From the NCBI GenBank assembly GCA_016790635.1, contig JAEUOR010000002.1, forward strand, positions 274,777-338,776: a stretch of DNA of 64,000 nucleotides, in the 5' to 3' direction. Under the pieces are notes generated by a model. The model had not been told where the DNA came from. It worked only from the letters and a program-made list of their open reading frames with translations, and did no database searches. Below are positions 1 through 64,000 of this stretch, one piece after another (the first letter of the stretch is position 1; each line of letters begins with the position of its first letter). Source of the DNA: Burkholderiales bacterium (GTDB lineage: Bacteria; Pseudomonadota; Gammaproteobacteria; Burkholderiales; JAEUOS01). The position numbers and the translations under genes were made by a program.

Positions 1-398
1 GGAGCCACGAAGTGTGCCGTCAGCGCCACCGTGGCGATCTGCGTCTTGTCGCCCATTTCCGCCAGGAAGAAGGCGATCAGCGTCGCTCCGAATACACCGA
101 AGCGCCGGGCGACCTGCGTTTCCTCCTGCTCCAGCCGGTCGGGGATCAGTGTCCAGACCGCCATGCCGATGAAGGAGGCGCCGAGTGCCCAGCGCAAGAC
201 CTCCGGACTCAGCGCACCGGTGAGCCAGGCCCCCAGTGCGCCGGCGAGACCATGGTTCACGATCGTCGCCGCCAGGATGCCCAGGATGATCGGCAGCGGC
301 TTCTTGAAGCGCGCAGCGAGAAGAAAAGCCAGAAGCTGGGTCTTGTCACCGATTTCTGCAAGGGCGACGACGCCAGTCGAGACCAGTAGAGCTTCCAC
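1..398 (-). CDS. GDT1/TMEM165 (UPF0016) family membrane transporter, 5' part only
   Basis: This is the N-terminal 132 residues of a membrane protein that continues beyond the left edge of the window. The family signature E-x-G-D-K-T-Q appears twice, as EIGDKTQ at residues 15-21 and EMGDKTQ at 114-120, the internal-duplication layout of GDT1-type Mn2+/Ca2+ exporters. Hydrophobic stretches flank both motifs. The start is a GTG at 398-396 preceded by a GGAA; no ATG lies in a suitable place, so ATG-only gene callers would miss it. Family members are about 190 residues, so roughly two thirds is visible. Manganese export is the best-supported role in bacterial relatives; the substrate here is inferred. 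Confidence 0.85.
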   Translation of the reverse strand, partial: MEALLVSTGVVALAEIGDKTQLLAFLLAARFKKPLPIILGILAATIVNHGLAGALGAWLTGALSPEVLRWALGASFIGMAVWTLIPDRLEQEETQVARRFGVFGATLIAFFLAEMGDKTQIATVALTAHFVA

Positions 399-430
399 GC
401 AGGTTCCGGGCGGGATCGCCAACAAGAAAG

Positions 431-457
431 AAGGGCCCGGCAGTTGTCCGGGCCCTT
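431..457 (-). terminator. Rho-independent terminator of ssrA
   Basis: A perfect 10-bp stem (431-440 with 448-457) closes a 7-nt loop. On the minus strand it is followed by CTTTCTTGTT. It starts 8 nt after the tmRNA CCA end, so it fits as the ssrA terminator and also separates ssrA from the GDT1-family gene downstream. Confidence 0.8.
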
Positions 458-464
458 GTCAAAA

Positions 465-835
465 TGGTGGAGCCGGCGGGAATTGAACCCGCGTCCGCAA
501 GCCCTCCACAGCAAGTTCTACATGCGTATCCGGTCTATTTGATTTAACCGCTGCCTTAGCCGACAGGCAGGCCGGACAGCGGCGAGTCACCTTGGTTTAA
601 GCCGGCGCCAAGTAACCCGACGCCGGCCGATTCCCTCTGGATGACGCTACCGTGAGTTTTTGAGGCTCACTCCGGTCGAGGGAAGCACCGGTGTAGCGGC
701 TTCGCTAGTTTTTTAGGCTGCGAGAGCAAAACGCTCGTCGTTCGCGTTTAGGTTTTTGCGGTTGGATTTACGAGGTGACCACCCCTCGGCATGCCCTCAC
801 TGCTTTGTAACCCACGTCGAAACCGGATCGGCCCC
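465..835 (-). ncRNA. ssrA: tmRNA (transfer-messenger RNA)
   Basis: The minus strand begins GGGGCCGATCCGG and ends with a T-arm-like GGGTTCAATTCCCGC followed by the acceptor strand and an encoded CCA. The 7-bp acceptor stem GGGGCCG/CGGCTCC forms with one G-U pair. An internal reading frame at 745-713 encodes ANDERFALAA followed by TAA, the tag peptide typical of Burkholderiales. Length is 371 nt, normal for the one-piece form. The product rescues stalled ribosomes and marks the nascent chain for proteolysis. A possible promoter lies upstream on the minus strand, with TAGAAT at 882-877 and a weak -35 CTGATG 17 bp before it. Confidence 0.96.
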
Positions 836-1062
836 GGAAATCGTCGCACGTCGCGTCGCAGCGCCACGACCTTGACATTCTAGGCCCTTTGCGCTGCTGC
901 ATCAGGAATATGGGGGGTGTGTGGCTGCCTTCAAGCCTTGGCCGTGGTGCGCGTTCCTTGCGCTGCGTCAAGCCCGGCATTGTCCGGCGAACTAATCTGT
1001 CTTGCATGACGCCACCGTTTCGGTGGCGTGCGACGAATCGACCTTTTGAGCGGAGCCTTCCC

Positions 1063-1470
1063 ATGTCCTTTGCCCATGCCGTCGTCTGGCTGGACCATTC
1101 CGAAGCCCACGTGCTTCATTTCAACGACTCGGCGGCGGAGAGCGAGAAAGTGCGCGCCCATTCGCTCCATCAGCATCGCCACCATCGCGCCGGGTCGGTG
1201 GGGTCGGGCCATGCCGCCGAGGACGAGGCGTACTACCACGCGGTCGCAAGCGCCGTCGCGGACGCGCAGGAGATCCTGATCGTCGGTCCGGCCGGCGCCA
1301 AGACCGTGCTCATGAAGCACATGCAGCGGCACGATCCCAAGATCGCGCAATGCGTGGTCGGCATCGAGACGGTCGACCATCCGAGCGACGGGCAGTTGCT
1401 GGCCTACGCGCGCCACTACTTCGTCAAGGCCGACCGCATGCGCGGCGACCCTGTGCCGCGTCACGCCTGA
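1063..1470 (+). CDS. Small eRF1-like/'translational machinery' family protein, function unknown
   Basis: The 135-residue product starts MSFAHAVVWLDH and is rich in histidine around residues 33-41 (HSLHQHRHH). The hydrophobic segment EILIVGPAGAKTVLMKH and the VVGIETVDHPSDGQLLAYARHYF end resemble the eRF1 domain-like proteins annotated in Burkholderiales as translational machinery proteins. No catalytic motif is seen. The ATG at 1063 was chosen because GAGCGGAG lies just upstream and homologues start with this sequence; the frame is open further upstream without a better start. It is a single gene with no obvious operon partner. The family name is from memory and the role in translation is unproven. 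Confidence 0.6.
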   Translation: MSFAHAVVWLDHSEAHVLHFNDSAAESEKVRAHSLHQHRHHRAGSVGSGHAAEDEAYYHAVASAVADAQEILIVGPAGAKTVLMKHMQRHDPKIAQCVVGIETVDHPSDGQLLAYARHYFVKADRMRGDPVPRHA

Positions 1471-1527
1471 CCGTGTTGGGTGTACCCTTGCCTTCCTGGA
1501 CGCACGCGCGGGAAGGCAGGGAAAGGG

Positions 1528-1941
1528 TTGCGCAGACGCGAATTGATGTTGTGCGCCTGCGCCGGGATTGCCGGCGTGGTGCCGCGTGCCTGGTCGCAGG
1601 CCGGGCCGGAGTGGCGGCCGTTCATGGACCTGGCCTTCGAGATGCGCCGGCGTGCGGTCGCCGCAGGCGACCAGCCCTATGGCGCGGTGGTGGTGCGCGA
1701 ACGCAAGGTCGTCGCGGCCAGTCCCAGCCGGGTTGTCAGCGCGCGCAACGTCGACGCCCACGCCGAGCGCGAGGCCCTGCGAGAAGCGCGCGAGAAACTG
1801 GGCGCCGCTGACCTGGCCGGTGCGGTCCTGGTGTCGAGTTCGCGCCCCTGTGGCCTGTGCGAGCGCGCCGCCTTCGCCGCCGGCATCACGCGCATGATCC
1901 ACGGCGAGCAACTGCACGACGCCGGTCCGCCGCGCGCTTAA
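1528..1941 (+). CDS. Exported cytidine/guanine deaminase-like zinc protein
   Basis: The product carries the zinc-deaminase signature: DAHAERE (zinc ligand His and proton-shuttle Glu) in the middle and SSRPCGLCE (two zinc Cys) near the C-terminus, so the three zinc ligands and the catalytic Glu are all present. The N-terminus MRRRELMLCACAGIAGVVP followed by SQA looks like a Tat-type or Sec signal peptide, which is unusual because this fold normally acts on nucleosides or tRNA in the cytoplasm. The TTG start at 1528 has an AGGGA 5 nt upstream; a GTG at 1480 and an ATG at 1546 are alternatives. Substrate is unknown. If the signal is real, the enzyme acts in the periplasm. Confidence 0.65.
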   Translation: MRRRELMLCACAGIAGVVPRAWSQAGPEWRPFMDLAFEMRRRAVAAGDQPYGAVVVRERKVVAASPSRVVSARNVDAHAEREALREAREKLGAADLAGAVLVSSSRPCGLCERAAFAAGITRMIHGEQLHDAGPPRA

Positions 1942-2015
1942 GTCGCGGAGCCGGCGCAAACGCGGCGGCTCCGGATGATGCCGCACGCGCTTATGCGGGC
2001 GCGGTCAACCGCGCC

Positions 2016-3218
2016 TCACGGGTACATGTAGCGTCGTGACCAGGGCGTGCTGTTGTAGCGCGGGTCGGCGCCGGCCTTGCACACCAGCACCTGATGGATC
2101 GACACCCAGTCGTGCGCGAAGGCATGCGCGCAGCCGGCCAGGTAGATGCGCCAGATGCGAAAGCGCTTCTCGTCGACCAGGCGGTGAATGGCGGCGGCGC
2201 GATCCTCGAAGTTGGCCGACCACAAGGCCAGGGTGCGCGCGTAATGGCGCCGCAGCGATTCGACGTCCAGCGCCTCGAGTCCGGCGGCGGCCATCTCCTT
2301 CAATGCCAGCGAGATGTGCGGCAGCTCGCCGCGCGGGAACACGTACTTGTCGATGAAGTCGGCCGCGCCGTAGGGCGAACCGCGGCTCTCGGGGTCGGTC
2401 GCGGTGATGCCGTGGTTCATCGCCAGCCCGCCGTCGGCCAGGAGCGCCTGGATGCGGCCGAAGTAGGTGCGCAGGTTCTTGAGTCCCACGTGCTCGAACA
2501 TGCCCACCGAGGTGATGCGCTCGAACGTGCCGGTCACGTCGCGGTAGTCCTGCAGGCGGATCTCGACCCGGTCGGCCACGCCGGCCGCGCGCACCCGTTC
2601 GCGCGCCAGTTCGTACTGGTTCTTCGACAGGGTGATGCCGGTGACGCGTGCGCCGTACTTTTGCGCTGCGCGGATGGCGAGCGCGCCCCAGCCGCAGCCG
2701 ATGTCGAGCAGGCGGTCGCCGGGCTGCACCATGATCTTGGTGAGGATGTGATCGAGCTTGGCCAGCTGCGCGGTCTCCAGGTCCTCGCGGCCGGTCTCGA
2801 AGTACGCGCACGAGTACACCATGCGCGCATCCAGCCAGGCGGCGTAGAAGTCGTTGGAAACGTCGTAGTGATAGCCGATCGCCTCGGCGTCACGGCGCTT
2901 GTTGGCGCGCACGGCGTGGAAGGCGCGCCGCGCGCGCCCCGGGCGCGTGGTGGCCGCGACCAGGCCCGCGACCGCGTCGATCGCGTCACTGATGCGGCCC
3001 TCGATGTGAAACATGCCCTGGATGTAGGCGTCCGCCAGCCGGTCCAGGCTGGGCTTGATGAAGGGCATGAGTGCGCGCCGCGTCGGTATCAACACCGTGA
3101 CCTTGGGCGCGCGCCCCAGGTCGTGCTCGCGGTTGTCCCACAGTCTCAGGCGCAGCGGAATGTCGGCACGTGCGCGCAGGCCCAGGAGGGCGTGATCGAT
3201 GCTGCGTTCGAGGATCAT
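2016..3218 (-). CDS. cfa: Cyclopropane-fatty-acyl-phospholipid synthase
   Basis: A 400-residue SAM-dependent enzyme that methylenates unsaturated acyl chains of membrane phospholipids. The Cfa family substrate-side motif YHYDVSNDFY lies at residues 116-125, and the SAM-binding loop LDIGCGWG at 171-178. EHVGLKN and the C-terminal HDWVSIHQ region also match Cfa proteins, and the length is typical. The ATG at 3218 is preceded by GGAGGG at a good distance, so the 15 extra upstream residues of the open frame are not used. It lies 146 bp downstream of the UGSC selenoprotein gene on the same strand, so co-transcription is possible but not shown. Confidence 0.93.
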   Translation of the reverse strand: MILERSIDHALLGLRARADIPLRLRLWDNREHDLGRAPKVTVLIPTRRALMPFIKPSLDRLADAYIQGMFHIEGRISDAIDAVAGLVAATTRPGRARRAFHAVRANKRRDAEAIGYHYDVSNDFYAAWLDARMVYSCAYFETGREDLETAQLAKLDHILTKIMVQPGDRLLDIGCGWGALAIRAAQKYGARVTGITLSKNQYELARERVRAAGVADRVEIRLQDYRDVTGTFERITSVGMFEHVGLKNLRTYFGRIQALLADGGLAMNHGITATDPESRGSPYGAADFIDKYVFPRGELPHISLALKEMAAAGLEALDVESLRRHYARTLALWSANFEDRAAAIHRLVDEKRFRIWRIYLAGCAHAFAHDWVSIHQVLVCKAGADPRYNSTPWSRRYMYP

Positions 3219-3364
3219 GGCATGGCCCTCCGCTGTATCGAGGCGAGAAACGGTACTTTGCACCTGTCCGGCGGTGGGCGCAAGTCAGCGGTGCGGCTTG
3301 TGCGGTGCAGCGAGCGCGGCGCGCGCAGGGCAGGCTGTGAAGGCGCGCAAGACAGCGCGCCTGT

Positions 3365-3898
3365 CTACGCGCCCTGGCGCTGGATCATCGCAAGGATTTG
3401 TTCCACGGCCGTATCGGCGATCGCGGCCAGTTCGGCCGGCGTGCGGTTCTGGATCGGGTGCGGCACCCACACCAGGCCGGCGGCGAAGCCGAGCGCCTTC
3501 ATCTGCGCGTCGGCTGCCGCGCGGAACGCCTCGCTGGCGACGCCGCATCCGGGGATGCCGCGGCGATCCAGGGTCTGGAGGTCATGCAGACTGCATGACG
3601 TGCAGGACCCTCAGTCGGCCAGTGCCTCGATGACGACGTCGCAACGTTCGACGATGTCCTGGATGACCTGCTCGGGCGCGGGCTTGGTATGGGTCGGCTT
3701 GGCGAAACGCAGGAGCGTGAGCCCGCGCGCGGACAAGCGCGCCTCGATCGTGTCGAGGAACTCCTCGCTGCGTTCCTTGGAGATGGACAGGAGTCCGACG
3801 GTTGCGCGCGAGAGGTCGGCCGGCGGCGGGCGCCGGGCGCGCTGCGCCGCTGCGGTCTCCATGGTGGGATCTCGCATCGAATAGGCTTCCAGGTTCAT
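3365..3898 (-). CDS. UGSC-family selenoprotein (in-frame UGA at 3613-3611 read as Sec96)
   Basis: Read normally, this frame stops at TGA 3613-3611 after the residues DVVIEALAD. Read with that codon as selenocysteine it continues in frame for 81 more residues to TAG 3367-3365, giving GSCTSCSLHD immediately after the Sec and VWVPHPIQNRTPAEL further on. That is the UGSC family known from selenoproteome surveys, where Sec or Cys occupies the first position of [U/C]GSC. The product is 177 aa with U96, C99 and C102. A 7-bp hairpin with a 5-nt loop starts 11 nt after the UGA. The start ATG overlaps the stop of the thioredoxin-fold gene upstream (ATGA at 3895-3898). Complete selA, selB and selC genes lie 2.1-6 kb away. 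The reaction is unknown; a redox role is inferred from Sec and the nearby cysteines. Confidence 0.93.
3581..3599 (-). promoter_or_regulatory. bSECIS hairpin of the UGSC selenoprotein
   Basis: The minus-strand sequence GTCATGC-AGTCT-GCATGAC forms a perfect 7-bp stem with a 5-nt loop. It begins 11 nt after the UGA (spacer 3610-3600) and lies inside the coding sequence. Position and size match bacterial SECIS elements, where SelB binds a small apical loop; the E. coli fdhF loop GGUCU is close to AGUCU. Confidence 0.88.
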
Positions 3899-5319
3899 GT
3901 GCCGATCTCCGTGGATACGACTTGCACTTCTTGGTGGCGCCGTTGCGCGGTCCAGCCGCCGATGATAGCGGAGAACAATCCGCCTTCGCCGCCGGCGCGC
4001 ACGATGATGAGGCCGCCGGGATGGAACTTGTCGATCATCTCCTCGCCGCGCGACGCGTCGATTCCCATGCCAACCCCGCCCGCGCCTGCGACCAGGTCGC
4101 GCCCCGGGCGCCTCAGGGCCTGCCAGATCTCCGCCTCGATGCGTGCGCGGTCCCAGCCGCCCTGCTTGAAGATGGCGTAGTGATCGGGGGAGATCACCAG
4201 GAGCGCATGCGACCACTGCGCCTGCTTGGGATGACAGACCGCCCACAAGGCCATCGCCAGCGAGCGCGCCAGGCCCTCGGGGTCGCGCGACTTCTGCTCG
4301 GCGACGCCCTGTACCCCGTCGCCGTGGAAGAGTGTCACGGTGGATGATCCGCGCGGGTGGCCGCGGGCGACGTTGAGCGGCACCCAGTCCGGATCGGTTT
4401 CGTCCTCGGCAAAGCAAAACGTGTACTTGCCCGGGTTGCCCAGCACCGCCCGGTCGATCTCCTGCGGGCGGCCGCCGCCGACGTTGCGGATCACCAGCTG
4501 CAGCGCGCGGCCGATGGTGGCATTGGCGCGATTGCCCTGGCCGAGCGCATTGCCGGCCCAGTTCATGCCGATGCGTTTGCTGACCGGGCCGTTGACGATC
4601 ACCACCGGGCCCGAGAACCACAGCGTTGCCAACAGGCCGTGCATCGAGAATTCGGGTTTGAGCGCCGCCTCGATGGCGGCCAGGACGACAGGGAAGTATT
4701 CGGGGCGGCAACCGGCCATCACGGCGTTGATGGCGGCTTTCTCGATGGTGCACTCGGCCAGGTTGGGGGGAATCAGCCCGATGATCTCGTCGGGCTTGCG
4801 CGTGGTGCCGCCCAGCATGCGCGCGATGCGCAGGTCGGTTGGCGGGATCACCGGCAAGCCGTCGGTCCAGCCGCGGTCGTAGGCGACTTCCGCCGGATCG
4901 TCCATCGGGTCGACCTCGATTTTGCGCGAGGCCAGTTGCAAAGCGCCGAACCTGAGCGCCAGGCGCTCGGGCATGCCGGGCTCGACCGAGAGCGAGCCGC
5001 AACCGGGCCGCGACGGCGGCAGGTCGGGGCCGAGTCCGGTCAGGCCGCTGACCTTCTCCCAGTCTGAACGGTGCCATCCTTCAGCGCGTGCGGCCTCGCG
5101 ACCATCCTCGAGGCGGATCAGGGTCGGCACGATCTCGATCCTGAGGCGCCAGGACGTCTCGAGCCCGCGGTCATCCAGCGCGCCGCCGGCGGCCGCGGGA
5201 AAGGCGGGGTCGTCCTGGCAATGGAGCGCCAGCGGCAGGCGCTCTTTCAATTCGGCCAGCAACGGTTCGACCATCTGGCAGGTCTCGCAGTCGCGCTTGA
5301 CTACCACCACGTATTGCAT
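3895..5319 (-). CDS. Thioredoxin-fold protein fused to a large UGSC-associated domain
   Basis: A 474-residue protein. Residues 1-90 look like a thioredoxin/glutaredoxin domain: beta strand QYVVVVKRD, then CETC at 11-14 and a later VPTLIRLEDG resembling the cis-proline strand. From about residue 120 a separate domain begins with YDRGWTDGLPVIPPT and continues through EKAAINAVMAGCRPEYFP, NGPVSKRIGMN and GGEGGLFSAIIGGW. I recognise it only as a partner that accompanies UGSC-motif proteins; no enzyme name can be given. The ATG at 5319 has GGGAA 6 nt before it; an ATG at 5340 is possible. Its stop overlaps the UGSC start, so the two are translationally coupled and probably form one redox system, with the CxxC domain a candidate reductant for the selenoprotein. 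It is divergent from the peroxiredoxin-like selenoprotein, with 153 bp between. Confidence 0.72.
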   Translation of the reverse strand: MQYVVVVKRDCETCQMVEPLLAELKERLPLALHCQDDPAFPAAAGGALDDRGLETSWRLRIEIVPTLIRLEDGREAARAEGWHRSDWEKVSGLTGLGPDLPPSRPGCGSLSVEPGMPERLALRFGALQLASRKIEVDPMDDPAEVAYDRGWTDGLPVIPPTDLRIARMLGGTTRKPDEIIGLIPPNLAECTIEKAAINAVMAGCRPEYFPVVLAAIEAALKPEFSMHGLLATLWFSGPVVIVNGPVSKRIGMNWAGNALGQGNRANATIGRALQLVIRNVGGGRPQEIDRAVLGNPGKYTFCFAEDETDPDWVPLNVARGHPRGSSTVTLFHGDGVQGVAEQKSRDPEGLARSLAMALWAVCHPKQAQWSHALLVISPDHYAIFKQGGWDRARIEAEIWQALRRPGRDLVAGAGGVGMGIDASRGEEMIDKFHPGGLIIVRAGGEGGLFSAIIGGWTAQRRHQEVQVVSTEIGT

Positions 5320-5472
5320 CCTTGTTCCCGTCGTTTGCATGCCTCTCCAGAATACACCCGCGCTCCCGTGCGGTAGGCGTGCTCCCGTCACGCTGGCGGC
5401 AGTCGGGCTACACTGCCGGCCTGCGGGTGGTGGGACCATCGCCCGCCGACCTTCCTTCACGAAAGGCATTGC

Positions 5473-5943
5473 ATGACTCAGAAACTGGGTATCGGCGCGG
5501 AATTCCCGGCGATGCGCATTCCCCTGGTCGGCGGCGGCGAGATGTCGCTGCCCGACGGCCTCGAGGGCAAGTACAAGGTCATCCTCTTTTATCGCGGGCA
5601 CTGGTGACCCTACTGCGTCCGGCAGTTGGCCGGATTTGCCAAGATCAAGCCCGAACTCGACGCGCTCGGCGTCGGCCTTTTCACGGCCAGCATCGACGGA
5701 CCGGACAAGGCCGGGGAAGTGGCCGCCAAGCTCAACTTCCCGGTCGGGCATAGCGTCACCCGCGCTCATGCCGACCTGATCGGCGCATGGTGGGAAGATC
5801 GCCGCTCGATCATCCAGCCTTCCGAATTCATCCTCGGGCCGGACAACAAGGTCGTCGGTTCATCCTATAGCGACGGGCCGCTCGGGCGCATCGACGCGGC
5901 CGACGTGGTGCGCCTGGTCACCTTCTACAACTCGCGCAAGTAG
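5473..5943 (+). CDS. Peroxiredoxin-like selenoprotein with UxxC motif (UGA at 5605-5607 read as Sec45)
   Basis: Translation from ATG 5473 gives a thioredoxin-fold AhpC/TSA-like start (GIGAEFPAMRIPL), then VILFYRGHW, an in-frame TGA, and PYCVRQLAGFAKIKPEL, with conserved sequence to TAG 5941. GHW-[T/C/U]-PYC is the active-site region of peroxiredoxin-like proteins, and the TGA occupies the catalytic position, giving U45-P-Y-C48. The full product is 156 aa, a normal length, while termination at the TGA would leave 44 residues without an active site. A SECIS-like hairpin follows 10 nt after the UGA. A GAAAGG ribosome site precedes the ATG and a strong terminator follows the stop. It probably reduces peroxides or organic hydroperoxides; the substrate is not shown. 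Confidence 0.93.
5618..5634 (+). promoter_or_regulatory. bSECIS hairpin of the peroxiredoxin-like selenoprotein
   Basis: TCCGGC-AGTTG-GCCGGA forms a perfect 6-bp stem and 5-nt loop, 10 nt after the UGA at 5605-5607. Together with the element at 3581-3599 it gives a loop consensus of AGUYK, which would be the local SelB recognition signal. Confidence 0.85.
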
Positions 5944-5965
5944 GCGCGTTCGCGCCTGGCCGCAG

Positions 5966-5993
5966 GGCCGCCCGTCGGGGCGGCCTTTTTTTT
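5966..5993 (+). terminator. Rho-independent terminator of the peroxiredoxin-like gene
   Basis: A perfect 8-bp stem (GGCCGCCC 5966-5973 with GGGCGGCC 5978-5985) and 4-nt loop are followed by eight T residues. It lies 22 nt after the selenoprotein stop and 6 nt from the 3' end of convergent selC. Confidence 0.92.
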
Positions 5994-5998
5994 CGTGC

Positions 5999-6093
5999 TG
6001 GCGGAAGTGAGTGGGAGTCGAACCCACCAGGAACGTCTGACGCCCCTCACCGGGTTTGAAGTCCGGGCGCCCCACCGGGGACGATTCTCTTCC
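5999..6093 (-). tRNA. selC: tRNA-Sec, anticodon TCA
   Basis: The 95-nt minus-strand gene begins GGAAGAGAATCG and ends CACTTCCGCCA with CCA encoded. The anticodon TCA is at 6059-6057 within GGACTTCAAACCC. It has the extended acceptor stem, a long variable arm and the T-arm GGTTCGACTCC typical of bacterial tRNA-Sec, and the same overall length as E. coli selC. The 8-bp acceptor stem has one A-A mismatch at position 6. It lies 19 nt downstream of selB on the same strand, so it may be processed from the selAB transcript. It inserts selenocysteine at UGA codons together with SelB. Confidence 0.97.
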
Positions 6094-6112
6094 CTGTGAA
6101 CATCAATGCAGT

Positions 6113-8026
6113 CTACCCGGCCTGTCCCTGGTCGGCGCCGAAGACCTGCTCTGCGCTCTTCATCACCAGGCGCTCGTTGCCCAGGCGGCGCGTGAGCCCC
6201 AGCCGGTCGAAGGCTTCCAGCACCTCGATGGCCAGGTTGCGGCCCAGGCCCGAGCGGTCGCGAAACTGTGCGGCGGTGAAGCGCTGCTTGCGGTCGGCGC
6301 CGCCCAAGGCTTCGGCGTGCGCAGCGAGCGTGCGCGCCGCGGCCGGCGGCATGAAACGCTCTTCGCCGATGCGCACCAGGCGACGCATCTGCGCCATGCG
6401 GCCCTGCAGCGACTTGACCTGCCGCACCGGCAGCTTGAGGCCGGCGGCGATCTCCGCGCAGGTCGGCGCCTGCGCGGGTTCATTCTTGGAAAAGGCCGCG
6501 ATGCGGCGCGCAAGCGCCTCGTCGGCATCGTTCAGGCCGCTGTCGTGTGTCGCCAGCGCCAGCGCCGCGCCATGCCGCTTGAGGCTGCCGTCGGCCAGCA
6601 GGTCGGCGGCCAGCACGGCCAGTGCGTCGCGCTTGACGCGCAGCGCAGTGCCATGCAAGAGGCGGTCTTCGGGCACGCCGGGCGAGGCCGGTGAGCGCGC
6701 GTGCCAGGCGGCAAGCGCGGCCAGCGCAGCACTCTTCGCCGCGTTCCAGTGCTTGGTCTCGAAAGCGACGGACCCGGCCACGCGCGCACCGGCGGTTGCA
6801 AGCAGACGCTGCACGTGCGCAGCATCCAGGTTGCGCGCGCGCGCGAAGTCGGACGGTTCCAGGCCCGACGGCGAGACCGCCAGCGCCGCGCGCAGCGCCT
6901 CTCCGTGATCGGCGCGGTCGAGCGCATGCAGCAGCGCCAGGCGTGCCGGCCGCGCGCGGCCGCGCGGCGGCGCGAAGATGTCGATGACCCGCGCGCCGCC
7001 CAGGGTGCGGCGCGCCGACTGGTCGCGCAGGATGGCGCGGTCGCCGTGGCAGGCCTGCAGCGGGCGGTCGAGCACCAGTTGCGCCAGTCCGGTCTCGCCG
7101 GGTGCGAGGCTGGCGGCTTCCAGCAGCGCGACGCGTCCGGTCACATCCGCCGCTCCCAGGTGCACGTGCAGCGGGGTCCAGTGGGCCAGGGGTCGCGCCT
7201 CGCCGGCCAGTACCTGCACCATGACGTCGATGCGCGTGACCGCGGGTGCGACATCCGGCGCGACGATCCAGTCGCCGCGGCTGATGGCGGCGGTCGCACC
7301 GGCCAGGTTGAGCGCGCAGCGCTCGCCGGCGACCGCGCGCGGGGCGCCGCGGTCGTGCGCGCGCAGGCCGCGCACGCGTGCGGCGGCGCCGGCCGGCCGC
7401 GCTTCGACCATGTCGCCGGCCGCGACGCTGCCGGAGAGCACCGTGCCAGTCACGATCAGTCCGGCACCCGGCAGCGTGAAGGCGCGGTCCACGGTCATGC
7501 GCAGGTGGTCGCCTGCGCGCGCGCTGCGCCCGGCCATGGCCTGCAGATGCGCGCGCAGCGGCTCCACCCCGGCCCCGGTCAATGCGGACAAAGGGAAGAC
7601 CGGTACCAGGCCGGCACCATGGGCCGCGAGGAGCGTGCTCACCTCGCCTGCCGCAACTTCGGCGCGCGCCGGTTCGACCGCATCGATCTTGGTCAGGGCG
7701 ACCGCGCCGACCGGCACGCCGATGAGTTCCAGGATGGCCAGGTGCTCGCGCGTCTGCGGCATGGGCCCGTCGTCGGCCGCCACGACCAGCAGCGCGCAGT
7801 CGATGCCGGTCATGCCGGCCAGCATGTTGTGCACGAAGTGCTCGTGCCCCGGCACGTCGACAAAGCCGATGCGCCGCCCGTTGGCGGTCTCGAGATGGGC
7901 GAAGCCCAGGTCGATGGTCATGCCGCGGCGCTTTTCCTCGGGCAGGCGATCGGTGTCGACGCCGGTCAGCTGCCGGATCAGCGAGGTCTTGCCGTGGTCG
8001 ACATGTCCCGCGGTGGCGATGATCAC
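6113..8026 (-). CDS. selB: Selenocysteine-specific elongation factor SelB
   Basis: A 637-residue translational GTPase that carries Sec-tRNA to UGA codons by binding the SECIS hairpin. The EF-Tu-like G domain has GHVDHGKT at residues 7-14, DVPGHE at 57-62 and TKID at 112-115. Domains II and III follow. The C-terminal part from about residue 370 shows the repeated winged-helix pattern that binds SECIS RNA, ending in [22 protein letters not shown]. The start is GTG 8026 ([13 protein letters not shown], as in other SelB proteins), overlapping the selA stop as GTGA. Length and domain order are normal, and no lesion is seen. Confidence 0.97.
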
Positions 8027-9426
8027 GATGCGTGCACCGGCAGGTCGAGCTGATCCCACTGCGCGGCGAAGGCGGCCTCGTCTTCCAGGCAGCGCAGGTC
8101 CAGCCACAGGCTGTCTTCGGCGATGCGGCCGATGACCGGTACCGGCAGGGCGCGCAGCGCCGCGTGCAGCCGCTCGAGCGCCTTGCCGCGCCCGCGTGCG
8201 GCCAGGGGCGACAGGACCAGCGCCGCGCTGGGCAGGAGCTTGCCCGGCTGCGCGCCCGAGCCGATCTCGCTGGCGCAGTCGGCGACCGCGACCTGGGCGT
8301 TCTGGGCAAGGGCGTGCGCGACCGCCGGCAGCACGCGTCGTGCGAGGGCGCGTATCTCGTCCTGCCCTCGCGTGAGGAGCCGCAAGCTCGGCAGGCGCCG
8401 GCCCAGGCTGTCGGGGTCCAGATGCAGGCGCAGCACGGCGCCCAGCGCGGCCAGCGTGATCTTGTCCACGCGCAGCGCGCGCTTGAGCGGATTCTTGTTG
8501 ATCCGCGCGATCAGGTCCGCGCGCCCGGCGATGATGCCGGCCTGCGGGCCGCCCATGAGCTTGTCGGCGCTGAAGGTGACCAGGTCGGCGCCGGCGGCGA
8601 GCGCGCCGCGCACGGTCGGCTCGCGCGGCAGGCCCCAGGCCGACAGGTCGAGGAGCGCCCCGGCGCCCAGGTCGTTGATGAACGGTACGGCGCGCTCGCG
8701 GCACAGGGCCGCCAGTTCCGGCTCGGGCACCGCGGCGGTGAATCCCGCGATCACGTAGTTGCTGGCATGCGCCTTCATGACCGCGCCGGTGCCGGTGTGG
8801 ATGGCGCCGGCGTAGTCGCGCAGGTGGGTGCGGTTGGTGGTGCCGACCTCGACCAGCTTGCAGCCGGCGCGGCGCATGATCTCGGGCAGGCGAAACGACC
8901 CGCCGATCTCGATCAGTTCGCCGCGCGACACCGGCACCTCGCGGCGCGCGGCCAGCGCGTTGAGCGCGAGCAGGACCGCGGCGGCATTGTTGTTGACCAC
9001 CGTCGCCGATTCGGCGCCGGTCAGGTCGATGATCAGTTGCAGTACATGGTCGTCGCGTTCGCCGCGCGCGCCGCGCGCCAGGTCGAACTCGAGGTCGCAG
9101 GCGCCGGCGGCGGCGGCCATCGCCTCGAGCGCCTCGCGCGGCAGCGGCGCGCGTCCCAGGTTGGTGTGCAGCACCGTGCCGGTCAGGTTGAAGACGCGGC
9201 GCGGCGCCGGCGCGAAGCGCTTCTCGAGACTTTGCCCGCAGGCGGCCAGGAGTGCGGCTGCGTCGCGCGGCGCCGCGCCGCGCGCCAGTTCGGCGCGCAT
9301 GGCATCCAGTTCGGCGCGCAGCGCTGCCAGCAGTGCGGTGCGGCCGAAGCGCTCGATCAGCGCCAGGGCGTCGGCGTGCGCGGCGACGCTGTCGACCGAG
9401 GGCGGGCGCGGCGCGGCGCTCTTCAT
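8023..9426 (-). CDS. selA: L-seryl-tRNA(Sec) selenium transferase SelA
   Basis: A 467-residue PLP enzyme that converts Ser-tRNA(Sec) to Sec-tRNA(Sec) using selenophosphate. Visible family features are [20 protein letters not shown] (residues 76-95), the NNNAAAVLL stretch near 145-153, and [12 protein letters not shown] with K289 as the PLP-binding lysine. Length matches SelA. The ATG at 9426-9424 shares its first base with the last base of the upstream DUF455 stop (TGATG), and its own stop overlaps the selB start, so translation is coupled on both sides. Confidence 0.97.
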
Positions 9427-10199
9427 CAGGCGGCCCAGGCCTCGAGTTCCGCGCTGGTGAAGCCCGCGGCCAGGCGCGCCGCGACATTGAAGGGCGGGCG
9501 CATGCGCGGCGCGCCGTACGCGGTGCGCAGGCGCTCGAAGGCCTCGTCGGGCGCCTGGCCGCGTTCGGCGCACAGGTGCGCGAACCAGCGATTGCCGATG
9601 GCGACATGGCCGATCTCGTCGGCCAGGATCACGTCCAGGATGGCCGCGGCATCTGCATCGCCATGCGCGGCCAGCGCCTGGCGCATGGCCGGGGTCACGT
9701 CCAGTCCGCGCGCCTCGAGCACCCGCGGCACCAGCGCCATGCGCGCCAGCACGTCGTCGCGCGTCTTCTCTGCCATCGACCACAGCCCGTCGTGGGCGGG
9801 GAAGTCGCCGTAGTCGTGCCCGTACGCGGTAGAGAGGTGCGCCGCGAGCAGCGAGAAGTGATGCGACTCCTCGAGCGCCACCTTCATCCAGTCGGCGTAG
9901 TAGGCGTCCGGCATGCCGCCAAAGCGGCACAGCGCGTCGAGCGCCAGGTTGATGGCGTTGAATTCGATATGGGCGATGGCATGGATCAGCGCCGCGCGCC
10001 CGGCCTCTGAGCCGGGGCCGCGGCGCGCAACCGACGCGGGATGGACCAGTAGCGGGCGTGCCGGCCGCCCGGGCGCGGCCGCCACCAGCGGCGGGGCGGG
10101 TCCATCGCCTGCAGGCGCGCCGGCTGCGGCGCGCGTCAGCGCAACCTTGGCGGCCGGATCGGGTTCAACGAGCGCCGCCAGTGCGGCGTGGCGGTCCAT
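9426..10199 (-). CDS. DUF455 ferritin-like di-iron protein
   Basis: A 257-residue protein with three ferritin-like metal motifs: HIEF at residues 77-80, EESHH at 110-114 and DEIGH at 194-198. These are the probable carboxylate and histidine ligands of a di-iron centre. This is the DUF455 family, related in fold to tRNA hydroxylase MiaE; the substrate is unknown. A flexible Ala/Pro-rich stretch occupies residues 15-60. It starts 7 nt after the gph stop and its stop overlaps selA, so it travels in the same operon. Whether it has any link to selenocysteine is not shown; the gene also occurs beside non-Sec genes in other betaproteobacteria, as far as I recall. Confidence 0.85.
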
Positions 10200-10206
10200 G
10201 CGCGCT

Positions 10207-10857
10207 TCAGCCCAGGTGCGCGAGCACCTGCCCCGGCGTATCGATGACCGCGTGCGCTCCCCAGGAAGAGGGCGGTTCGCCGTCGCCCAGGTAGCCCCAG
10301 GTGACCGCCAGGGTCTTCATTCCCGCTGCGTGCCCGGCCTGGATGTCGCGCAGGTCATCGCCCACGTAGAGGCAGGTGGCCGGGTCGACGCCGCATTCCA
10401 GGGCAGCGAGGAAGAGCGGCGCCGGATGCGGTTTGGCGTGCGCGGTGCTGTCGCCGGAGACGATGGTCGCGGCGCGGCCGGCCAGGCCAATGGCGCGCGC
10501 GAAGGGTTGCGTGAAACGCGCCGCCTTGTTGGTCACCACTCCCCACTTGAGATCGCGCGACTCGATCTCGTCTAACAGTTCGTGCACGCCGTCGAACAGC
10601 CGCGAGTGCACGCACAGCGCGCGCGCGTAGTTGTCGAGGAACTCGACGCGGTGCGCCTCGTAGTCGGCATCGCCGGGCTTCAGGCCGAAGCCCACGCCCA
10701 CCAGCCCGCGCGCGCCGGAGGAGGCCATGCGCCGCAGCGGCTCCAGCGGCAGCGCGTCCAGGCCGCGGTCGATGCGCATCTTGTTGAGCGCGCCGGCCAG
10801 GTCGGGCGCGGTGTCGGCAAGCGTGCCGTCCAGGTCGAAGAGGACGCAGCGGATCAT
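10207..10857 (-). CDS. gph: Phosphoglycolate phosphatase, HAD superfamily
   Basis: A 216-residue HAD hydrolase with motif [10 protein letters not shown] at residues 8-16 (catalytic Asp8 and Asp10), motif II VVTNK and motif [18 protein letters not shown]. It dephosphorylates 2-phosphoglycolate formed during DNA repair and oxidative metabolism, in the cytoplasm. Its start overlaps the ubiG stop (ATGA at 10854-10857). The ubiG-gph order is a common betaproteobacterial arrangement. Related HAD-IA phosphatases of sugar phosphates cannot be fully excluded. Confidence 0.88.
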
Positions 10858-11549
10858 GCGGGCTTCCTGGTCTGCAACATGTAGTTCACGTCGATGTCGC
10901 CGCCGAGCCGGAATCGGTCGGTGAGCGGGTTGAAGGTGAGGCCCTTGAACTCGGCCGGATCGAGCCCTGCCGCACGGCAGAAGCGCGCCAGTTCGGAAGG
11001 CTTGATGAACTTGGCATAGTCGTGCGTGCCGCGCGGCAGCAGGCGCAGCACATACTCCGCACCGATCACCGCGAAGAGGTAGGACTTGGGGTTGCGGTTG
11101 ATGGTCGAGAAGAACACCTGACCGCCGGGCTTGACCAGCGCCGCGCAGGCGCGCACGGTCGAGGCCGGGTCGGGCACGTGCTCGAGCATCTCCATGCAGG
11201 TGACGACGTCGAAGGCGCCGGGCTCGCGCAGCGCCAGGTCCTCGGCGGCGATCGCCTCGTAGTCAAGCTTCACGCCGGATTCCAGGCGATGCAGCATGGC
11301 CACCTTGAGCGGCTTCTCGGCCAGGTCGATGCCCAGCACGCGCGCGCCGCGCGCCGCCATGGCCTCGGCCAGGATGCCGCCGCCGCAACCGACGTCGAGC
11401 ACGCGCCGGTCCTTGAGCGGGCCTGAGGACTCGATCCAGTCCAGGCGCAGCGGATTGATGCGATGCAGGGGCTTGAATTCCGCGCTCGGATCCCACCACT
11501 TGGCGGCCAGTGCGGAGAACTTGGCCAGTTCGGCCGGGTCGGCGTTCAT
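10854..11549 (-). CDS. ubiG: Ubiquinone biosynthesis O-methyltransferase
   Basis: A 231-residue class I methyltransferase for both O-methylation steps of ubiquinone synthesis. It begins with the UbiG hallmark EL(A)[12 protein letters not shown], followed by [14 protein letters not shown]-binding LDVGCGGG at residues 51-58, and the C-terminal [13 protein letters not shown]. The ATG at 11549 sits 4 nt after the DUF1841 stop. Length is standard. Confidence 0.96.
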
Positions 11550-11553
11550 GTCT

Positions 11554-11976
11554 TCACTTTCGCTTGACGCATTCGAGGTAGGCCGCGCCGTCGGGCGGCA
11601 GGCCCGCGGACTGTGCGCGCCACAGGGTCTCGCCCAGGCATTCGAGCACATCGTGCGCGGCCTCGTGCAACGAGTCGTGCTTGCGTGATAAGCGCTGGAA
11701 CTCGCCGCGGATGCCCGGCGGCTGGTCGATGGCGATCTGTTCGGCCACCGAGAGGTGCATGGACAGGTGCAGGAAGGGATTGAGTTCGCCGGCCTCGGGG
11801 GTCCACTCGCGCGTGCGCGCGGCCGCGGGCGCTTCGAGCAGCGCGTGGTACTCCGGGTGTTCGAGCACCCAGTCGAGCGCCTGGTTCTCCAAGGGCGTCA
11901 TGACTTCGCGCGCGCGGTGCTTGCGCCACACGCCGGAGAAGAAATCGCGCACCTCGTCGCGGGTCGGGTTGAACAT
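11554..11976 (-). CDS. DUF1841 family protein
   Basis: A 140-residue protein beginning [13 protein letters not shown] with a central [19 protein letters not shown] and an [16 protein letters not shown] end, the characteristic sequence of DUF1841, a conserved betaproteobacterial family of unknown role. It is predicted to be soluble and mostly helical. It starts 1 nt after the nth stop and ends 4 nt before ubiG, so it is in the same transcription unit. Confidence 0.88.
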
Positions 11977-11977
11977 G

Positions 11978-12613
11978 TCAGGACGCGGTCTTGCCCTTGA
12001 ATTCGCACAGGTCGGCGATGTTGCAGCCGGGACAGTCGGGCTTGATCGCCTTGCAGGTGTAGCGCCCGTGCAGGATCAGCCAGTGGTGCGCGTGCAGCAT
12101 GAATTCCTCGGGCACGAACTTCATGAGTTTTTGTTCGACGATCTCGACAGTCTTGCCCGGCGCCAGACCGGTGCGGTTGGCGACACGGAAATTGTGCGTG
12201 TCGACCGCGATGGTAGGCAGGCCGAAGGCCACGTTCAGGACCACGTTGGCCGTCTTGCGCCCCACCCCGGGCAAGGCTTCGAGCGCGGCGCGCTCATGCG
12301 GCACCTGGCCGCCGTGGCGTTCCAGCAGCAGGCGGGCGGTGGCGACGACGTTCTTGGCCTTGGCGCGCCACAGGCCGATGGTCTGGATGTACGGCGCCAG
12401 ACCGTCCTCGCCGAGCGCCGCGATCGCCTGCGGGGTGTTGGCCACCGGGTAGAGCTTGCGCGTGGCGGCGTTGACCCCGCGGTCGGTGGCCTGCGCCGAA
12501 AGGATCACGGCGACTAAGAGTTCGAACGGCGAGGCGTACTCCAGGTCGCTCTTGGGGCGCGGGTTGGCCGCGCGCCAGCGGCTGAAGATGGCGTGTCGCT
12601 TGGCGGGGTTCAT
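11978..12613 (-). CDS. nth: Endonuclease III
   Basis: A 211-residue DNA glycosylase/AP lyase for oxidised pyrimidines. The helix-hairpin-helix region [14 protein letters not shown] contains the catalytic Lys of the family, and [11 protein letters not shown] carries the catalytic Asp. The 4Fe-4S ligands are C187, C194, C197 and C203, the same numbering as E. coli Nth. Its start overlaps the RnfB-like stop as ATGA, an association found widely in proteobacteria. Confidence 0.97.
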
Positions 12614-13353
12614 GCGTCGCTGCGTGTGGTGCGGGCGCGCCGCGCGTCGGCGTCGGCGATCTGGCGCCGCACTTCGTCGGACTGGGGTTCCAGATTGCGC
12701 GGCCTGGCGGCGGCCTGCTGCGCGCGCGCGCGTTCAATGGCGGCCGCGATGATGGCTTTCTTGCGCGCATCCGCGTCGTTGGCGGGCGCCGCGCGGGGCG
12801 GTGCCGAGCGTGCAGCCAGCATGGCCTCGCGTTCGCGCTTCCCGGCCGCAAGGCGTGCGTTGCGCGCGCCGTAGCGGCGCCGCGCCAGGTCGGCATCGGC
12901 GGTGGTCCAGACGCGCGTCGGCGTCACCGGCTCCATGCGGATGCAGTCGACCGGGCAGGGGGCGATGCACAGCTCGCAACCGGTGCACCAGGAGTCGAGG
13001 ATGGTGTGCATCTGCTTGGCCGCGCCGAGGATGGCATCGACCGGGCAGGCCTGGATGCACAGGGTGCAGCCGATGCACAGGGCCTCGTCGATGCGCGCGA
13101 CCTCGAGCGGTTTTTCCACGCCGTTGGCCGGATTCAAGGGCTTGGGCAGGGTCTTCAGGAGGTCGGCCAGCTTGACGATGCCGGCCGCACCGCCCGGCGG
13201 GCACTGGTTGATGTCGGCGCTGCCCTGCGCGATTGCCTGCGCATACGGCCGGCAGCCGTCGTAGCCGCAGCGCGTGCACTGGGTCTGCGGCAGTATCGCG
13301 TCGATCTGCTCGGCGAGCCGGGCAGTGGACGCGTCGACAGAAGGGTTGTTCAC
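12610..13353 (-). CDS. rnfB: RnfB/RsxB-like electron transport ferredoxin
   Basis: A 247-residue iron-sulfur protein. CTRCGYDGC at residues 26-34 begins the RnfB-specific 4Fe-4S region, followed by two ferredoxin motifs [12 protein letters not shown] and [12 protein letters not shown]. The C-terminal third is a charged Ala/Arg-rich tail. It lacks the N-terminal membrane anchor seen in full Rnf complexes, which is normal for this stand-alone betaproteobacterial version located beside nth. The GTG at 13353 gives the length of homologues; the open frame extends further but without a conserved start. The electron partner is unknown, since no other rnf genes are in the window. Confidence 0.85.
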
Positions 13354-13457
13354 GCTAGAATTATCCCATTGGTGCGGCGCACAATCACTCGAAGAATCGG
13401 TGCGTTCAGGGAACAGGGCGCGGGAAAAGCGAGATGGCGGGACCAGGGGAGAGTGCG

Positions 13458-14132
13458 ATGGACATCGAGGGCACGAATCGAACGCGGACGCGCGCTCCTG
13501 CCAAGTCAAAGCGCGACCCGGAGCGCACCCGCGCGCGCATCCTCGAGGCGGCCACGGCCGAGTTCACCCGACATGGCCTGGGTGGCGCGCGCGTCGACCG
13601 CATCGCCAAGCGCGCCGGCACCAACGAGCGCATGCTGTACTACTACTTCCTGTCCAAGGACCAGTTGTTCCTGACGGTGCTGGAGTCGGTCTACATCCGC
13701 CTGGCGGAGGCCGAGAAGGCGCTCGAACTCGATCACCTGGAGCCGGTCGAGGCGGTCAGGAAGCTGGTCGAGTTCATCTGGAACTACTACATCCTGCACC
13801 CCGAGTTCATCAGCCTCATCAATACCGAGAATCTGCACGAGGCCAAGTACCTGAAGAAGTCGCGCAAGCTGGCGCAACTGGTCAGCCCGGTGCAGGACAA
13901 CATCCGCGCCATCGTGCAGCGCGGGCAGGAGGCCGGGGTCTTCCGCGGCGGCATCGATCCGGCCGAGGTCTACATCACCCTGGTGGCGCTCAACTACTAC
14001 TACCTGTCGAATCGCCACACCCTCTCGACGGTGCTGGCGCGCGACCTGATGAGCCCGGTGGCGCGCGAGCGGCACCTGGAGCACGCCACCGAGGTGGTGA
14101 TGAACTACCTGCTCAAGGCGCGCCCGGCCTGA
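13458..14132 (+). CDS. TetR/AcrR family transcriptional regulator
   Basis: A 224-residue repressor with the N-terminal TetR helix-turn-helix: [20 protein letters not shown], then [17 protein letters not shown]. The C-terminal ligand domain includes [15 protein letters not shown] and [15 protein letters not shown]. The ATG at 13458 has GGGGAG at an 8-nt spacing; an ATG at 13434 is also open. It is divergent from rnfB and points toward, but is convergent with, the VOC-reductase-hydrolase genes, which makes them candidate targets only by proximity. Confidence 0.88.
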
Positions 14133-14247
14133 GTTCGGGCGCGCGCGCCGAAGGCCGCGACCGGCAGGCGTGCGCGCGGTACGCATTCACCCTCGATCTG
14201 CCTGCGTGCGGCGTCACACACCGGCGCCCCCGCCGCGTCAGGGTGCT

Positions 14248-14781
14248 TCAGCTCTTTTCGCCGGCCTTGATGCCCGCCACCTCGGCGCTGGCGGTGGCCG
14301 CGTCCATGGGAAAGCGGTCGCCGAAGTCGAACATGTCGTCGTGCTGGAAGCCGTCGTAGTGCTGCACTTCCCACCAGTTGTGGTCGAGGTCGACCAGGTA
14401 GAACGAGTAGACGCCGTGCTGGTCGGCGATCGGCATGACCTTGCGGATGCCGTACTTGTCCTTGAGCTCGTTGGCCGCCTTCCAGCAGCGGTCGACTTCT
14501 TCCCGCGAGCCGACATCCACGCCCCAGTGATTGAGCAGGTTGACCGGCTTCAACTGATCGCCGACCTCGACGCACACGATGTGGAACTTCATGCCGCAGC
14601 GGATCACCATCGCGGGGATGGCGTGGCGCACGCACTCGAAACCGAGGAATTCCTCGTAGAAGCGGCGCGACGCCGCGAGGTTGTAGACCTCGAGCGTGCC
14701 GTGCGACATCACGTAGGGCTTGATGACCGACTTGGCGGAATTGGGGGGCGCGAAGGCGGCGTTGTCGATGGCTGGAATCAT
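14248..14781 (-). CDS. VOC family (extradiol dioxygenase/glyoxalase fold) protein
   Basis: A 177-residue vicinal-oxygen-chelate protein. HGTLEVYNLAASRRFYEEFLGF opens the first beta-alpha-beta-beta-beta module; the likely metal ligands are His in MSHGTLEV, His in LLNHWG and Glu in HNWWEVQHYDG. Ring-cleaving dioxygenases and isomerases of aromatic catabolism share this pattern. Its start overlaps the stop of the 2Fe-2S reductase (ATGA at 14778-14781), so it belongs to an operon with that reductase and the FAH-family gene. The substrate is unknown. Confidence 0.82.
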   Translation of the reverse strand: MIPAIDNAAFAPPNSAKSVIKPYVMSHGTLEVYNLAASRRFYEEFLGFECVRHAIPAMVIRCGMKFHIVCVEVGDQLKPVNLLNHWGVDVGSREEVDRCWKAANELKDKYGIRKVMPIADQHGVYSFYLVDLDHNWWEVQHYDGFQHDDMFDFGDRFPMDAATASAEVAGIKAGEKS

Positions 14782-15818
14782 GCGTTGTCTCCTCGGGTAT
14801 CGGCTGCGGTCAGAAACGAATCGGCGAAGAACTCGTCCGCGGGCAAGCGGCATTGCGCGGCGAAGTCGCGGCGCGCGGACTCGACCATCACCGGCGCGCC
14901 GCAAGCGTACACCTGATGGGCCGAGAGGTCGGGGAAGTCCTCCATCACGGCCTGGTGGACCAGGCCGGTGCGCCCGCTCCATGCATCTTCCGGCAGCGGC
15001 TCCGAGAGCACCGGGACGTAGCGAAAGTGCGGCAACGCGGTTTCCCAGGCGCGCGGCGCATCGAGCATGTACAGGTCGCGCTTGGAGCGGCAGCCCCAGT
15101 AAAGGGTCATGGGGCGCGCGTCGGCGCGCTTGGCCGCGAACTCGAGCATGGCCTTGATCGGTCCGAAGCCGGTGCCGCTGGCGACGAAGACCGCGGGCTT
15201 CATCGAGTCACGCAGGTAAAAGCTCCCCTGCGGGCCGTTGAAGCGCATCACCTCGCCCACCTTGACCCCGCCGGCGAACAGGCGGTCGGTGAACGCGCCG
15301 CCGGGCAGGTGGCGAATGTGGAATTCCAGGGAACGCACGCCCTCGACCGCGTGCGGCATGGCGATCGAGTAGCTGCGCGTCACGCCGTCCTTGAGCATGA
15401 AATCGACGTACTGCCCGGCGACGAACAGCATGTTCTCGTTCATCGGCAGGCGTACCTTCAGCAGCATGACATCGTGCGCCAGGGGCGTGATCTCGGTGAC
15501 GCGGCAGGGCACGATCTTGGGCGTGATGCCGGCCAAGCCCTCGAGTTCCTTGACCTCGATGACGCAGTCGGTGAGCGGCTTGGCCTGGCACAGGAGCGCC
15601 AGGCCGGCGGCCCGGTCCTCATCCTTGAAATAGGCCGGGTGCACGTCGCCATAGTCCACCCTTCCTTCGACGATGCGTCCCTTGCAGGAGTTGCACACGC
15701 CCTGCTTGCAGGAGTAGGGCATGAAATTGCCCGCCGCCAGTCCGGCGGCGAGGATGCCCATGCCCTCGGCGACTTCGAACCTGTGCCCGCTGGGCAGGAG
15801 CGTGACCGTGTGCGCCAT
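14778..15818 (-). CDS. 2Fe-2S ferredoxin-NAD(P)H oxidoreductase (oxygenase reductase type)
   Basis: A 346-residue flavo-iron-sulfur protein. Residues 1-90 are a plant-type ferredoxin domain with CKQGVCNSCKG and a final CQAKP. An FAD-binding barrel follows with RSYSIAMP, then an NAD(P)-binding domain with VFVASGTGFGPIKAMLE and a C-terminal VYACGAPVMVESA. This is the order of CDP-6-deoxyglucoseen reductase and aromatic oxygenase reductases. It would pass electrons from NAD(P)H to a partner oxygenase; none is encoded next to it, so the acceptor is unknown. It starts 3 nt from the FAH-family gene upstream. Confidence 0.88.
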   Translation of the reverse strand: MAHTVTLLPSGHRFEVAEGMGILAAGLAAGNFMPYSCKQGVCNSCKGRIVEGRVDYGDVHPAYFKDEDRAAGLALLCQAKPLTDCVIEVKELEGLAGITPKIVPCRVTEITPLAHDVMLLKVRLPMNENMLFVAGQYVDFMLKDGVTRSYSIAMPHAVEGVRSLEFHIRHLPGGAFTDRLFAGGVKVGEVMRFNGPQGSFYLRDSMKPAVFVASGTGFGPIKAMLEFAAKRADARPMTLYWGCRSKRDLYMLDAPRAWETALPHFRYVPVLSEPLPEDAWSGRTGLVHQAVMEDFPDLSAHQVYACGAPVMVESARRDFAAQCRLPADEFFADSFLTAADTRGDNA

Positions 15819-15821
15819 GCG

Positions 15822-16757
15822 TCAGGCCATGCGGTTGACGAGCGTGCCGATGCCTTCGATCTCGATGCGCACGGTGTCGCCGGGTTTCAGGAAAATGCCG
15901 CGCGGCGTCCCGACGCCGGCCGGCGTGCCGGTGATGATCACATCCCCGGGGTAGAGCGTCAGGCGTTGCGACAGGAAGGAGACCAGTTCGGCGTCGGAGA
16001 AGATGATCTGGCTGGTGCTGGAATCCTGCATGAGCGTGTCGTTGACCCACAGCTTCAGGCCCATGTTGTTCGGGTCCGGAATGTCTTCCCTGGGCACGAT
16101 CCACGGACCCAGGGGGCAGGAACCGTCCCAGGACTTGTGGCTGACCCAGTCGTACTCGAACGGCGAACCGGAGTTGGGCTTGACCGTCGGGCGGCGCAGG
16201 AAATCGCGCGCCGACAGGTCGTTGGCGATGCTGTACCCGGCCACGTATTGCATGGCCTCCGCGATGCCGACATCCTTGCAGGTGCGGCCCATCACCAGGG
16301 CCACTTCGAGCTCCCAATCCACCGTCTTCGAGTAGGCCGGCAGCTTGATCACCGCGCCGTGGCCGGCCAGTGAATTGCGCGCCGTCTTGATGAAGCACCA
16401 GGGCGGCGTGCCGGTGTCGTGCGGATCGGGCGCGGGCGGCAGATTGAAGGCGCGCGCCATCTCGTCCATGTGGTCCTTGTAGTTGGCGCCGGCGCAATAG
16501 ATCGCGTTTGGGTAGAGCACCGGCGGCAGGTAGTCGAGCGCGTCGACCGCTGCGCCCGTGAACGCGGCGCGGCGCGCCGGGGATGCCGCCAGGGCGCGCA
16601 GGTCGGCACGGGCCGCGTCCCAGTCTTCCAGCACGCTCAAGACCGTCGGCGTCGCGGGACGCAGCGCGGCCAGGTCGTAGGCCACGCCGTCGATGGCGAC
16701 GGCGCCCACCGGCCGGCCGGCACGTGCGTGGGTGAGGAGTCGGAATGAACTGGGCAT
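15822..16757 (-). CDS. Fumarylacetoacetate hydrolase family protein
   Basis: A 311-residue FAH-fold enzyme. YCAGANYKDHMDEM, VDWELEVALVMGRT (metal-binding Glu residues) and the C-terminal PGDVIITGTPAGVGTPRGIFLKPGDTV are the characteristic blocks. Family members hydrolyse or decarboxylate diketo acids formed after aromatic ring cleavage. With the VOC protein and the 2Fe-2S reductase downstream it forms a short catabolic operon. Which diketo acid is used cannot be read from sequence. Confidence 0.9.
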   Translation of the reverse strand: MPSSFRLLTHARAGRPVGAVAIDGVAYDLAALRPATPTVLSVLEDWDAARADLRALAASPARRAAFTGAAVDALDYLPPVLYPNAIYCAGANYKDHMDEMARAFNLPPAPDPHDTGTPPWCFIKTARNSLAGHGAVIKLPAYSKTVDWELEVALVMGRTCKDVGIAEAMQYVAGYSIANDLSARDFLRRPTVKPNSGSPFEYDWVSHKSWDGSCPLGPWIVPREDIPDPNNMGLKLWVNDTLMQDSSTSQIIFSDAELVSFLSQRLTLYPGDVIITGTPAGVGTPRGIFLKPGDTVRIEIEGIGTLVNRMA

Positions 16758-16782
16758 GCGTCGTTTCCGCTGTGGGTGGGGA

Positions 16783-17967
16783 CTACTGCGCGGCGCCGAG
16801 CTTGCAATCCTTGACGTAGGCGTCCTGGTGCGCGCTCATGATGCGATCCACCGTGCGGTTGGTGATGCGCCCCTTGTCGTCGCGCACGACTGCGCGCAGG
16901 ACCCAGTCCTGGATCGGCATGTGATTGCGATTGAAGCGGAAATCGCCGCGCGTCGACTTGAAGCGCGCCTTGCTGATCGCGGCCGCCAGCGCTTCGCCGT
17001 CGCTGAAATTGCCTTTCATGGTCGGCAGGACCGAACCCATCATGAGCGCGAAGTCGTAGGCGAAGGCGGCGTACTGGCTGGGCAGGCGCTTGTATTCGGC
17101 TTCGAACGCAGCGACGAAGGCCTTGTTCTCCGCGTTCGGCATGTCATTGGCCCAGTTCGACGAATTGAGGCTGCCCAACGCGGCGTCGCCCACTGCGCGC
17201 AGCACGTCCTCCTCGAACGCGAAGGAAAAGCCGATCAGGGGCGAGATCTTCGACAGGCCGGCCAGCTTGTACTGCTTGATGAAGTTGATGCCCATGCCGC
17301 CCGGCAGGAAGATGTACACCGCCTCGGGCTTCTTGGCCTGGATCGCGGCGATCTCGGTGGAATAGTCGATCTGGTTGACCGTGACGTAGACCTCCCCGGC
17401 CAAGGGCTCGCTGTAGAAGCGCTTGATGCCGGCCACCGCGTCGCGTCCGGACACCGTGTTCAAGACCATCACATAGACATTTTTGAACTTTTTCGCCGTC
17501 AGGTACTTGGCCATCGCCTCGTGCGGGCCGTCGGTCTGGTAGCCGGTGGAAAAGAAGAGGCGATTGCAGCCGGCGCCGGAGTACTCCGACGGGCCGGGGA
17601 CGCCCGCGACAAAGGGCACCTTGGCGGCAAACGCGACCGGCGCCGCGGCCAGGACGACCTGCCCGAAGATCGTGCCGGCGAACATGTTGACCTTGTCCTG
17701 CATGATCATCTTCTCGGCCAGCTGCTTGCCGAGCTCCGGGCGCACCTGGTCGTCGCCGGTCACCAGTTCCACGGGCACGCCGCCGAACGCGCCGTTGCCG
17801 CGTTTCAGAGCCAGGTTGAGGCCCGCCATGGTTTCGGTGCCGAACGCGCCAGCCGGGCCGGACATGGTGCTGATGACGCCGATCTTGAATTTCTGCTGCG
17901 CCGCGGCCTGGCCGGCGGACAGGCACAGGCAGGCGAACGCGAGCAGGGCAAGGCGGGAAGCAGGCAC
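16783..17967 (-). CDS. Branched-chain amino-acid-type ABC substrate-binding protein
   Basis: A 394-residue periplasmic binding protein of the LivJ/type I fold. The signal peptide MPASRLALLAFACLCLSAG ends at AAAQ, followed by KFKIGVISTMSGPAGAFG. The GTG at 17967 has AGGAG directly upstream at good spacing. Relatives in catabolic clusters bind aromatic acids rather than amino acids. No permease or ATPase genes are adjacent, so it must share a transporter elsewhere. It precedes the FAH-reductase-VOC genes on the same strand with a 25-bp gap and is probably co-transcribed, which suggests uptake of the substrate of that pathway. Confidence 0.9.
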   Translation of the reverse strand: MPASRLALLAFACLCLSAGQAAAQQKFKIGVISTMSGPAGAFGTETMAGLNLALKRGNGAFGGVPVELVTGDDQVRPELGKQLAEKMIMQDKVNMFAGTIFGQVVLAAAPVAFAAKVPFVAGVPGPSEYSGAGCNRLFFSTGYQTDGPHEAMAKYLTAKKFKNVYVMVLNTVSGRDAVAGIKRFYSEPLAGEVYVTVNQIDYSTEIAAIQAKKPEAVYIFLPGGMGINFIKQYKLAGLSKISPLIGFSFAFEEDVLRAVGDAALGSLNSSNWANDMPNAENKAFVAAFEAEYKRLPSQYAAFAYDFALMMGSVLPTMKGNFSDGEALAAAISKARFKSTRGDFRFNRNHMPIQDWVLRAVVRDDKGRITNRTVDRIMSAHQDAYVKDCKLGAAQ

Positions 17968-18098
17968 GGTTTTCTCCTCTTTGTTGCTGCCCGGGCGGAG
18001 CGCCCTGGCAGTATTGGCCCTTGATTGTGCAGAAAATCGCGGCACGTCGCAACGACGAGTCGGCGCTGACGCCAATTTCGGCCGGGCTAGAATTGCGC

Positions 18099-18722
18099 AT
18101 GTCCATGTTCTTCACGTTTCTGATCGCCGCCGTGGTCCTGGCCGTCACGCCCGGGCCGGGCATCGCCTACGTGGTCGCACGCACGGTGGCGGGTGGCCGC
18201 ACCGAGGGCCTGGCTTCGTGTCTCGGCACCGGCATCGGCGGTATGGTGCATGTGATCGCCGCCGCGCTGGGCCTGTCGGCGCTGATCGCGCAATCGGCCG
18301 CCGCGTTCACCGTCGTCAAGTGGGTCGGCGTGGCCTACCTCGTCTATCTGGGTCTGCGCATGCTGCTGGGCCAGACCCACGTGTCGGCCTTGCCGACGGT
18401 GCGGGCGCAAGGGCCGGCACGTGCCCTGCGCGAGGGCATATTGGTCGAGGTGTTGAACGTCAAGACGGCGATGTTCTTCCTGGCCTTCCTGCCGCAGTTC
18501 GTGACCCCCGGCCAGCCGCTGATCGCGCAGCTGGTCACGCTCGGCACGATCTGCGTGGCCTTGAACACCCTGGTGGACGTGGTGGCAGTGCTGGCGGCAG
18601 ACCGGCTCCTGCAATCGAGCGCACGGCGTGAAGCGCGCTCGCGCCTGATGCGGCGCATATCGGGCATGACCATGCTCGGGCTTGGTGCCTGGTTGGCGCT
18701 GGCGGAGCGGCCGCGCGTTTGA
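18099..18722 (+). CDS. LysE/RhtB family exporter
   Basis: A 207-residue inner-membrane protein with about six hydrophobic helices. VLAVTPGPGIAYVVARTVAGGR near the N-terminus is the LysE signature, and LVEVLNVKTAMFFLAFLPQF is the conserved central segment. The family exports amino acids and small metabolites; the substrate here is unknown. The start ATG at 18099 was chosen for family length; the open frame begins earlier. It is divergent from the binding-protein gene. Confidence 0.9.
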   Translation: MSMFFTFLIAAVVLAVTPGPGIAYVVARTVAGGRTEGLASCLGTGIGGMVHVIAAALGLSALIAQSAAAFTVVKWVGVAYLVYLGLRMLLGQTHVSALPTVRAQGPARALREGILVEVLNVKTAMFFLAFLPQFVTPGQPLIAQLVTLGTICVALNTLVDVVAVLAADRLLQSSARREARSRLMRRISGMTMLGLGAWLALAERPRV

Positions 18723-18818
18723 GCGTTCGCGGCCATGGCGCCGCAGGCCTGGCGACGTGGCCCGCATGAACTTTGCTTTTGCTGGCGATGGCGCGCGTGC
18801 GTGCCAGCAGGAAACAAG

Positions 18819-19784
18819 CTAGTCGAGTTTGATGCCCAGGGAGCCGACGACCTTGGCGTAGCGCGCCACTTCGGCGGCCACGAGCGCTGAGAATCGCGCC
18901 GGATCGACAAATTGCGCGTCCGCGCCGTTGCGATCCATGGCCGTCTTGAATTCGCTGGTGGCGACAATGCCCTCCAGCTCACGCGCCAGCCGGTCGACCA
19001 CCGACTGCGGCGTGGCGGCAGGAGCAAACACGCCCAGCCACAGCGATACCTCGAAGCCGGTAAAGCCCTGTTCAGCCACCGTCGGCACCTCCGGCAGGGC
19101 CGGAGAACGCGCCGGAGAGCCGACCGCCAGCGGCAGCAGCTTGCCGGCCCGTACATGCTGCAGCAAGGCCGGCATCGAGCCGAACACCGCCTGTACCTCG
19201 TTGCCCAGCACTGCCAGGTCGGTCTGCGCGTTGCCCTTGTAGGGCACGTGCACCAGGTTCATCTGCGCCGCCGCCTTGAGCATTTCCATCGCCAGATGGG
19301 TGGTCGAGCCGTTGCCCGCCGATCCGTAGTTGAGCTTGCCGGGGCTGGCCTTGGCCTGCGCGACCAGATCGCGCAGGTTGCGCGGACCGACCTGCGGGTT
19401 GATGACCAGCAGGTAGGGCGTGACCGCGACCATCGCGACGGGGGTGAAATCGCGTTGCGGGTGGTAACCGAGTTTCGTGTAGGCGGCCGGTGCGACCGCG
19501 TGCGTGCTGGTGGTGCCGATGGACAGCGTGTAACCATCGGCCGCGGCCTTGGCGGCGAGGTCGGTGCCGATGGTGCCGCCGGCACCGCCGCGATTGTCGA
19601 CCACGACCTGCTGGGCCAGGCGCTCGGAAAGGCGCTGCGCGACCACCCGGCCGACGATGTCGGTGGAGCCGCCGGCAGGGAAGGGCACGATCAGTCGCAG
19701 CGGCTTGACCGGCCAGGTCGATTGCGCAGCGACAGGACCGGCAAGCAGGGCCGGCAAGACAGCGATGAGTATGCGTAGCAGCAT
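18819..19784 (-). CDS. Bug-family tripartite tricarboxylate transporter receptor
   Basis: A 321-residue periplasmic receptor. The signal peptide MLLRILIAVLPALLAGPVAAQ is followed by WPVKPLRLIVPFPAGGSTDIVGR, the Bug/TctC opening, and DNRGGAGGTIGTDLAAKA. Bug proteins are greatly expanded in Burkholderiales and bind carboxylated compounds. No TctA/TctB membrane genes are nearby, the usual orphan situation. It is convergent with the LysE-type gene. Confidence 0.92.
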   Translation of the reverse strand: MLLRILIAVLPALLAGPVAAQSTWPVKPLRLIVPFPAGGSTDIVGRVVAQRLSERLAQQVVVDNRGGAGGTIGTDLAAKAAADGYTLSIGTTSTHAVAPAAYTKLGYHPQRDFTPVAMVAVTPYLLVINPQVGPRNLRDLVAQAKASPGKLNYGSAGNGSTTHLAMEMLKAAAQMNLVHVPYKGNAQTDLAVLGNEVQAVFGSMPALLQHVRAGKLLPLAVGSPARSPALPEVPTVAEQGFTGFEVSLWLGVFAPAATPQSVVDRLARELEGIVATSEFKTAMDRNGADAQFVDPARFSALVAAEVARYAKVVGSLGIKLD

Positions 19785-20040
19785 GTGCTTGTCCTTGGCG
19801 TAGTGGCAACGGTTGATCCGCGACGCGGATTGTCGCGCAGTCCGCATCGACTCCGCGTGGTCCGCATCGACTTCGCGCCGGGCATGCCGGATAATCGGCG
19901 CGGCTTGGCGTCCGTGGCCGAGGCATGACCAGCAGCGGGCGGATGGTCACGCGTGCGTGCAATCGCGCTCTGCGCGGGCGCGGCGAGTGCTGAAGATTGG
20001 CGCCGGCTGAGCCGGTGGCAACGCAACCAGGAGATCGTCG

Positions 20041-20499
20041 ATGGGCAAGCATCACCAACTGGGGCAGGGCTATTTCTACGAGGACCTGGCCGTGGGCGAC
20101 ACCTTGTCGACCAATGCCCGCACCATCACCGAGGCCGACCTGGTCGCCTTCTGCAACCTGACCTGGTTCACCGAGGAACTCTTCACGAACCTGCATGATC
20201 GCCAGGCGACCGCGATCGCCGGACGGGTGGTGCCCGGCGCGCTGGTCTTCACCTTTGCCGAGGGCCTCATCATGCCCGCGATCCAGCACACCGGGCTGGC
20301 CTTCCTGGATGCCGGCATGAGCATCAAGGGGCCGACCTTCGTCGGCGACACGATCCGCGTCGAGGTCGAGATCACCGAGATGCGCCCGACCTCCAAGCCC
20401 GGGCGCGGCCTCATCCGTACCGTCAACCGCGTGCGCAACCAGCACGGGAACGTGGTGCAGGAATACACCCCGCTGCGCCTGCTCGCGCGTCGCGGCTGA
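20041..20499 (+). CDS. MaoC-like (hotdog fold) enoyl-CoA hydratase
   Basis: A 152-residue single-hotdog protein. YFYEDLAVGDTLSTNARTITEADLVAFCNLT is the MaoC opening with the catalytic-region Asp, and AGRVVPGALVFTFAEGLI replaces the usual H-G segment near the active site. It would hydrate an enoyl-CoA. Its last base overlaps the start of the CoA ligase (TGATG at 20497-20501), which couples it to aromatic CoA thioester metabolism. Confidence 0.85.
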   Translation: MGKHHQLGQGYFYEDLAVGDTLSTNARTITEADLVAFCNLTWFTEELFTNLHDRQATAIAGRVVPGALVFTFAEGLIMPAIQHTGLAFLDAGMSIKGPTFVGDTIRVEVEITEMRPTSKPGRGLIRTVNRVRNQHGNVVQEYTPLRLLARRG

Positions 20500-22346
20500 T
20501 GACTGCCCCGCGTTACAGGGATTTTCGCTTTGCCGTCACCCGTGCCTCGGCGAGCGAGCGCGCAGGTGCGCTCTATCTGCGCTCCGATGTCACCCTTGGA
20601 GCCTATCCCGAACGCTTGTCCGACTGCCTCGTGCATTGGGCTCTCGCGCGTCCCGAGGCCACGTGGATGGCCGAACGGGGCGCGGATGGCGCGTGGGTGC
20701 GCATCACCTATGCGGAGGCCTGGCAGAGGGCGCAGGCCCTGGGCGAGGCGTTGCTGGCCGCCGACCTCTCGGCCGAGCGCCCGTTGGCGATCCTGTCCGA
20801 GAACAGCCTCGAACACGCGCTACTCATGCTGGGTGCGACCGTCGCCGGGGTTCCGTATTGCTCGGTCTCGCCGGCCTACAGCCTGATCAGCCGCGACTTC
20901 GGCCGCTTGAAGCATGTGCTGGCAACCCTCACGCCGGGCATGGTCTACGCCGCCGACTATGCGCGCTACGGCGCAGCGATCGAGGCGACCGTGGCCGGCG
21001 ATGTCACGGTCGTCACGGGCAGCGCGGCCCGGCGCCCGGATGGTCGCACGACGCGGGCCTACGCCGACCTGGCCGCGACGGTGCCGACCACGCGCGTCGC
21101 CGCCGCGCGCATGGCGACCGGGCCCGACACCATCGTCAAGTTCCTCTTCACCTCCGGCTCGACCAAGCTGCCCAAGGCGGTCATCAACACCAACCGCATG
21201 CTCTGCGCCAACCAGCGGCAGATTGAAATGGCCATGCCATCGTTGTTCGAGGAGCCGCCGGTGCTGGTCGACTGGCCGCCGTGGAGCCACACCTTCGGCG
21301 GCAACCACGACATCAACCTGACCTTGTTCCACGGCGGCACCTTCTACATCGATGACGGGCGGCCGACACCGGAATTGTTCGGCATCACCGTCAGGAACCT
21401 GACCGAGATCGCCCCCACGGCCTATTACAACGTGCCGGTGGGTTTCGAGATGCTGGCGGTCGAGTTGCGCAGCAACGGGATCCTCCGTCGCAATCTCTTC
21501 TCCAGGCTGCGCATGTTCTTCTATGCCGGTGCCGCGCTGGCGCAGCCGGTATGGGACGCGCTCTTCGAGGTCGAGGAGGCCGAGCTCGGCGAACGCATCC
21601 CGATGCTGACCGGCCTGGGAATGAGCGAAAGCGCGCCATTCGCGATCTTCGTCACCGGCCTTGACGTGCGCTCCGGCGACCTGGGCCTGCCGGCCGCGGG
21701 CATGGAGGCCAAACTGGTGCCCCTGGGCGACAAGGTCGAGGTGCGTTACCGCGGGCCGAACATCACGCCCGGGTACTGGCGCAACCCGGAAGCCACTGCG
21801 GAAAGCTTCGACGAGGAAGGCTTTTTCCGCACCGGCGACGCGGTGCGCTGGATCGACCCGAACGACCGGCATCGCGGCCTGCATTTCGATGGCCGCGTGG
21901 CCGAGGACTTCAAGCTTGTCACCGGCACCTTCGTGAGCGTGGGCCCCCTGCGCGCGCGCATCATCGCCGCCGGGGCGCCCTATGTGCAGGATGCCGTGAT
22001 CACCGGCCTGAACGAGCACGACGTGGGTGCGCTGATCGTGCCGGCGCTGATCCCGTGCCGCACCGCCCTGGGGCTGGACGATGCGGCCGGATTTGCCGAA
22101 ATCGCCGCGCATGCGGGGATGCGTGCGGCCATGCAGGCCATGCTCGACCGCCTGGCGATGGAGGCCACCGGGTCGGCCAGCCGCCTCGCGCGCCTTGTCG
22201 TCCTGGACCAGGCGCCAGGCATCGACGCGGGCGAGGTCACCGACAAGGGCTCGATCAACCAGCGCGCGGTGCTGACCCGGCGCGCCGATCTCGTGCGCGC
22301 CTTGCATGCCGGCAGCGCGGCCGGTATGCTGCGCCCGCTCGCGTGA
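20499..22346 (+). CDS. fcs: Feruloyl-CoA synthase-like acyl-CoA ligase
   Basis: A 615-residue AMP-forming ligase. AGALYLRSDVTLGAYPERLSDCLVHWA is the N-terminal block typical of feruloyl-CoA synthases. The ATP-binding loop FTSGSTKLPK lies near residue 217, and YRGPNITPGYWRNPEATAESFDEEGFFRTGD is the later core motif. It activates ferulate or a related hydroxycinnamate or aryl acid to the CoA thioester in the cytoplasm. The MaoC hydratase upstream and a Bug receptor, epimerase and ThDP lyase downstream fit a side-chain-shortening route. No ech or vdh gene is in the window, so the exact substrate is inferred. Confidence 0.85.
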   Translation: MTAPRYRDFRFAVTRASASERAGALYLRSDVTLGAYPERLSDCLVHWALARPEATWMAERGADGAWVRITYAEAWQRAQALGEALLAADLSAERPLAILSENSLEHALLMLGATVAGVPYCSVSPAYSLISRDFGRLKHVLATLTPGMVYAADYARYGAAIEATVAGDVTVVTGSAARRPDGRTTRAYADLAATVPTTRVAAARMATGPDTIVKFLFTSGSTKLPKAVINTNRMLCANQRQIEMAMPSLFEEPPVLVDWPPWSHTFGGNHDINLTLFHGGTFYIDDGRPTPELFGITVRNLTEIAPTAYYNVPVGFEMLAVELRSNGILRRNLFSRLRMFFYAGAALAQPVWDALFEVEEAELGERIPMLTGLGMSESAPFAIFVTGLDVRSGDLGLPAAGMEAKLVPLGDKVEVRYRGPNITPGYWRNPEATAESFDEEGFFRTGDAVRWIDPNDRHRGLHFDGRVAEDFKLVTGTFVSVGPLRARIIAAGAPYVQDAVITGLNEHDVGALIVPALIPCRTALGLDDAAGFAEIAAHAGMRAAMQAMLDRLAMEATGSASRLARLVVLDQAPGIDAGEVTDKGSINQRAVLTRRADLVRALHAGSAAGMLRPLA

Positions 22347-22404
22347 GGCGCGTCGCCTCTGCCCGATGCGTTTTCCCGATTCTTGCCAGCCAGGAGCAAT
22401 CACC

Positions 22405-23406
22405 ATGACTTCACGTCGCAACTTCATCGGCGCAGCCGGCGGTCTCTCCGTTGCCGGCCTGACCACCGGCCTTTCCGCTCTACCGATCAACGCGCGTGCC
22501 CAAGCCATGCCCGAGGTGGCGCGCATCGTGGTCGGCTTTCCGCCGGGCGGGCCGACCGATGTGTTCGCGCGCCGCATCGCGGAGCGCCTGCGGGGCACGC
22601 TCGCCGCCAACGTGGTGGTCGACAACAAGCCGGGTGCCGGCGGACAGGTCGGCGTGCTGAACGTCAAGGATGCGCCCGCCGACGGCACGGTCCTGTTGCT
22701 GACCCCGGCGGGCATGATCACGGTGTACCCGCACTCCTATTCGCGCCTGGGCTACCGTGCCGACGATGTCCTGCCGGTGACGACCGCGACCTTCATCGTG
22801 CACGGCCTGGGGATCGGCCCGGGTGTGCCGGAATCCGTGCGCACCCTGGCAGAGTTCATCACCTGGGCGCGCGCCAATCCTGACCGGGCGAGTGTCGGCA
22901 GCCCGGGGGCGGGTTCGATGCCGCACCTGCTGGTGGCCAGCCTGAGCCGGCAGACCGGCGCCAACCTGAACCATATCCCCTTCCTCGGTTCCGGGCCCGG
23001 CATCCCGCAGATGCTGGGCGGGCAGATCGCGGCGATGTCTTCGCCGGTCGGCGACTATGTGCAGCACGTCAAGGCCGGCAAGGTGCGCCTGTTGGCCACC
23101 TCCGGTCCGACCCGTTCCGTGTTTGCGCCGGACGTTCCCACCTACCGCGAGCAGGGTTTTGCCGACCTCGTGTCGCGCGAATGGTTCGGTTTTTTCCTGC
23201 CTGGCAAGACGCCCGCTGCGGTGCGCGAGCGCGTCTCGGTGGCGCTGCGCCGCGCGCTGGCGCTGCCCGAGGTGGTGGAAAGCATGAAGGTCTTCGGCCA
23301 GGAGGTCGAATCGATGGGCATCCGCGAATTCGAGGACCTGGTCCGCGCCGACTCCGAGAGAGCCGGGCAGCTGGTGCGTGCACTGGGCTTCAAGGCCGAC
23401 TCCTGA
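22405..23406 (+). CDS. Bug-family tripartite tricarboxylate transporter receptor, Tat signal
   Basis: A 333-residue periplasmic receptor of the same family as the gene at 18819-19784. The N-terminus MTSRRNFIGAAGGLSVAGL has a twin-arginine motif. MPEVARIVVGFPPGGPTDVFARRIAERL and DNKPGAGGQVGVLNVKDAP match the Bug consensus. CAGGAG precedes the ATG. It lies between the ligase and the epimerase on the same strand, so uptake of the compound processed by these enzymes is a fair inference. Confidence 0.92.
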   Translation: MTSRRNFIGAAGGLSVAGLTTGLSALPINARAQAMPEVARIVVGFPPGGPTDVFARRIAERLRGTLAANVVVDNKPGAGGQVGVLNVKDAPADGTVLLLTPAGMITVYPHSYSRLGYRADDVLPVTTATFIVHGLGIGPGVPESVRTLAEFITWARANPDRASVGSPGAGSMPHLLVASLSRQTGANLNHIPFLGSGPGIPQMLGGQIAAMSSPVGDYVQHVKAGKVRLLATSGPTRSVFAPDVPTYREQGFADLVSREWFGFFLPGKTPAAVRERVSVALRRALALPEVVESMKVFGQEVESMGIREFEDLVRADSERAGQLVRALGFKADS

Positions 23407-23458
23407 GGTGCGGGACGGCGTGCCGCCGACACACGGGCAAACCTCGCCTGACGCAGGA

Positions 23459-24391
23459 ATGCGCTGGTCCGGAGTCCGTGTCCTGGTCACAGGCGCGAGC
23501 GGCTTCCTGGGAACCCACCTCGCGGCAGCGTTACGTGCCGCGGGCGCGGTCGTCACGGCCACGTCGCGCAGTGCACGCGCACCGGCCGAGGTGGCCTGGG
23601 TGCAGGCCGACCTGACCGACCCGGCGCAGGCACGCCGCGCATTGGCCGATGCCGCCCCCGCCATCGTCTTTCACCTGAGCTCGCTGGCCGACGGGCACCT
23701 GGATCCGGGCCTGATCGGCGCCACCTTCGCCGCCGAGACCGTCGCCACGGTCAATCTGCTCGATGCCGCCCGCGCGCATGGCGTGGGTCGCGTGATCCTG
23801 GCCGCCTCGTTCGAGATGCCGGATCCGGGTCAGGCGCCGACCTCGCCGTACGCGGCCGCCAAGGCCGCCTCGCACGTCTATGGACAGCTGTTTCACGCGG
23901 TCTATGGACTGCCGGTCACGCAGGCGCGCATCTTCATGGCCTATGGCCCCGGGCAGCCCGACGCCAAGTTGATCCCGACGATCACGCGCGACTTCCTGGC
24001 CGGCGTGGCGCCGCGCCTGGCCAGCCCGCAACGATCGCTCGACTGGATCTACATCGACGACGTGATCGAAGGTCTGCTCGCATTGGCCGGGGCACCGGGT
24101 GTCGAGGGCCGCACGGTCGACATCGGCAGCGGGGTGCTGACCACCATCGCGGATCTGGCCGCGCATATCGGGCGCCTGTGCGGCGCCAAGGTCGTTGCGC
24201 AGGTCGCGGCGGAAGCGGCACGTGGGGCAGAACGGGTCGCCATGGCCGATGTGGCGGCCACCCGCGCCCTGATCGGCTGGCAGCCGCGCGTGGCGCTGGA
24301 CGCCGGGCTCTCGCGCTGGCTGGATCACTGCCGTGAGCGGGCGGGTCACAATGACATCCCTGCCGCGAACATCGGCATCCGCTACCCCTAA
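23459..24391 (+). CDS. NAD-dependent epimerase/dehydratase family protein
   Basis: A 310-residue extended short-chain dehydrogenase. VLVTGASGFLGTHLAAALR near the N-terminus binds the dinucleotide, and SPYAAAKAASHVYG carries the YxxxK catalytic pair. RIFMAYGPGQPDAKLIP and LDWIYIDDVIEGLLAL are typical of nucleotide-sugar epimerases and related dehydrogenases. The start ATG at 23459 abuts a CAGGA; upstream GTG codons are alternatives. The neighbourhood points to a small-molecule substrate rather than a sugar nucleotide, but this is not certain. Confidence 0.85.
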   Translation: MRWSGVRVLVTGASGFLGTHLAAALRAAGAVVTATSRSARAPAEVAWVQADLTDPAQARRALADAAPAIVFHLSSLADGHLDPGLIGATFAAETVATVNLLDAARAHGVGRVILAASFEMPDPGQAPTSPYAAAKAASHVYGQLFHAVYGLPVTQARIFMAYGPGQPDAKLIPTITRDFLAGVAPRLASPQRSLDWIYIDDVIEGLLALAGAPGVEGRTVDIGSGVLTTIADLAAHIGRLCGAKVVAQVAAEAARGAERVAMADVAATRALIGWQPRVALDAGLSRWLDHCRERAGHNDIPAANIGIRYP

Positions 24392-24403
24392 CTGGAGGTC
24401 GCC

Positions 24404-26068
24404 ATGCGCGGACGTCAGGTCCTGATGGAAACCTTGGTCGCGCACGGCGTCGACCGCATCTTCGGCAACCCCGGCACGACCGAGAGCCCGCTCTTGGACG
24501 CCCTCGCCGACACCCCGCAGATCGAGTACGTGGTCCACCTGCACGAGGGCGTGGCGGTGGGCGCCGCCAACTTCTACGCGCAGGCTGCCGGCCGCACCGC
24601 CTTTGTCAACCTGCACGTGGCGCCAGGCCTGGGCAACGCCATCGGCATGATCTACAACGCGCTCAGGAATTGCTCGCCCCTGGTCGTCACCGCGGGACAG
24701 CAGGACACGCGCATGCGCCTGCGCGACCCGGTGCTGGGCCACGACCTGGTGGCGCTGGCCGCCCCGGTGGTGAAGTGGAGCGCCCAGGTCGAGCGTGCCG
24801 ACGAGTTGGGCCCCGTGCTTGCGCGCGCCTTCAAGATCGCCGGCGAGGCGCCGGCCGGCCCGGTCTTCGTCGCTTTGCCCATCGACGTGCTCGAGCAGGA
24901 AACCGGCGTGCCGCCCGGCCGGCCCGCGACCGTCCATGTCCAGACGCCCGCCGACCCGGCCGGCATCGAGGCGATGGCCGCGCTTTTCTTGCAGGCCAGG
25001 AGCCCGGCGATTGTTGCCGGTGACGACATCGCGCGCGCGGGCGCGGGCGCAGCGCTCGCGCGCCTGGTCGAGCGCACCGGCGCTGCGGTCTGGTTCGAGG
25101 GCCTGCGCGGCCGCAATGCCTTTGCCACCGCGCACGCCGCCTATCGCGGCACGCTGGCTTTCGATGCGCGCGGCATCGCTGCGCAACTCGCCGGCCACGA
25201 CCTCGTCCTGCTTGCCGGCGGACCGTTCTTCGAAGAGGTCTGGTACGCCGAGGGAGCCCCGTTCGCGCCCGGCACACGCGTCTTGCAGATCGAGGAGGCG
25301 CCGCGCCGACTGGCGTGGAATTTCACCCTCGACGCAGGCGTCGTCGGCGCGATGGGCCCGGCGCTCGGGGCGCTGGACGCGGCCGTGGCGCGCGCGGCGA
25401 CGCCGGCCTTTGACGCCGCGGCGGCGGAACGTCTGTCGGCCCTGGGCGCGCACAAGGCAGCCGAGGAGACCGCCTACCGGGCGCGCCTGACCAAGTCATG
25501 GGAGCGCGCGCCGACCTCGATGCCGCGTGCGCTGGCCGAAATTCGCGCCGGCACGCCGGCTGATGCCATCGTCGTCGACGAGACCATCACTGCCAACCTG
25601 GACCTGTTCGCCAACTTCGCCTTCACCGCGCCGGACGACTATTTCAGCGGCCGCGGCGGCGGCATCGGCCAGGGTGTTGCCGGCGCCCTCGGTGTCGCGC
25701 TGGCCCGCCCGGACCGCCCGGTGCTGTGCGTCTCGGGCGACGGCTCGGCGATGTATTCGATCCAGGCGCTGTGGACGGCCGCGCACCACGGGCTGCCGAT
25801 CGTGTTCGTCATCCTCGCCAATCGCGAATATCGCGTCCTCAAGCACAATCTCGATGCCTACCGTCAGCGCTTCGGCACCGCTGCCAATGGTCCCTACGCG
25901 CACATGGACCTGAAGGCGCCCGTGCTCGGGTTCGTCGAACTGGCGCAGGGCATGGGCGTGGCCGCAACGCGGGTGGCGCGCGCCGGCGATATCCGCGGCG
26001 CGGTGGCGGAAGCATTCGCGGCCCGCGCGCCGCGCTTGGTCGAGATCGAGATTGAAGGCAAGCGCTGA
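24404..26068 (+). CDS. ThDP-dependent enzyme, benzoylformate decarboxylase/acetolactate synthase-like
   Basis: A 554-residue thiamine diphosphate enzyme in the usual three-domain order. FGNPGTTESPLLDAL and HLHEGVAVGAANFYAQ hold the N-terminal PYR domain with the activating Glu48. The ThDP-binding motif starts at GDGSAMYSIQALWTA near residue 445 and continues to ILANREYRVLK. GNPGTTESP is closer to benzoylformate decarboxylase than to acetolactate synthase. An aromatic 2-keto acid is the likely substrate given the neighbouring ligase. It lies 12 nt after the epimerase. Confidence 0.88.
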   Translation: MRGRQVLMETLVAHGVDRIFGNPGTTESPLLDALADTPQIEYVVHLHEGVAVGAANFYAQAAGRTAFVNLHVAPGLGNAIGMIYNALRNCSPLVVTAGQQDTRMRLRDPVLGHDLVALAAPVVKWSAQVERADELGPVLARAFKIAGEAPAGPVFVALPIDVLEQETGVPPGRPATVHVQTPADPAGIEAMAALFLQARSPAIVAGDDIARAGAGAALARLVERTGAAVWFEGLRGRNAFATAHAAYRGTLAFDARGIAAQLAGHDLVLLAGGPFFEEVWYAEGAPFAPGTRVLQIEEAPRRLAWNFTLDAGVVGAMGPALGALDAAVARAATPAFDAAAAERLSALGAHKAAEETAYRARLTKSWERAPTSMPRALAEIRAGTPADAIVVDETITANLDLFANFAFTAPDDYFSGRGGGIGQGVAGALGVALARPDRPVLCVSGDGSAMYSIQALWTAAHHGLPIVFVILANREYRVLKHNLDAYRQRFGTAANGPYAHMDLKAPVLGFVELAQGMGVAATRVARAGDIRGAVAEAFAARAPRLVEIEIEGKR

Positions 26069-26107
26069 GGCAAGGGCGGTCCTGCCAGTCGCGGGCAGAG
26101 TGGTTGT

Positions 26108-26138
26108 TATACTACCGAGTTGCATCTTGACATAACAA
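26108..26138 (+). promoter_or_regulatory. Candidate promoter/operator before the giant surface-protein operon
   Basis: A TATACT hexamer at 26108-26113 lies inside one arm of an interrupted inverted repeat, TTGTTAT at 26104-26110 and ATAACAA at 26132-26138. The -35 region is not convincing. It is the only AT-rich promoter-like spot in the 212 bp before the TTG start. Confidence 0.3.
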
Positions 26139-26280
26139 AGCTACGGTCCGCTGCGCATTGGCCGGGCGTCACGCCGCATTCACAAAAGTTGCAGGGCCCG
26201 CCGGAATAGCAGCGGGCGCAGGGGATCGGGAATTGATTTTTGGTGATGCCGACAGGCGGCTGCCTGCCGTTGGGGGAACT

Positions 26281-29200
26281 TTGTTGTCTCGCGCCGCGCG
26301 GGCTGTTGTCGCGCTCGCGTGCCTGCTGAGCGCGGTCCCTGCGCTGGCTTCGGTCACCATCTCCGGACAGTTCACGCCGCTGGCGATCAACCAGGGTGAC
26401 CGCACCCGGATGCGCATCAACTTCCAGAGCAACGACACGGTTGCTCCGGTCGTAGGGGCCAATTTTTTCAACGTCCTGCCTGCTCCGTTGGTGCTCTATG
26501 ACCCGACGTTTCCCGGCTACGTGGCGCCGCAAGGCAACTGCAACTCGGCAACGGTAGCCGGTCAGGTCGTCGATACCAGCCCGGCCTATGTCACGACCAC
26601 CGGCAACAACCGCGTCGATCTCGTCAACGGGACGATTCCGGTCGCTCCTTCGTCGGTGGCGTCCGGATCCTGCTTCATCGAGGTCGACGTCACGGTGGCC
26701 ACCGGGCCGACCACTTCGTACACCAATGCACTGGTGCGGGCGAATTTCAGCGATCCGCCGACCAATACGCCGGTCGACGGCACCACCGATCCGCAGTTTT
26801 CGCTGAACGTCACCGGCCTGTCATCGCTGACCGCGAGCAAGGCCTTTGCCGCCAGTCCACTGGTGCAAGGCAACACCACCACCGTCACCATCACCATCAA
26901 CAACCCTAACTCGACGGTGGCGGTGCCGCTGACGACTTTTTCCGACACCCTGCCAGCCAATCTCGCGGTTGTCGGCACGCCGACGGCTGCCTGCCCGGGT
27001 GGCAGCAATCCGACCGTCACCAGCGCCGCCAATGCCAACCCGATTGCAATTTCGGGCGGCACCATCGCGGCCGCAGGCAGCTGCACCATCAGCGCGACGG
27101 TGCGCGGCTTGCTGGCTGCCAACACGATCACGACGGCGGCGACCAACAGCATCGCCGTGAACGATGTCGGCAACACCCGTGGCCTGTCGCTCGACCTGCC
27201 GGTCAGTACGCCCATCACGGTCAATTCGCCGCTGCGCGTGACCAAGTCCTTCTCACCCAATCCCCTCTCGCGCGGGCAGGCGGCAACTGCGACGGTGACG
27301 ATCTTCAACGACAGTGCGTCGCTGCTGACCGGCCTCAGGCTGACCGATGACACCACCACCGGATGGCCGGCGCAGATCGATAACACCGCCGCGCCGACGG
27401 CCTCCCCGGGTTGCGGCGCGGCCGACATCGCCGCTGGGGCGGGGGGGCGTGGGTTCGTCCTCGGCGCCACCACGCCGGGCAGCATCGCCGCCGGCGGCAG
27501 TTGCGTGATCACGATCCCGATCACGTCCAACACCGTTTCAGCCGGTCCGACCGACTGGACCAACGCGATACCGCAGGGCGCGGTCGCCAACAACGAAGGC
27601 TTCACCTCGCCCGCTGCCAGTGCCCGGCTCGACGTGCGCGACACCCTGCCCAATGTTGGCAAGAGCGTGGCGCCGACCAGCGCTGCTCCAGGGGACCTGG
27701 TGACGTATTCGGTCGCAGTCACCAGTTTCAATCCGGCTGCGCAGACCGGGGTCACTTTCACCGACACCTTGCCAGGCGGCATGCTGGCGATCCTGGCGGC
27801 GGCGCCCGGTGCGACCCTCCCGTCCATCAGCGGCGCCGTCGGGTGCGGCAACCTGGTGGTCACCGGCACCCCGGCGGCGCCAACCTTCACTTTCGACATG
27901 CCGGTGGCAGCGGCTGGCGGCTCTACCTGCACGGTGCGCTTCCAGGCGCGCGTGCCGCTGTCGGCGACGCCCGGTGCGGCGATTCCGGCCAACGCAAGCG
28001 GACCGATCACGGGGCCGGGGATCAACGCGCCGAGCGCTTCGTCGCCCGCGGTCACGGTGCTGCAGCCCTTCTCGGTGCAGAAACTGTTCGACGGCGCTGC
28101 CGCCGTGAGCCGCTCCCAGGGGACGCCGGTGCAACTGACCGTGACGCTCACCAACAACAACTTCACGGCCTTGGCCAATGTGGGTTTCACCGATACGCTG
28201 CCGACAGCGCCCGGCAATCTGGTGGTGGCCAATCCGCCCAACGCTTCGACCACCTGCGCCGGTGGTGCGGTCACCGCGATACCTGGTGCGGGCAGTATCA
28301 GCCTGGCCGGTGCCAGCGTGCCGGCGCGCAATACCACCACCCTGGTCGCCGGTACCTGCGTCGTGCGCGTCAATGTGGTCGGCGGCACTGCGAGTTCCGC
28401 ACCCGGCCATAGCAATACCATTCCCGCCGGCGGCGTCACCGGCAGCATCCCGGCATCAAGCGCGACCGGCAACGCCGGTGCGCCGATCGCAATTGCGAAC
28501 GCTGCAGCGACCACTGCCAGCGTGCAGTACACGCCGGCACTGACGGTTGCCAAGTCCTTCCTGACCAATCCGGTCAACGTCGGCGGCGTGTCGCGTGCGC
28601 GCGTCGTGCTGGGCAACGTCGGTGGTGGTGTCCTCAGCAATGTCTCGGTCAACGACCCGATATCCACGATCGCCGGCATCACCCTGGCATCGCCACCCAA
28701 CGCCGTGACGACCTGTACCGGCGGCACGAACATCGACACATCCGGCGGCAACGTCGCGCTGACCGGCGCGACCCTCTCCCCCGGCGGTTCCTGCGACCTG
28801 CTCTTTGACGTCGTCGCTACCAATGGGGCGGCGTCGACCAACAGCATACCGATCGGCAACGTGACTGCTGATGGCGGCGTGGTCTTTCCCAACGTTGTCA
28901 GCGCCGTCCTCACCAAGCAGGCCGGGGCGATCACCGTGACCAAGAATTTCACGCCCAACGCGATCAACAGTCCCGGCCAACCGTCGCAATTGCAGATCAC
29001 CCTCACCAATACCGGCGCGCTTGCGCTTACCGGTATCGCATTGACCGACAACCTGCCAGTCGGCATGCGCGTGGCCGCAGTGCCGAACGCCTCGACCACC
29101 TGCGCTGGCGGCATCGTCGGAGCGTCTGCCGGCGGGTCGGTGGTGGGTATCAGCGGCGCTTCTTTGGGCGTCGGTGCCTCGTGCGTGATCAATGCCGAGG

Positions 29201-32200
29201 TCACCCACCTGGTGCTGGGGGCGCTGACCAACACCATCCCCGCCGGCGCCATCACCACGACCCAGGGCATCACCAACACGACGCCGTTCTCGGCCAACCT
29301 CGCCTCGCAGCAGAACGTCGGCGTGCAGAAGGCGTTCGTGCCCGCCGCCGCGCCGCCCAATACCCCGGTGCGCCTGATCCTGACGGTCAACAACACGCTC
29401 GGCGTTGCGTTGGCCGGCCTTTCGGTGGTTGACAACCTGCCGACCAACATGGTCGTTGCTCCCGTACCGAACGCGCAGAACACCTGTGGCGGCACATTCG
29501 CACCCGTAGCCGGCGCGTCGTCGTTCACGGCCTCCGGGGGCGCGCTGCCGGCCGGTCCGTCGTCCTGCACCCTGGCGGTGGACGTCATCGGCACCGCCAT
29601 CGGCGCGCTCACCAACTCGATTCCGCCGGGCGGGGTCAGCGCCAACGGTGGCGCGGTGACCAACCCGACACCGGCGACCACCGCGACGTTGAACGTGCTC
29701 AACCCGGCAACGGTTGCCAAGGCATTCAGTGTCTCGCCGGTGCGCGACGGCGGCATCACCCGCCTGACCGTGACCCTCGGCAATCCCAACGGTGTGCCGC
29801 TCACCGGTGCGGTGCTTGCCGACAACCTGCCCGCCGGCCTCTTTGTCGCGCCTGTGCCCAACACGGCGACCACCTGCGGCGGCGCGACTGTGACTGCAGT
29901 GCCCTCCGGCGCCAGCGTCAGTTTGACCGGCGCAACCATCCCCGCGACGGGGTCGTGCACCTTTGCCGTCGACACCGTATCGAACACGCCGGGCACCTAT
30001 ACCAACACCATCCCGGCCTCGGCCCTCACCACCGCGCAGGGCGTGACCAACGCCGCGCCAGCGAGCGCGCCACTTTCGGTGCTGCAGTTTCCGACGCTGG
30101 CCAAGAGCTTCGCACCGGCCTTCCTGCAAGCCGGACAGAACTCGACCCTGACCATCAACCTGGGCAATCCGAATGCCGTGGTGCTGACGCTGGCCGCGAA
30201 TTTGGATGACAACCTGCCGGCCGGGCTCACGGTCGCAGGTGCGGCCGCCACCACCTGCGCGCCCGGTACAGTCGTCGCGTCATTGGGATCGGCGCTGGTC
30301 CGCTACAACGCCGGCGGCTCGATTCCTGCCGGTGGCTGCACGATCACCGTCCCGGTCACAAGCGCGGTCTCGGGCAACTACACCAACACGCTCGCCGCGG
30401 GCGCGCTCTCGACCACGCAGGCCGGATCGAATCAGACCTCGGCGTCGGCCAATGTCGTCTTTTCGGCGCTCGGCGCGATCTCCGGCACGGTCTATCGCGA
30501 TCGCGACAACAACGGCAGCGTCGGCGCTACCGACACCGGCATCGGCGGGCAAACGGTCGAACTGCTCGACAACACCGGCACGGTGATCCAGACCGCGGTC
30601 ACCGACCCGACCGGCAACTATCTGTTCACCGGTCTTGCGGCAGGTACTTATTCGGTGCGGCAGCCTGCACAGCCGGCCGGCACGCTGGACGGCAAGAATA
30701 CTGCCGGGACGGCCTTCATCAACGGCACCGGCACAGCCGGCACCGCCAGCGCCGCCGGCCAGGCGACCGTGGGCGCGCCCTCGCGCATCAACGACATCAC
30801 GCTGAATCTGGCCCTCGGCGTGGTATCGAGTTCACCCGGCAACAACTTCGGCGAGGTGTTGCCGTCCCAGGTGTCGGGCCGTGTGTACGGCGATCTCAAC
30901 AACAGCGGCACGGTCGACGGCGCCGAAACCGGCTTCTCCGGGGTACCGGTCACGCTGTCGGGGTTCGACGACCTGGGCAATCCCGTGCTTCTGAACGCCA
31001 CCACCGATGGCACGGGCAACTATGCATTCACGGGCCTCAGGCCTTCCTGTGGCTCCCCGGGCGCGGCGGCCTGTCCGCCGGGCAACTTGCCCGGATACAC
31101 CATCACCGAAGGCACGCAACCGGCCAATACCGCCAATGGTCGCGAAGCCGCAGGCACTGTCACCGATATCACCAGCGGCGCTGCCACCGGCACCGCCGGA
31201 ACAGCTTCGAATAACACGGCACCGACCAACGGCAACGCGCCGGCCGGCACCAGCCGCATCGCAAGCATCATCCTGCCCGGCAACGCGCGCTCGCAAAACA
31301 ACAACTTTGGCGAGATTCCCAACAACCGGACGATCACCGGACGCGTCTTCGTTGACAACAACGGCGACGGCCAGGCCAACGGCGCCGATGCCGGCGTCGG
31401 TAGCGGCGCGGCCGGCGTCAACAATGTGCCGCAGACGCTCACCCTGACCGGCACCGACGTCGCGGGCAACACGGTCAATGTGACGACCACGACCGATGCC
31501 AACGGCAACTACAGTTTCGGCAACCTGCTGCCGGGGACCTACACGGTCACTTGCACGACCTGCGCCGCGCCGACCGGGTTTGTCAACGGTGCTGCCTATC
31601 CTGGTTCGACCGGCGGCAACGGCGCGGGCACCGGCGCTGTGCCGCAGATTGTCGGCATCGACCTGAACGGCGCGACGAACACCGCATCGAGCGCCAACAA
31701 TTTCACCAAGACCCAGGGCAACGGGGCGATCTCCGGGCGCATCTACCGCGACGACAACAACAACGGGCTCGTCGATGGCAGCGACGCGGGCATCGCCGGG
31801 CAGACCGTGCGCCTGCTCGACTCCAACGGCGTCCAGGTTGCCACAACCACGACCGCGGCCGACGGCACCTATTCGTTCAACGGTCTTTCTGCCGGGACCT
31901 ACACGGTCGAACAGCCGGCGCAGCCGGCCGGCACCAATAATGGCATCACCAGCGCCGGCACCATCACGGGCACCGGCACCGCAGGCACCGCGACCCTGCC
32001 CGCGGTCACGCCCAGCCGCATCACCAACATCACGCTGCAAAGCGTCGGCGGCAACGTTGCCAGTTCGCCCAACAACAACTTCGGAGAACTGCCCAATACG
32101 CGAACGGTGAGCGGCCGGGTATTCACCGACTTCAACGGTGACGGGGTCTTCAATACCGCCGGCGGCAACGACGCCGGCGTCGGTACGGGCGCCGCAGGCG

Positions 32201-35200
32201 CCAACAACCTCGCCCAGAGCCTGACGCTCACCGGGCTTGACCTCAACGGTATCGCGGTCAACCTGGTCACGACCACTGCGGCCAACGGCACCTATGCCTT
32301 CAACAACGTGCCGCCGGGCACCAACTACACCATTACCTGTACCACCTGCCCGGCCCCGGTGGCTGCGCAGAACGGCTCTGCCTATGCCGGTACCGTCAAC
32401 GGTGTCATCAGCGGCGCCGGTGGCGGCACCCAGGCGGTGCCGACGATTGGCGGCATCAATGTTGGTCCGGCCGCGAGCCTGGCGTCGATCAACAACAACT
32501 TCACCAAGATCGTTCCCAGCCAGCAGATTTCCGGCTTCGTTTACTTCGATCCCAACAACAACGGCGGTGTGAGGGAACCGGGTGACTCGCCGGTGCCGGC
32601 GCAGACCGTGCAGCTGCTCGATGCCGCCGGTCTCACCGTGCTGGCTACCGCAACTACCGATGCCACCGGTTACTACGTGTTTTCCTCGGCGACCGTCGCT
32701 GCGCTCACACCGGGCACCTACAGGGTGCGCTACAACGCCCCGCCGACAGGTGTCAATGTGGGCCTCACCAGCGCGGGCACGGTCACAGGCGTGTCCGTGG
32801 GTACCGCCAGCGGCGTCGGAGTCGCGCCAGCGCAGGTGAGTGCGATCGTGGTCGGTGCCGGGGCGCAGTCGATCAACAACAACTTCCCGCTGGTCTCGAC
32901 CTCTGCCATCGGCGGCAAGGTCTATGACGACCGCGACCTCTCCGGCACCTTCAACGGCGGCGACGCGGCGATTGCTAACGTCACGATGACACTGACCGGC
33001 ACGGATGCATTCGGCAATGCCGTCAGTCGCACGACGACCACCAACGCGCTGGGCGACTACAACTTCGCCAACCTGCCGCCGGGCAACTATGTGGTCACGC
33101 AGACCCAGCCGGCGGGCTTTACTTCGGTCGCCAATACGCCCGGCACGGTCACCAGCGGCAGCGCCGGCACAGTGGGTCCGCTGGGGGGCGCTTCCGAAAC
33201 CATCGCCATCACCCTGGCCGGGCCGGCCGGCGGCGCACCCAATGTCAACTTCGGCGAGAAGCAGACCGCAGGATCGATGCGCGGGTTCAAGTCGGTGGCA
33301 AACCAGACGCGCCCCGGCCAACAGCCTGCGGCGGGCGACATCCTGATCTGGACCATCATCTACAAGAACGAGTCCGCCGCGACCTTGCCTCTGCAGGTGA
33401 CCGATGTGCTGCCGGCAGTGCTGACGCGCACCGGCGCACCGGCGATCACGCTGTCGACCTCAGGCACGGTGACCGGAGTCACGCTCGACCCGGCCTACAC
33501 CGGCCGTGGCGCCAACAACCTGCTCAACGGGGGGGCAAGCTTCGGACCGGGAGCCGTGGTGGCCATCAACCTGCCGGTGGTGGTGCTGCCCGCGGCCACC
33601 GGGACGGTCTCGAACCAGGCCAACGCGACCGCCACCGGTGCGCCGGTACCCACCAGCCAGGTCGACAACAGCACTGTGCTGCCCATCGGTGTGGTAGTGC
33701 CGGTCAACAGCCTGCCGCAGCCGGCGCCGACCAACGCGAATGCGAACAACCAGGTGCCGACGGTGGTGCGGGTCGGCGCCGTGCCGGCCAGCCTGTCTGG
33801 CTTCGTCTGGCGCGACAACAACGGCGACCGGCAGCGGGATTCCGGCGACACGCCGATACCCAGCTGGGGCGTAGCGGTCTACGACGCCAGCGGTGCGCTG
33901 GTCAGCTGCACGGTCAACAACAGCGTCAACGGCTGCGTGACCATGCCCAACGGGCAGAGCCTGTTCCGCACTGATGCCAACGGCGCCTATGGCGTCACGG
34001 GCCTGCAGCCGGGTCCGTACAAGATCGAGTTCCGCGACCCGGCCAACAATGTCATCTTCGGCACGCCGGCCAATTCGGGCGGTGATCCTGCGTCGCGGGT
34101 GGCGGTCACGCGCGACGCCCTCGAGGTGAACCTTGTCTCGGGACAGAACCTGGTGCGCCAGGACCTCCCTATCGATCCGTCAGGTGTCATCTACAACACC
34201 GCGACGCGCGAGCCCATCGCCGGTTCGCGGGTCGAGTTGTGCGGTCCGCCGGGGTTCAACCCGACGACCATGCTGGTGGGCGGCGCCAGTTACACCGTGA
34301 GCGGCCAGTGCGCGTCCCTCATCACTGGGTCGACCGGCTTTTACCAGTACCTGCTGACCCCGGGGGCGCCTGCCGGCGTCTACACCCTTGGCGCGACCGC
34401 GCCCGGTTTCGCACCTGCGCCATCGGGCACGATCCCGCCGTCGGCCGGTCCGTTCACCCCTGCCGGACCGACGCCGCTGCTGGTGCAGGCGCAGGCCGGT
34501 CCCCCGCCGGTCGGACAGCCCACTACCTACTACCTGTCGTTCAACTTGGGCCCTGGCGTGCCCGATGTGATCCACAACCACATCCCGCTGGACTCTTTCG
34601 CCGGCGCCGGGCTGTTCCTGCAAAAGCAGGTCAATCGCGACGTCGTCGAACTGGGTGACTCGTTGCAGTACACCCTGCGTGTGGTGAGTCCCAACGGGGC
34701 CGCTACAGGCCTCTTCATCAACGATGCATTGCCCGCAGGCATGCGCCTGATTCCGGGCAGCGTCACGCTGAACAACGCGCCCGCGCCCGACCCCGGCGGC
34801 GCTCCGGGGCCCGCGCTCAGGTTCAACATCGGCAACCTCGCGGCCGGCGTCATCGCGACAGTCACCTACCGCGTGCGTGTCGGTGTCGGGGCGCAGCAGG
34901 GCGACGGCATCAACCGCGCGCGCGCGAATGCGGTGGTCGGCGGCAATGCGGTGTCGTCCAACGAGGCGCGCGCGCGGGTGCGCATCACGAGCGGCGTGTT
35001 CTTCCAGGAAGCCTGCGTCCTCGGCAAGATTTTTGTCGACTGCAACAACAACCGCATCCAGGACCCCGAGGAACTCGGCATTCCCGGCGTCCGCATGTAC
35101 CTGCATGACGGCACCTACCTGATCTCCGACTCCGAGGGCAAGTACAGCTATTGCGGTCTGCCGGCGCGCACCGGGGCGATGCGGGTTGACCCGACCACGC

Positions 35201-35517
35201 TGCCACTGGGCTCGCAGCTGGTGACCTCGAGCAACCGCAACGCGCTCGATGCTGGCAGCCTGTTTCTCGACCTGCGCATCGGTGAGCTGCACCGCGCCGA
35301 CTTCGTCGAAGGTTCGTGCTCGCCCGGCGTTGTCGAGCAGGTCAAGGCGCGCCGTGCGAAGGGCAACGTGGTCGCGCCGATCCAGGAGAAGAAGCCGCAG
35401 CCGCGCTTGATCTTTGATTCCGGATCACTGCGCCAGTCGGTGCCGCGGGAGCGCAACGATGTGATGCGCTCCTGTCCGGCCGGAACCTGCATGCCGGCAG
35501 GGGAAGGCGGGCGATGA
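26281..35517 (+). CDS. Giant exported DUF11/SdrD-B repeat protein
   Basis: About 3,078 residues from a TTG at 26281 (or the next TTG, 26284), preceded by GGGGGA; no ATG fits. LLSRAARAVVALACLLSAVPALAS is a clear Sec signal. Nine DUF11-like repeats of about 130 residues follow, each opening like TVAKSFxPNP and containing a DNLPxG turn and a TTCxGG. Then seven SdrD-B/CnaB-type repeats open as SGxVYxDxNNxG with calcium-loop-like D-x-N-N-G-D-G sequences. The rest mixes further DUF11 (GLFLQKQVNRDVVELGDS) and B-type units, and the last is CVLGKIFVDCNNNRIQDPEE. There is no LPxTG or autotransporter barrel; the tail ends DVMRSCPAGTCMPAGEGGR. Its stop overlaps the next gene. A fibrous surface protein dependent on the following barrel protein is inferred. 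Confidence 0.85.
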   Translation: MLSRAARAVVALACLLSAVPALASVTISGQFTPLAINQGDRTRMRINFQSNDTVAPVVGANFFNVLPAPLVLYDPTFPGYVAPQGNCNSATVAGQVVDTSPAYVTTTGNNRVDLVNGTIPVAPSSVASGSCFIEVDVTVATGPTTSYTNALVRANFSDPPTNTPVDGTTDPQFSLNVTGLSSLTASKAFAASPLVQGNTTTVTITINNPNSTVAVPLTTFSDTLPANLAVVGTPTAACPGGSNPTVTSAANANPIAISGGTIAAAGSCTISATVRGLLAANTITTAATNSIAVNDVGNTRGLSLDLPVSTPITVNSPLRVTKSFSPNPLSRGQAATATVTIFNDSASLLTGLRLTDDTTTGWPAQIDNTAAPTASPGCGAADIAAGAGGRGFVLGATTPGSIAAGGSCVITIPITSNTVSAGPTDWTNAIPQGAVANNEGFTSPAASARLDVRDTLPNVGKSVAPTSAAPGDLVTYSVAVTSFNPAAQTGVTFTDTLPGGMLAILAAAPGATLPSISGAVGCGNLVVTGTPAAPTFTFDMPVAAAGGSTCTVRFQARVPLSATPGAAIPANASGPITGPGINAPSASSPAVTVLQPFSVQKLFDGAAAVSRSQGTPVQLTVTLTNNNFTALANVGFTDTLPTAPGNLVVANPPNASTTCAGGAVTAIPGAGSISLAGASVPARNTTTLVAGTCVVRVNVVGGTASSAPGHSNTIPAGGVTGSIPASSATGNAGAPIAIANAAATTASVQYTPALTVAKSFLTNPVNVGGVSRARVVLGNVGGGVLSNVSVNDPISTIAGITLASPPNAVTTCTGGTNIDTSGGNVALTGATLSPGGSCDLLFDVVATNGAASTNSIPIGNVTADGGVVFPNVVSAVLTKQAGAITVTKNFTPNAINSPGQPSQLQITLTNTGALALTGIALTDNLPVGMRVAAVPNASTTCAGGIVGASAGGSVVGISGASLGVGASCVINAEVTHLVLGALTNTIPAGAITTTQGITNTTPFSANLASQQNVGVQKAFVPAAAPPNTPVRLILTVNNTLGVALAGLSVVDNLPTNMVVAPVPNAQNTCGGTFAPVAGASSFTASGGALPAGPSSCTLAVDVIGTAIGALTNSIPPGGVSANGGAVTNPTPATTATLNVLNPATVAKAFSVSPVRDGGITRLTVTLGNPNGVPLTGAVLADNLPAGLFVAPVPNTATTCGGATVTAVPSGASVSLTGATIPATGSCTFAVDTVSNTPGTYTNTIPASALTTAQGVTNAAPASAPLSVLQFPTLAKSFAPAFLQAGQNSTLTINLGNPNAVVLTLAANLDDNLPAGLTVAGAAATTCAPGTVVASLGSALVRYNAGGSIPAGGCTITVPVTSAVSGNYTNTLAAGALSTTQAGSNQTSASANVVFSALGAISGTVYRDRDNNGSVGATDTGIGGQTVELLDNTGTVIQTAVTDPTGNYLFTGLAAGTYSVRQPAQPAGTLDGKNTAGTAFINGTGTAGTASAAGQATVGAPSRINDITLNLALGVVSSSPGNNFGEVLPSQVSGRVYGDLNNSGTVDGAETGFSGVPVTLSGFDDLGNPVLLNATTDGTGNYAFTGLRPSCGSPGAAACPPGNLPGYTITEGTQPANTANGREAAGTVTDITSGAATGTAGTASNNTAPTNGNAPAGTSRIASIILPGNARSQNNNFGEIPNNRTITGRVFVDNNGDGQANGADAGVGSGAAGVNNVPQTLTLTGTDVAGNTVNVTTTTDANGNYSFGNLLPGTYTVTCTTCAAPTGFVNGAAYPGSTGGNGAGTGAVPQIVGIDLNGATNTASSANNFTKTQGNGAISGRIYRDDNNNGLVDGSDAGIAGQTVRLLDSNGVQVATTTTAADGTYSFNGLSAGTYTVEQPAQPAGTNNGITSAGTITGTGTAGTATLPAVTPSRITNITLQSVGGNVASSPNNNFGELPNTRTVSGRVFTDFNGDGVFNTAGGNDAGVGTGAAGANNLAQSLTLTGLDLNGIAVNLVTTTAANGTYAFNNVPPGTNYTITCTTCPAPVAAQNGSAYAGTVNGVISGAGGGTQAVPTIGGINVGPAASLASINNNFTKIVPSQQISGFVYFDPNNNGGVREPGDSPVPAQTVQLLDAAGLTVLATATTDATGYYVFSSATVAALTPGTYRVRYNAPPTGVNVGLTSAGTVTGVSVGTASGVGVAPAQVSAIVVGAGAQSINNNFPLVSTSAIGGKVYDDRDLSGTFNGGDAAIANVTMTLTGTDAFGNAVSRTTTTNALGDYNFANLPPGNYVVTQTQPAGFTSVANTPGTVTSGSAGTVGPLGGASETIAITLAGPAGGAPNVNFGEKQTAGSMRGFKSVANQTRPGQQPAAGDILIWTIIYKNESAATLPLQVTDVLPAVLTRTGAPAITLSTSGTVTGVTLDPAYTGRGANNLLNGGASFGPGAVVAINLPVVVLPAATGTVSNQANATATGAPVPTSQVDNSTVLPIGVVVPVNSLPQPAPTNANANNQVPTVVRVGAVPASLSGFVWRDNNGDRQRDSGDTPIPSWGVAVYDASGALVSCTVNNSVNGCVTMPNGQSLFRTDANGAYGVTGLQPGPYKIEFRDPANNVIFGTPANSGGDPASRVAVTRDALEVNLVSGQNLVRQDLPIDPSGVIYNTATREPIAGSRVELCGPPGFNPTTMLVGGASYTVSGQCASLITGSTGFYQYLLTPGAPAGVYTLGATAPGFAPAPSGTIPPSAGPFTPAGPTPLLVQAQAGPPPVGQPTTYYLSFNLGPGVPDVIHNHIPLDSFAGAGLFLQKQVNRDVVELGDSLQYTLRVVSPNGAATGLFINDALPAGMRLIPGSVTLNNAPAPDPGGAPGPALRFNIGNLAAGVIATVTYRVRVGVGAQQGDGINRARANAVVGGNAVSSNEARARVRITSGVFFQEACVLGKIFVDCNNNRIQDPEELGIPGVRMYLHDGTYLISDSEGKYSYCGLPARTGAMRVDPTTLPLGSQLVTSSNRNALDAGSLFLDLRIGELHRADFVEGSCSPGVVEQVKARRAKGNVVAPIQEKKPQPRLIFDSGSLRQSVPRERNDVMRSCPAGTCMPAGEGGR
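26821..30470 (+). repeat. Nine tandem DUF11-like coding repeats (~390 nt each)
   Basis: Units begin near 26821, 27230, 27645, 28065, 28535, 28925, 29315, 29700 and 30085. Each encodes an Ig-like domain with a K-[SAN]-F opening, a D-N-L-P turn and a conserved TTCxGG Cys. The units are diverged, so this is an old array rather than a recent expansion. Confidence 0.75.
30471..33265 (+). repeat. Seven tandem SdrD-B/CnaB-like coding repeats (~400 nt each)
   Basis: Units open near 30471, 30870, 31330, 31725, 32100, 32520 and 32905 with SG-x-V-Y/F-x-D followed by an Asn/Asp/Gly loop. Two sub-types alternate: 'GQTVRLLDSNG' units and 'LTLTGTDVAGN' units, suggesting duplication of a two-domain block. 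Confidence 0.7.
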
Positions 35518-38500
35518 GCATGCCGCCGCGCCTGTTGGCTGCGATGTTGTGTCTGCTTGGCGGCGCGCATACAGCGGTGCTGGCGCAGGCACCGCCGGCG
35601 CCACTGCCGCCGCAGTTCTCCTCCCATGGCGGGGCGGCGCAGGAGCCCCGGCGTACCGACTTTGCGCCGGGCGCCGCTGCGGACCCGTGTCCATGCGACG
35701 AGAAGGGCCGGCCCGGCTCGCAGCGCTTCGATGCGATCGGACGCGATGCCGATCATGCGCTGTCGGCAGGCAACTCGAATCTGCCACTGCCGGTGACCTC
35801 GACCGCGCTGCCGGCGCTCCTGCGCGCGGCGGCGCTGCCCGATTCCGGGCGCATCGTGCTTGAAGTCGAGCGCGACAATCTGCCGGCCGATGGCAACACC
35901 ACGGTGCCTGTGGTGCTGCGGTTGTTCGATCGCGCCGGCAAACCGCATGCTGGCGCGACCGAGGTGATTGTCAAGACAACGCGGGGCCTGCTGCGCCTGC
36001 CCGGAGCTTCCAGCATTGATCCGCCGCGCAACGAATTGCGCGTTGCCGTCAACGGGGGTGAGGCAACGCTTTTCCTCGTTACCACTCATGAACCGGGCGA
36101 CGCGCTGCTGGTCGCGCAGTCGGGCAATGTGGTGGTGGCAGGACGCGTGACGATGCTGCCGGAGAAGCGGCCGATGATCGCCGTCGGCGTCATTGAGGGC
36201 GCATTCAACCTGCGCTCGATCGATGCCTCGCGGCTGTCGCAGCCGCGTACCAACGACGCCTTCGAGCTGGAGATCAGGCGCATCCAGCCACTCGGGCGTG
36301 GCAACGACGGCAAGACCGAGCTGGGCGCGCGCAGCGCGTTCTTCCTGAAAGGCATGGTCAAGGGCGACTACCTGCTGACGCTCGCCTACGACTCGGAAAA
36401 GCGCGTGCGCGACCGCATGTTCCGCGACATCCAGCCTGATCAGTTCTACCCGATCTATGGCGACTCGTCGATACGCGGGTTTGACGCGCGCTCCAGCCAG
36501 CGCCTCTACGTGCGGGTCGACAAGGACAAGTCCTTCCTGCTGTATGGCGACTTCAATACTGCCAGTACCACCCCGGCACGCTCGTTGGGGAGTTATGCGC
36601 GCAGCATCACCGGTGTTCAGCAGCATATCGAGAATGACATCGTCGCCGCCAACGCCTGGGTGACGCGCGACAACGTCACGCGCATCGTCGACGAGCAGCC
36701 GGCGCGCGGCATTTCGGGACCGTATGCACTGACCAGCAACCGCGGCATCTCCGGCTCGGAGCGGGTCGAGATCCTGACCCGCGACCGCAACCAGCCGGCC
36801 GTGATCCTCCGCACCACCACCCTGGCCCGCCTGGTCGACTACGAATTCGAGCCCTTTTCCGGCAACATCATCTTCAAGGCGCCGGTGCCGTCGGTCGACG
36901 AGAACTTCAATCCCAATTCGATCCGCGTCACCTATGAGGTCGAGCTGGGCGGGCCGAAGTTCTGGATCGGCGGCGTCGATGGCCAGTGGAAAATCACCCC
37001 GTGGCTGGAGGTTGGCGGCAGTCATGTCCAGGATCAAAATCCCGCCGACCCGTATCGATTGTCGAGTGTCAACGGCACCATCAGGCTGGGCGAAAACACC
37101 TTTGTCGTGGGCGAGTTCGCGCGCTCGGAGCGCGAGAGCCTCGGCGCACTCGGCCGCGGTGAAGGTCATCGCATCGAGTTGCGCCACAAGAGCGAGGCGT
37201 TGGAAGCAAGGGTATTCCACGGTGAGACCGATCGAAGGTTCTCGAATGTCGCCGCGCAGCTCAACGGTGGCCGTGCGGAGTCCGGCGCGGTCGGCAACTG
37301 GAAAATCGACGAGCAATGGTCGCTGCGCGTCGATGCGATCCGTTCGCAGGACAAGGTGAGCCTGGCTGAGCGCGAGTCGGCCTATGGGGGCCTGCGCTAC
37401 AAGGCCAGCGAGGTGTGGACCTTCGGTATCGGTTACCGCCACGTGCGCGACAGTGGCGGGGCGGTGAATGCGGCCTCGACCCCGGGACTCTCGACCATCC
37501 CGAGCCAGCCGGGCTTTCAGCAGACACAGATATCGGCACCGCTATTCGCCGCACAGCCCGGCCAGACCACGAGCTTCGACGCGCTCTCGCTGTCGGCAAC
37601 CGCGCAGGTGTCGGACCGTCTGCGCCTGCTGGGCGAGTATGAGCAGGACATCGAACTGGCGCGGCGCAACCGCATCAGCGTCGGTGGTGATTACCGACTC
37701 AACGAGCAGTACCGCGCCTATGGCCGCGCCGAGTTTGCCAGCGGCCTAGGCGGCCAGAATGGCCTGGTCGTCCCCAACTCGCGACAGACCGCGGCAGTGG
37801 CCGGCGTATCGGGCAACTACATGCCCGGCGGCGAACTGTTCAACGAGTTCCGCCTGCGCGACGCCATTTCCGGCCGCGACGCGATGAATGCCACCGGAGT
37901 GCGCAACACCATCACCGCTGCCGAGGGCGTGCGCTTCAATGTCGGCTTCGAACACCTGCAAGCGGTGTCCGGAAGGACCGCCACCGCCAACGCAATCACA
38001 GGTGGTGTCGATCTCACCTACGACCCGCGCTGGCGAGGCACCGGCCGCCTGGAGTGGCGCCAGGACGCGAACTACGACAACTGGCTCTCGACACTGGGCT
38101 ATACCGCGAAACTGACGCGCGACTGGTCGCTTTTGGCGCGCAACCAATTGCTGGTCAACGATGCCCGTAGTCCGACAGTGGCTTCGCGCCTGCAGGACCG
38201 TTTCCAGGTCGGTGCGGCGTATCGGGACACGGACACCAACCTGGTCAATGCGCTGGCGCTCTATGAACTGCGCTACGAGAAGACCGAACCTGCCAGCGGC
38301 ACAGCGGGCTTCCATGAGCGCTTCGCCAACGTGGTCTCGATGCATGCCGACTACCATCCGAGCCGTCCGCTGTGGCTGACCGGGCGCATCGCTGCGAAGT
38401 GGGTCGACGAACGCTTTGACGGCGGCCTGTCGTCCACGTATTCGGCCTACCTGGTCGGCGGCCGCGTGGTCTATGACCTCACCGAGAAATGGAACGTCGG

Positions 38501-38759
38501 CGTGCAAGCCAATATGCTCTTCAGCCCGCAAGGTGATGCGCGGCAAAGCGCCGTGGGGGTCGAGGCCGGCTACCTGCTGCGCCAGAATCTGTGGCTTACG
38601 GCGGGCTTCAACTTCACCGGATTCTCCGATCGCGAGCTGCAGGGCGCCGGATACACCAATCGCGGTTTCTATGTGCGCCTGCGCTTCAAGTTCGACGAGA
38701 CTTTGTTCCGCGGCGACGATCCCGCGATCAACCGCTCGCTGCCGCCGGCAGCGCGATGA
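35514..38759 (+). CDS. Large outer-membrane beta-barrel protein with N-terminal Ig-like domain
   Basis: A 1,081-residue exported protein: MSMPPRLLAAMLCLLGGAH then AQAP marks a signal peptide. Residues about 115-220 (RIVLEVERDNLPADGNTTVPVVLRLFD) form an invasin-like Ig domain. From about residue 220 to the end the sequence is rich in alternating aromatic/polar strands with charged turns (WTFGIGYRHVRD, RLLGEYEQDIELARRNR, NRGFYVRLRFKFDE), the look of a barrel with many strands. The ATG overlaps the stop of the giant gene (35514-35517), and its own stop overlaps a possible start of the lipoprotein gene. It may anchor or secrete the giant protein; no named transporter family was recognised. Confidence 0.72.
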   Translation: MSMPPRLLAAMLCLLGGAHTAVLAQAPPAPLPPQFSSHGGAAQEPRRTDFAPGAAADPCPCDEKGRPGSQRFDAIGRDADHALSAGNSNLPLPVTSTALPALLRAAALPDSGRIVLEVERDNLPADGNTTVPVVLRLFDRAGKPHAGATEVIVKTTRGLLRLPGASSIDPPRNELRVAVNGGEATLFLVTTHEPGDALLVAQSGNVVVAGRVTMLPEKRPMIAVGVIEGAFNLRSIDASRLSQPRTNDAFELEIRRIQPLGRGNDGKTELGARSAFFLKGMVKGDYLLTLAYDSEKRVRDRMFRDIQPDQFYPIYGDSSIRGFDARSSQRLYVRVDKDKSFLLYGDFNTASTTPARSLGSYARSITGVQQHIENDIVAANAWVTRDNVTRIVDEQPARGISGPYALTSNRGISGSERVEILTRDRNQPAVILRTTTLARLVDYEFEPFSGNIIFKAPVPSVDENFNPNSIRVTYEVELGGPKFWIGGVDGQWKITPWLEVGGSHVQDQNPADPYRLSSVNGTIRLGENTFVVGEFARSERESLGALGRGEGHRIELRHKSEALEARVFHGETDRRFSNVAAQLNGGRAESGAVGNWKIDEQWSLRVDAIRSQDKVSLAERESAYGGLRYKASEVWTFGIGYRHVRDSGGAVNAASTPGLSTIPSQPGFQQTQISAPLFAAQPGQTTSFDALSLSATAQVSDRLRLLGEYEQDIELARRNRISVGGDYRLNEQYRAYGRAEFASGLGGQNGLVVPNSRQTAAVAGVSGNYMPGGELFNEFRLRDAISGRDAMNATGVRNTITAAEGVRFNVGFEHLQAVSGRTATANAITGGVDLTYDPRWRGTGRLEWRQDANYDNWLSTLGYTAKLTRDWSLLARNQLLVNDARSPTVASRLQDRFQVGAAYRDTDTNLVNALALYELRYEKTEPASGTAGFHERFANVVSMHADYHPSRPLWLTGRIAAKWVDERFDGGLSSTYSAYLVGGRVVYDLTEKWNVGVQANMLFSPQGDARQSAVGVEAGYLLRQNLWLTAGFNFTGFSDRELQGAGYTNRGFYVRLRFKFDETLFRGDDPAINRSLPPAAR

Positions 38760-38797
38760 GCGTTTTTGCCATGTGCAATCCGAAAACCCGGACCACC

Positions 38798-39847
38798 ATG
38801 AACACCACACGACTGTTATCTCTTCTCGCGCTGGCCGTTCTGGCAGGTGCCTGCGTCGACGGCGGCATGCGGCGTCCCGGGATGTTGCCGCCGTACGCAG
38901 CGCCGGACCGCGTGACCGATGAAGCCATGCGTGCCGACCTGGCATCGATGGAGACGCTGCAGCAGCGCCTGGCGCTGCTCAACCGTGGCGGCACGGTGCC
39001 TACGTCCAACTATCACTGGGCCAAGGCCCAGTGCTGGCTCGACATGGCGCGCCACAACTATCACGAGAACGACCGCAGCGGAACGGTCGAGTCCGCACTG
39101 GCGCAGTCGGAGGGATTGATCAAGGGCCTGGAGGCTGGCGCAACACCGTCCAGCGAGACCCGACTCATCGACCAGAGCGTGCGTATCCGCGACGACTTGT
39201 GGGAGCGGACCGCCGGCTACAAGCGCCACGCGCAGTTCATGTGCGTCGCGCCGCAGGTGGCCTGCCTCGAGGTGCAACTGGTCTGGATGGGGCAGGAATA
39301 CAAGGAAGGCGGCTGGCGCCATGCCAATCCGTATATCGGCATCGCCGAGGGCATGGCAGCGCGCGTCGAGCGTGATCTGGCTGCCTGCGTGCCGCCGCCG
39401 CAGCCGGTGGCACCGGTCGCAGCGCCGAAGCCGGCGCCGGCTCCAGCTCCGGCGCCGGTGGCCGAGCGTTTCACCCTTTCAGCGGACGCATTGTTCGGGT
39501 TCGACAAGTCCGGGCGCGACGATCTGCTGCCCGAGGGTCGCCGGCGCCTCGACGAATTCGTTGCGCGCGTGAAGCAGCTGGCACGCATCGACCGGATCAC
39601 GCTGACCGGTTATGCCGACCGGCTGGGGGCGCGTGAGCGCAACGCGCGGCTCGCGCTGGACCGCGCGGCGACCGTCAAGGCCTACCTGGTGGCTGCCGGA
39701 ATCCCCGAGAGGGTCGTGCAGGTGGACGGCCGGGGCAGTGCCAATCCCGTGGTCGTGTGCGCCGACGGACCGCCTGCAAAGCTGCGCGAATGCCTGCAGC
39801 CGAATCGCCGGGTCGAGGTGGATTTGGCCGGCGCGATCCTGCGCTGA
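38798..39847 (+). CDS. OmpA-family lipoprotein
   Basis: A 349-residue lipoprotein with signal MNTTRLLSLLALAVLAGAC; the lipobox LAGAC ends at C19. A helical central region (residues 60-210) precedes a Pro/Ala linker (VAPVAAPKPAPAPAPAPVAE), and the C-terminal OmpA-like peptidoglycan-binding domain runs from FTLSADALFGFDKSG through TGYADRLGARERNARLALDRA to LQPNRRVEVDL. An ATG at 38756 overlapping the previous stop is an alternative start that lengthens the n-region by 14 residues. As third gene of the operon it probably ties the barrel/giant-protein assembly to the cell wall. Confidence 0.85.
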   Translation: MNTTRLLSLLALAVLAGACVDGGMRRPGMLPPYAAPDRVTDEAMRADLASMETLQQRLALLNRGGTVPTSNYHWAKAQCWLDMARHNYHENDRSGTVESALAQSEGLIKGLEAGATPSSETRLIDQSVRIRDDLWERTAGYKRHAQFMCVAPQVACLEVQLVWMGQEYKEGGWRHANPYIGIAEGMAARVERDLAACVPPPQPVAPVAAPKPAPAPAPAPVAERFTLSADALFGFDKSGRDDLLPEGRRRLDEFVARVKQLARIDRITLTGYADRLGARERNARLALDRAATVKAYLVAAGIPERVVQVDGRGSANPVVVCADGPPAKLRECLQPNRRVEVDLAGAILR

Positions 39848-39972
39848 AGCCTGCTGCGAATGTCCCGCGTGTCGCGGCCGGACCGGCGTAGTGATACGCT
39901 AGCCCCGTCCGCGCCGTCCCGCGCCGATGCGCACTTTTCAGAATCCCACTTTTGTCTTCAGGGAGAACCAGG

Positions 39973-40356
39973 ATGATTGCCTACACCTGCCTGGGTACCA
40001 ACGACCTGCCTCGTGCCAAGGCGTTTTACGACGCACTGTTCGAAGCCATCGGCATCAAGCGCCTGATGGACTGGGGCGAGCAGGGCGCCGCCTGGGGGCC
40101 GGACTTTTCGCAGCCGCTCTTCGGCGTGCTCACGCCTTATGACAAGAAGCCGGCCACGGTCGGCAACGGCACCATGATCTCGATCCTCTGCAAGTCGGAG
40201 GCCGAGGTGCGTGCGCTGCACGCCAGGGCGCTGGAACTCGGCGGGCGCGACGAGGGCGCGCCGGGGCCGCGCAGCGAGGGCTTTTATGCCGGCTACTTCC
40301 GTGACCTGGACGGCAACAAGCTCAACGGCTTCTACATGGCGACGCCGGCCGGCTGA
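39973..40356 (+). CDS. VOC family glyoxalase-like protein
   Basis: A 127-residue single-domain protein beginning MIAYTCLGTNDLPRAKAFYDALFEAIG, the usual opening of small glyoxalase/bleomycin-resistance proteins, and ending FRDLDGNKLNGFYM. The ATG at 39973 has AGG close upstream after GGGAGA. The function of these small VOC proteins is rarely known. It is separated from both neighbours and looks monocistronic. Confidence 0.88.
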   Translation: MIAYTCLGTNDLPRAKAFYDALFEAIGIKRLMDWGEQGAAWGPDFSQPLFGVLTPYDKKPATVGNGTMISILCKSEAEVRALHARALELGGRDEGAPGPRSEGFYAGYFRDLDGNKLNGFYMATPAG

Positions 40357-40449
40357 AGGCCTGGCGCGCTGCGCGACGCATTCCATCCCGAGCCGCCGGC
40401 AAGACTATGCCCTGGCAGGCGGCCGATCGCTGTCGATAGGAGGTAGTCC

Positions 40450-41664
40450 ATGCATGCCTTTCTGCGTCGCATTGGCCTGTTGATCACCGGTTTTGCTGCG
40501 GGCGCGGCCGCGGCGCTCGCGGCGCTGGCCGTCGCGCAGGAACGCCCGGGGAGGCTGGCGGTTTCCGACATGGAGCGCATCGGGACGGTGATGCAGCGAA
40601 TTCGCGAGTCTTTCGTGCGTGAGGAGACGGATCGGCGGCTGGTCGATGCCTGCCTTGGCGGCATGGCCGCGGGCATCGACCCGGATTCCGAGTATCTCGA
40701 TGCCGACGCCATGCGCGATTTGCAATCGAGCAGTCCGAGTCTCGGCGGTACCGGGTTCGAACTGCGCTTCCATGAAAGCGAGCGCATGCCGGTCGTGGTC
40801 GGCACGCTGGACGGGTCGCCTGCGGCGCTTGGCGGTGTGCAGGCCGGCGATCTGATCGAGCAGATCGATGGCGTCGCGGTGCGCGGCAGGTCACTCGTGC
40901 AGGTGGTGCGCATGTTGCGGGGCCCGGTCGGTTCGACTGCCAGCCTGCATCTGCTGCGGTCTATCGAGGGCCGCCGCGATCGCGTCACCGTGACGCTGAC
41001 GCGCGCCATCCTGCGTGCGCAGACGGTGCGCTCGCGTCGTACCGAGGACGGGTTGTTGCATGTTCGTGTCAGCCAGTTCCAGGAACGCACCGGCAGCGAC
41101 TTCGGCAGCACGCTTGCGCGTGAACTGCGCGAAGCCCCGCCGCGCGGCATCGTCCTCGACCTGCGCGGCAATTCCGGCGGGCTGCTCGATGTCGCCGTCG
41201 GCGTCGCCTCGGCGTTCCTGCCGCCGCAAGCGCTGGTCATGCGCATGAACGGACGCGGCGAAGAGGCCAACAAGGAGTGGCGCGCGACGCCGCGCGACTA
41301 CCAGCGCTTCGGAGACGACTTCCTGAGGAACGTGCCCGCACAGTCACGCACCCTGCCGATGGTCGTGCTGGTCGACCGCTGGACGGCGGCCGGCGCGGAA
41401 CTCGTCGCCGGGGCGCTCAAGGACCACCATCGTGCCCGCATCATCGGCGAGCCGACCTACGGGCGTGGCTCGATCCAGACCCTATTCACCCTGCCGGACC
41501 GCACGGCGCTCAAGCTGACCACGTCGCACTGGGCGACGCCGGGCGGTCGGCTGATCCACAACCAGGGGATCGAGGTCGACGTGCATGTGCCCGGACGCCC
41601 GGGTACACCAGGCGCCGAAGACGCCGCGATGGCCGCCGCCGTGCGCCTGCTGGAGGCTCGTTGA
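40450..41664 (+). CDS. S41 carboxyl-terminal processing peptidase homologue lacking catalytic Ser and Lys
   Basis: A 404-residue exported or membrane-anchored protein (hydrophobic residues 8-30). A PDZ domain spans about residues 95-180 (VVGTLDGSPAALGGVQAGDLIEQIDG), and the tail-specific protease domain contains GIVLDLRGNSGGLLDVAV. Where active members have SASASE the sequence is TAAGAE (312-317), putting Ala314 at the nucleophile position, and the Lys of TFGKG is Arg339 in GEPTYGRG. Both changes are clear in the DNA and the frame is intact, so it is probably a non-proteolytic relative that still binds peptides. The start ATG at 40450 has AGGAGG upstream. Confidence 0.85.
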   Translation: MHAFLRRIGLLITGFAAGAAAALAALAVAQERPGRLAVSDMERIGTVMQRIRESFVREETDRRLVDACLGGMAAGIDPDSEYLDADAMRDLQSSSPSLGGTGFELRFHESERMPVVVGTLDGSPAALGGVQAGDLIEQIDGVAVRGRSLVQVVRMLRGPVGSTASLHLLRSIEGRRDRVTVTLTRAILRAQTVRSRRTEDGLLHVRVSQFQERTGSDFGSTLARELREAPPRGIVLDLRGNSGGLLDVAVGVASAFLPPQALVMRMNGRGEEANKEWRATPRDYQRFGDDFLRNVPAQSRTLPMVVLVDRWTAAGAELVAGALKDHHRARIIGEPTYGRGSIQTLFTLPDRTALKLTTSHWATPGGRLIHNQGIEVDVHVPGRPGTPGAEDAAMAAAVRLLEAR

Positions 41665-41830
41665 CGGATTGCGCGGTCCGCTCCTGGCGGCCAAGTGCTT
41701 GGAAGTGCGGCATCGATGCCTGTACCGGCAACTCCTGCGCATTGGTCCATCGTCGCTTGATCTTGTGCCGGTCGACACGTTCGCGTGCCTCTTGCCGCAT
41801 CATCTGACACCGCTGGCGCTGCAGTAGGGC
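41665..41830. other. Non-coding spacer after the S41 homologue
   Basis: No gene, hairpin with a T-run or repeat was recognised here. Together with the decayed gene fragment that follows it fills the 509 bp between the S41 homologue and the toxin gene. Confidence 0.5.
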
Positions 41831-42117
41831 TCAGGCCACTTCGTGCGCCGCGAACAGGCGGATCGGTGCCTCGCGCCCGCGCATGATGTCGCGAAAACTC
41901 CGCTCGCCGACGATCTGCGCGGCGTGGCGCAGCATGACCAGCAAGAAGGTCACCAGCAACGCGACCGGGATCAATGTGCCGAGGGGAAAACTGGCTTCGA
42001 CCTGGAGGGCGATCTAGCGCGCCGTCCCCGCATCGAATGCCAGCATGGCCACACGCGGGTCGACCCGCCCGCCGACGACCAAGCCGATCACCCCAGGTAG
42101 GCCACCGCCTTGAAATG
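41831..42117 (-). pseudogene. Decayed membrane-protein fragment, possibly a TRAP small permease
   Basis: The minus strand ends ...IPVALLVTFLLVMLRHAAQIVG...LFAAHEVA and TGA 41833-41831, a hydrophobic helix followed by a short basic tail. Upstream in the same frame a TAG at 42016-42014 interrupts it (before IALQVEASFPLGTL), and HFKAVAYLG continues only after a one-base frame change. The pattern resembles the last two helices of a DctQ-type TRAP permease. Only this remnant remains; no DctM or DctP genes are nearby. Confidence 0.4.
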
Positions 42118-42138
42118 GACGATGAGCGGAAATGGTGC

Positions 42139-42167
42139 TTGCGGACTCGTAGCCTATAGGCTACAAT
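42139..42167 (+). promoter_or_regulatory. Promoter with palindromic operator for the toxin-antitoxin genes
   Basis: TTGCGG (42139-42144), a 17-bp spacer and TACAAT (42162-42167) form a good sigma-70 promoter. The perfect 16-bp palindrome GTAGCCTATAGGCTAC (42149-42164) covers the spacer and enters the -10. The antitoxin, an HTH protein, is the expected binder. Transcription would begin about at the toxin ATG. Confidence 0.72.
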
Positions 42168-42173
42168 GGGCGA

Positions 42174-42467
42174 ATGCGCGTCGAACAGACCGAGGTCTAT
42201 CGCGATTGGATCAATGCGCTGAAGGATCGCACGGGTCGCGCGCGGATTCAGGTTCGTGTCGATCGCCTGGTTCATGGCAATCCAGGCAGCCATCGAAATT
42301 TGAAGGACGGCATTTCCGAACTCAAGATCGATTTTGGCCCCGGCTACCGTGTCTATTACACGCAAAAGGGCGACCGACTGCTGCTTCTTTTGATTGGCGG
42401 CGACAAGTCCACGCAGCAGAAGGACATTGAGCGCGCCGTCGAGTTGGCACGCGGCTACCAGGAGTAA
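42174..42467 (+). CDS. RelE/HigB-like addiction module toxin
   Basis: A 97-residue protein of the phage-derived Gp49/RelE-like killer family: FRDWINALKD-type start, RARIQVRVDRLVHGNPGSHRNLKDGISELKIDFGPGYRVYYT and a final DIERAVELARGY. Members cleave mRNA on ribosomes. The ATG is only 6 nt after the -10 hexamer, so the mRNA is probably leaderless. The antitoxin gene follows 5 nt after the stop, the toxin-first order of HigBA-type modules. Confidence 0.88.
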   Translation: MRVEQTEVYRDWINALKDRTGRARIQVRVDRLVHGNPGSHRNLKDGISELKIDFGPGYRVYYTQKGDRLLLLLIGGDKSTQQKDIERAVELARGYQE

Positions 42468-42472
42468 CGAGC

Positions 42473-42790
42473 ATGGCAAGATCTGCGGCAAAAAAAGTAT
42501 CGAAGACCAGGACTCTGCCCTATGACGTGGCGGAACAGCTGCGAACGCCCGAAGAAATGGCTGCCTACCTCGATGCATGGCTCGAGGAGGCGCCGGACGA
42601 CGCGGCGGGAATCGCACGCGCCCTTGGGGACATCGCGCGTGCCAAAGGCATGTCGCAGGTTGCGAAAGGAGCGGGGCTGAGCCGGGAAAGCCTTTACCGT
42701 GCTCTGAGCGCGGAAGGCAACCCCAGCTTCGCGACCGTTCTCAAAGTAGCGCGCGCACTCGGGATCAAGCTGAACGCGGCAGCGGCCTGA
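42473..42790 (+). CDS. HTH-type addiction module antidote protein
   Basis: A 105-residue antitoxin. The N-terminal LPYDVAEQLRTPEEMAAYLDAWLEEA is typical of the putative addiction-module antidote family, and the C-terminal helix-turn-helix reads GMSQVAKGAGLSRESLYRALSAEGNPSFATVLKVARALG. It should neutralise the toxin encoded immediately upstream and repress the pair through the palindrome at 42149-42164. The extended basic N-terminus ARSAAKKVSK is slightly longer than usual. Confidence 0.9.
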   Translation: MARSAAKKVSKTRTLPYDVAEQLRTPEEMAAYLDAWLEEAPDDAAGIARALGDIARAKGMSQVAKGAGLSRESLYRALSAEGNPSFATVLKVARALGIKLNAAAA

Positions 42791-42913
42791 CGGCGAAGTT
42801 AAATCCGCGCTGTCGCCTCCTGCGCCGCCCGGGAGAGAAGCCCGTATCGCGTTACCCCATGCGCTGCGACATATCGTCCGTCGCTGCGAGCCCTTCCTGC
42901 TCGAAGGAGTCGA

Positions 42914-43783
42914 CTAGGCCCAGTCGACCGGCACCACGTCCATGCGCGCCTCGCCGCGCAGGATGCGCATTGCCGCCTCGCCGTATGCGGGCGTCACGCA
43001 GCCGGCATACGCTCTCTTCTCGTCCGCATACAGTCGTTCATGCGCATCGAGCCCGGTCCAGCGCGCCTGCTCGGTCGCGTAGTGGAACTGCAGCGCGCGG
43101 CGCCGCGTGGGGGAGCGGTTGTCGTCGGTGAAGTGCTGCACCAGACCGTGGAAGACCACGGTGTCGCCCGGGTCCATCGGCAAAGCGGTTACCGGCCGCT
43201 TGCTCAGCCGGTCGGGACGGATGAAGCAGCTCGCCAGCGATTCCTGCACGTGCGGCACCGGACCCTCGCGATGCGAGCCGGCGATGAACTGCATGCAGCC
43301 GTTGTCGAGCGTGGCCGGATCGAGCGCGGTCCAGGTGCCGACGACCTGCGCCGGGTCGTCGACGAGGAAGTAGGCCGCGTCCTGGTGCCAGGGCTTGGCC
43401 CCGCCGATCGCCGGCGGCTTGACCAGCGCCATCTCCTGAAACAGCGTGCGCCCCGGGCCGGTGAGCACGTCCAGCACGGCATGCAGGCGCCGCGAATGGG
43501 CCGCGGCCGAAAGCGCCGGCGCAGCGTCACAAAAGCTGTCCAGACGGCGCACCTTGAGCTCGAGCGCCGCGGGGTCGAGACCTTCGACCTGCTGGCCAGC
43601 CTCGTAGTACAGGTTGGTCGAGCGCCGCTCGATGCGGCCGCACATGAGATCGGAGAGCGCCTGCTTGCAGGCCTCGATGAGCGAAGCCGGCAACACGCCG
43701 CGGATGACGACAAAGCCGTCCCTCGCCAAGCGCTCGCGGTCCTCCGCGGTCACCAGCGGGTCGTCGAGCAAGGTGGCTGTCAT
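42914..43783 (-). CDS. Phytanoyl-CoA dioxygenase family protein
   Basis: A 289-residue Fe(II)/2-oxoglutarate oxygenase. The iron triad fits WHQD (HxD) in KPWHQDAAYF and the distal His in VVFHGLVQHF, and the 2OG-binding Arg is probably in SPTRRRALQFHY. ERLARDGFVVIRGVLP is the standard PhyH opening. CAGGAG lies just before the ATG. The substrate is unknown; many family members act on secondary metabolites or small CoA-linked acids. It is a single-gene unit. Confidence 0.9.
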   Translation of the reverse strand: MTATLLDDPLVTAEDRERLARDGFVVIRGVLPASLIEACKQALSDLMCGRIERRSTNLYYEAGQQVEGLDPAALELKVRRLDSFCDAAPALSAAAHSRRLHAVLDVLTGPGRTLFQEMALVKPPAIGGAKPWHQDAAYFLVDDPAQVVGTWTALDPATLDNGCMQFIAGSHREGPVPHVQESLASCFIRPDRLSKRPVTALPMDPGDTVVFHGLVQHFTDDNRSPTRRRALQFHYATEQARWTGLDAHERLYADEKRAYAGCVTPAYGEAAMRILRGEARMDVVPVDWA

Positions 43784-44076
43784 GCCTGTCTCCTGAGTCG
43801 TTGTTGCTGCGTGGAGTTCTCGCATTATGGGTGCGCTGCGCACAGCGCTCAAGGCGGCACGTCTTGCCTCCGGCCCTGCGTGCTTCGGCCGACCGCGCGT
43901 CGCGCCCCTTGCCGCCTTGTTGGTTGTGTTGACTCGCAGGCTATCGACAAGATCCGATTCTGTCCCGGCTTCATGGGTACCTCACCATAGTGCAGTCCGG
44001 CTCCCTGCAAGCCTCAGCGAGCACGAGCCTCCCGGAATGTAGAGTTGCGGCATCAACACGGCAGAGACCAAAAACC

Positions 44077-44703
44077 ATGATTGATCCAGCAGCGAAGGGG
44101 CCCGGGGAAGAACCACCGAAGGCGGAACTAGAGGCCCTAGACCTCGAAATTGAGTCCGCGGTCGAGGCGGACGTCGCAGAACATCGTCGCTTCATGGACG
44201 CCATCGACTTCCGAGTGGAGGACCTGCCGGTCGAGGACCATGACGTCACTTCCGGCCACCCGTTGAACCGCGAAAAAAGATGGGTCCTCGACATGCAGGC
44301 CGGCGGGCGGGCCTGGATTGACGATCTGATCCAGTGCCGTACCTACGCAGGCGTCCTTCTGGGAGTGCCCGACGATCCGGTCGATGCCATTGTCAGGGCC
44401 ATGCGCAGCGTAAAGCATCACTTCAATTTCTATGATGGCCCGGCCTGCGTGCTTCCGCCCCGCCTGCACAAGGGCCTGCGCCGGGTCGTCAATGACGGCG
44501 TGGAGGAATTCCATGCCTGGCGGCTGCTGCCAAGCATCACCTCCTACGCGCTTCTGACCTCCACCGACCTCGCCCGCGACGAAGACCACTCCTCGGTGGT
44601 CGTGATCTGGTTCCAGGATGCTTTTGGCCTGCCGGACGACGCAGTTATCGCGCAGATGCGCGCAATCGACTGGCGCCGGTATGCGGTCGATTGGGGGTGG
44701 TAA
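44077..44703 (+). CDS. Hypothetical protein
   Basis: A 208-residue acidic soluble protein beginning MIDPAAKGPGEEPPKAELEALDLEIES. No signal peptide, membrane segment or familiar motif was found. It is Trp- and Asp-rich at the C-terminus (DWRRYAVDWGW). GAGA lies upstream of the ATG with an A-rich spacer. It precedes the HEPN-like gene by 37 nt on the same strand, inside the accessory region. Confidence 0.65.
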   Translation: MIDPAAKGPGEEPPKAELEALDLEIESAVEADVAEHRRFMDAIDFRVEDLPVEDHDVTSGHPLNREKRWVLDMQAGGRAWIDDLIQCRTYAGVLLGVPDDPVDAIVRAMRSVKHHFNFYDGPACVLPPRLHKGLRRVVNDGVEEFHAWRLLPSITSYALLTSTDLARDEDHSSVVVIWFQDAFGLPDDAVIAQMRAIDWRRYAVDWGW

Positions 44704-44740
44704 GTTGCCGAGCTTCGAGCGGCCCTGAGCGAATACAAAC

Positions 44741-45361
44741 ATGTCGAAAGCGCTGACACCTTTGCACCAAGACCTCCGCGAGGCTCTTTTTGCTCACGTG
44801 GGTACGAATCTCTTGCTCTACCAAAACCTCGAATGGACGCTCAAGGCTTTACTGCCGCTGATCGATTCTGGAGATGCCAAGCACAGTTTGGAGAATCTAC
44901 TGTCCCGGCAAAAGCGGCTGAAGCGACAGACGTTAGGCACGCTTGCCGGTCGATTGATCGCCGTTAGCAAAGGCAGCGATCCGGAATTCGGCCGCCTAGT
45001 GAAGAAGGTCGGCAAGGATCGGAACGACTTGGCGCATCACTTTTTGCGCAGCCAGAAAGTGGTTCTGGGGGATTCCGAGTCCTGCAAGAGGGCCATCGAC
45101 AGTCTCGTCGAACAGCGACAGGAGCTTCAACTTCTCACTTGTATGCTTCACAACCTGCTGGTCGGAAGTCTGCACGTGATAATTGAAGGCTCTTTTGCAG
45201 GTACGCCCGAATACGCTCAAGTGCGTCGGCTTCTCGATCAATTGAATGCGCAACTTCGAGGCGGTGCGGACCTCGACTGGATTCAGGAAATCGCCTGGGA
45301 GGAGGGTAGGCAGACAAAATCGACCGATTCACATCGAACGGGACTGAAGGATCGGCGATGA
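44741..45361 (+). CDS. Hypothetical helical protein with a HEPN-like R-x4-H motif
   Basis: A 206-residue mostly helical protein. KVGKDRNDLAHHFLRS near residue 91 contains RNDLAH, the R-x4-H pattern of HEPN ribonuclease folds, in a helix following a long amphipathic helix, as expected for that fold. No other domain was recognised. Codon use is less GC-biased than in the core genes, in keeping with transfer. The assignment rests on one short motif and could be chance. Confidence 0.55.
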   Translation: MSKALTPLHQDLREALFAHVGTNLLLYQNLEWTLKALLPLIDSGDAKHSLENLLSRQKRLKRQTLGTLAGRLIAVSKGSDPEFGRLVKKVGKDRNDLAHHFLRSQKVVLGDSESCKRAIDSLVEQRQELQLLTCMLHNLLVGSLHVIIEGSFAGTPEYAQVRRLLDQLNAQLRGGADLDWIQEIAWEEGRQTKSTDSHRTGLKDRR

Positions 45362-45885
45362 AGACAGAAGCGCCGCCCGCGAACTGAACTCAGGCCGAAC
45401 GGAAATTGGGGCCGGCTCGATTGCTCGCCCGGGTTTCCCATTCGAATCAAGGCGTTGGTGGGGTGCGACCGAGCTGAAGCCGAACCCGGACCCTGGTGAG
45501 CCTTGCAGGGGGAGGCAGTGGTGGCGCTCGGGGCTGTTCGCCGGTCGCGCAGAGTGGGCACAGGTGACGCGCGAACGCGGTGGCATGGGGGTGGTCATGG
45601 CCGCGTACGATAGGACGCGAGGCGCCACAACTCGGTACCGACCTGAGACCTTTCGCAAGGGGGCCATCGTGGCCCGGCCCGGCACCCGCACCGCGCCGCA
45701 CCTCGCCGCACCGCACAAAGTCGATTTGCGCGGAATCGCTCTAACCGACCGAAAACAGGCGTACTATCAAATTGATTTGGACATGGTGCTCCACCGATAG
45801 CTTCTACATGCTGCTTTTTGTGTCGTGGCTGGCGTACCGCTGGATTGAATGCGTTTTAGCCCCGAATCTGTATGGGAGGCACGAT
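45362..45885. other. Intergenic stretch with first copy of a diverged repeat
   Basis: No coding region was supported in these 524 bp; short open frames here lack codon bias and ribosome sites. Positions 45387-45491 resemble 48515-48628. The protease ribosome site GGGAGG lies at 45874-45879. Confidence 0.5.
45387..45491 (+). repeat. Diverged dispersed repeat, copy 1
   Basis: Shared blocks with 48515-48628 include GGCCGAACG-AAATT, GGGTTT(T)CC, TTCGAATCAAGGC and AAGCCGAAMCCGG in the same order and spacing. The two copies bracket the protease gene. By eye about two thirds of bases match. Confidence 0.45.
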
Positions 45886-48180
45886 ATGCGAAAACCTGGC
45901 CTTGTCCAATCCCTAGCCATTTCGATTTTGATTTTGGCGACTGGCGCAACAGCGTCGTACGCCCAACAAGAACCCGGCGCGGCAGCGAGTGAATCGGGGT
46001 CCGGATCAGGGACCCGAGCATCTGACAATCCAATCGGGTCCCTTTTTCGGGGTATCGGGAACGTTCTGACGAGCATCGTTTCGCCCAAGGCCAGTGAAAT
46101 TCGCCGGCAGATTGAAGCAGGACAGATCGTCCAGGCCGCACGCGCGGCAGAGGCAGATCCCAACGTGTTGGAGGGAGCAAGCGGGGCTGAATTGAAGGCT
46201 CTCATCGTCAAGAGTCTCAACACGAAACTTGCCCCTGAACTGAGCGACGCACTGTTGCAAATTCAAAGAGCCAACTTCTCGCCGGAATTACCCGCCACTT
46301 GGGCGGGGCCAACGACTGCAATCCGTAACGCAGAGTCAGTGTCGAAAAATTACGATTCCTTTGGTGTTCTTTCAAGAGCCGACGATAGGCTGCCCCAGCG
46401 GGCACAACTGGCAACGGCACTCAAGGATTTGATCGATGTGTGTGAAGCAAAATCGCAGATCGCCCTACTCGCGACTTTGAATCAGCAGTCCAGCAGGGAA
46501 CTCATTGGATATCCGGTTCCAATAAATAAAAGTCGGGTGCTTGCAGCTTCTAAAGAAAAAGTCCGTGAGGTATTGGCGACGCTTCCCGCACAACGCCTGG
46601 CGCAATTTTGGAAGGATCTCGGCAACGAACTCGCGATCGAAGAAAAGCGCTGGTTCGCTGAGCTATATCTCGGCAAAACTCTGGGCGACCGTGTCGCAGC
46701 AAGTGCAAGTTTCAAGGAGGTATCGACAACACTGCGAGAAGTGAAGGAATTGAGTCTTCCCGTTCCAGAAAGCCCGATCGAGGGCCTCGCGTTGATTCAT
46801 CTGCCGCCCACTAAAGGGGCTCAACAAGAGTTTGCTGTTAACTTCCAATCCGATCTACCGCTCGTGTTGAAAGTCGCCGCGGATGCGCCGATGGAAAGCA
46901 CGCTGGGTCCCAGCAATGCGCGATATGTGCTTGCCGTGCGCGTGAAAAGCGCCAGGGCAATTCGGAAGGTGCCGGAAAAGCAAGAGGTATCGTCCAAGTT
47001 CGAAAGCGGATCGAGGCAAGTGCCAAATCCGGCCTACGAGCAGGCACGCATCAACTATGTCAGCGCTGAAGCTGATTTCACGCGTCAGAAGATTCAAAAC
47101 GCGTCCACGCCGACCTATGGAGTCTTGGGCGCAGTTGCGAAGGCATTGTCTGAAGGCGCGGCTGCGGTGGTGCGAAATAGGGCGGCCGAAGCGCTCGCCG
47201 CAACGCCATCCATGCTAACTGAGCCGGTGTACACGTCGTATAACTTGACGGTCAGCAAGGTGGACTCAATCAGGGAGACGCAGATCGAGATATTTCTCGT
47301 GGATCGCGCCACCCAAAAATACACTCGTTTTGTTCAGCCAATCCAGGAGACAAAACGGTATGACCTTGCGTACAACATTCATGAGAAAGACGCTGACGGC
47401 CATCGTGGATCCTCGCGATATGCAAATGAGGAAGACATGGCCAAGTTTGAGCAGGCACCGCACGTCATCCCCGTGTCAGCGCTGTTCGCCACCGCAGAGG
47501 CGCCTACCGCCACAGTGGTCGCGAAGGAGTACGCTTCCGAAGCAGTGTTGATTCGAGACATTGATTCGACCGAAGCGGGAACGATTACAGTCGCGCTTCA
47601 GTCGCCGGCCGGTGGGGCGCCGTCCGCAGGTGGTCCTGTGAAAGATGATCCGCGCATGAATAGCGTGGTTGTGGTCAAGAGTCCGAAGGGAGCATTGGGC
47701 GCCGGTTTCTTTGTCGGTCCGGATCTGGTGATCACGAACGCACACGTGATGGACGGCGAGAAATTCGCCGAGATCAAGATGTATGGGGGCAAGGACGCGT
47801 TCGGCAAATTGCTCAAGGCGGATGTCTCCATGGACCTGGCGTTGATTCGCGTATCCGAGAAGGGCGCCCCCATTCGCTTTGTTGACGAACAGGTGACAGT
47901 GGGGAGCACGGTGGAAGCGATTGGCCATCCTCGCGGCCTGGAGTTTTCTTTGACACGCGGGATCGTGAGCGGCGTCCGCAAACGTGCTGTGTTGGGAGGC
48001 AAGGATGTGGTGTTGATCCAGACGGACGCCGCAATCAGTCCGGGGAACTCCGGTGGCCCACTTTATCTTGGTGAGCGTGTACTCGGCATCAACACATTGA
48101 AATTCACGGGACGAGGAGCGGAAGGACTGGGCTTCGCGGTCCACGCGGCGGAAATCCAGCGTTTCATTGCAACTGATTGA
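45886..48180 (+). CDS. Large exported trypsin-like (S1C) serine protease
   Basis: A 764-residue protein. The signal peptide MRKPGLVQSLAISILILATG ends at SYAQQ. A helical N-terminal region of about 550 residues is unlike DegP or any domain I recognise. The C-terminal 200 residues are a trypsin-like domain with catalytic H620 (TNAHV), D650 (MDLAL) and S722 (GNSGGP); there is no PDZ domain. GGGAGG 6 nt upstream supports the ATG at 45886 over the longer open frame. The base composition is lower in GC than neighbouring core genes, consistent with acquisition. Confidence 0.85.
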   Translation: MRKPGLVQSLAISILILATGATASYAQQEPGAAASESGSGSGTRASDNPIGSLFRGIGNVLTSIVSPKASEIRRQIEAGQIVQAARAAEADPNVLEGASGAELKALIVKSLNTKLAPELSDALLQIQRANFSPELPATWAGPTTAIRNAESVSKNYDSFGVLSRADDRLPQRAQLATALKDLIDVCEAKSQIALLATLNQQSSRELIGYPVPINKSRVLAASKEKVREVLATLPAQRLAQFWKDLGNELAIEEKRWFAELYLGKTLGDRVAASASFKEVSTTLREVKELSLPVPESPIEGLALIHLPPTKGAQQEFAVNFQSDLPLVLKVAADAPMESTLGPSNARYVLAVRVKSARAIRKVPEKQEVSSKFESGSRQVPNPAYEQARINYVSAEADFTRQKIQNASTPTYGVLGAVAKALSEGAAAVVRNRAAEALAATPSMLTEPVYTSYNLTVSKVDSIRETQIEIFLVDRATQKYTRFVQPIQETKRYDLAYNIHEKDADGHRGSSRYANEEDMAKFEQAPHVIPVSALFATAEAPTATVVAKEYASEAVLIRDIDSTEAGTITVALQSPAGGAPSAGGPVKDDPRMNSVVVVKSPKGALGAGFFVGPDLVITNAHVMDGEKFAEIKMYGGKDAFGKLLKADVSMDLALIRVSEKGAPIRFVDEQVTVGSTVEAIGHPRGLEFSLTRGIVSGVRKRAVLGGKDVVLIQTDAAISPGNSGGPLYLGERVLGINTLKFTGRGAEGLGFAVHAAEIQRFIATD

Positions 48181-48391
48181 AATTGTCGGCGGTGGCTGTA
48201 ATCGCCGCAGCCCGGGGCGTCGATCCTGTTTTAGTGGGACGCCAGTCACCTAGGATTTGGACAAGCGCGCCGAAGTCTGGTCGTACTGCCGACCATCGGA
48301 CAATTCATGCCGATCACTCGGCCTTTCGGCGGTGGGTCCGCCGAAAGATAAAGGCCCTCCGAAGAAGGCCCTTGAAATCAACATCTTGTTT

Positions 48392-48437
48392 TGGCTCCCC
48401 GACCTGGGCTCGAACCAGGGACCTGCGGATTAACAGT
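48392..48437 (-). repeat. tRNA-Asn 3' fragment, att-like site A
   Basis: 46 bases identical to the 3' part of the complete tRNA-Asn gene, from the anticodon loop through the T-arm to CCA. The 5' half is absent, so it is not a functional tRNA. This is the footprint left at the distal end of an element that integrated in tRNA-Asn. Confidence 0.88.
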
Positions 48438-48514
48438 ACAGGTCACGCGAATCCATCGCGGCAGCAAGCCCAAGAACCGCAACAGCTTTTTTTCACAAAA
48501 ACGAACCGCAGTAC

Positions 48515-48628
48515 CTGAGCTGAAACCGGGCCGAACGAAATTCTGAGCCCGTTCGGTCGGCCAACAGGGTTTTCCTTCCGAATCAAGGCAGTGCCCAAAA
48601 TCCCACCGAACGAAAGCCGAAACCGGGC
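48515..48628 (+). repeat. Diverged dispersed repeat, copy 2
   Basis: Counterpart of 45387-45491 with the same block order. It lies just beyond the tRNA-Asn fragment at 48392-48437. Confidence 0.45.
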
Positions 48629-48881
48629 GCCCAAGGGGAGGGAAGGGCGGCAAACTTGTGTCGCTCACTAGCCGCGGAGTGTGGGCCCACGTTTTGCGCA
48701 AGAGGGCAGCGTGGCGTTTAGCATGGCCTTGTGCGGAAGGTCGCGTGGTGGCTAAACCCGGCAACGACTCGGGCCCCCGTCTGCTTTTGCTTCGAAAACT
48801 GCCGGTGGACCCGAGCGACTGCATCCGGCAGTCCCCGACCCGAACCAGTCATTCAGGTTTCCTGTTTCCAGTCACACAGGC

Positions 48882-49871
48882 TTATTCGATCACCAGATGT
48901 GCGCGAAGAAGGAACGTTGTTGGCACCGTTATGTTCAGCGCCTTCGCCGCTTTCAGATTGACCGCAATTTCGTACTTCATGGGCAACTCGACTGGGATTT
49001 CCGCCGGGCTCATGCCTTTAAGTATCTTATCCACTTGCGCTGCGGCGCGGCGGAAATTTTCCTCGAACGGAAAACTGTAACTGGCTATGCCGCCTGCCTG
49101 CACCACCTCGCGCATGCCGTGAAATGTCGGCACTCGGTACTTATTCTGAAGTTCTGCAACATGGTCACGAAGGCCAATGAACGGCGCGAGCGGCGGCACC
49201 ACGACTGCCTGCGCTTTTGCCGCCACTGCCTGCTTGAATGCGGTTTCGATCTCTTCTTCTTTCGTGGCATGCACCAATATTGATTGGAAATGAAGCGCCT
49301 TGGACAGCATTTGCAAGTCATCAAGGTGGTGTTTTTGTGCAGGGTTTTTTGGGTTGACCAGGGTCGCTATACGAGTTGCAGCTGGAAGCACTCCCTTCAC
49401 AACTTCGTACAGTTTTTTGTTGATCTCTTCATTGAACGCGACGCCGGTGATGTTTCCTCCCGGACGACGATAACTTTGAAGGAATCCTTGGCCAACCGGG
49501 TCGCCTGCCGACGCAAACACGATCGGCACTGTGGAAGTCGCGTTCTGAGACGCGGCCACTCCGGGAGATCCGTGGGTGACAATCACCGTCGGCCCCAGCG
49601 CCAGCAGTTCAGCTGCAAGGGCCGGCAGCCTTTCAATCTGGTTTTCCGCCCATCGAACGTCGATTACGATGTCGCGCCCCTCGGCGTAGCCGAGTGACGT
49701 CAGGCCCATGCGGAATTCCTTGAGCAGATGGTCGTACGCTCTAGGCGTAGACGAAGAGAGGAAACCGATACGCCGAATGTTGACGGGCTGCTGAGCAAAC
49801 GACCAGATTGGCACCGCGAGTGCACCGGCGCCAAACGCCAATGCAAGTTTCCGACGAGAGTTCATGTCCAC
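48882..49871 (-). CDS. ABC transporter substrate-binding protein (ABC_sub_bind/TrpX-like)
   Basis: A 329-residue exported binding protein. MNSRRKLALAFGAGALAVP with twin Arg and a cleavage near FAQQ forms the signal. RRIGFLSSSTPRAYDHLLKEFRMGLTSLGYAEGRDIVIDVRWAE is the characteristic opening of this family, common in Rhizobiales and Burkholderiales. No permease or ATPase genes accompany it. It is the only gene in the segment between two tRNA-Asn fragments, so it may be cargo of an older insertion. Confidence 0.88.
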   Translation of the reverse strand: MDMNSRRKLALAFGAGALAVPIWSFAQQPVNIRRIGFLSSSTPRAYDHLLKEFRMGLTSLGYAEGRDIVIDVRWAENQIERLPALAAELLALGPTVIVTHGSPGVAASQNATSTVPIVFASAGDPVGQGFLQSYRRPGGNITGVAFNEEINKKLYEVVKGVLPAATRIATLVNPKNPAQKHHLDDLQMLSKALHFQSILVHATKEEEIETAFKQAVAAKAQAVVVPPLAPFIGLRDHVAELQNKYRVPTFHGMREVVQAGGIASYSFPFEENFRRAAAQVDKILKGMSPAEIPVELPMKYEIAVNLKAAKALNITVPTTFLLRAHLVIE

Positions 49872-50432
49872 CCCCAGGGCCGGAGGCTATTGATGGCTAT
49901 TGCCGTCGCTGCCGACCGATTATTGACCCGCTGTGGCGATTGATTTTTGACCAGGGTACGGAAGCCGTTCTGTGAAGGATCGCTGTGGATAAGTTTAGAG
50001 GTTTTCGGGTCGCGGACCTTCGGGCGTTGAGGTTGCCGGTTTGCTTTTGCGGTCTTGCGTGCAGGTCAGTCAGCAGAGGAAAAGCATCCAGAATGGATTG
50101 GCGAGAGTGCTGCCAGTGCGTGATCAAGGGAAAGGAGCACTCACTGGAAAGCGAAGTCGAAGCGCAATTTCTCGGCGGTACTCAAGCAGGCTGTATCGCC
50201 TACGAACACGTGCTCTTCGATTCGTTCGCGCTATGTCGAATAGTGTGAATGCGCCTTGTTATCTGTGAGGATGCTATTCGGCTTACGCACCCTCGCCACG
50301 GTGTCGTGTGGCTCAGCGCTGGAACCATATCGACCTGCGGACATTTCCATCCCGATCCTTCGGCCGTCCCAGTTCTGACCCACCAAAGAAAAAGGCCCTC
50401 CGAAGAAGGCCTTTCAAATCAACAGCTTGTTT
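49872..50432. other. Intergenic stretch with tRNA-Asn terminator
   Basis: No gene is supported; short open frames on both strands here lack ribosome sites and family resemblance. The segment ends with the tRNA-Asn terminator (50391-50414) that precedes att-like site B. Confidence 0.55.
50391..50414 (-). terminator. Displaced tRNA-Asn terminator
   Basis: On the minus strand AAAGGCC and GGCCTTT form a 7-bp stem with a 10-nt loop followed by a T-rich run. It lies 18 nt downstream of the tRNA-Asn fragment B, where the terminator of an intact tRNA gene would be. A less perfect copy is at 48351-48373 by site A. Confidence 0.75.
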
Positions 50433-50477
50433 TGGCTCCCCGACCTGGGCTCGAACCAGGGACCTGCGGATTAACAG
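50433..50477 (-). repeat. tRNA-Asn 3' fragment, att-like site B
   Basis: 45 bases identical to the 3' part of tRNA-Asn, extending from the CCA to within the anticodon loop. It marks the distal boundary of the phage-like element whose integrase lies next to the intact tRNA. Confidence 0.92.
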
Positions 50478-50566
50478 GCCGAGCGGGTGCGCGAATGAAC
50501 GCAATCATACACAAACCAGCAACAAGCGCGGCTAGGCCGCGCTGCATGCGCGAGGGCGCGAGTGAT

Positions 50567-52465
50567 TCAGCGCGGCGCCGCGAGCGCCCCGGCCAGGCCG
50601 GCGCGGAAGTTGCCGTCTTGTCGCGCGGCCGTCAGCACCACGTCGACGATCATGCGGCCCGCGTCGAAACGCGGTGCAGACGCCTGCGCCGAGACCGGCG
50701 GGCCTTTGTTGATGATGTTGACCTCGACATTGCCCATCGCGCCGTTGGGCACCACCGTGCCGGCCGCGCCGGGCACGAAGAGCTCGGGCCCACGCTCGCC
50801 GACCACGTAGGCGCCGCCGGCCTGCACCGGCCCGCCGCCGGCCCGGAAACCCAGGAACTGGAGGATGCCGTCGAAGAACCCCTCGCCCTCGGTCGGGCCG
50901 GACAGCAGCTGCGGGCCCGGCTCGCCGCGGATCAGGTCGCTGATGGACTGGCCGAAGGGCTCGGTGATGGTCTTGCGCGCGACGATGCGCAGCAGATCCT
51001 TGAGCACGCCCTGCAGCACGTCCTGCAGCTTGCGGCCCTCGACGATCGCGTCCTCGAAGGCCGAGGAGAAGGTCAGGCCCACGTCGCGCGCGAAGTTGTC
51101 GACCTCCTTGGTTTTCTTGGCCAGCGCGTCGAGGTAGCGCTGCCCCTCCTCGATCGCGCGCTCCTGCTCGTCGTCGATGGTCTTGTAGACCTGCTTCCAC
51201 ATTTCCGCGACGGCCTTGGCGGTCTCCTCCTGGCCCTCGAGCTGCTGCTTTTCCCAGGCGCGCCAGGCCTCGCTGATGTCGCGCGCGGCCTGCTCTTCGG
51301 CCTCGACCTGCGCGCGCGCAGCGCGTTCGTTTTCGGCGGTGCGGTCCTTCTCGCGGTTGGTCGCGGCCGGAGTGCCAGGCAGGACCAGTTGCGCACCGCT
51401 AGTCTTCAGCCTCTCGCGCTGGCGCGCGGCTTCTTGCTCGGCGCGCGTGGTCTCCTCGAGCACTTGGCGGTAGGCAAGCGTCGTTTTCAGCTCAGCTTCG
51501 ACACGGTTGAGCTCGCCGGTGAAGGTATTCACGCGCACCTGGTTTCCCTGGTTGCGCGCGGCCACGATGTCATTCTCGAGCTGCAGCTTTTTCTCGGTCA
51601 ATCGCACCAGGTCGGCGTCGTTCTTGTCCTGGTGCGTTCCGTACTTGTAGACGCTCAGGCCGGCGATGATGCCCGCGAGCTTGCCGCCCTCGATGGTGGC
51701 ATCTCGCATTGCGCGGGCGATCCCTTCAAGCTGCGGCATGAATCGCGAAGCCATCTCCATAGCCGCGCCCTCGGAGGCGAATTTCAATGTGCGCAGCTGG
51801 TCGTTGAAGGCCTCCATGCGCTGCGCGGTCTCGGTGGAGATCCGCAAGCCTAGCTTGGTCGCTTCGGACTGCAGAGATTCGATGCCCTCCCGACCTTGGT
51901 TCAGGAAGGGAATCCAAGCCTCCGCGCCTTTGCCCATGGCGAGAAACGCCGCGGTCGCCTTGTTCATGCCGTCTGGCGATTTCGCGACTGTATCCGCCAG
52001 TCGCTTCAGCACCTCATCCGCAGAGAGAACGCCTGCCCGCACCTCGGACGCCTCGATGCCAAACTGCCGCAGAAACTTCTCCCCTTTTTCGCCGTCGTTT
52101 GCCAGCTCGGTGACTTTGCGGCTCATCTTTGTCAGGCCGGACCCCAGGTCCTCCATGCTGATACCCGACAAGTCGGCCGCGTAGCGCAGCGTGGAAAGCG
52201 TTTCCACCGATACGCCGACGCGCTGGGACATTTTGTACAGCTGGTCCCCCAGACTGGCGCTGTCCTGGATCGTCTTCGCGAAGAATCCGGCGACGCCGGC
52301 CAGCGAAACACCGATACCGAGCGCCCCGAACCCCGCACTGATCTTACTGAGCGAGCCGGTGATGTCGCCGGCGGACTTCTGCGCGGACTGCGAGGCACGG
52401 GCGAGACCGGCCTGGAAATTGTCGGTCTTGGCGATGAGTTCAGCAACCAGGGGGGGGAGGGCCAT
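50567..52465 (-). CDS. Phage tail tape-measure protein
   Basis: A 632-residue protein. ALPPLVAELIAKTDNFQAGLARASQSAQKSAGDI is the lambda-GpH-like N-terminal pattern, followed by a hydrophobic segment ISAGFGALGIGVSLAGVAGFF. A long coiled-coil region (residues 290-450, rich in Glu/Arg/Ala) and a C-terminal RAGGGPVQAGGAYVVGERGPELFVPG segment are also typical. AGGA at 6 nt precedes ATG 52465. It would set tail length and enter the host cell during injection. It is the last gene before att site B. Confidence 0.88.
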   Translation of the reverse strand: MALPPLVAELIAKTDNFQAGLARASQSAQKSAGDITGSLSKISAGFGALGIGVSLAGVAGFFAKTIQDSASLGDQLYKMSQRVGVSVETLSTLRYAADLSGISMEDLGSGLTKMSRKVTELANDGEKGEKFLRQFGIEASEVRAGVLSADEVLKRLADTVAKSPDGMNKATAAFLAMGKGAEAWIPFLNQGREGIESLQSEATKLGLRISTETAQRMEAFNDQLRTLKFASEGAAMEMASRFMPQLEGIARAMRDATIEGGKLAGIIAGLSVYKYGTHQDKNDADLVRLTEKKLQLENDIVAARNQGNQVRVNTFTGELNRVEAELKTTLAYRQVLEETTRAEQEAARQRERLKTSGAQLVLPGTPAATNREKDRTAENERAARAQVEAEEQAARDISEAWRAWEKQQLEGQEETAKAVAEMWKQVYKTIDDEQERAIEEGQRYLDALAKKTKEVDNFARDVGLTFSSAFEDAIVEGRKLQDVLQGVLKDLLRIVARKTITEPFGQSISDLIRGEPGPQLLSGPTEGEGFFDGILQFLGFRAGGGPVQAGGAYVVGERGPELFVPGAAGTVVPNGAMGNVEVNIINKGPPVSAQASAPRFDAGRMIVDVVLTAARQDGNFRAGLAGALAAPR

Positions 52466-52574
52466 CTTCTTCCTTTCGAGGTCAAAAGCGGCGCCGTGGC
52501 GCGGAAACGATGTATCGCCTGGTAGGTGCACACGTTTGCACCTGCCAGGCGAGTGTTGTTACCTCTGAGCCTGG

Positions 52575-53714
52575 TCAGCTCGCCGCGAACTTCATCAGCT
52601 TGATCGCCCGCGTGTCGCGCACGCACCCACCGACCCGCCGGGTGGTGTAGAAGCACACGTGCGGCTTTGCCGTGTACGGATCCCGCAGCATTCCAGAGTT
52701 GCGATCGGTGATCACGTAACCGCGCTGGAAGTTGCCGAAGGCGATCGACAGGCTGTTCGCCTCGATATCGGGCATGTTCTCGTCTTCGTACACGGGATAC
52801 CCGAGGAGCCGGTCGGCCTCGCCCTTCTCGATGCCAGCGCGCCAGATGTAGTTGCCTTGGCCGTCCTTCATGATGCGGACCTGCTCGAGGGTGTTGGTAT
52901 TGAGAAGCCAGACCGCGCCCTTGCGATACGCGGGCTTGAGCGCGTGCACCAGCTTGACCAGCTTGTCGGCTGGGTTCGACCCCGCGAAGGCGCCGCTGGC
53001 GCCGCTGGCCACGTACTGCAGGTCATCATCGGCCCGCGTGCCGTCCGCGCTCGAGGAGATGTCGTAGGTGAGAATCCCGCGCGGCCGGTTGATGCCCGTG
53101 CCGCTGATCCAAGCGCTTCCTTCGCCGGCGGCGAAGGCCTCGGCCAGCTCGTCGATCAGCCAGCCCTCGAGATCGAACACCGAGTCATCGAGCAGGCGCT
53201 GCGAAACCTTCGGATTGGCGTAGATCTCGCCCATCGGCGGCTTGATCTCTTGGAAGTCCGGACTGTCGGTCTCGGGCCGAGCTTCGCGCTCGCCGGCCCA
53301 AGAGGTGCCGGTACCACCGACGCTGTGCAGCATCGAGAATTCGCCGCTGGAGACCGGGATCACGCGCGCGACCTGGCGCATGGGCGAGAACTCGCGCAGC
53401 ACCCTGCTGACCGCGTCGTCGATCTCGGTCGGGACCAGGTAGCCGCCGGCCGGGCCGCTGTCGGTAGCCATCGCCTTGGCTTCGACGCCGGCCGTGCGCC
53501 CGGAGCGCAGAAAGCCGAGGAACGAGTTCTTGTACTCGTCGTCGCCGCCAAGCCCTCCGCCGGCGCCTGCACCGGGGCGGTTCATGCGCCTCTCGAAGTC
53601 GTCCATGCGGCGCACGTGGTCTTCATGGCGTCGGTCGTACCGGGACTTGAATTGCTCGATGGCAGCGGTTTGCTCGCGGACAAGGCGTGCGATTTCATCA
53701 GCGTCGTCAATCAT
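52575..53714 (-). CDS. HK97-family major capsid protein
   Basis: A 379-residue capsid subunit. The first 75 residues are a charged helical scaffold-like delta domain, and TDSGPAGGYLVPTEIDDAVSRVLREFSPMRQVARV is the signature start of the HK97 fold; GTGTSWAGE, NPKVSQRLLDDSVFDLEGWL and GNFQRGYVITDR follow. The maturation protease and portal genes that usually precede it are missing. The upstream neighbour is an unknown 175-residue protein. Confidence 0.93.
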   Translation of the reverse strand: MIDDADEIARLVREQTAAIEQFKSRYDRRHEDHVRRMDDFERRMNRPGAGAGGGLGGDDEYKNSFLGFLRSGRTAGVEAKAMATDSGPAGGYLVPTEIDDAVSRVLREFSPMRQVARVIPVSSGEFSMLHSVGGTGTSWAGEREARPETDSPDFQEIKPPMGEIYANPKVSQRLLDDSVFDLEGWLIDELAEAFAAGEGSAWISGTGINRPRGILTYDISSSADGTRADDDLQYVASGASGAFAGSNPADKLVKLVHALKPAYRKGAVWLLNTNTLEQVRIMKDGQGNYIWRAGIEKGEADRLLGYPVYEDENMPDIEANSLSIAFGNFQRGYVITDRNSGMLRDPYTAKPHVCFYTTRRVGGCVRDTRAIKLMKFAAS

Positions 53715-53785
53715 GGAAGGGCTCCTGGTGGTTTTTCTGCGAGAGGTCGCAGGGTGGCGAAAGAATATGAAACCGGATTCCCGGT

Positions 53786-54313
53786 TTAGGCGCCCCGGGA
53801 ATCGACCAGGAGAATATTTTTTGCGGCTGTGTAGTGGTTGCGCAGCGTCTTGAAGGTGATGCGCCGCGCGCCGCTGCCGGGCGCGTGGTAGGTCACCGTC
53901 TCCATGGCGCGGTTCACGCGCTCAATCGGGCTGGCCTGGGGGCCACGTTGGTCTCGCAGGATGGCCTGGCGCTCGAGCTCGAGGAGGAGCTCGGCGAAGG
54001 TTCCGGGGGGCGCTTCGTTGCGGAGGAGGTCCTGCATGTATTTCGCGAGCGTGCCCGGCCGTCGGCCACATTGCTGCGCGGTGAACTTGCGAGCGATAGC
54101 CACCAAGCGCACCAGCTCGTCGCGGGCGGGCCCGGGAGGCAGGCCCGCGATCGCGATGTCTACGTCTGCAGGGCGGCCGCCGTCGGCGTCCTGGTCGTCA
54201 ACGTCCTGCACGCGGCGGAACGCCGAAGTACTCGGAAACGGCGGCCCGGGCTTGTGCGCGGGACAGGCCGAACCCGCGAAGGATTCCCTCCAGCCGGCGC
54301 TTGTCCTCAGCAA
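53786..54313 (-). CDS. Hypothetical phage-element protein
   Basis: Up to 175 residues; the conserved-looking part begins around GTG 54211 (VQDVDDQDADGG), giving 142 residues. It contains GPARDELVRLVAIARKFTAQQCGRR and ends YTAAKNILLVDSRGA. No known domain was recognised. The N-terminal 35 residues are Pro/Ser-rich and may not be translated. It precedes the capsid gene by 71 bp. Confidence 0.5.
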   Translation of the reverse strand: MLRTSAGWRESFAGSACPAHKPGPPFPSTSAFRRVQDVDDQDADGGRPADVDIAIAGLPPGPARDELVRLVAIARKFTAQQCGRRPGTLAKYMQDLLRNEAPPGTFAELLLELERQAILRDQRGPQASPIERVNRAMETVTYHAPGSGARRITFKTLRNHYTAAKNILLVDSRGA

Positions 54314-54349
54314 CGCGACGAGCGGATAACGCGACCACGATCCGGCGGA

Positions 54350-54691
54350 TCAGTGCACGCATGCCGGTGATCTCCCGTTGCCAGTCCAGCGGAGCAGGCG
54401 CGCCATCGGTTCGCCTGTGGCGGGATCAACCATCACCAGATCAACGCTGACCTGCCACCCCCCTGGTATAGCTACGCGACGAACAGTGAGCTCCGGATCG
54501 AGTCGGCGCTCCTTGATGAGCCCGACCACTTCAGCGACGCTTTCCGGCGTGGCGATGATCAGAGCGTATCGAACCATGGTCTCTAGCAACTCGTTGCTGG
54601 TCGCGGTGACATGTGCCTCCACCGAGCGAATTGTCTCCTCGAAGCCAGGCGCCGCGGCGCGACCACCTGGACCTGATCTGCTCTTGCTCAT
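54350..54691 (-). CDS. Hypothetical phage-element protein
   Basis: A 113-residue protein starting MSKSRSGPGGRAAAPG, with a helical middle (SNELLETMVRYALIIATPESVAEVVGLIKERRL) and a basic C-terminus. Its ATG overlaps the stop of the next upstream gene (ATGA at 54688-54691). Nothing identifies its role. Confidence 0.6.
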   Translation of the reverse strand: MSKSRSGPGGRAAAPGFEETIRSVEAHVTATSNELLETMVRYALIIATPESVAEVVGLIKERRLDPELTVRRVAIPGGWQVSVDLVMVDPATGEPMARLLRWTGNGRSPACVH

Positions 54692-55032
54692 TCGATGCTC
54701 CGTTTCGCGTTGTCGACTGCCAGGGCGAGGGTGCGAAGAGTCATCGCCTCGGCGCGCGCCTGGTCGTTCAGGCCGCCGGCGATCTGGCCGCATGCGCGAA
54801 TGCCGACCTGAGCCAGTCCGACGATCACCCGTGCGACGCGCGGATCCGGGTGCAGCGCGTAGAACGCGGGCGACGCCCGCTGCACGTCATCGGGCATGAC
54901 GATCCGCAGCACCGCGGCGAGCAGCCTGTCGTGCGCGGGGTCCTGCACCGCCGGCGCCGGCAAAGCCTGTAGTGCGTCGACGACGCGGTCGCCGACGGCG
55001 GACAAGGCATCTTCAAGATCAATCGTCACCAT
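54688..55032 (-). CDS. Hypothetical phage-element protein
   Basis: A 114-residue helical protein beginning MVTIDLEDALSAVGDRVVDALQALP, with a run of G residues as ribosome site. It lies in an overlapping chain with its neighbours. No family was recognised. Confidence 0.6.
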   Translation of the reverse strand: MVTIDLEDALSAVGDRVVDALQALPAPAVQDPAHDRLLAAVLRIVMPDDVQRASPAFYALHPDPRVARVIVGLAQVGIRACGQIAGGLNDQARAEAMTLRTLALAVDNAKRSIE

Positions 55033-55315
55033 ACCCCCCCACCCCCCGAAACCTGCGCGCGGAAAAATCTGACTTGTGCGACGGTCTTGCGCCAGGGAGC
55101 GCCAGAGATTCACCCCCCTTACCCCCGATCGACAGATAGAGATGTAGGCAGAATCCCGCGGTCGGCGTGACTTGTTTCTTGTTGTCGACACGTCGACGGC
55201 GCCGCCTTTGCCGCTGCGGCTTGAATGCTTTCATCACAGCACACAGCAGCGGGGAAAGGTCATGGATCGTGACCGGGCCCTTTATCAACTCGTCGACGTT
55301 TCGAATAGTGTTCAT
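55019..55315 (-). CDS. Small basic hypothetical protein
   Basis: A 98-residue product starting MNTIRNVDELIKGPVTIHDLSPLL, followed by a strongly basic stretch with six consecutive Arg. The C-terminal 50 residues are compositionally unlike the start and overlap the next gene, so the natural protein may be shorter or affected by a frameshift. A nucleic-acid-binding role is only suggested by the basic patch. Confidence 0.45.
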   Translation of the reverse strand: MNTIRNVDELIKGPVTIHDLSPLLCAVMKAFKPQRQRRRRRRVDNKKQVTPTAGFCLHLYLSIGGKGGESLALPGARPSHKSDFSARRFRGVGGYGDD

Positions 55316-55436
55316 GATTGAGATTCGGAGAAGAAGGAAGTTGCTTGTTGACGTACTGAGGCGAGTCGATTCATTGAACCGGGTTGACTAAGCACCAGGT
55401 GCTCGGCGTGCCGCACCCACCTCTGCCGGGAAGGAC

Positions 55437-55485
55437 CCGGACGGACAGGGACAACCCATATAGAGGGTTGTCCCTGTCCGTCCGG
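55437..55485. repeat. Perfect 21-bp inverted repeat with 7-nt loop
   Basis: The arms 55437-55457 and 55465-55485 are exact reverse complements, containing GGACGGACAGGGACAAC; the loop is ATATAGA. No T-run follows on either strand. Degenerate copies of GTTGTCC and GTCCGTCCG occur just to the right, up to 55550. It lies at the 3' end of the AAA ATPase gene. Confidence 0.85.
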
Positions 55486-55552
55486 TGTCGCTGTTCCATC
55501 CGGTGCGGGACAAGTCCGGACTACGTCCCGGAGTTGTCCGGTGTCCGTCCGC

Positions 55553-56695
55553 TCAAGCTTTGCGATCATGCGCATACACCCACTCTCCCGCGACGGTGAC
55601 GATCGCCGCCGCTTGGAGTTGCTCGAGCGCCCGCGCCCAGGCCTTGCGCTCCGCACCAGTGCTGTCCTTGTCCGCGCTGTCCCCGCCGTAGCGCTCCCGG
55701 TGCGCGTGGCGCCATGCGTCGAGCTTCACCGCCTTGGTGCCGAGGGGGGCGTCCATCGGGTGCGCGACAGTGCCCTCCCTCAGCAGCACGTCACGCAGCG
55801 CGCGCAGGGCGTTCTTGCTGCCGTCCGAGAGCCGTCGCGGCGGACCGCGTCGGCCGCTTGGTGCGTCGACGGCGACCGCCACGACGGCGCTGACCGGCTC
55901 GCCGTCCTCATCTTCGCCAATTTTCTCGCCGACCAAGTCGAACGCAAAGACTTCATCCCGCACGCCGTCGCGCGACTTGGTTACTCGCAGCTCGCGGTTG
56001 CTGATCTCGAGCACACAATCCACCGCTGCGAGTTGCGAGGAATGCCCGCGCGCGCCGCGCGTCGCGTCCTTGCCCATGTGGTGAACCAGCAGAAGGCAGA
56101 CATCGCCAAACGCCGCGACAATGGCCGCGCAGCCCATCAGCATGCGGCCGATGTCGACCGAGGAATTCTCATCCGCGCCCGGAGTCGCTCGCGCCTGCGT
56201 GTCGATCACGATCAGGCGACATGATCCATGGAGTTCTTGCAGCCGGGACACTTCGGCAATTAGCGCCGAGACTGAGGCGCTACTGCGGAGGTCGAGAAAG
56301 CCGTCTACCAGGTAGAAACACGCGCCGTCTGGATCGACGCGGTTTTGCTTGCACCAGGCGATGACGCGGTTCTCGACCGAGTGCCGCGCCTCGAGTGCGA
56401 CATAGACCGCCAGGCCAGCCTGGGTCTTGCGCCCGCGATGGGGCCGATTGGTGGCGACGTGCATCGCGATGTCAAGCGCGACAGCGGTTTTACCTTCGTT
56501 GGGTGCTGCGACGATTTGCACGATCGAGCGAGACGGCACCATACCCTTAATTAGGTACATGCCTTGCGTATGCGCCTGCAATTCGCGCGCTGCCCGCACC
56601 GAGAGCGGGGACCGCTTTTTTGAAGCCTGCTTCTCGGCGTTGCGCCTTACCTCTAAGGCAAGGTCTGCCACGTGTTCGAGATGATCAGGCCGCAT
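55553..56695 (-). CDS. AAA/RecA-like ATPase, RepA/DnaB-type
   Basis: A 380-residue P-loop ATPase. The Walker A-like loop AAPNEGKT is at residues 63-70, with Ala in place of the first Gly. Walker B reads CRLIVIDTQA, and VCLLLVHHMGKDATRGARGHSS matches the sensor region of RSF1010 RepA-like helicases. The C-terminal 120 residues contain a probable DNA-binding region. It is next to the CHC2 protein, with an overlap of 11 bp, and together they look like a replication module for the element. Confidence 0.87.
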   Translation of the reverse strand: MRPDHLEHVADLALEVRRNAEKQASKKRSPLSVRAARELQAHTQGMYLIKGMVPSRSIVQIVAAPNEGKTAVALDIAMHVATNRPHRGRKTQAGLAVYVALEARHSVENRVIAWCKQNRVDPDGACFYLVDGFLDLRSSASVSALIAEVSRLQELHGSCRLIVIDTQARATPGADENSSVDIGRMLMGCAAIVAAFGDVCLLLVHHMGKDATRGARGHSSQLAAVDCVLEISNRELRVTKSRDGVRDEVFAFDLVGEKIGEDEDGEPVSAVVAVAVDAPSGRRGPPRRLSDGSKNALRALRDVLLREGTVAHPMDAPLGTKAVKLDAWRHAHRERYGGDSADKDSTGAERKAWARALEQLQAAAIVTVAGEWVYAHDRKA

Positions 56696-57134
56696 AGCGC
56701 AGCGCGTCGATCAGCGCGAGGCAGCGCTCGCGGGCCAACCCGGCGCGCGCCCTGTCCTGGTCGGAGAGGGCCTTGCCGAGACAGACATCGCGCAGGATCA
56801 CCCAAACGCAGATGAGCTCACGCTCGAGCGCGCGCACCGCCTCGCCGGTGGTAAACGGCCGGCGTTCGCGCGTGCGCGGCTGCCCGTGCAGCGGTGCCGC
56901 GCGCGGGGGGAAGAGATCCTCGAACCGCAACCCGATCCGCTGCAGGATGTCGTGAGTGTCGCAACCCGCCCAGCACTTGAGGAGCACGGTGCCGTCCTCG
57001 GTTTCGCGAATCGAGAGCGAAGGCGAACGGTCCTCGTGCGCCGGGCAGTGTGCGGTCCACCGTCCACGGCCGGTGCGGCGCGGGTTCCTGCAGGCCTGCA
57101 GCACGCCGTCAATGGGCGACGAACTGGCGCTCAC
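56685..57134 (-). CDS. CHC2 zinc-finger primase-like protein
   Basis: A 149-residue protein with the DnaG-type zinc ribbon only: C30 and H33 in HCPAHEDRSPSLSI and C54 and C58 in LLKCWAGC. The Toprim catalytic domain is missing, so it may act as a DNA-binding primase subunit. The GTG at 57134 overlaps the stop of the preceding gene (GTGA). The alternative longer frame to 57224 lacks a ribosome site. Confidence 0.82.
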   Translation of the reverse strand: MSASSSPIDGVLQACRNPRRTGRGRWTAHCPAHEDRSPSLSIRETEDGTVLLKCWAGCDTHDILQRIGLRFEDLFPPRAAPLHGQPRTRERRPFTTGEAVRALERELICVWVILRDVCLGKALSDQDRARAGLARERCLALIDALRYAA

Positions 57135-57394
57135 TCCGCCACCGGCGCGCGGCGCGCCGCCTCGATCGCACTCGCCTCGATGACGGCGACGAAACGCTGC
57201 GGGTGCACCAGGAGCCGCCCGCACAGCATGGCTAGGGCCCTGGCGTCGTTGAGCGCCTGGCGCTGCTGTCGCAGCACCCAGCGGGCGGACTGCTCAGAAG
57301 GGAACATCGGCGAGGGCCCTTCCCAGAGCCAGCTCGCCGGCTTGAAGTCGGGAAGGAGGGTTAGCGCCTCCTTTCGTGGTTTGCGGTTTGACAT
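57131..57394 (-). CDS. Small hypothetical phage-element protein
   Basis: An 87-residue protein beginning MSNRKPRKEALTLLPDF, with AGGAG at the right distance. It has a helical SARWVLRQQRQALNDARALAMLCGRLLVHPQRF segment. Its role is unknown; it is coupled to the CHC2 protein by an overlapping stop/start. Confidence 0.62.
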   Translation of the reverse strand: MSNRKPRKEALTLLPDFKPASWLWEGPSPMFPSEQSARWVLRQQRQALNDARALAMLCGRLLVHPQRFVAVIEASAIEAARRAPVAE

Positions 57395-57505
57395 CGGGCT
57401 CTCCTGAGTTGTTGGCGTTTGCGGGCGCCTGGAGAGCATTCAATCAATTGCCTGGTGTCGTCGGGGAAGGGGCAAACCACGATATTGGGAGCATTTGAAG
57501 GGGGG

Positions 57506-58186
57506 TCACCCCCCCCGAACCACCTCCTTAACCAGGTCTTCGCCGCAGGTCAACCCATAGGCGGGAGCAAACTCTTTCACGAAATTGAAGAACCACCCGT
57601 CCGCGCCCGCCGGTGGCATTTTTCCGGCAATCCTTTGCGCCGTAAGGGCGGCCCAAAAGATGAACTGCCGAGCAGGCCCCTCCGCGCGCTTTCGGCCGCG
57701 CTGTGGAGTGCAGCGCGCAACGGCCTCGCGTGCGGCCTCGGCGAGCTCATCGAGGATGGCCACGGCCAAGGGCAGGTTGCGGGCACCAGCGCTGGATGTG
57801 CGGGATCGATGATCAGTCACTTTCCAAGCCACGTGCAGCGCGGACATCGAATCGGGAGACAGCGCCCTCAACGATATGCAGAGCGACGCCGACGCATCGG
57901 CAATCTTCTGGAACCGTTCCCGTGCTTCCGTCTCGGTAAGTACCTCGCCGCTCGCTCCGGCGTTGAGCGCGTGGAAATGGCACGCCCGCAGAAATTCTGC
58001 CGCGCGGTCGTCGCCTTTCAACGCGATCGACATGCGATGACGCATGTGCATGAACGGGCCCTGGTCTACCTTGTGCCGCCTCCTGATGTCCGCGTCGATG
58101 GTCGCCTTATCCGAGTCCGCAAGATCGGTCATCGAAGGGCTAAAGCCCCCGCGAACAGGACTCGCGAGCCGCTTTGCCGCCCTCAT
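57506..58186 (-). CDS. Hypothetical phage-element protein
   Basis: A 226-residue protein starting at ATG 58186 with AGGAGG upstream. It includes HMRHRMSIALKGDDRAAEFLRACHFHALNAG and a Trp-rich GWFFNFVKEFAPAYG near the C-terminus. No family was recognised. Its ATG overlaps the stop of the upstream gene. The open frame extends upstream but without a start signal. Confidence 0.65.
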   Translation of the reverse strand: MRAAKRLASPVRGGFSPSMTDLADSDKATIDADIRRRHKVDQGPFMHMRHRMSIALKGDDRAAEFLRACHFHALNAGASGEVLTETEARERFQKIADASASLCISLRALSPDSMSALHVAWKVTDHRSRTSSAGARNLPLAVAILDELAEAAREAVARCTPQRGRKRAEGPARQFIFWAALTAQRIAGKMPPAGADGWFFNFVKEFAPAYGLTCGEDLVKEVVRGG

Positions 58187-58440
58187 GATCCCGCCCTCCT
58201 TTCCGCCTCCTCCATCCGGCCTTTCCACGCAAGGAAATCCGCCGCCTCCTCGAGGGTCAGCGCCCGCACGTCGCGGACCACGCTCGAGAGCACCCCCCCG
58301 GCCTGGCGGTCGGCCTGCGCCTGGTCGTGCGCGTAGCTCCGGGCCTCCTCTGCGCTGTCGCCGATGGCGTAGGCGTACCTGATCCGGGTTTCGACGATGG
58401 CCACGCGCCACACGAGCGGAAGAAGGTTGATCGCGCTCAT
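58183..58440 (-). CDS. Small hypothetical phage-element protein
   Basis: An 85-residue protein beginning MSAINLLPLVWRVAIVETRIRYAYAIGDS with a helical acidic C-terminus. It overlaps both neighbours by ATGA. The function is unknown. Confidence 0.6.
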   Translation of the reverse strand: MSAINLLPLVWRVAIVETRIRYAYAIGDSAEEARSYAHDQAQADRQAGGVLSSVVRDVRALTLEEAADFLAWKGRMEEAERRAGS

Positions 58441-58742
58441 GGCGCGCCCCCTTCTGCCGTCTCGTCGTCGAGACTGCCGCCCACCCTCTCGAACTCTTCG
58501 GCCGCGTCCGCGAAGAAGTCACCCCCCAAAGCGACGCAGCAGCGGCGGAGCTGCTGCATGACACGCTCGGTGAGTGCCTCGATCGACTCGAATGCGATCT
58601 CTGGCTCGATGTTGCCGCACATGCCGGCGTCGGCGATGCCGCGCGCGGCGTCGAGTCGGCAGTGCAACTGGCCAAGCTCAAGGGCGACTCGTCGCCGGAC
58701 ATCGTCCTCGAGAACGAAGGTTTCTTGTGTGGAGTTGCTCAT
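58437..58742 (-). CDS. Small acidic hypothetical phage-element protein
   Basis: A 101-residue protein beginning MSNSTQETFVLEDDVRRRVALELGQLH, mainly helical and acidic (FERVGGSLDDETAEGG end). It overlaps the integrase stop and the next gene's start. An excisionase or regulator role is possible from position but no HTH was seen. Confidence 0.6.
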   Translation of the reverse strand: MSNSTQETFVLEDDVRRRVALELGQLHCRLDAARGIADAGMCGNIEPEIAFESIEALTERVMQQLRRCCVALGGDFFADAAEEFERVGGSLDDETAEGGAP

Positions 58743-59785
58743 TTGATTTCTCCCAGCGCGGCGGCCATCGCCTGCGCCTTGGTCTGGGTTTTCAAATGCG
58801 CGTACCTACGTGTCGTGGTCAGCGTGCGGTGCCCCAGCACCTCGGCGACGACATGCAGGTCGGCGCCGGCCTGCACCATCAGGGAGGCGCAACAGTGCCG
58901 CAGGTCGTGGAACTTGAAGTCCTTCAGGCGCGCGCGCTTGAGCGCGTCGGCGAAGGCCGAGTCAACCACCGCCGGCGCCTGGTACTTCGCGCGCGTGGAG
59001 CCGAAGACGAAGCGGTCCGGTGCGCCGACGAAGGGCCGCAGCACGTCGACCACCTGCGGCAGCAGGACCAGGGTGCGGCGGTCGCCGTTCTTGGTGCGGC
59101 CCAGGCGCGCCACCCCGCCGGCCAGGTCGACATCGCGCCAGCGCAGCGACAGGAGCTCGCCCTTGCGGGCGCCCGTGAGCATCGCGGTGAGCACCAGGGC
59201 GAACAGGCGCGGATACCGGGACGCGCGGCACGCGGCGAACAGGCGCTCGCGGTCTTCGGCTTCAAGCCAACGGACACGCTCGTGCTCGCCGGGCAGGCGG
59301 CGGATGCCTCGGCACGGGTTGACCCAGCCGCGCGGTGACAGGCGCTGCTCGATGCCCCAGGTGAACACCGCGGCGATCGCGCCCATGTAGCGGTTCAGCG
59401 TCGCCGGGGTCTTGGGCCGCGCGCCGGGCCTGGTGCGGAAGATGCGCCGGCCTTCGTGGTCGCGGCCCTTGAACGCGAGCGCGGGCTGCGCCTTGAGCTC
59501 CGCGCGGGCCGCGTACAGCACGTCGCTGTCGAGCCTCTCGAGGGTGAAGTCGCCGAGTAGCTGATCCCACGCGGCCAGGCGCTGCGAGCGCGTATGGTCG
59601 CGGCCGGCGTACACGGCCATGTAGCGCCCGATCAGGGCGCGCACGGTCATCGCCTGGGGGCGCTCGGCCAGCGCCCTCAGGCGCTCGGCGATGCCGCCGG
59701 CAGGGGTTGATGCGGGTACATCTGCGGCCACGCCGCAATTCGCGGCCACTGGTGCTGCGGGGACTGCCGTTGCTGGATTCATCAT
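58739..59785 (-). CDS. int: Tyrosine recombinase (integrase)
   Basis: A 348-residue site-specific recombinase. The catalytic residues are R207 (GARKGEL), K232, H293 and R296 (HDLRH), H319 (LGHR) and Y328 (TTRRYAHL), all present. An N-terminal SAM-like core-binding domain spans about 45-150. The ATG at 59785 follows GGAG. It lies 76 bp from the tRNA-Asn 3' end, as expected for the enzyme that integrated the element there. Confidence 0.95.
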   Translation of the reverse strand: MMNPATAVPAAPVAANCGVAADVPASTPAGGIAERLRALAERPQAMTVRALIGRYMAVYAGRDHTRSQRLAAWDQLLGDFTLERLDSDVLYAARAELKAQPALAFKGRDHEGRRIFRTRPGARPKTPATLNRYMGAIAAVFTWGIEQRLSPRGWVNPCRGIRRLPGEHERVRWLEAEDRERLFAACRASRYPRLFALVLTAMLTGARKGELLSLRWRDVDLAGGVARLGRTKNGDRRTLVLLPQVVDVLRPFVGAPDRFVFGSTRAKYQAPAVVDSAFADALKRARLKDFKFHDLRHCCASLMVQAGADLHVVAEVLGHRTLTTTRRYAHLKTQTKAQAMAAALGEIK

Positions 59786-59861
59786 GATCTCCGAAGGTGA
59801 GCCGGCCGAAACCGGCGGACTTGTTCGGACACCCGAAAAACGCCAACAACTCAAAGAGTTA

Positions 59862-59937
59862 TGGCTCCCCGACCTGGGCTCGAACCAGGGACCTGCGGAT
59901 TAACAGTCCGTCGCTCTACCAACTGAGCTATCGGGGA
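59862..59937 (-). tRNA. tRNA-Asn, anticodon GTT
   Basis: A complete 76-nt cloverleaf: acceptor TCCCCGA/TCGGGGA, D-arm GCTCAGTTGGTAGAGC, anticodon loop CTGTTAA (GTT at 59904-59902), T-arm CTGGTTCGAGCCCAG and encoded CCA. Its 3' 45 nt recur at 48392 and 50433. It is the integration site of the phage-like element, whose copy restores the gene. Confidence 0.97.
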
Positions 59938-60008
59938 ACAGCCTCATAGTATAGCAGGCGATCATTACGCCCGCCAAGCTCGAGGCCAGCCGCACGGCGC
60001 CGGCCGAC

Positions 60009-60575
60009 TCAGCCGCTGTCGTCCCCGAGGTAGGGCGCGGCGAGCTTCAGGTAGTGGGCCATCGACCACAGCGTGAGGATCGCGGCGAGCCAGAGCGCAA
60101 CCGTGCCCAGCAGCGGCGTCGGCACGCCGGGGATCAGCGGCTCGTAGAGCAGCAACGCGATGATCGCGGTCATCTGCGCGGTCGTCTTGAGCTTGCCGAC
60201 GAAGGCGACGGCGACGCTCTTCGACGCGCCCAGTTGAGCCATCCACTCGCGCAGCGCCGAGATCGCGATCTCGCGGCCGATGATGATGAAGGCCACCAGC
60301 GCATTGACGCGGTCCAGCTGCAGCAGGATCAGCAGCGCTGCGCAGACCAGGAACTTGTCGGCCACCGGATCGAGGAAGGCGCCGAAGGACGAGGTCTGGT
60401 TCATCCGTCGCGCCAGCCAACCGTCCAGCCAGTCGGTGAGCGCGACGACGATGAACAGCACCGTGGCCAGCAGGTTGCGTGTCGGCCCGTCCAGCGGCAG
60501 ATAGAAGACGCCCACGACCAGCGGAATGGCGATGATGCGCGCCCAGGTCAGCAGCGTGGGGATCGTGAAGAACAT
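60009..60575 (-). CDS. pgsA: CDP-diacylglycerol-glycerol-3-phosphate 3-phosphatidyltransferase
   Basis: A 188-residue inner-membrane enzyme with several hydrophobic helices. The CDP-alcohol phosphotransferase signature is complete: D51-G52, A55-R56, G65, D69 and D73 in DGWLARRMNQTSSFGAFLDP. It makes phosphatidylglycerol-phosphate. It lies 44 nt downstream of uvrC on the same strand, a classical arrangement. Confidence 0.95.
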   Translation of the reverse strand: MFFTIPTLLTWARIIAIPLVVGVFYLPLDGPTRNLLATVLFIVVALTDWLDGWLARRMNQTSSFGAFLDPVADKFLVCAALLILLQLDRVNALVAFIIIGREIAISALREWMAQLGASKSVAVAFVGKLKTTAQMTAIIALLLYEPLIPGVPTPLLGTVALWLAAILTLWSMAHYLKLAAPYLGDDSG

Positions 60576-60619
60576 CGCGGCATTGTGCCGTGTGCGGCAC
60601 GGCCGGCCCACGTGCGGGC

Positions 60620-62578
60620 TCAATGCAGCGCGCGGTAGATCGCCTCGGCCAGCGTGCGCGAGATGCCTTCGACGCTGGCCAGGTCCTCGACGCCGGCATT
60701 GGCCACGCCGCGCACGCCGCCGAAGCGCTGCAGCAGCGCAGCCCGCTTCTTCGGGCCGACGCCGGCGATGTCCTCCAGGCGGCTGCCGCCGGTGCGCACG
60801 CTGGCGCGCCGCGCGCGCATGCCGGTGATCGCGAAGCGGTGCGCCTCGTCGCGGATCTGCGCCACCAGCATCAGCGCCGCCGAATCGGGGCTCAGCCGCA
60901 CCTTGGGCCGGCCATCGGCAAACACCAGCTCTTCCAGGCCGACCTTGCGGCCCTCGCCCTTCTCCACGCCGACGATCAGCGACAGGTCGAGCCCCAGTTC
61001 CTCGAAGACCTCGCGCGCCACGCCGACCTGGCCACGCCCGCCATCCACCAGCACCAGGTCCGGCATGCGTGCCGCGTTGGCCACCGATTCGCCGGATTGC
61101 AGTGCCTCCGCCAGCTTGGCGTAGCGGCGCGTCAGCACCTGGCGCATCGCCGCATAGTCGTCGCCGCCGGTCACGGCCTGGATGTTGAAGCGTCGGTACT
61201 GGCTGTTCTGCATGCGGTGGTCTTCGTAGACCACGCAGGACGCCTGTGTCGCCTCGCCCGCGGTATGGCTGACGTCGAAGCACTCGACGCGGAAGCGGTC
61301 GGGGTCGGGCAACTCCAGGTCCAGCGCATCGGCCAACGCGCGGGTGCGCTCGCGCTGCGAGCCTTCCTCGGCCAGCAGCCGCGCCAGCGCGATCTCGGCG
61401 CCCTTCACTGCCATGTCCAGCCAGATCCGCCGCTGCTCGCGCGGTTGATGCACCGTGCGGACGCGTTGCCCGGCCTGCTGGCCCAGCGCATCGATCAACG
61501 CCGCGTCCACGGCATGGCTCAGCACCAGCAGCGGCGGCACCGGCTGGCCCAGGTAGTGTTGGGCGATGAAGGCTTCCAGCAACTGCTGCTCGATCTGGCG
61601 CACGCCGGGCTCATCGGCAGCCTCGTCCGCGGCCACCGCGGTGGCGTCCTCGACATGCGTCGGGAAATAGGCCCGGTCGCCCAGGTGCCGGCTGCCGCGC
61701 ACCATCGCCAGGTTCACGCAGGCCCGCCCGCCGGCCACGCTGACGGCCAGGATGTCGGCATCGCGATCGCTGGCCGACAGGCTGCTCTCGTCCATCGCCT
61801 GCTGGTGCAGCACCCGCGACAGCGCGGCGATGCGGTCGCGCCATTCGGCGGCGCGTTCGTAGTCCATGACCTCGGCGCACTGGGCCATACGCTGCTGCAG
61901 TTCGTCGATCACCTGCTGTGAATCGCCAAGCAGGAAAGCCTCGGCATTGCGCACGTCCAGCGCGTAGTCCTCGGCCTTGACCAGGCCCACGCAAGGGCCC
62001 GAGCAGCGGCGGATCTGGTAAAGCAGGCAGGGCCGCGAGCGGTTGGCGAACACCGTGTCCTCGCAGGTGCGCAGCCGGAACACCTTCTGGATCAGCTGGA
62101 TGGTCTCCTTGACCGCCCAGGCGCCCGGGTACGGGCCGAAGTAGCGGTGCCGCCGGTCGACGCTGCCACGGTAGTAGGCCACCCGAGGGAAGCGCGCCGC
62201 CTGCGTCGCGGCCTCGGCGTCGGGCAGGCCGGTGATCTTCAGGTACGGGTAGCTCTTGTCGTCGCGGAACAGGATGTTGAACTTGGGGTTCAACGTCTTG
62301 ATCAGGTTGTTCTCGAGCAGCAGCGCCTCGGCCTCGGTGCGCACCACCGTGGTCTCCAGCCGCACGATGCGCGAGACCATGTGGCCGATGCGCGTACCGC
62401 CATGATCCTTGTGGAAGTAGCTGGATACGCGCTTCTTCAGGTTGCGCGCCTTGCCGACATACAGCACCTCGCCGCGCGCGTCGAAGTAGCGGTACACGCC
62501 AGGCAGGCCCGGCAGCGCCGCCACCTCGGCCAGCAGGCGTTCGCGAGGGTCGTCGACAGTGGCGGCGGTGGCGTCCAT
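60620..62578 (-). CDS. uvrC: Excinuclease ABC subunit C
   Basis: A 652-residue nucleotide-excision-repair endonuclease. The N-terminal GIY-YIG domain starts [26 protein letters not shown] UvrB-binding (UVR) helix pair lies around residues 220-250. The RNase H-like endonuclease domain includes [23 protein letters not shown] and [13 protein letters not shown], and the tail has helix-hairpin-helix repeats ([18 protein letters not shown]). Length and order are standard. Confidence 0.97.
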
Positions 62579-62613
62579 CGGCGCGGATTTTGCGGCCTTC
62601 GATAATCGGCTGG

Positions 62614-63672
62614 ATGCAGTGGGACGTTTTCTGCCGCGTCATCGACAACTACGGCGACATCGGCGTGTGTTGGCGTCTCGCCGCCGACCTGGGCGCACGC
62701 GGCCAGGCCGTGCGGTTGTGGGTCGACGATCCATCGGCGCTGTCGTGGATGGCGCCAGAGGGTGCGCCCAACGTGCGCTGGGCTCCCTGGCCGGGCGATG
62801 ACAGTGCACCCGAACCCGCCGACGTGGTGATCGAGGCCTTCGGCTGCGATCCGCCCGCATCCTTCGTGCAGCGCATGGCGGCCCGGGCCACGCCGCCGTG
62901 GTGGATCAACCTCGAATACCTCAGCGCCGAAGCCTACGTACAACGCAGCCACGGGCTGCGATCGCCGCAATGGGCCGGCCCCGGCCGCGGGCTGGAGAAG
63001 TGGTTCTTCTACCCGGGCTTCACCGCAGCCACCGGCGGGCTGCTGCGCGAGGCCGGGTTGCTGCAGGCTCGGCAGCGTTTCGATCGCGTTGCATGGCTTC
63101 GGTCGCGTGGTATCGCCCCGCAACCGGGCGAACAGGTGCTGAGCCTGTTCTGCTACGAAGATGCCCCGGTGGCTTCCTTGCTGAAGGCGCTGGCCGGCCG
63201 CCCTGCCCTGTTGCTGCGCACACCCGGCGCCGCGGCACGCGCCTGGCAGGCGGCGGGCGGTGATGCCGCCTGCCCGCCCGGGGTGCGCAGCCTGGAACTG
63301 CCGTGGCTGCCGCAGACGGAGTTCGACCACCTGCTGTGGGCCTGCGACCTGAACTTCGTGCGTGGCGAGGACTCCTTCGTGCGGGCGCAATGGGCCGGAG
63401 CACCCTTCGTCTGGCAGATCTACCCGCAGCAGGATCGGGCCCATGCCGCCAAGCTCCAGGCCTTTCTGGACCTGTTCCTACAGGGCGCAGACTTTGCCCT
63501 GAACCGTGCGCTGCCGCCGCTGTGGCAGGCATGGAACGGCCTGGCGCAGGGCCCCCTGGTGCTGCCCGACCACCCATCCTGGGCCGCGCAGGCACTGCGG
63601 TGGCGCACGCTGCTGCTGGCACAGCCCGATCTGGCCTCTCAACTGATCGGTTTCGTGGCCGGAAAGCGCTAA
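62614..63672 (+). CDS. earP: EF-P arginine rhamnosyltransferase EarP
   Basis: A 352-residue GT-B glycosyltransferase that transfers rhamnose from dTDP-rhamnose to Arg32 of [20 protein letters not shown] at the N-terminus has the conserved catalytic Asp residues (D11, D15), and [17 protein letters not shown] is the C-terminal nucleotide-sugar motif. The start MQWDVFCRV at 62614 is the family start. It lies just upstream of efp, the usual pairing. Confidence 0.95.
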
Positions 63673-63767
63673 AATCAGCGGCTTTGCGCCGCCGGCAGCA
63701 GCCGGCCCGCCAGGCCCATCCAGGGCGCTGGGATGCGCGCCCACAAAGTTTCTCTACGGAACCCGAT

Positions 63768-64000
63768 ATGAAGATCGCTCAGGAAATCCGCGCCGGCAAC
63801 GTCATCATGCAGGGCAAGGACCCGATGGTCGTGCTGAAGACCGAATACAGCCGCGGCGGCCGCAATGCGGCCACGGTGCGCATGAAGCTGAAGAACCTGC
63901 TCAATGCCTCCGGCACCGAAGTCGTCTTCAAGGCCGACGACAAGATGGACCAGATCGTGCTGGACAAGAAGGAGTGCACCTACTCCTACTTCGCCGATCC
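63768..64000 (+). CDS. efp: Elongation factor P, 5' part only
   Basis: The first 77 codons of EF-P, cut by the window end. [22 protein letters not shown] begins the KOW-like domain, and [18 protein letters not shown] carries Arg32 at the loop that is modified by EarP in this type, instead of the Lys of the EpmA type. It relieves ribosome stalling at polyproline. It follows earP by 95 bp. Confidence 0.97.

What the first reader, a model, noticed from the sequence alone, without database searches (positions are those of the whole stretch)
3365..5319. UGSC selenoprotein coupled to a thioredoxin-fold partner: a selenium-dependent redox pair of unknown reaction
Seen: a frame ending at UGA 3613-3611 continues for 81 conserved-looking codons, giving U96-G-S-C-T-S-C; the UGA is followed by a perfect hairpin; the start overlaps the stop of a 474-aa protein with CETC and a large domain found beside UGSC proteins. 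Known: UGSC-family selenoproteins were found in selenoproteome and metagenome surveys but have no assigned reaction. Inferred: CETC reduces the Sec protein and the large domain supplies the substrate site.
Basis: partly seen in the sequence, partly recalled or inferred. Interest (0 to 1): 0.95.

Follow-up and report, generated by a model that had tools for sequence, protein, structure and literature searches.

The report
Selenium enzyme pair resembling proline reductase
This stretch of a bacterial genome encodes a protein of the known UGSC family, whose in-frame stop codon is very likely read as selenocysteine, overlapping the gene of a partner with a predicted thioredoxin-like domain and a conserved domain of unknown function; distant sequence similarity suggests that the two would work together like the selenium enzymes that break bonds in proline and glycine, though their reaction has not been tested.

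Summary
A UGSC-family protein (PF24696, NF041046) continues through UGA 3613-3611 (minus strand); its post-UGA half is conserved in 39 aligned homologues. The codon is TGA in 70, TAG in 2 and Cys in 2 of 74 named-genome homologues. The two TAG genomes have a CUA-anticodon tRNA-Sec; in the two Cys genomes the tRNA-Sec hits are tRNA-Ser. The hairpin passes a synonymous-codon control. tRNA-Sec, SelB and SelA lie beside it. UGSC selenoproteins, including UAG-Sec ones, are already published.

Added here: a predicted model of UGSC is Rossmann/flavodoxin-like, not thioredoxin-like, and a 118-sequence profile matches the D-proline reductase selenoprotein PrdB with Sec on Sec (hhalign P 1.1e-6; 60 shuffles all below half its score; other tests weaker). 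The partner's large domain accompanies 81 of 85 UGSC domains (34 fused) but shows no relation to PrdA. One genome carries 24 UGSC matches with in-frame TGA; TctC receptors often sit beside such modules.

Best reading: a PrdB-like selenol attacks a substrate held by the large domain, and the thioredoxin-like domain re-reduces it. Untested.

The parts
3365..3898 (-). UGSC-family selenoprotein gene, 177 aa with Sec96 (stop 3365-3367); U96-G-S-C99-T-S-C102
   Evidence: Read-through ORF; PF24696 E 5e-38 and NF041046 133 bits across the UGA; alignment A2 of 40 sequences
3611..3613 (-). In-frame UGA, Sec96
   Evidence: Codon TGA; homologous codon TGA 70, TAG 2, TGC 2 of 74 read in named loci; TAG genomes have tRNA-Sec with CUA anticodon
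3570..3611 (-). SECIS-like stem-loop after the UGA; 8-bp apical stem with 3-nt loop GUC, the loop 19 nt after the UGA
   Evidence: Fold -21.1 kcal/mol, z -3.5; lowest 3.5% of synonymous variants
3895..5319 (-). Partner gene, 474 aa: thioredoxin-like domain plus conserved large domain; stop overlaps the UGSC start (ATGA)
5041..5319 (-). Predicted thioredoxin-like domain of the partner, residues 1-93, with C11-E-T-C14 (codons 5289-5287 and 5280-5278)
3898..4902 (-). Conserved large domain of the partner, residues ~140-474; D153, A196, G203, G244, P245, R271, N279, E305, G320 never varied in the 89-90 rows examined; C204 (codon 4710-4708) in 81 of 89
   Evidence: Alignment A1, deep alignment of 91 rows
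5473..5943 (+). Second selenoprotein, AhpC/TSA-type, GHW-U-PYC, in-frame UGA 5605-5607
   Evidence: AhpC-TSA E 2e-17, Redoxin E 7e-10; frame
5999..6093 (-). tRNA-Sec, anticodon UCA
   Evidence: ARAGORN
6113..8026 (-). SelB (Sec-specific elongation factor), GTG start
   Evidence: GTP_EFTU E 9.5e-36, Beta-barrel_SelB E 1.5e-29, SelB-wing_3 E 4.3e-13; coordinates
8023..9426 (-). SelA (L-seryl-tRNA(Sec) selenium transferase)
   Evidence: PF03841 E 8e-149, coordinates

Best explanation
The window encodes a UGSC-family protein whose in-frame UGA is very likely read as selenocysteine, and its overlapping partner gene would supply both a substrate-binding domain and a thioredoxin-like domain, so that the two are predicted to form one selenium-dependent reductase that works like D-proline and glycine reductase. 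Steps shown: the conserved frame across the UGA; codon/tRNA agreement in homologues; genetic pairing or fusion with the large domain; Sec-on-Sec profile match to PrdB. Steps inferred: Sec96, at the N-terminus of a helix after the third strand of a predicted Rossmann-like fold, is a nucleophile that attacks a polarised C-X (C-N, C-S, C-halogen or similar) centre of a small, probably carboxylated substrate bound by the large domain (Arg271, Asn279 and Glu305 never vary in the rows examined); Cys99 resolves the Se-adduct to a selenosulfide; the CETC thioredoxin-like domain, tied to the large domain, re-reduces it at the expense of NAD(P)H through a thioredoxin reductase. The substrate is unknown and probably differs between paralogues.
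For: Sec: PF24696/NF041046 across the UGA; Cys/Sec alignment; 74 named codons; UAG with CUA tRNA-Sec in Blastococcus and Geodermatophilus, UCA in Pseudonocardia and Pseudohongiella, and the above-cut-off tRNA-Sec hits of the two Cys genomes called tRNA-Ser (37, 55, 57, 58, 133); synonymous-codon hairpin control. Pairing: 81 of 85 UGSC domains (found by my own profile in 80 stretches fetched around PF24696 hits of 12 of 18 hit genomes) within 800 bp of the large domain on the same strand, 34 fused; 75 of 80 named loci found by the partner also hold a UGSC gene, in L141 and L149 divergent and in L176 about 7 kb away. PrdB relation: deep UGSC profile vs 9 PrdB/GRDB-like proteins, hhalign P 1.1e-6, probability 91%, score 48.9 against a maximum of 22.1 in 60 column shuffles and 20.2 reversed; with five motif columns masked still P 1.1e-4 in the same register; 8 of 9 single PrdB/GRDB-like proteins outscore a pool of 1012 called proteins except four rows that lie on UGSC genes, same strand; Pfam's UGSC model gives sub-threshold hits on 5 of 9 (best E 0.0031; in member 1, E 0.063, PrdB 132-175 on model 71-117). 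Fold: five alternating strand/helix units, pLDDT 91.6; structural neighbours TIR, flavodoxin, receiver and PurE types. Context: a TctC receptor directly next to 33 of 88 modules; own-genome operons with CoA transferases and FAA hydrolase, and with a 305-aa pyridine-nucleotide-disulfide oxidoreductase plus a Pyr_redox-AIRS (NDH-SelD-like) protein.
Against: PF07355 (GRDB) does not hit the window protein at E<=10; but it also fails, at E<=0.001, on an own-genome protein that the PrdB profile finds strongly. The first, shallow comparison gave only 29% probability (P 0.0006). Masking the motif lowers the probability from 91% to 56%. In the reverse direction, with the nine-row PrdB profile as query, no single UGSC protein outscored the top pool row (that own-genome PrdB-like protein); the best five of 40 beat the next row (31.27), 23 of 40 lie above the 99th percentile, the rest do not. 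In one search other families reach similar sub-threshold levels on the PrdB set (Asparaginase 3 of 9, best E 0.0016; Thioredoxin_3 3 of 9, 0.0065), so that hit alone proves little. The large domain shows no similarity to PrdA/PrdD (four and two to four sequences, shallow; GrdE not compared), so pyruvoyl chemistry cannot be assumed. No solved GRDB protein was found to superpose. TctC is very common in these genomes (at least 127 in each of six) and the enrichment near modules is modest (59 of 281 vs 63 of 577, odds ratio 2.2, p 1e-4, genes of one locus not independent); named thioredoxin-type loci had TctC in only 1 of 58 neighbours. C204 is lost in 8 of 89 large domains. No substrate, activity or complex was tested.
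Confidence: 0.55

Rival explanations
1. A thiol/selenol peroxidase or disulfide reductase: UGSC detoxifies peroxides or reduces disulfides using the thioredoxin-like domain as donor, and the large domain is only a scaffold. Sec96/Cys99 would cycle as a selenosulfide.
For: UxxC motif; thioredoxin-like domain with CETC; an AhpC-type selenoprotein and the Sec machinery are next door; an OsmC gene is in the C6 operon of the own genome; PMC2398784 assumed a thioredoxin-like fold.
Against: Predicted fold is not thioredoxin; the large domain has many residues that never vary and accompanies 81 of 85 UGSC domains; many paralogues per genome, and neighbours such as transport receptors, CoA transferases and a hydrolase, look catabolic rather than protective.
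Confidence: 0.2
2. UGSC is an electron-delivering or carrier subunit (like GrdA or a selenium/sulfur carrier): the large domain is the actual catalyst, acting through its Arg/Asn/Glu and the common Cys204, and the Sec protein only delivers electrons or a chalcogen.
For: Large-domain R271, N279, E305 in 90 of 90 rows and C204 in 81 of 89; one fused own-genome copy sits beside a Pyr_redox-AIRS (NDH-SelD-like) gene.
Against: The Sec-on-Sec match is to PrdB, the catalytic selenoprotein; GrdA itself was not compared. Sec/Cys96 is kept in 117 of 117 aligned rows and Cys99 in 115 (111), which does not by itself separate the two readings.
Confidence: 0.18
3. The UGA is an ordinary stop and the downstream conservation belongs to a pseudogene or a separate coupled ORF.
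For: Only that many database entries of the family end before the UGA (lengths of about 97-109 aa), which is how gene callers behave.
Against: Same-frame conservation over 81 codons in 39 homologues, Cys in its place, UAG with a CUA tRNA-Sec, Sec machinery in the window, hairpin control; published UAG-Sec UGSC proteins (PMC5330540, passage seen).
Confidence: 0.02

Closest known systems
UGSC family (seleno)protein, PF24696 / NF041046 ('UGSC-containing protein', PMC2398784)
   Same: Profile match above curated cut-offs across the UGA, U/C-GSC motif, Sec in most homologues examined, pairing with a conserved domain (the paper reports a UGSC/Unknown_1 fusion)
   Different: Nothing in the gene itself. 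Added here are the predicted fold (not thioredoxin-like), the PrdB relation, the counted pairing and the paralogue counts
PrdB of D-proline reductase and GrdB of glycine reductase (GRDB, PF07355)
   Same: UG[ST]C at the N-terminus of a helix (predicted) followed by LE..GIP; hhalign P 1.1e-6 with Sec aligned on Sec (PrdB and GRDB-like sequences only, no GrdB in the set); a separate large partner; in glycine reductase thioredoxin supplies electrons (PMC3091704, passages seen)
   Different: PF07355 does not reach the window protein; the partner shows no similarity to PrdA/PrdD; found in lineages such as Pseudonocardia and Geodermatophilus (names; that these are aerobes is recalled)
Thioredoxin-like domains (Trx, TlpA/ResA, DsbF)
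   Same: Partner residues 1-93: predicted thioredoxin fold with C-x-T-C
   Different: No Pfam thioredoxin hit for the window protein; fused to the large domain
FarB/FarE of Cloacibacillus (fluoroacetate dehalorespiration, PMC10838667, abstract and passages seen)
   Same: Precedent, proposed by its authors, for a GrdB-type selenoprotein serving another substrate with a partner that lacks the pyruvoyl-forming cysteines
   Different: GrdB/GrdE homologues in anaerobes; no sequence comparison of UGSC with FarB was made

Membership tests
UGSC family (PF24696, NF041046) | Profile match above the curated cut-off over the whole domain | tested here: met
   131.4 bits (cut-off 25) residues 8-173; 133 bits (cut-off 125) residues 32-172
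UGSC family (PF24696, NF041046) | Sec or Cys in the U/C-G-S-C motif | tested here: met
   U96GSC99; U/C at this column in 117 of 117 other aligned rows
Bacterial selenoprotein | In-frame UGA, SECIS-like hairpin, Cys homologues, Sec machinery in the genome | tested here: met
   decoding itself was not observed
GRDB (PrdB/GrdB, PF07355) | Match to the PF07355 profile | tested here: not met
   No hit at E<=10
GRDB (PrdB/GrdB, PF07355) | UxxC at the same place in a profile-profile comparison | tested here: met
   hhalign P 1.1e-6, Sec on Sec; masked P 1.1e-4; weaker in shallow or reverse tests
D-proline / glycine reductase | Partner recognisably homologous to PrdA (pyruvoyl subunit) | tested here: not met
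   Large-domain profile vs 4 PrdA, 2 PrdD and 8 PrdA/D/E-type sequences: hhalign probability below 0.1%; GrdE not compared; a remote relation is not excluded
D-proline / glycine reductase | Reductive cleavage of an amino acid | not testable with these tools
   Needs enzymology
Thioredoxin fold (for UGSC itself) | Thioredoxin topology around the UxxC | tested here: not met
   AF2 model (pLDDT 91.6) shows five alternating strand-helix units; a predicted model, not a solved one
Thioredoxin-like (partner residues 1-93) | Thioredoxin fold with CxxC | tested here: met
Thioredoxin-like (partner residues 1-93) | Significant Pfam thioredoxin match | tested here: not met
   None for the window protein; PF13098 in 2 of 23 members of A1 at E<=1

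The most novel reading that the evidence does not exclude
UGSC proteins and their large-domain partners are a third, unrecognised branch of selenocysteine reductases beside glycine and proline reductase: an aerobic, modular family in which one PrdB-like Sec subunit was joined to a new substrate domain and multiplied to two dozen copies per genome, each cleaving a different small acid brought in by its own TctC-type receptor, with the window's thioredoxin-fused form as the self-sufficient version linked to the Sec machinery.
Probability: 0.3. Interest if true: 0.9.

Novelty: new variant of a known kind. Interest (0 to 1): 0.72.

Why it matters
The UGSC family has been listed in selenoproteome surveys since at least 2008 (PMC2398784, passages) without a reaction, and was supposed to be thioredoxin-like. 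Tying it to PrdB and to a fixed partner gives a concrete, testable enzyme class, explains why the genes come in pairs or fusions, and points to bacteria with up to 24 predicted selenoprotein genes of one family. If right, selenol-based bond cleavage, known from anaerobic amino-acid fermenters, would also be at work in many aerobic soil and water bacteria on carbon compounds not yet known.

Tried and rejected
Rejected: thioredoxin fold for UGSC. No signal: large domain against PrdA/PrdD and against PrdB. Inconclusive: fold of the large domain; Foldseek's first non-thioredoxin rows (class I fumarase, Toblerone cyclic amide hydrolases, E 6e-4 to 7e-3) have query TM-scores of 0.13-0.24 and rmsd 11-18, so I do not use them; VIA-align's rows cover only the thioredoxin part. 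Inconclusive: PDB sequence searches with both proteins and profiles. Led nowhere: PF07355 in 56 genomes rang nowhere, controls included, so it says nothing about absence; the own genome was among them and does hold a PrdB-profile-like gene with in-frame TGA just outside the window, on which Pfam gives no hit at E<=0.001. My first profile scans of the AhpC-type protein used a wrong frame and were corrected. In one search the SelB query was empty, so its SelB count of 0 is not a result. The gene calls behind searches are from my own simple caller.

Literature: searches. 'UGSC' and 'proline reductase' occur together in 6 papers; in the passages that I read of four of them none links them; PMC9402790 and PMC7435645 were seen only in listings. 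Of PMC1088965, PMC3091704, PMC5330540 and PMC12013277 I saw passages, of PMC10838667 the abstract and passages. UAG-Sec UGSC proteins are known (PMC5330540, passage, citing its ref. 56, which I did not see). No paper on a paralogue expansion of UGSC appeared in those listings, which is not proof that none exists; PMC13188914 mentions a Methylomirabilota assembly with 63 predicted selenoprotein genes whose families I did not see.

Full report
1. The observation. On the minus strand, 3898-3365 encodes 177 residues with one in-frame TGA at 3613-3611 (residue 96), giving U-G-S-C-T-S-C. The upstream gene 5319-3895 encodes 474 residues with C11-E-T-C14, and its stop overlaps the UGSC start as ATGA. 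Read through, the protein matches the curated UGSC models across the UGA (PF24696 E 5e-38; NF041046 133 bits against a cut-off of 125). Gene callers cut many relatives at the UGA: many of the 120 listed of 219 database hits are about 97-109 aa long, and the three such entries that I printed (P0007, P0016, P0064) end in EALAD or EGLAD.

2. Is the UGA selenocysteine? Forty aligned sequences keep the region after the UGA (the motif C96-G-S-C99, C102, D106, F125, H147, P148 are invariant, U written as C), and it is closer to the window's (53%) than the region before (47%). Of the 5 without UGSC, three end within or just after the partner and two (L180, L182) do not; in L141 and L149 the UGSC gene is divergent and in L176 about 7 kb away. 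The two TAG loci are Blastococcus and Geodermatophilus, and the tRNA-Sec of both genomes has anticodon CUA; Pseudonocardia and Pseudohongiella (TGA) have UCA; the above-cut-off tRNA-Sec hits in the two genomes with Cys are tRNA-Ser (six genomes examined in all). UAG-Sec in this family is already published (PMC5330540, passage). The hairpin was tested against synonymous-codon variants: mean z -1.39 in 70 named TGA genes and -1.21 in 76 TGA genes of the own and same-order genomes, with 29 and 25 in the lowest 5%; 0 of 3 Cys and 1 of 2 TAG genes are (77 of the 85 domains of the second set had a readable motif). The window holds tRNA-Sec, SelB, SelA and a second selenoprotein of AhpC type.

4. The PrdB link. 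A shallow comparison was weak (29%, P 0.0006). With 118 UGSC sequences the probability is 91%, P 1.1e-6, score 48.9, Sec on Sec; 60 column shuffles reached at most 22.1 and the reversed profile 20.2. Against single proteins, 8 of 9 PrdB/GRDB-like sequences outscore the whole pool of 1012 called proteins except four rows, and these four lie on UGSC genes of the same strand; the ninth (L202) has 14 rows at or above it. Masking five motif columns leaves P 1.1e-4 (56%) in the same register. Pfam's UGSC model gives sub-threshold hits on 5 of 9 PrdB/GRDB-like proteins, best E 0.0031, but Asparaginase (3 of 9, 0.0016) and Thioredoxin_3 (3 of 9, 0.0065) do so too. In reverse, with the nine-row PrdB profile as query, the top pool row is a PrdB-like gene of the own genome; the best five of 40 single UGSC proteins beat the next row (31.27) and 23 of 40 exceed the 99th percentile, 17 do not. 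PF07355 itself does not reach UGSC. I read this as probable distant common descent, not membership.

6. Expansion and context. 18 of 150 same-order genomes (own included) have a PF24696 match, 17 over the cut-off. The own genome has three, all with TGA. G055 has 26 matches, of which 24 are over the cut-off and each of those carries one in-frame TGA; G140 has 24, of which 23 carry a TGA (that each TGA is at the motif was not checked one by one). These are unnamed assemblies of 70-340 contigs, so strains may be mixed. Among 76 operon-like neighbours of such modules (76 of 82 listed were scanned), 25 are TctC receptors. Modules with a TctC directly beside them: 33 of 88; near genes 59 of 281 against far genes 63 of 577. 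In the own genome one module sits with two CoA transferases, TctC, OsmC and FAA hydrolase, another with TctC, a 305-aa pyridine-nucleotide-disulfide oxidoreductase and a Pyr_redox-AIRS protein (NDH-SelD-like). Neighbours of the thioredoxin-fused type differ: SelA 7, thiolase 7, alpha/beta hydrolase 6 and TctC 1 of 58 scanned (58 of 68 listed), and 12 of 80 loci show SelA and/or tRNA-Sec in the fetched flank. So the transport link rests on the paralogues, not on the window's own type.

7. Mechanism. By analogy with D-proline reductase as described in PMC3091704 (passages), where the selenol is proposed to attack carbon, a selenoether forms, a Cys releases it as a selenosulfide and an electron donor restores it, I propose: large domain binds substrate, Sec96 attacks, Cys99 resolves, the thioredoxin-like domain re-reduces. 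FarB/FarE (PMC10838667) are a proposed precedent for a GrdB-type system serving another substrate without pyruvoyl. Every chemical step here is inferred. Overall the gene is an ordinary member of a known family; the variant lies in the class that I propose for that family.

Noticed in passing
window 5473-5943 (+): Second selenoprotein gene of AhpC/TSA type with in-frame UGA at 5605-5607 (GHW-U-PYC), between the UGSC pair and tRNA-Sec; its own downstream fold is not better than shuffles.
   Followed up: partly
L028:2515-3483 (-), G000:C18:270514-271482, about 3.3 kb before the window start: A PrdB-like gene with an in-frame TGA in LLVPL-U-PVCHQ (hhalign 99.8% to the PrdB profile for the part before the UGA; no Pfam hit at E<=0.001); so this genome may carry both UGSC and PrdB-like selenoproteins.
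   Followed up: partly
L027:5317-12846: Own-genome gene row: TctC, a 305-aa pyridine-nucleotide-disulfide oxidoreductase, a fused USTC-type UGSC-large-domain protein whose Cys204 is Ala, a Pyr_redox-AIRS (NDH-SelD-like) protein and a MatE transporter.
   Followed up: partly
genomes G055, G140, G005, G131, G100: 17-26 UGSC matches per genome, nearly all with TGA: a large expansion of one selenoprotein family.
   Followed up: partly
L139:4-432 (+): A divergent UGSC-like domain with C-S-T-C beside another large domain in a betaproteobacterial contig.
   Followed up: no
window 465-835 (-): tmRNA with tag ANDERFALAA, which suggests a betaproteobacterium (recalled).
   Followed up: no
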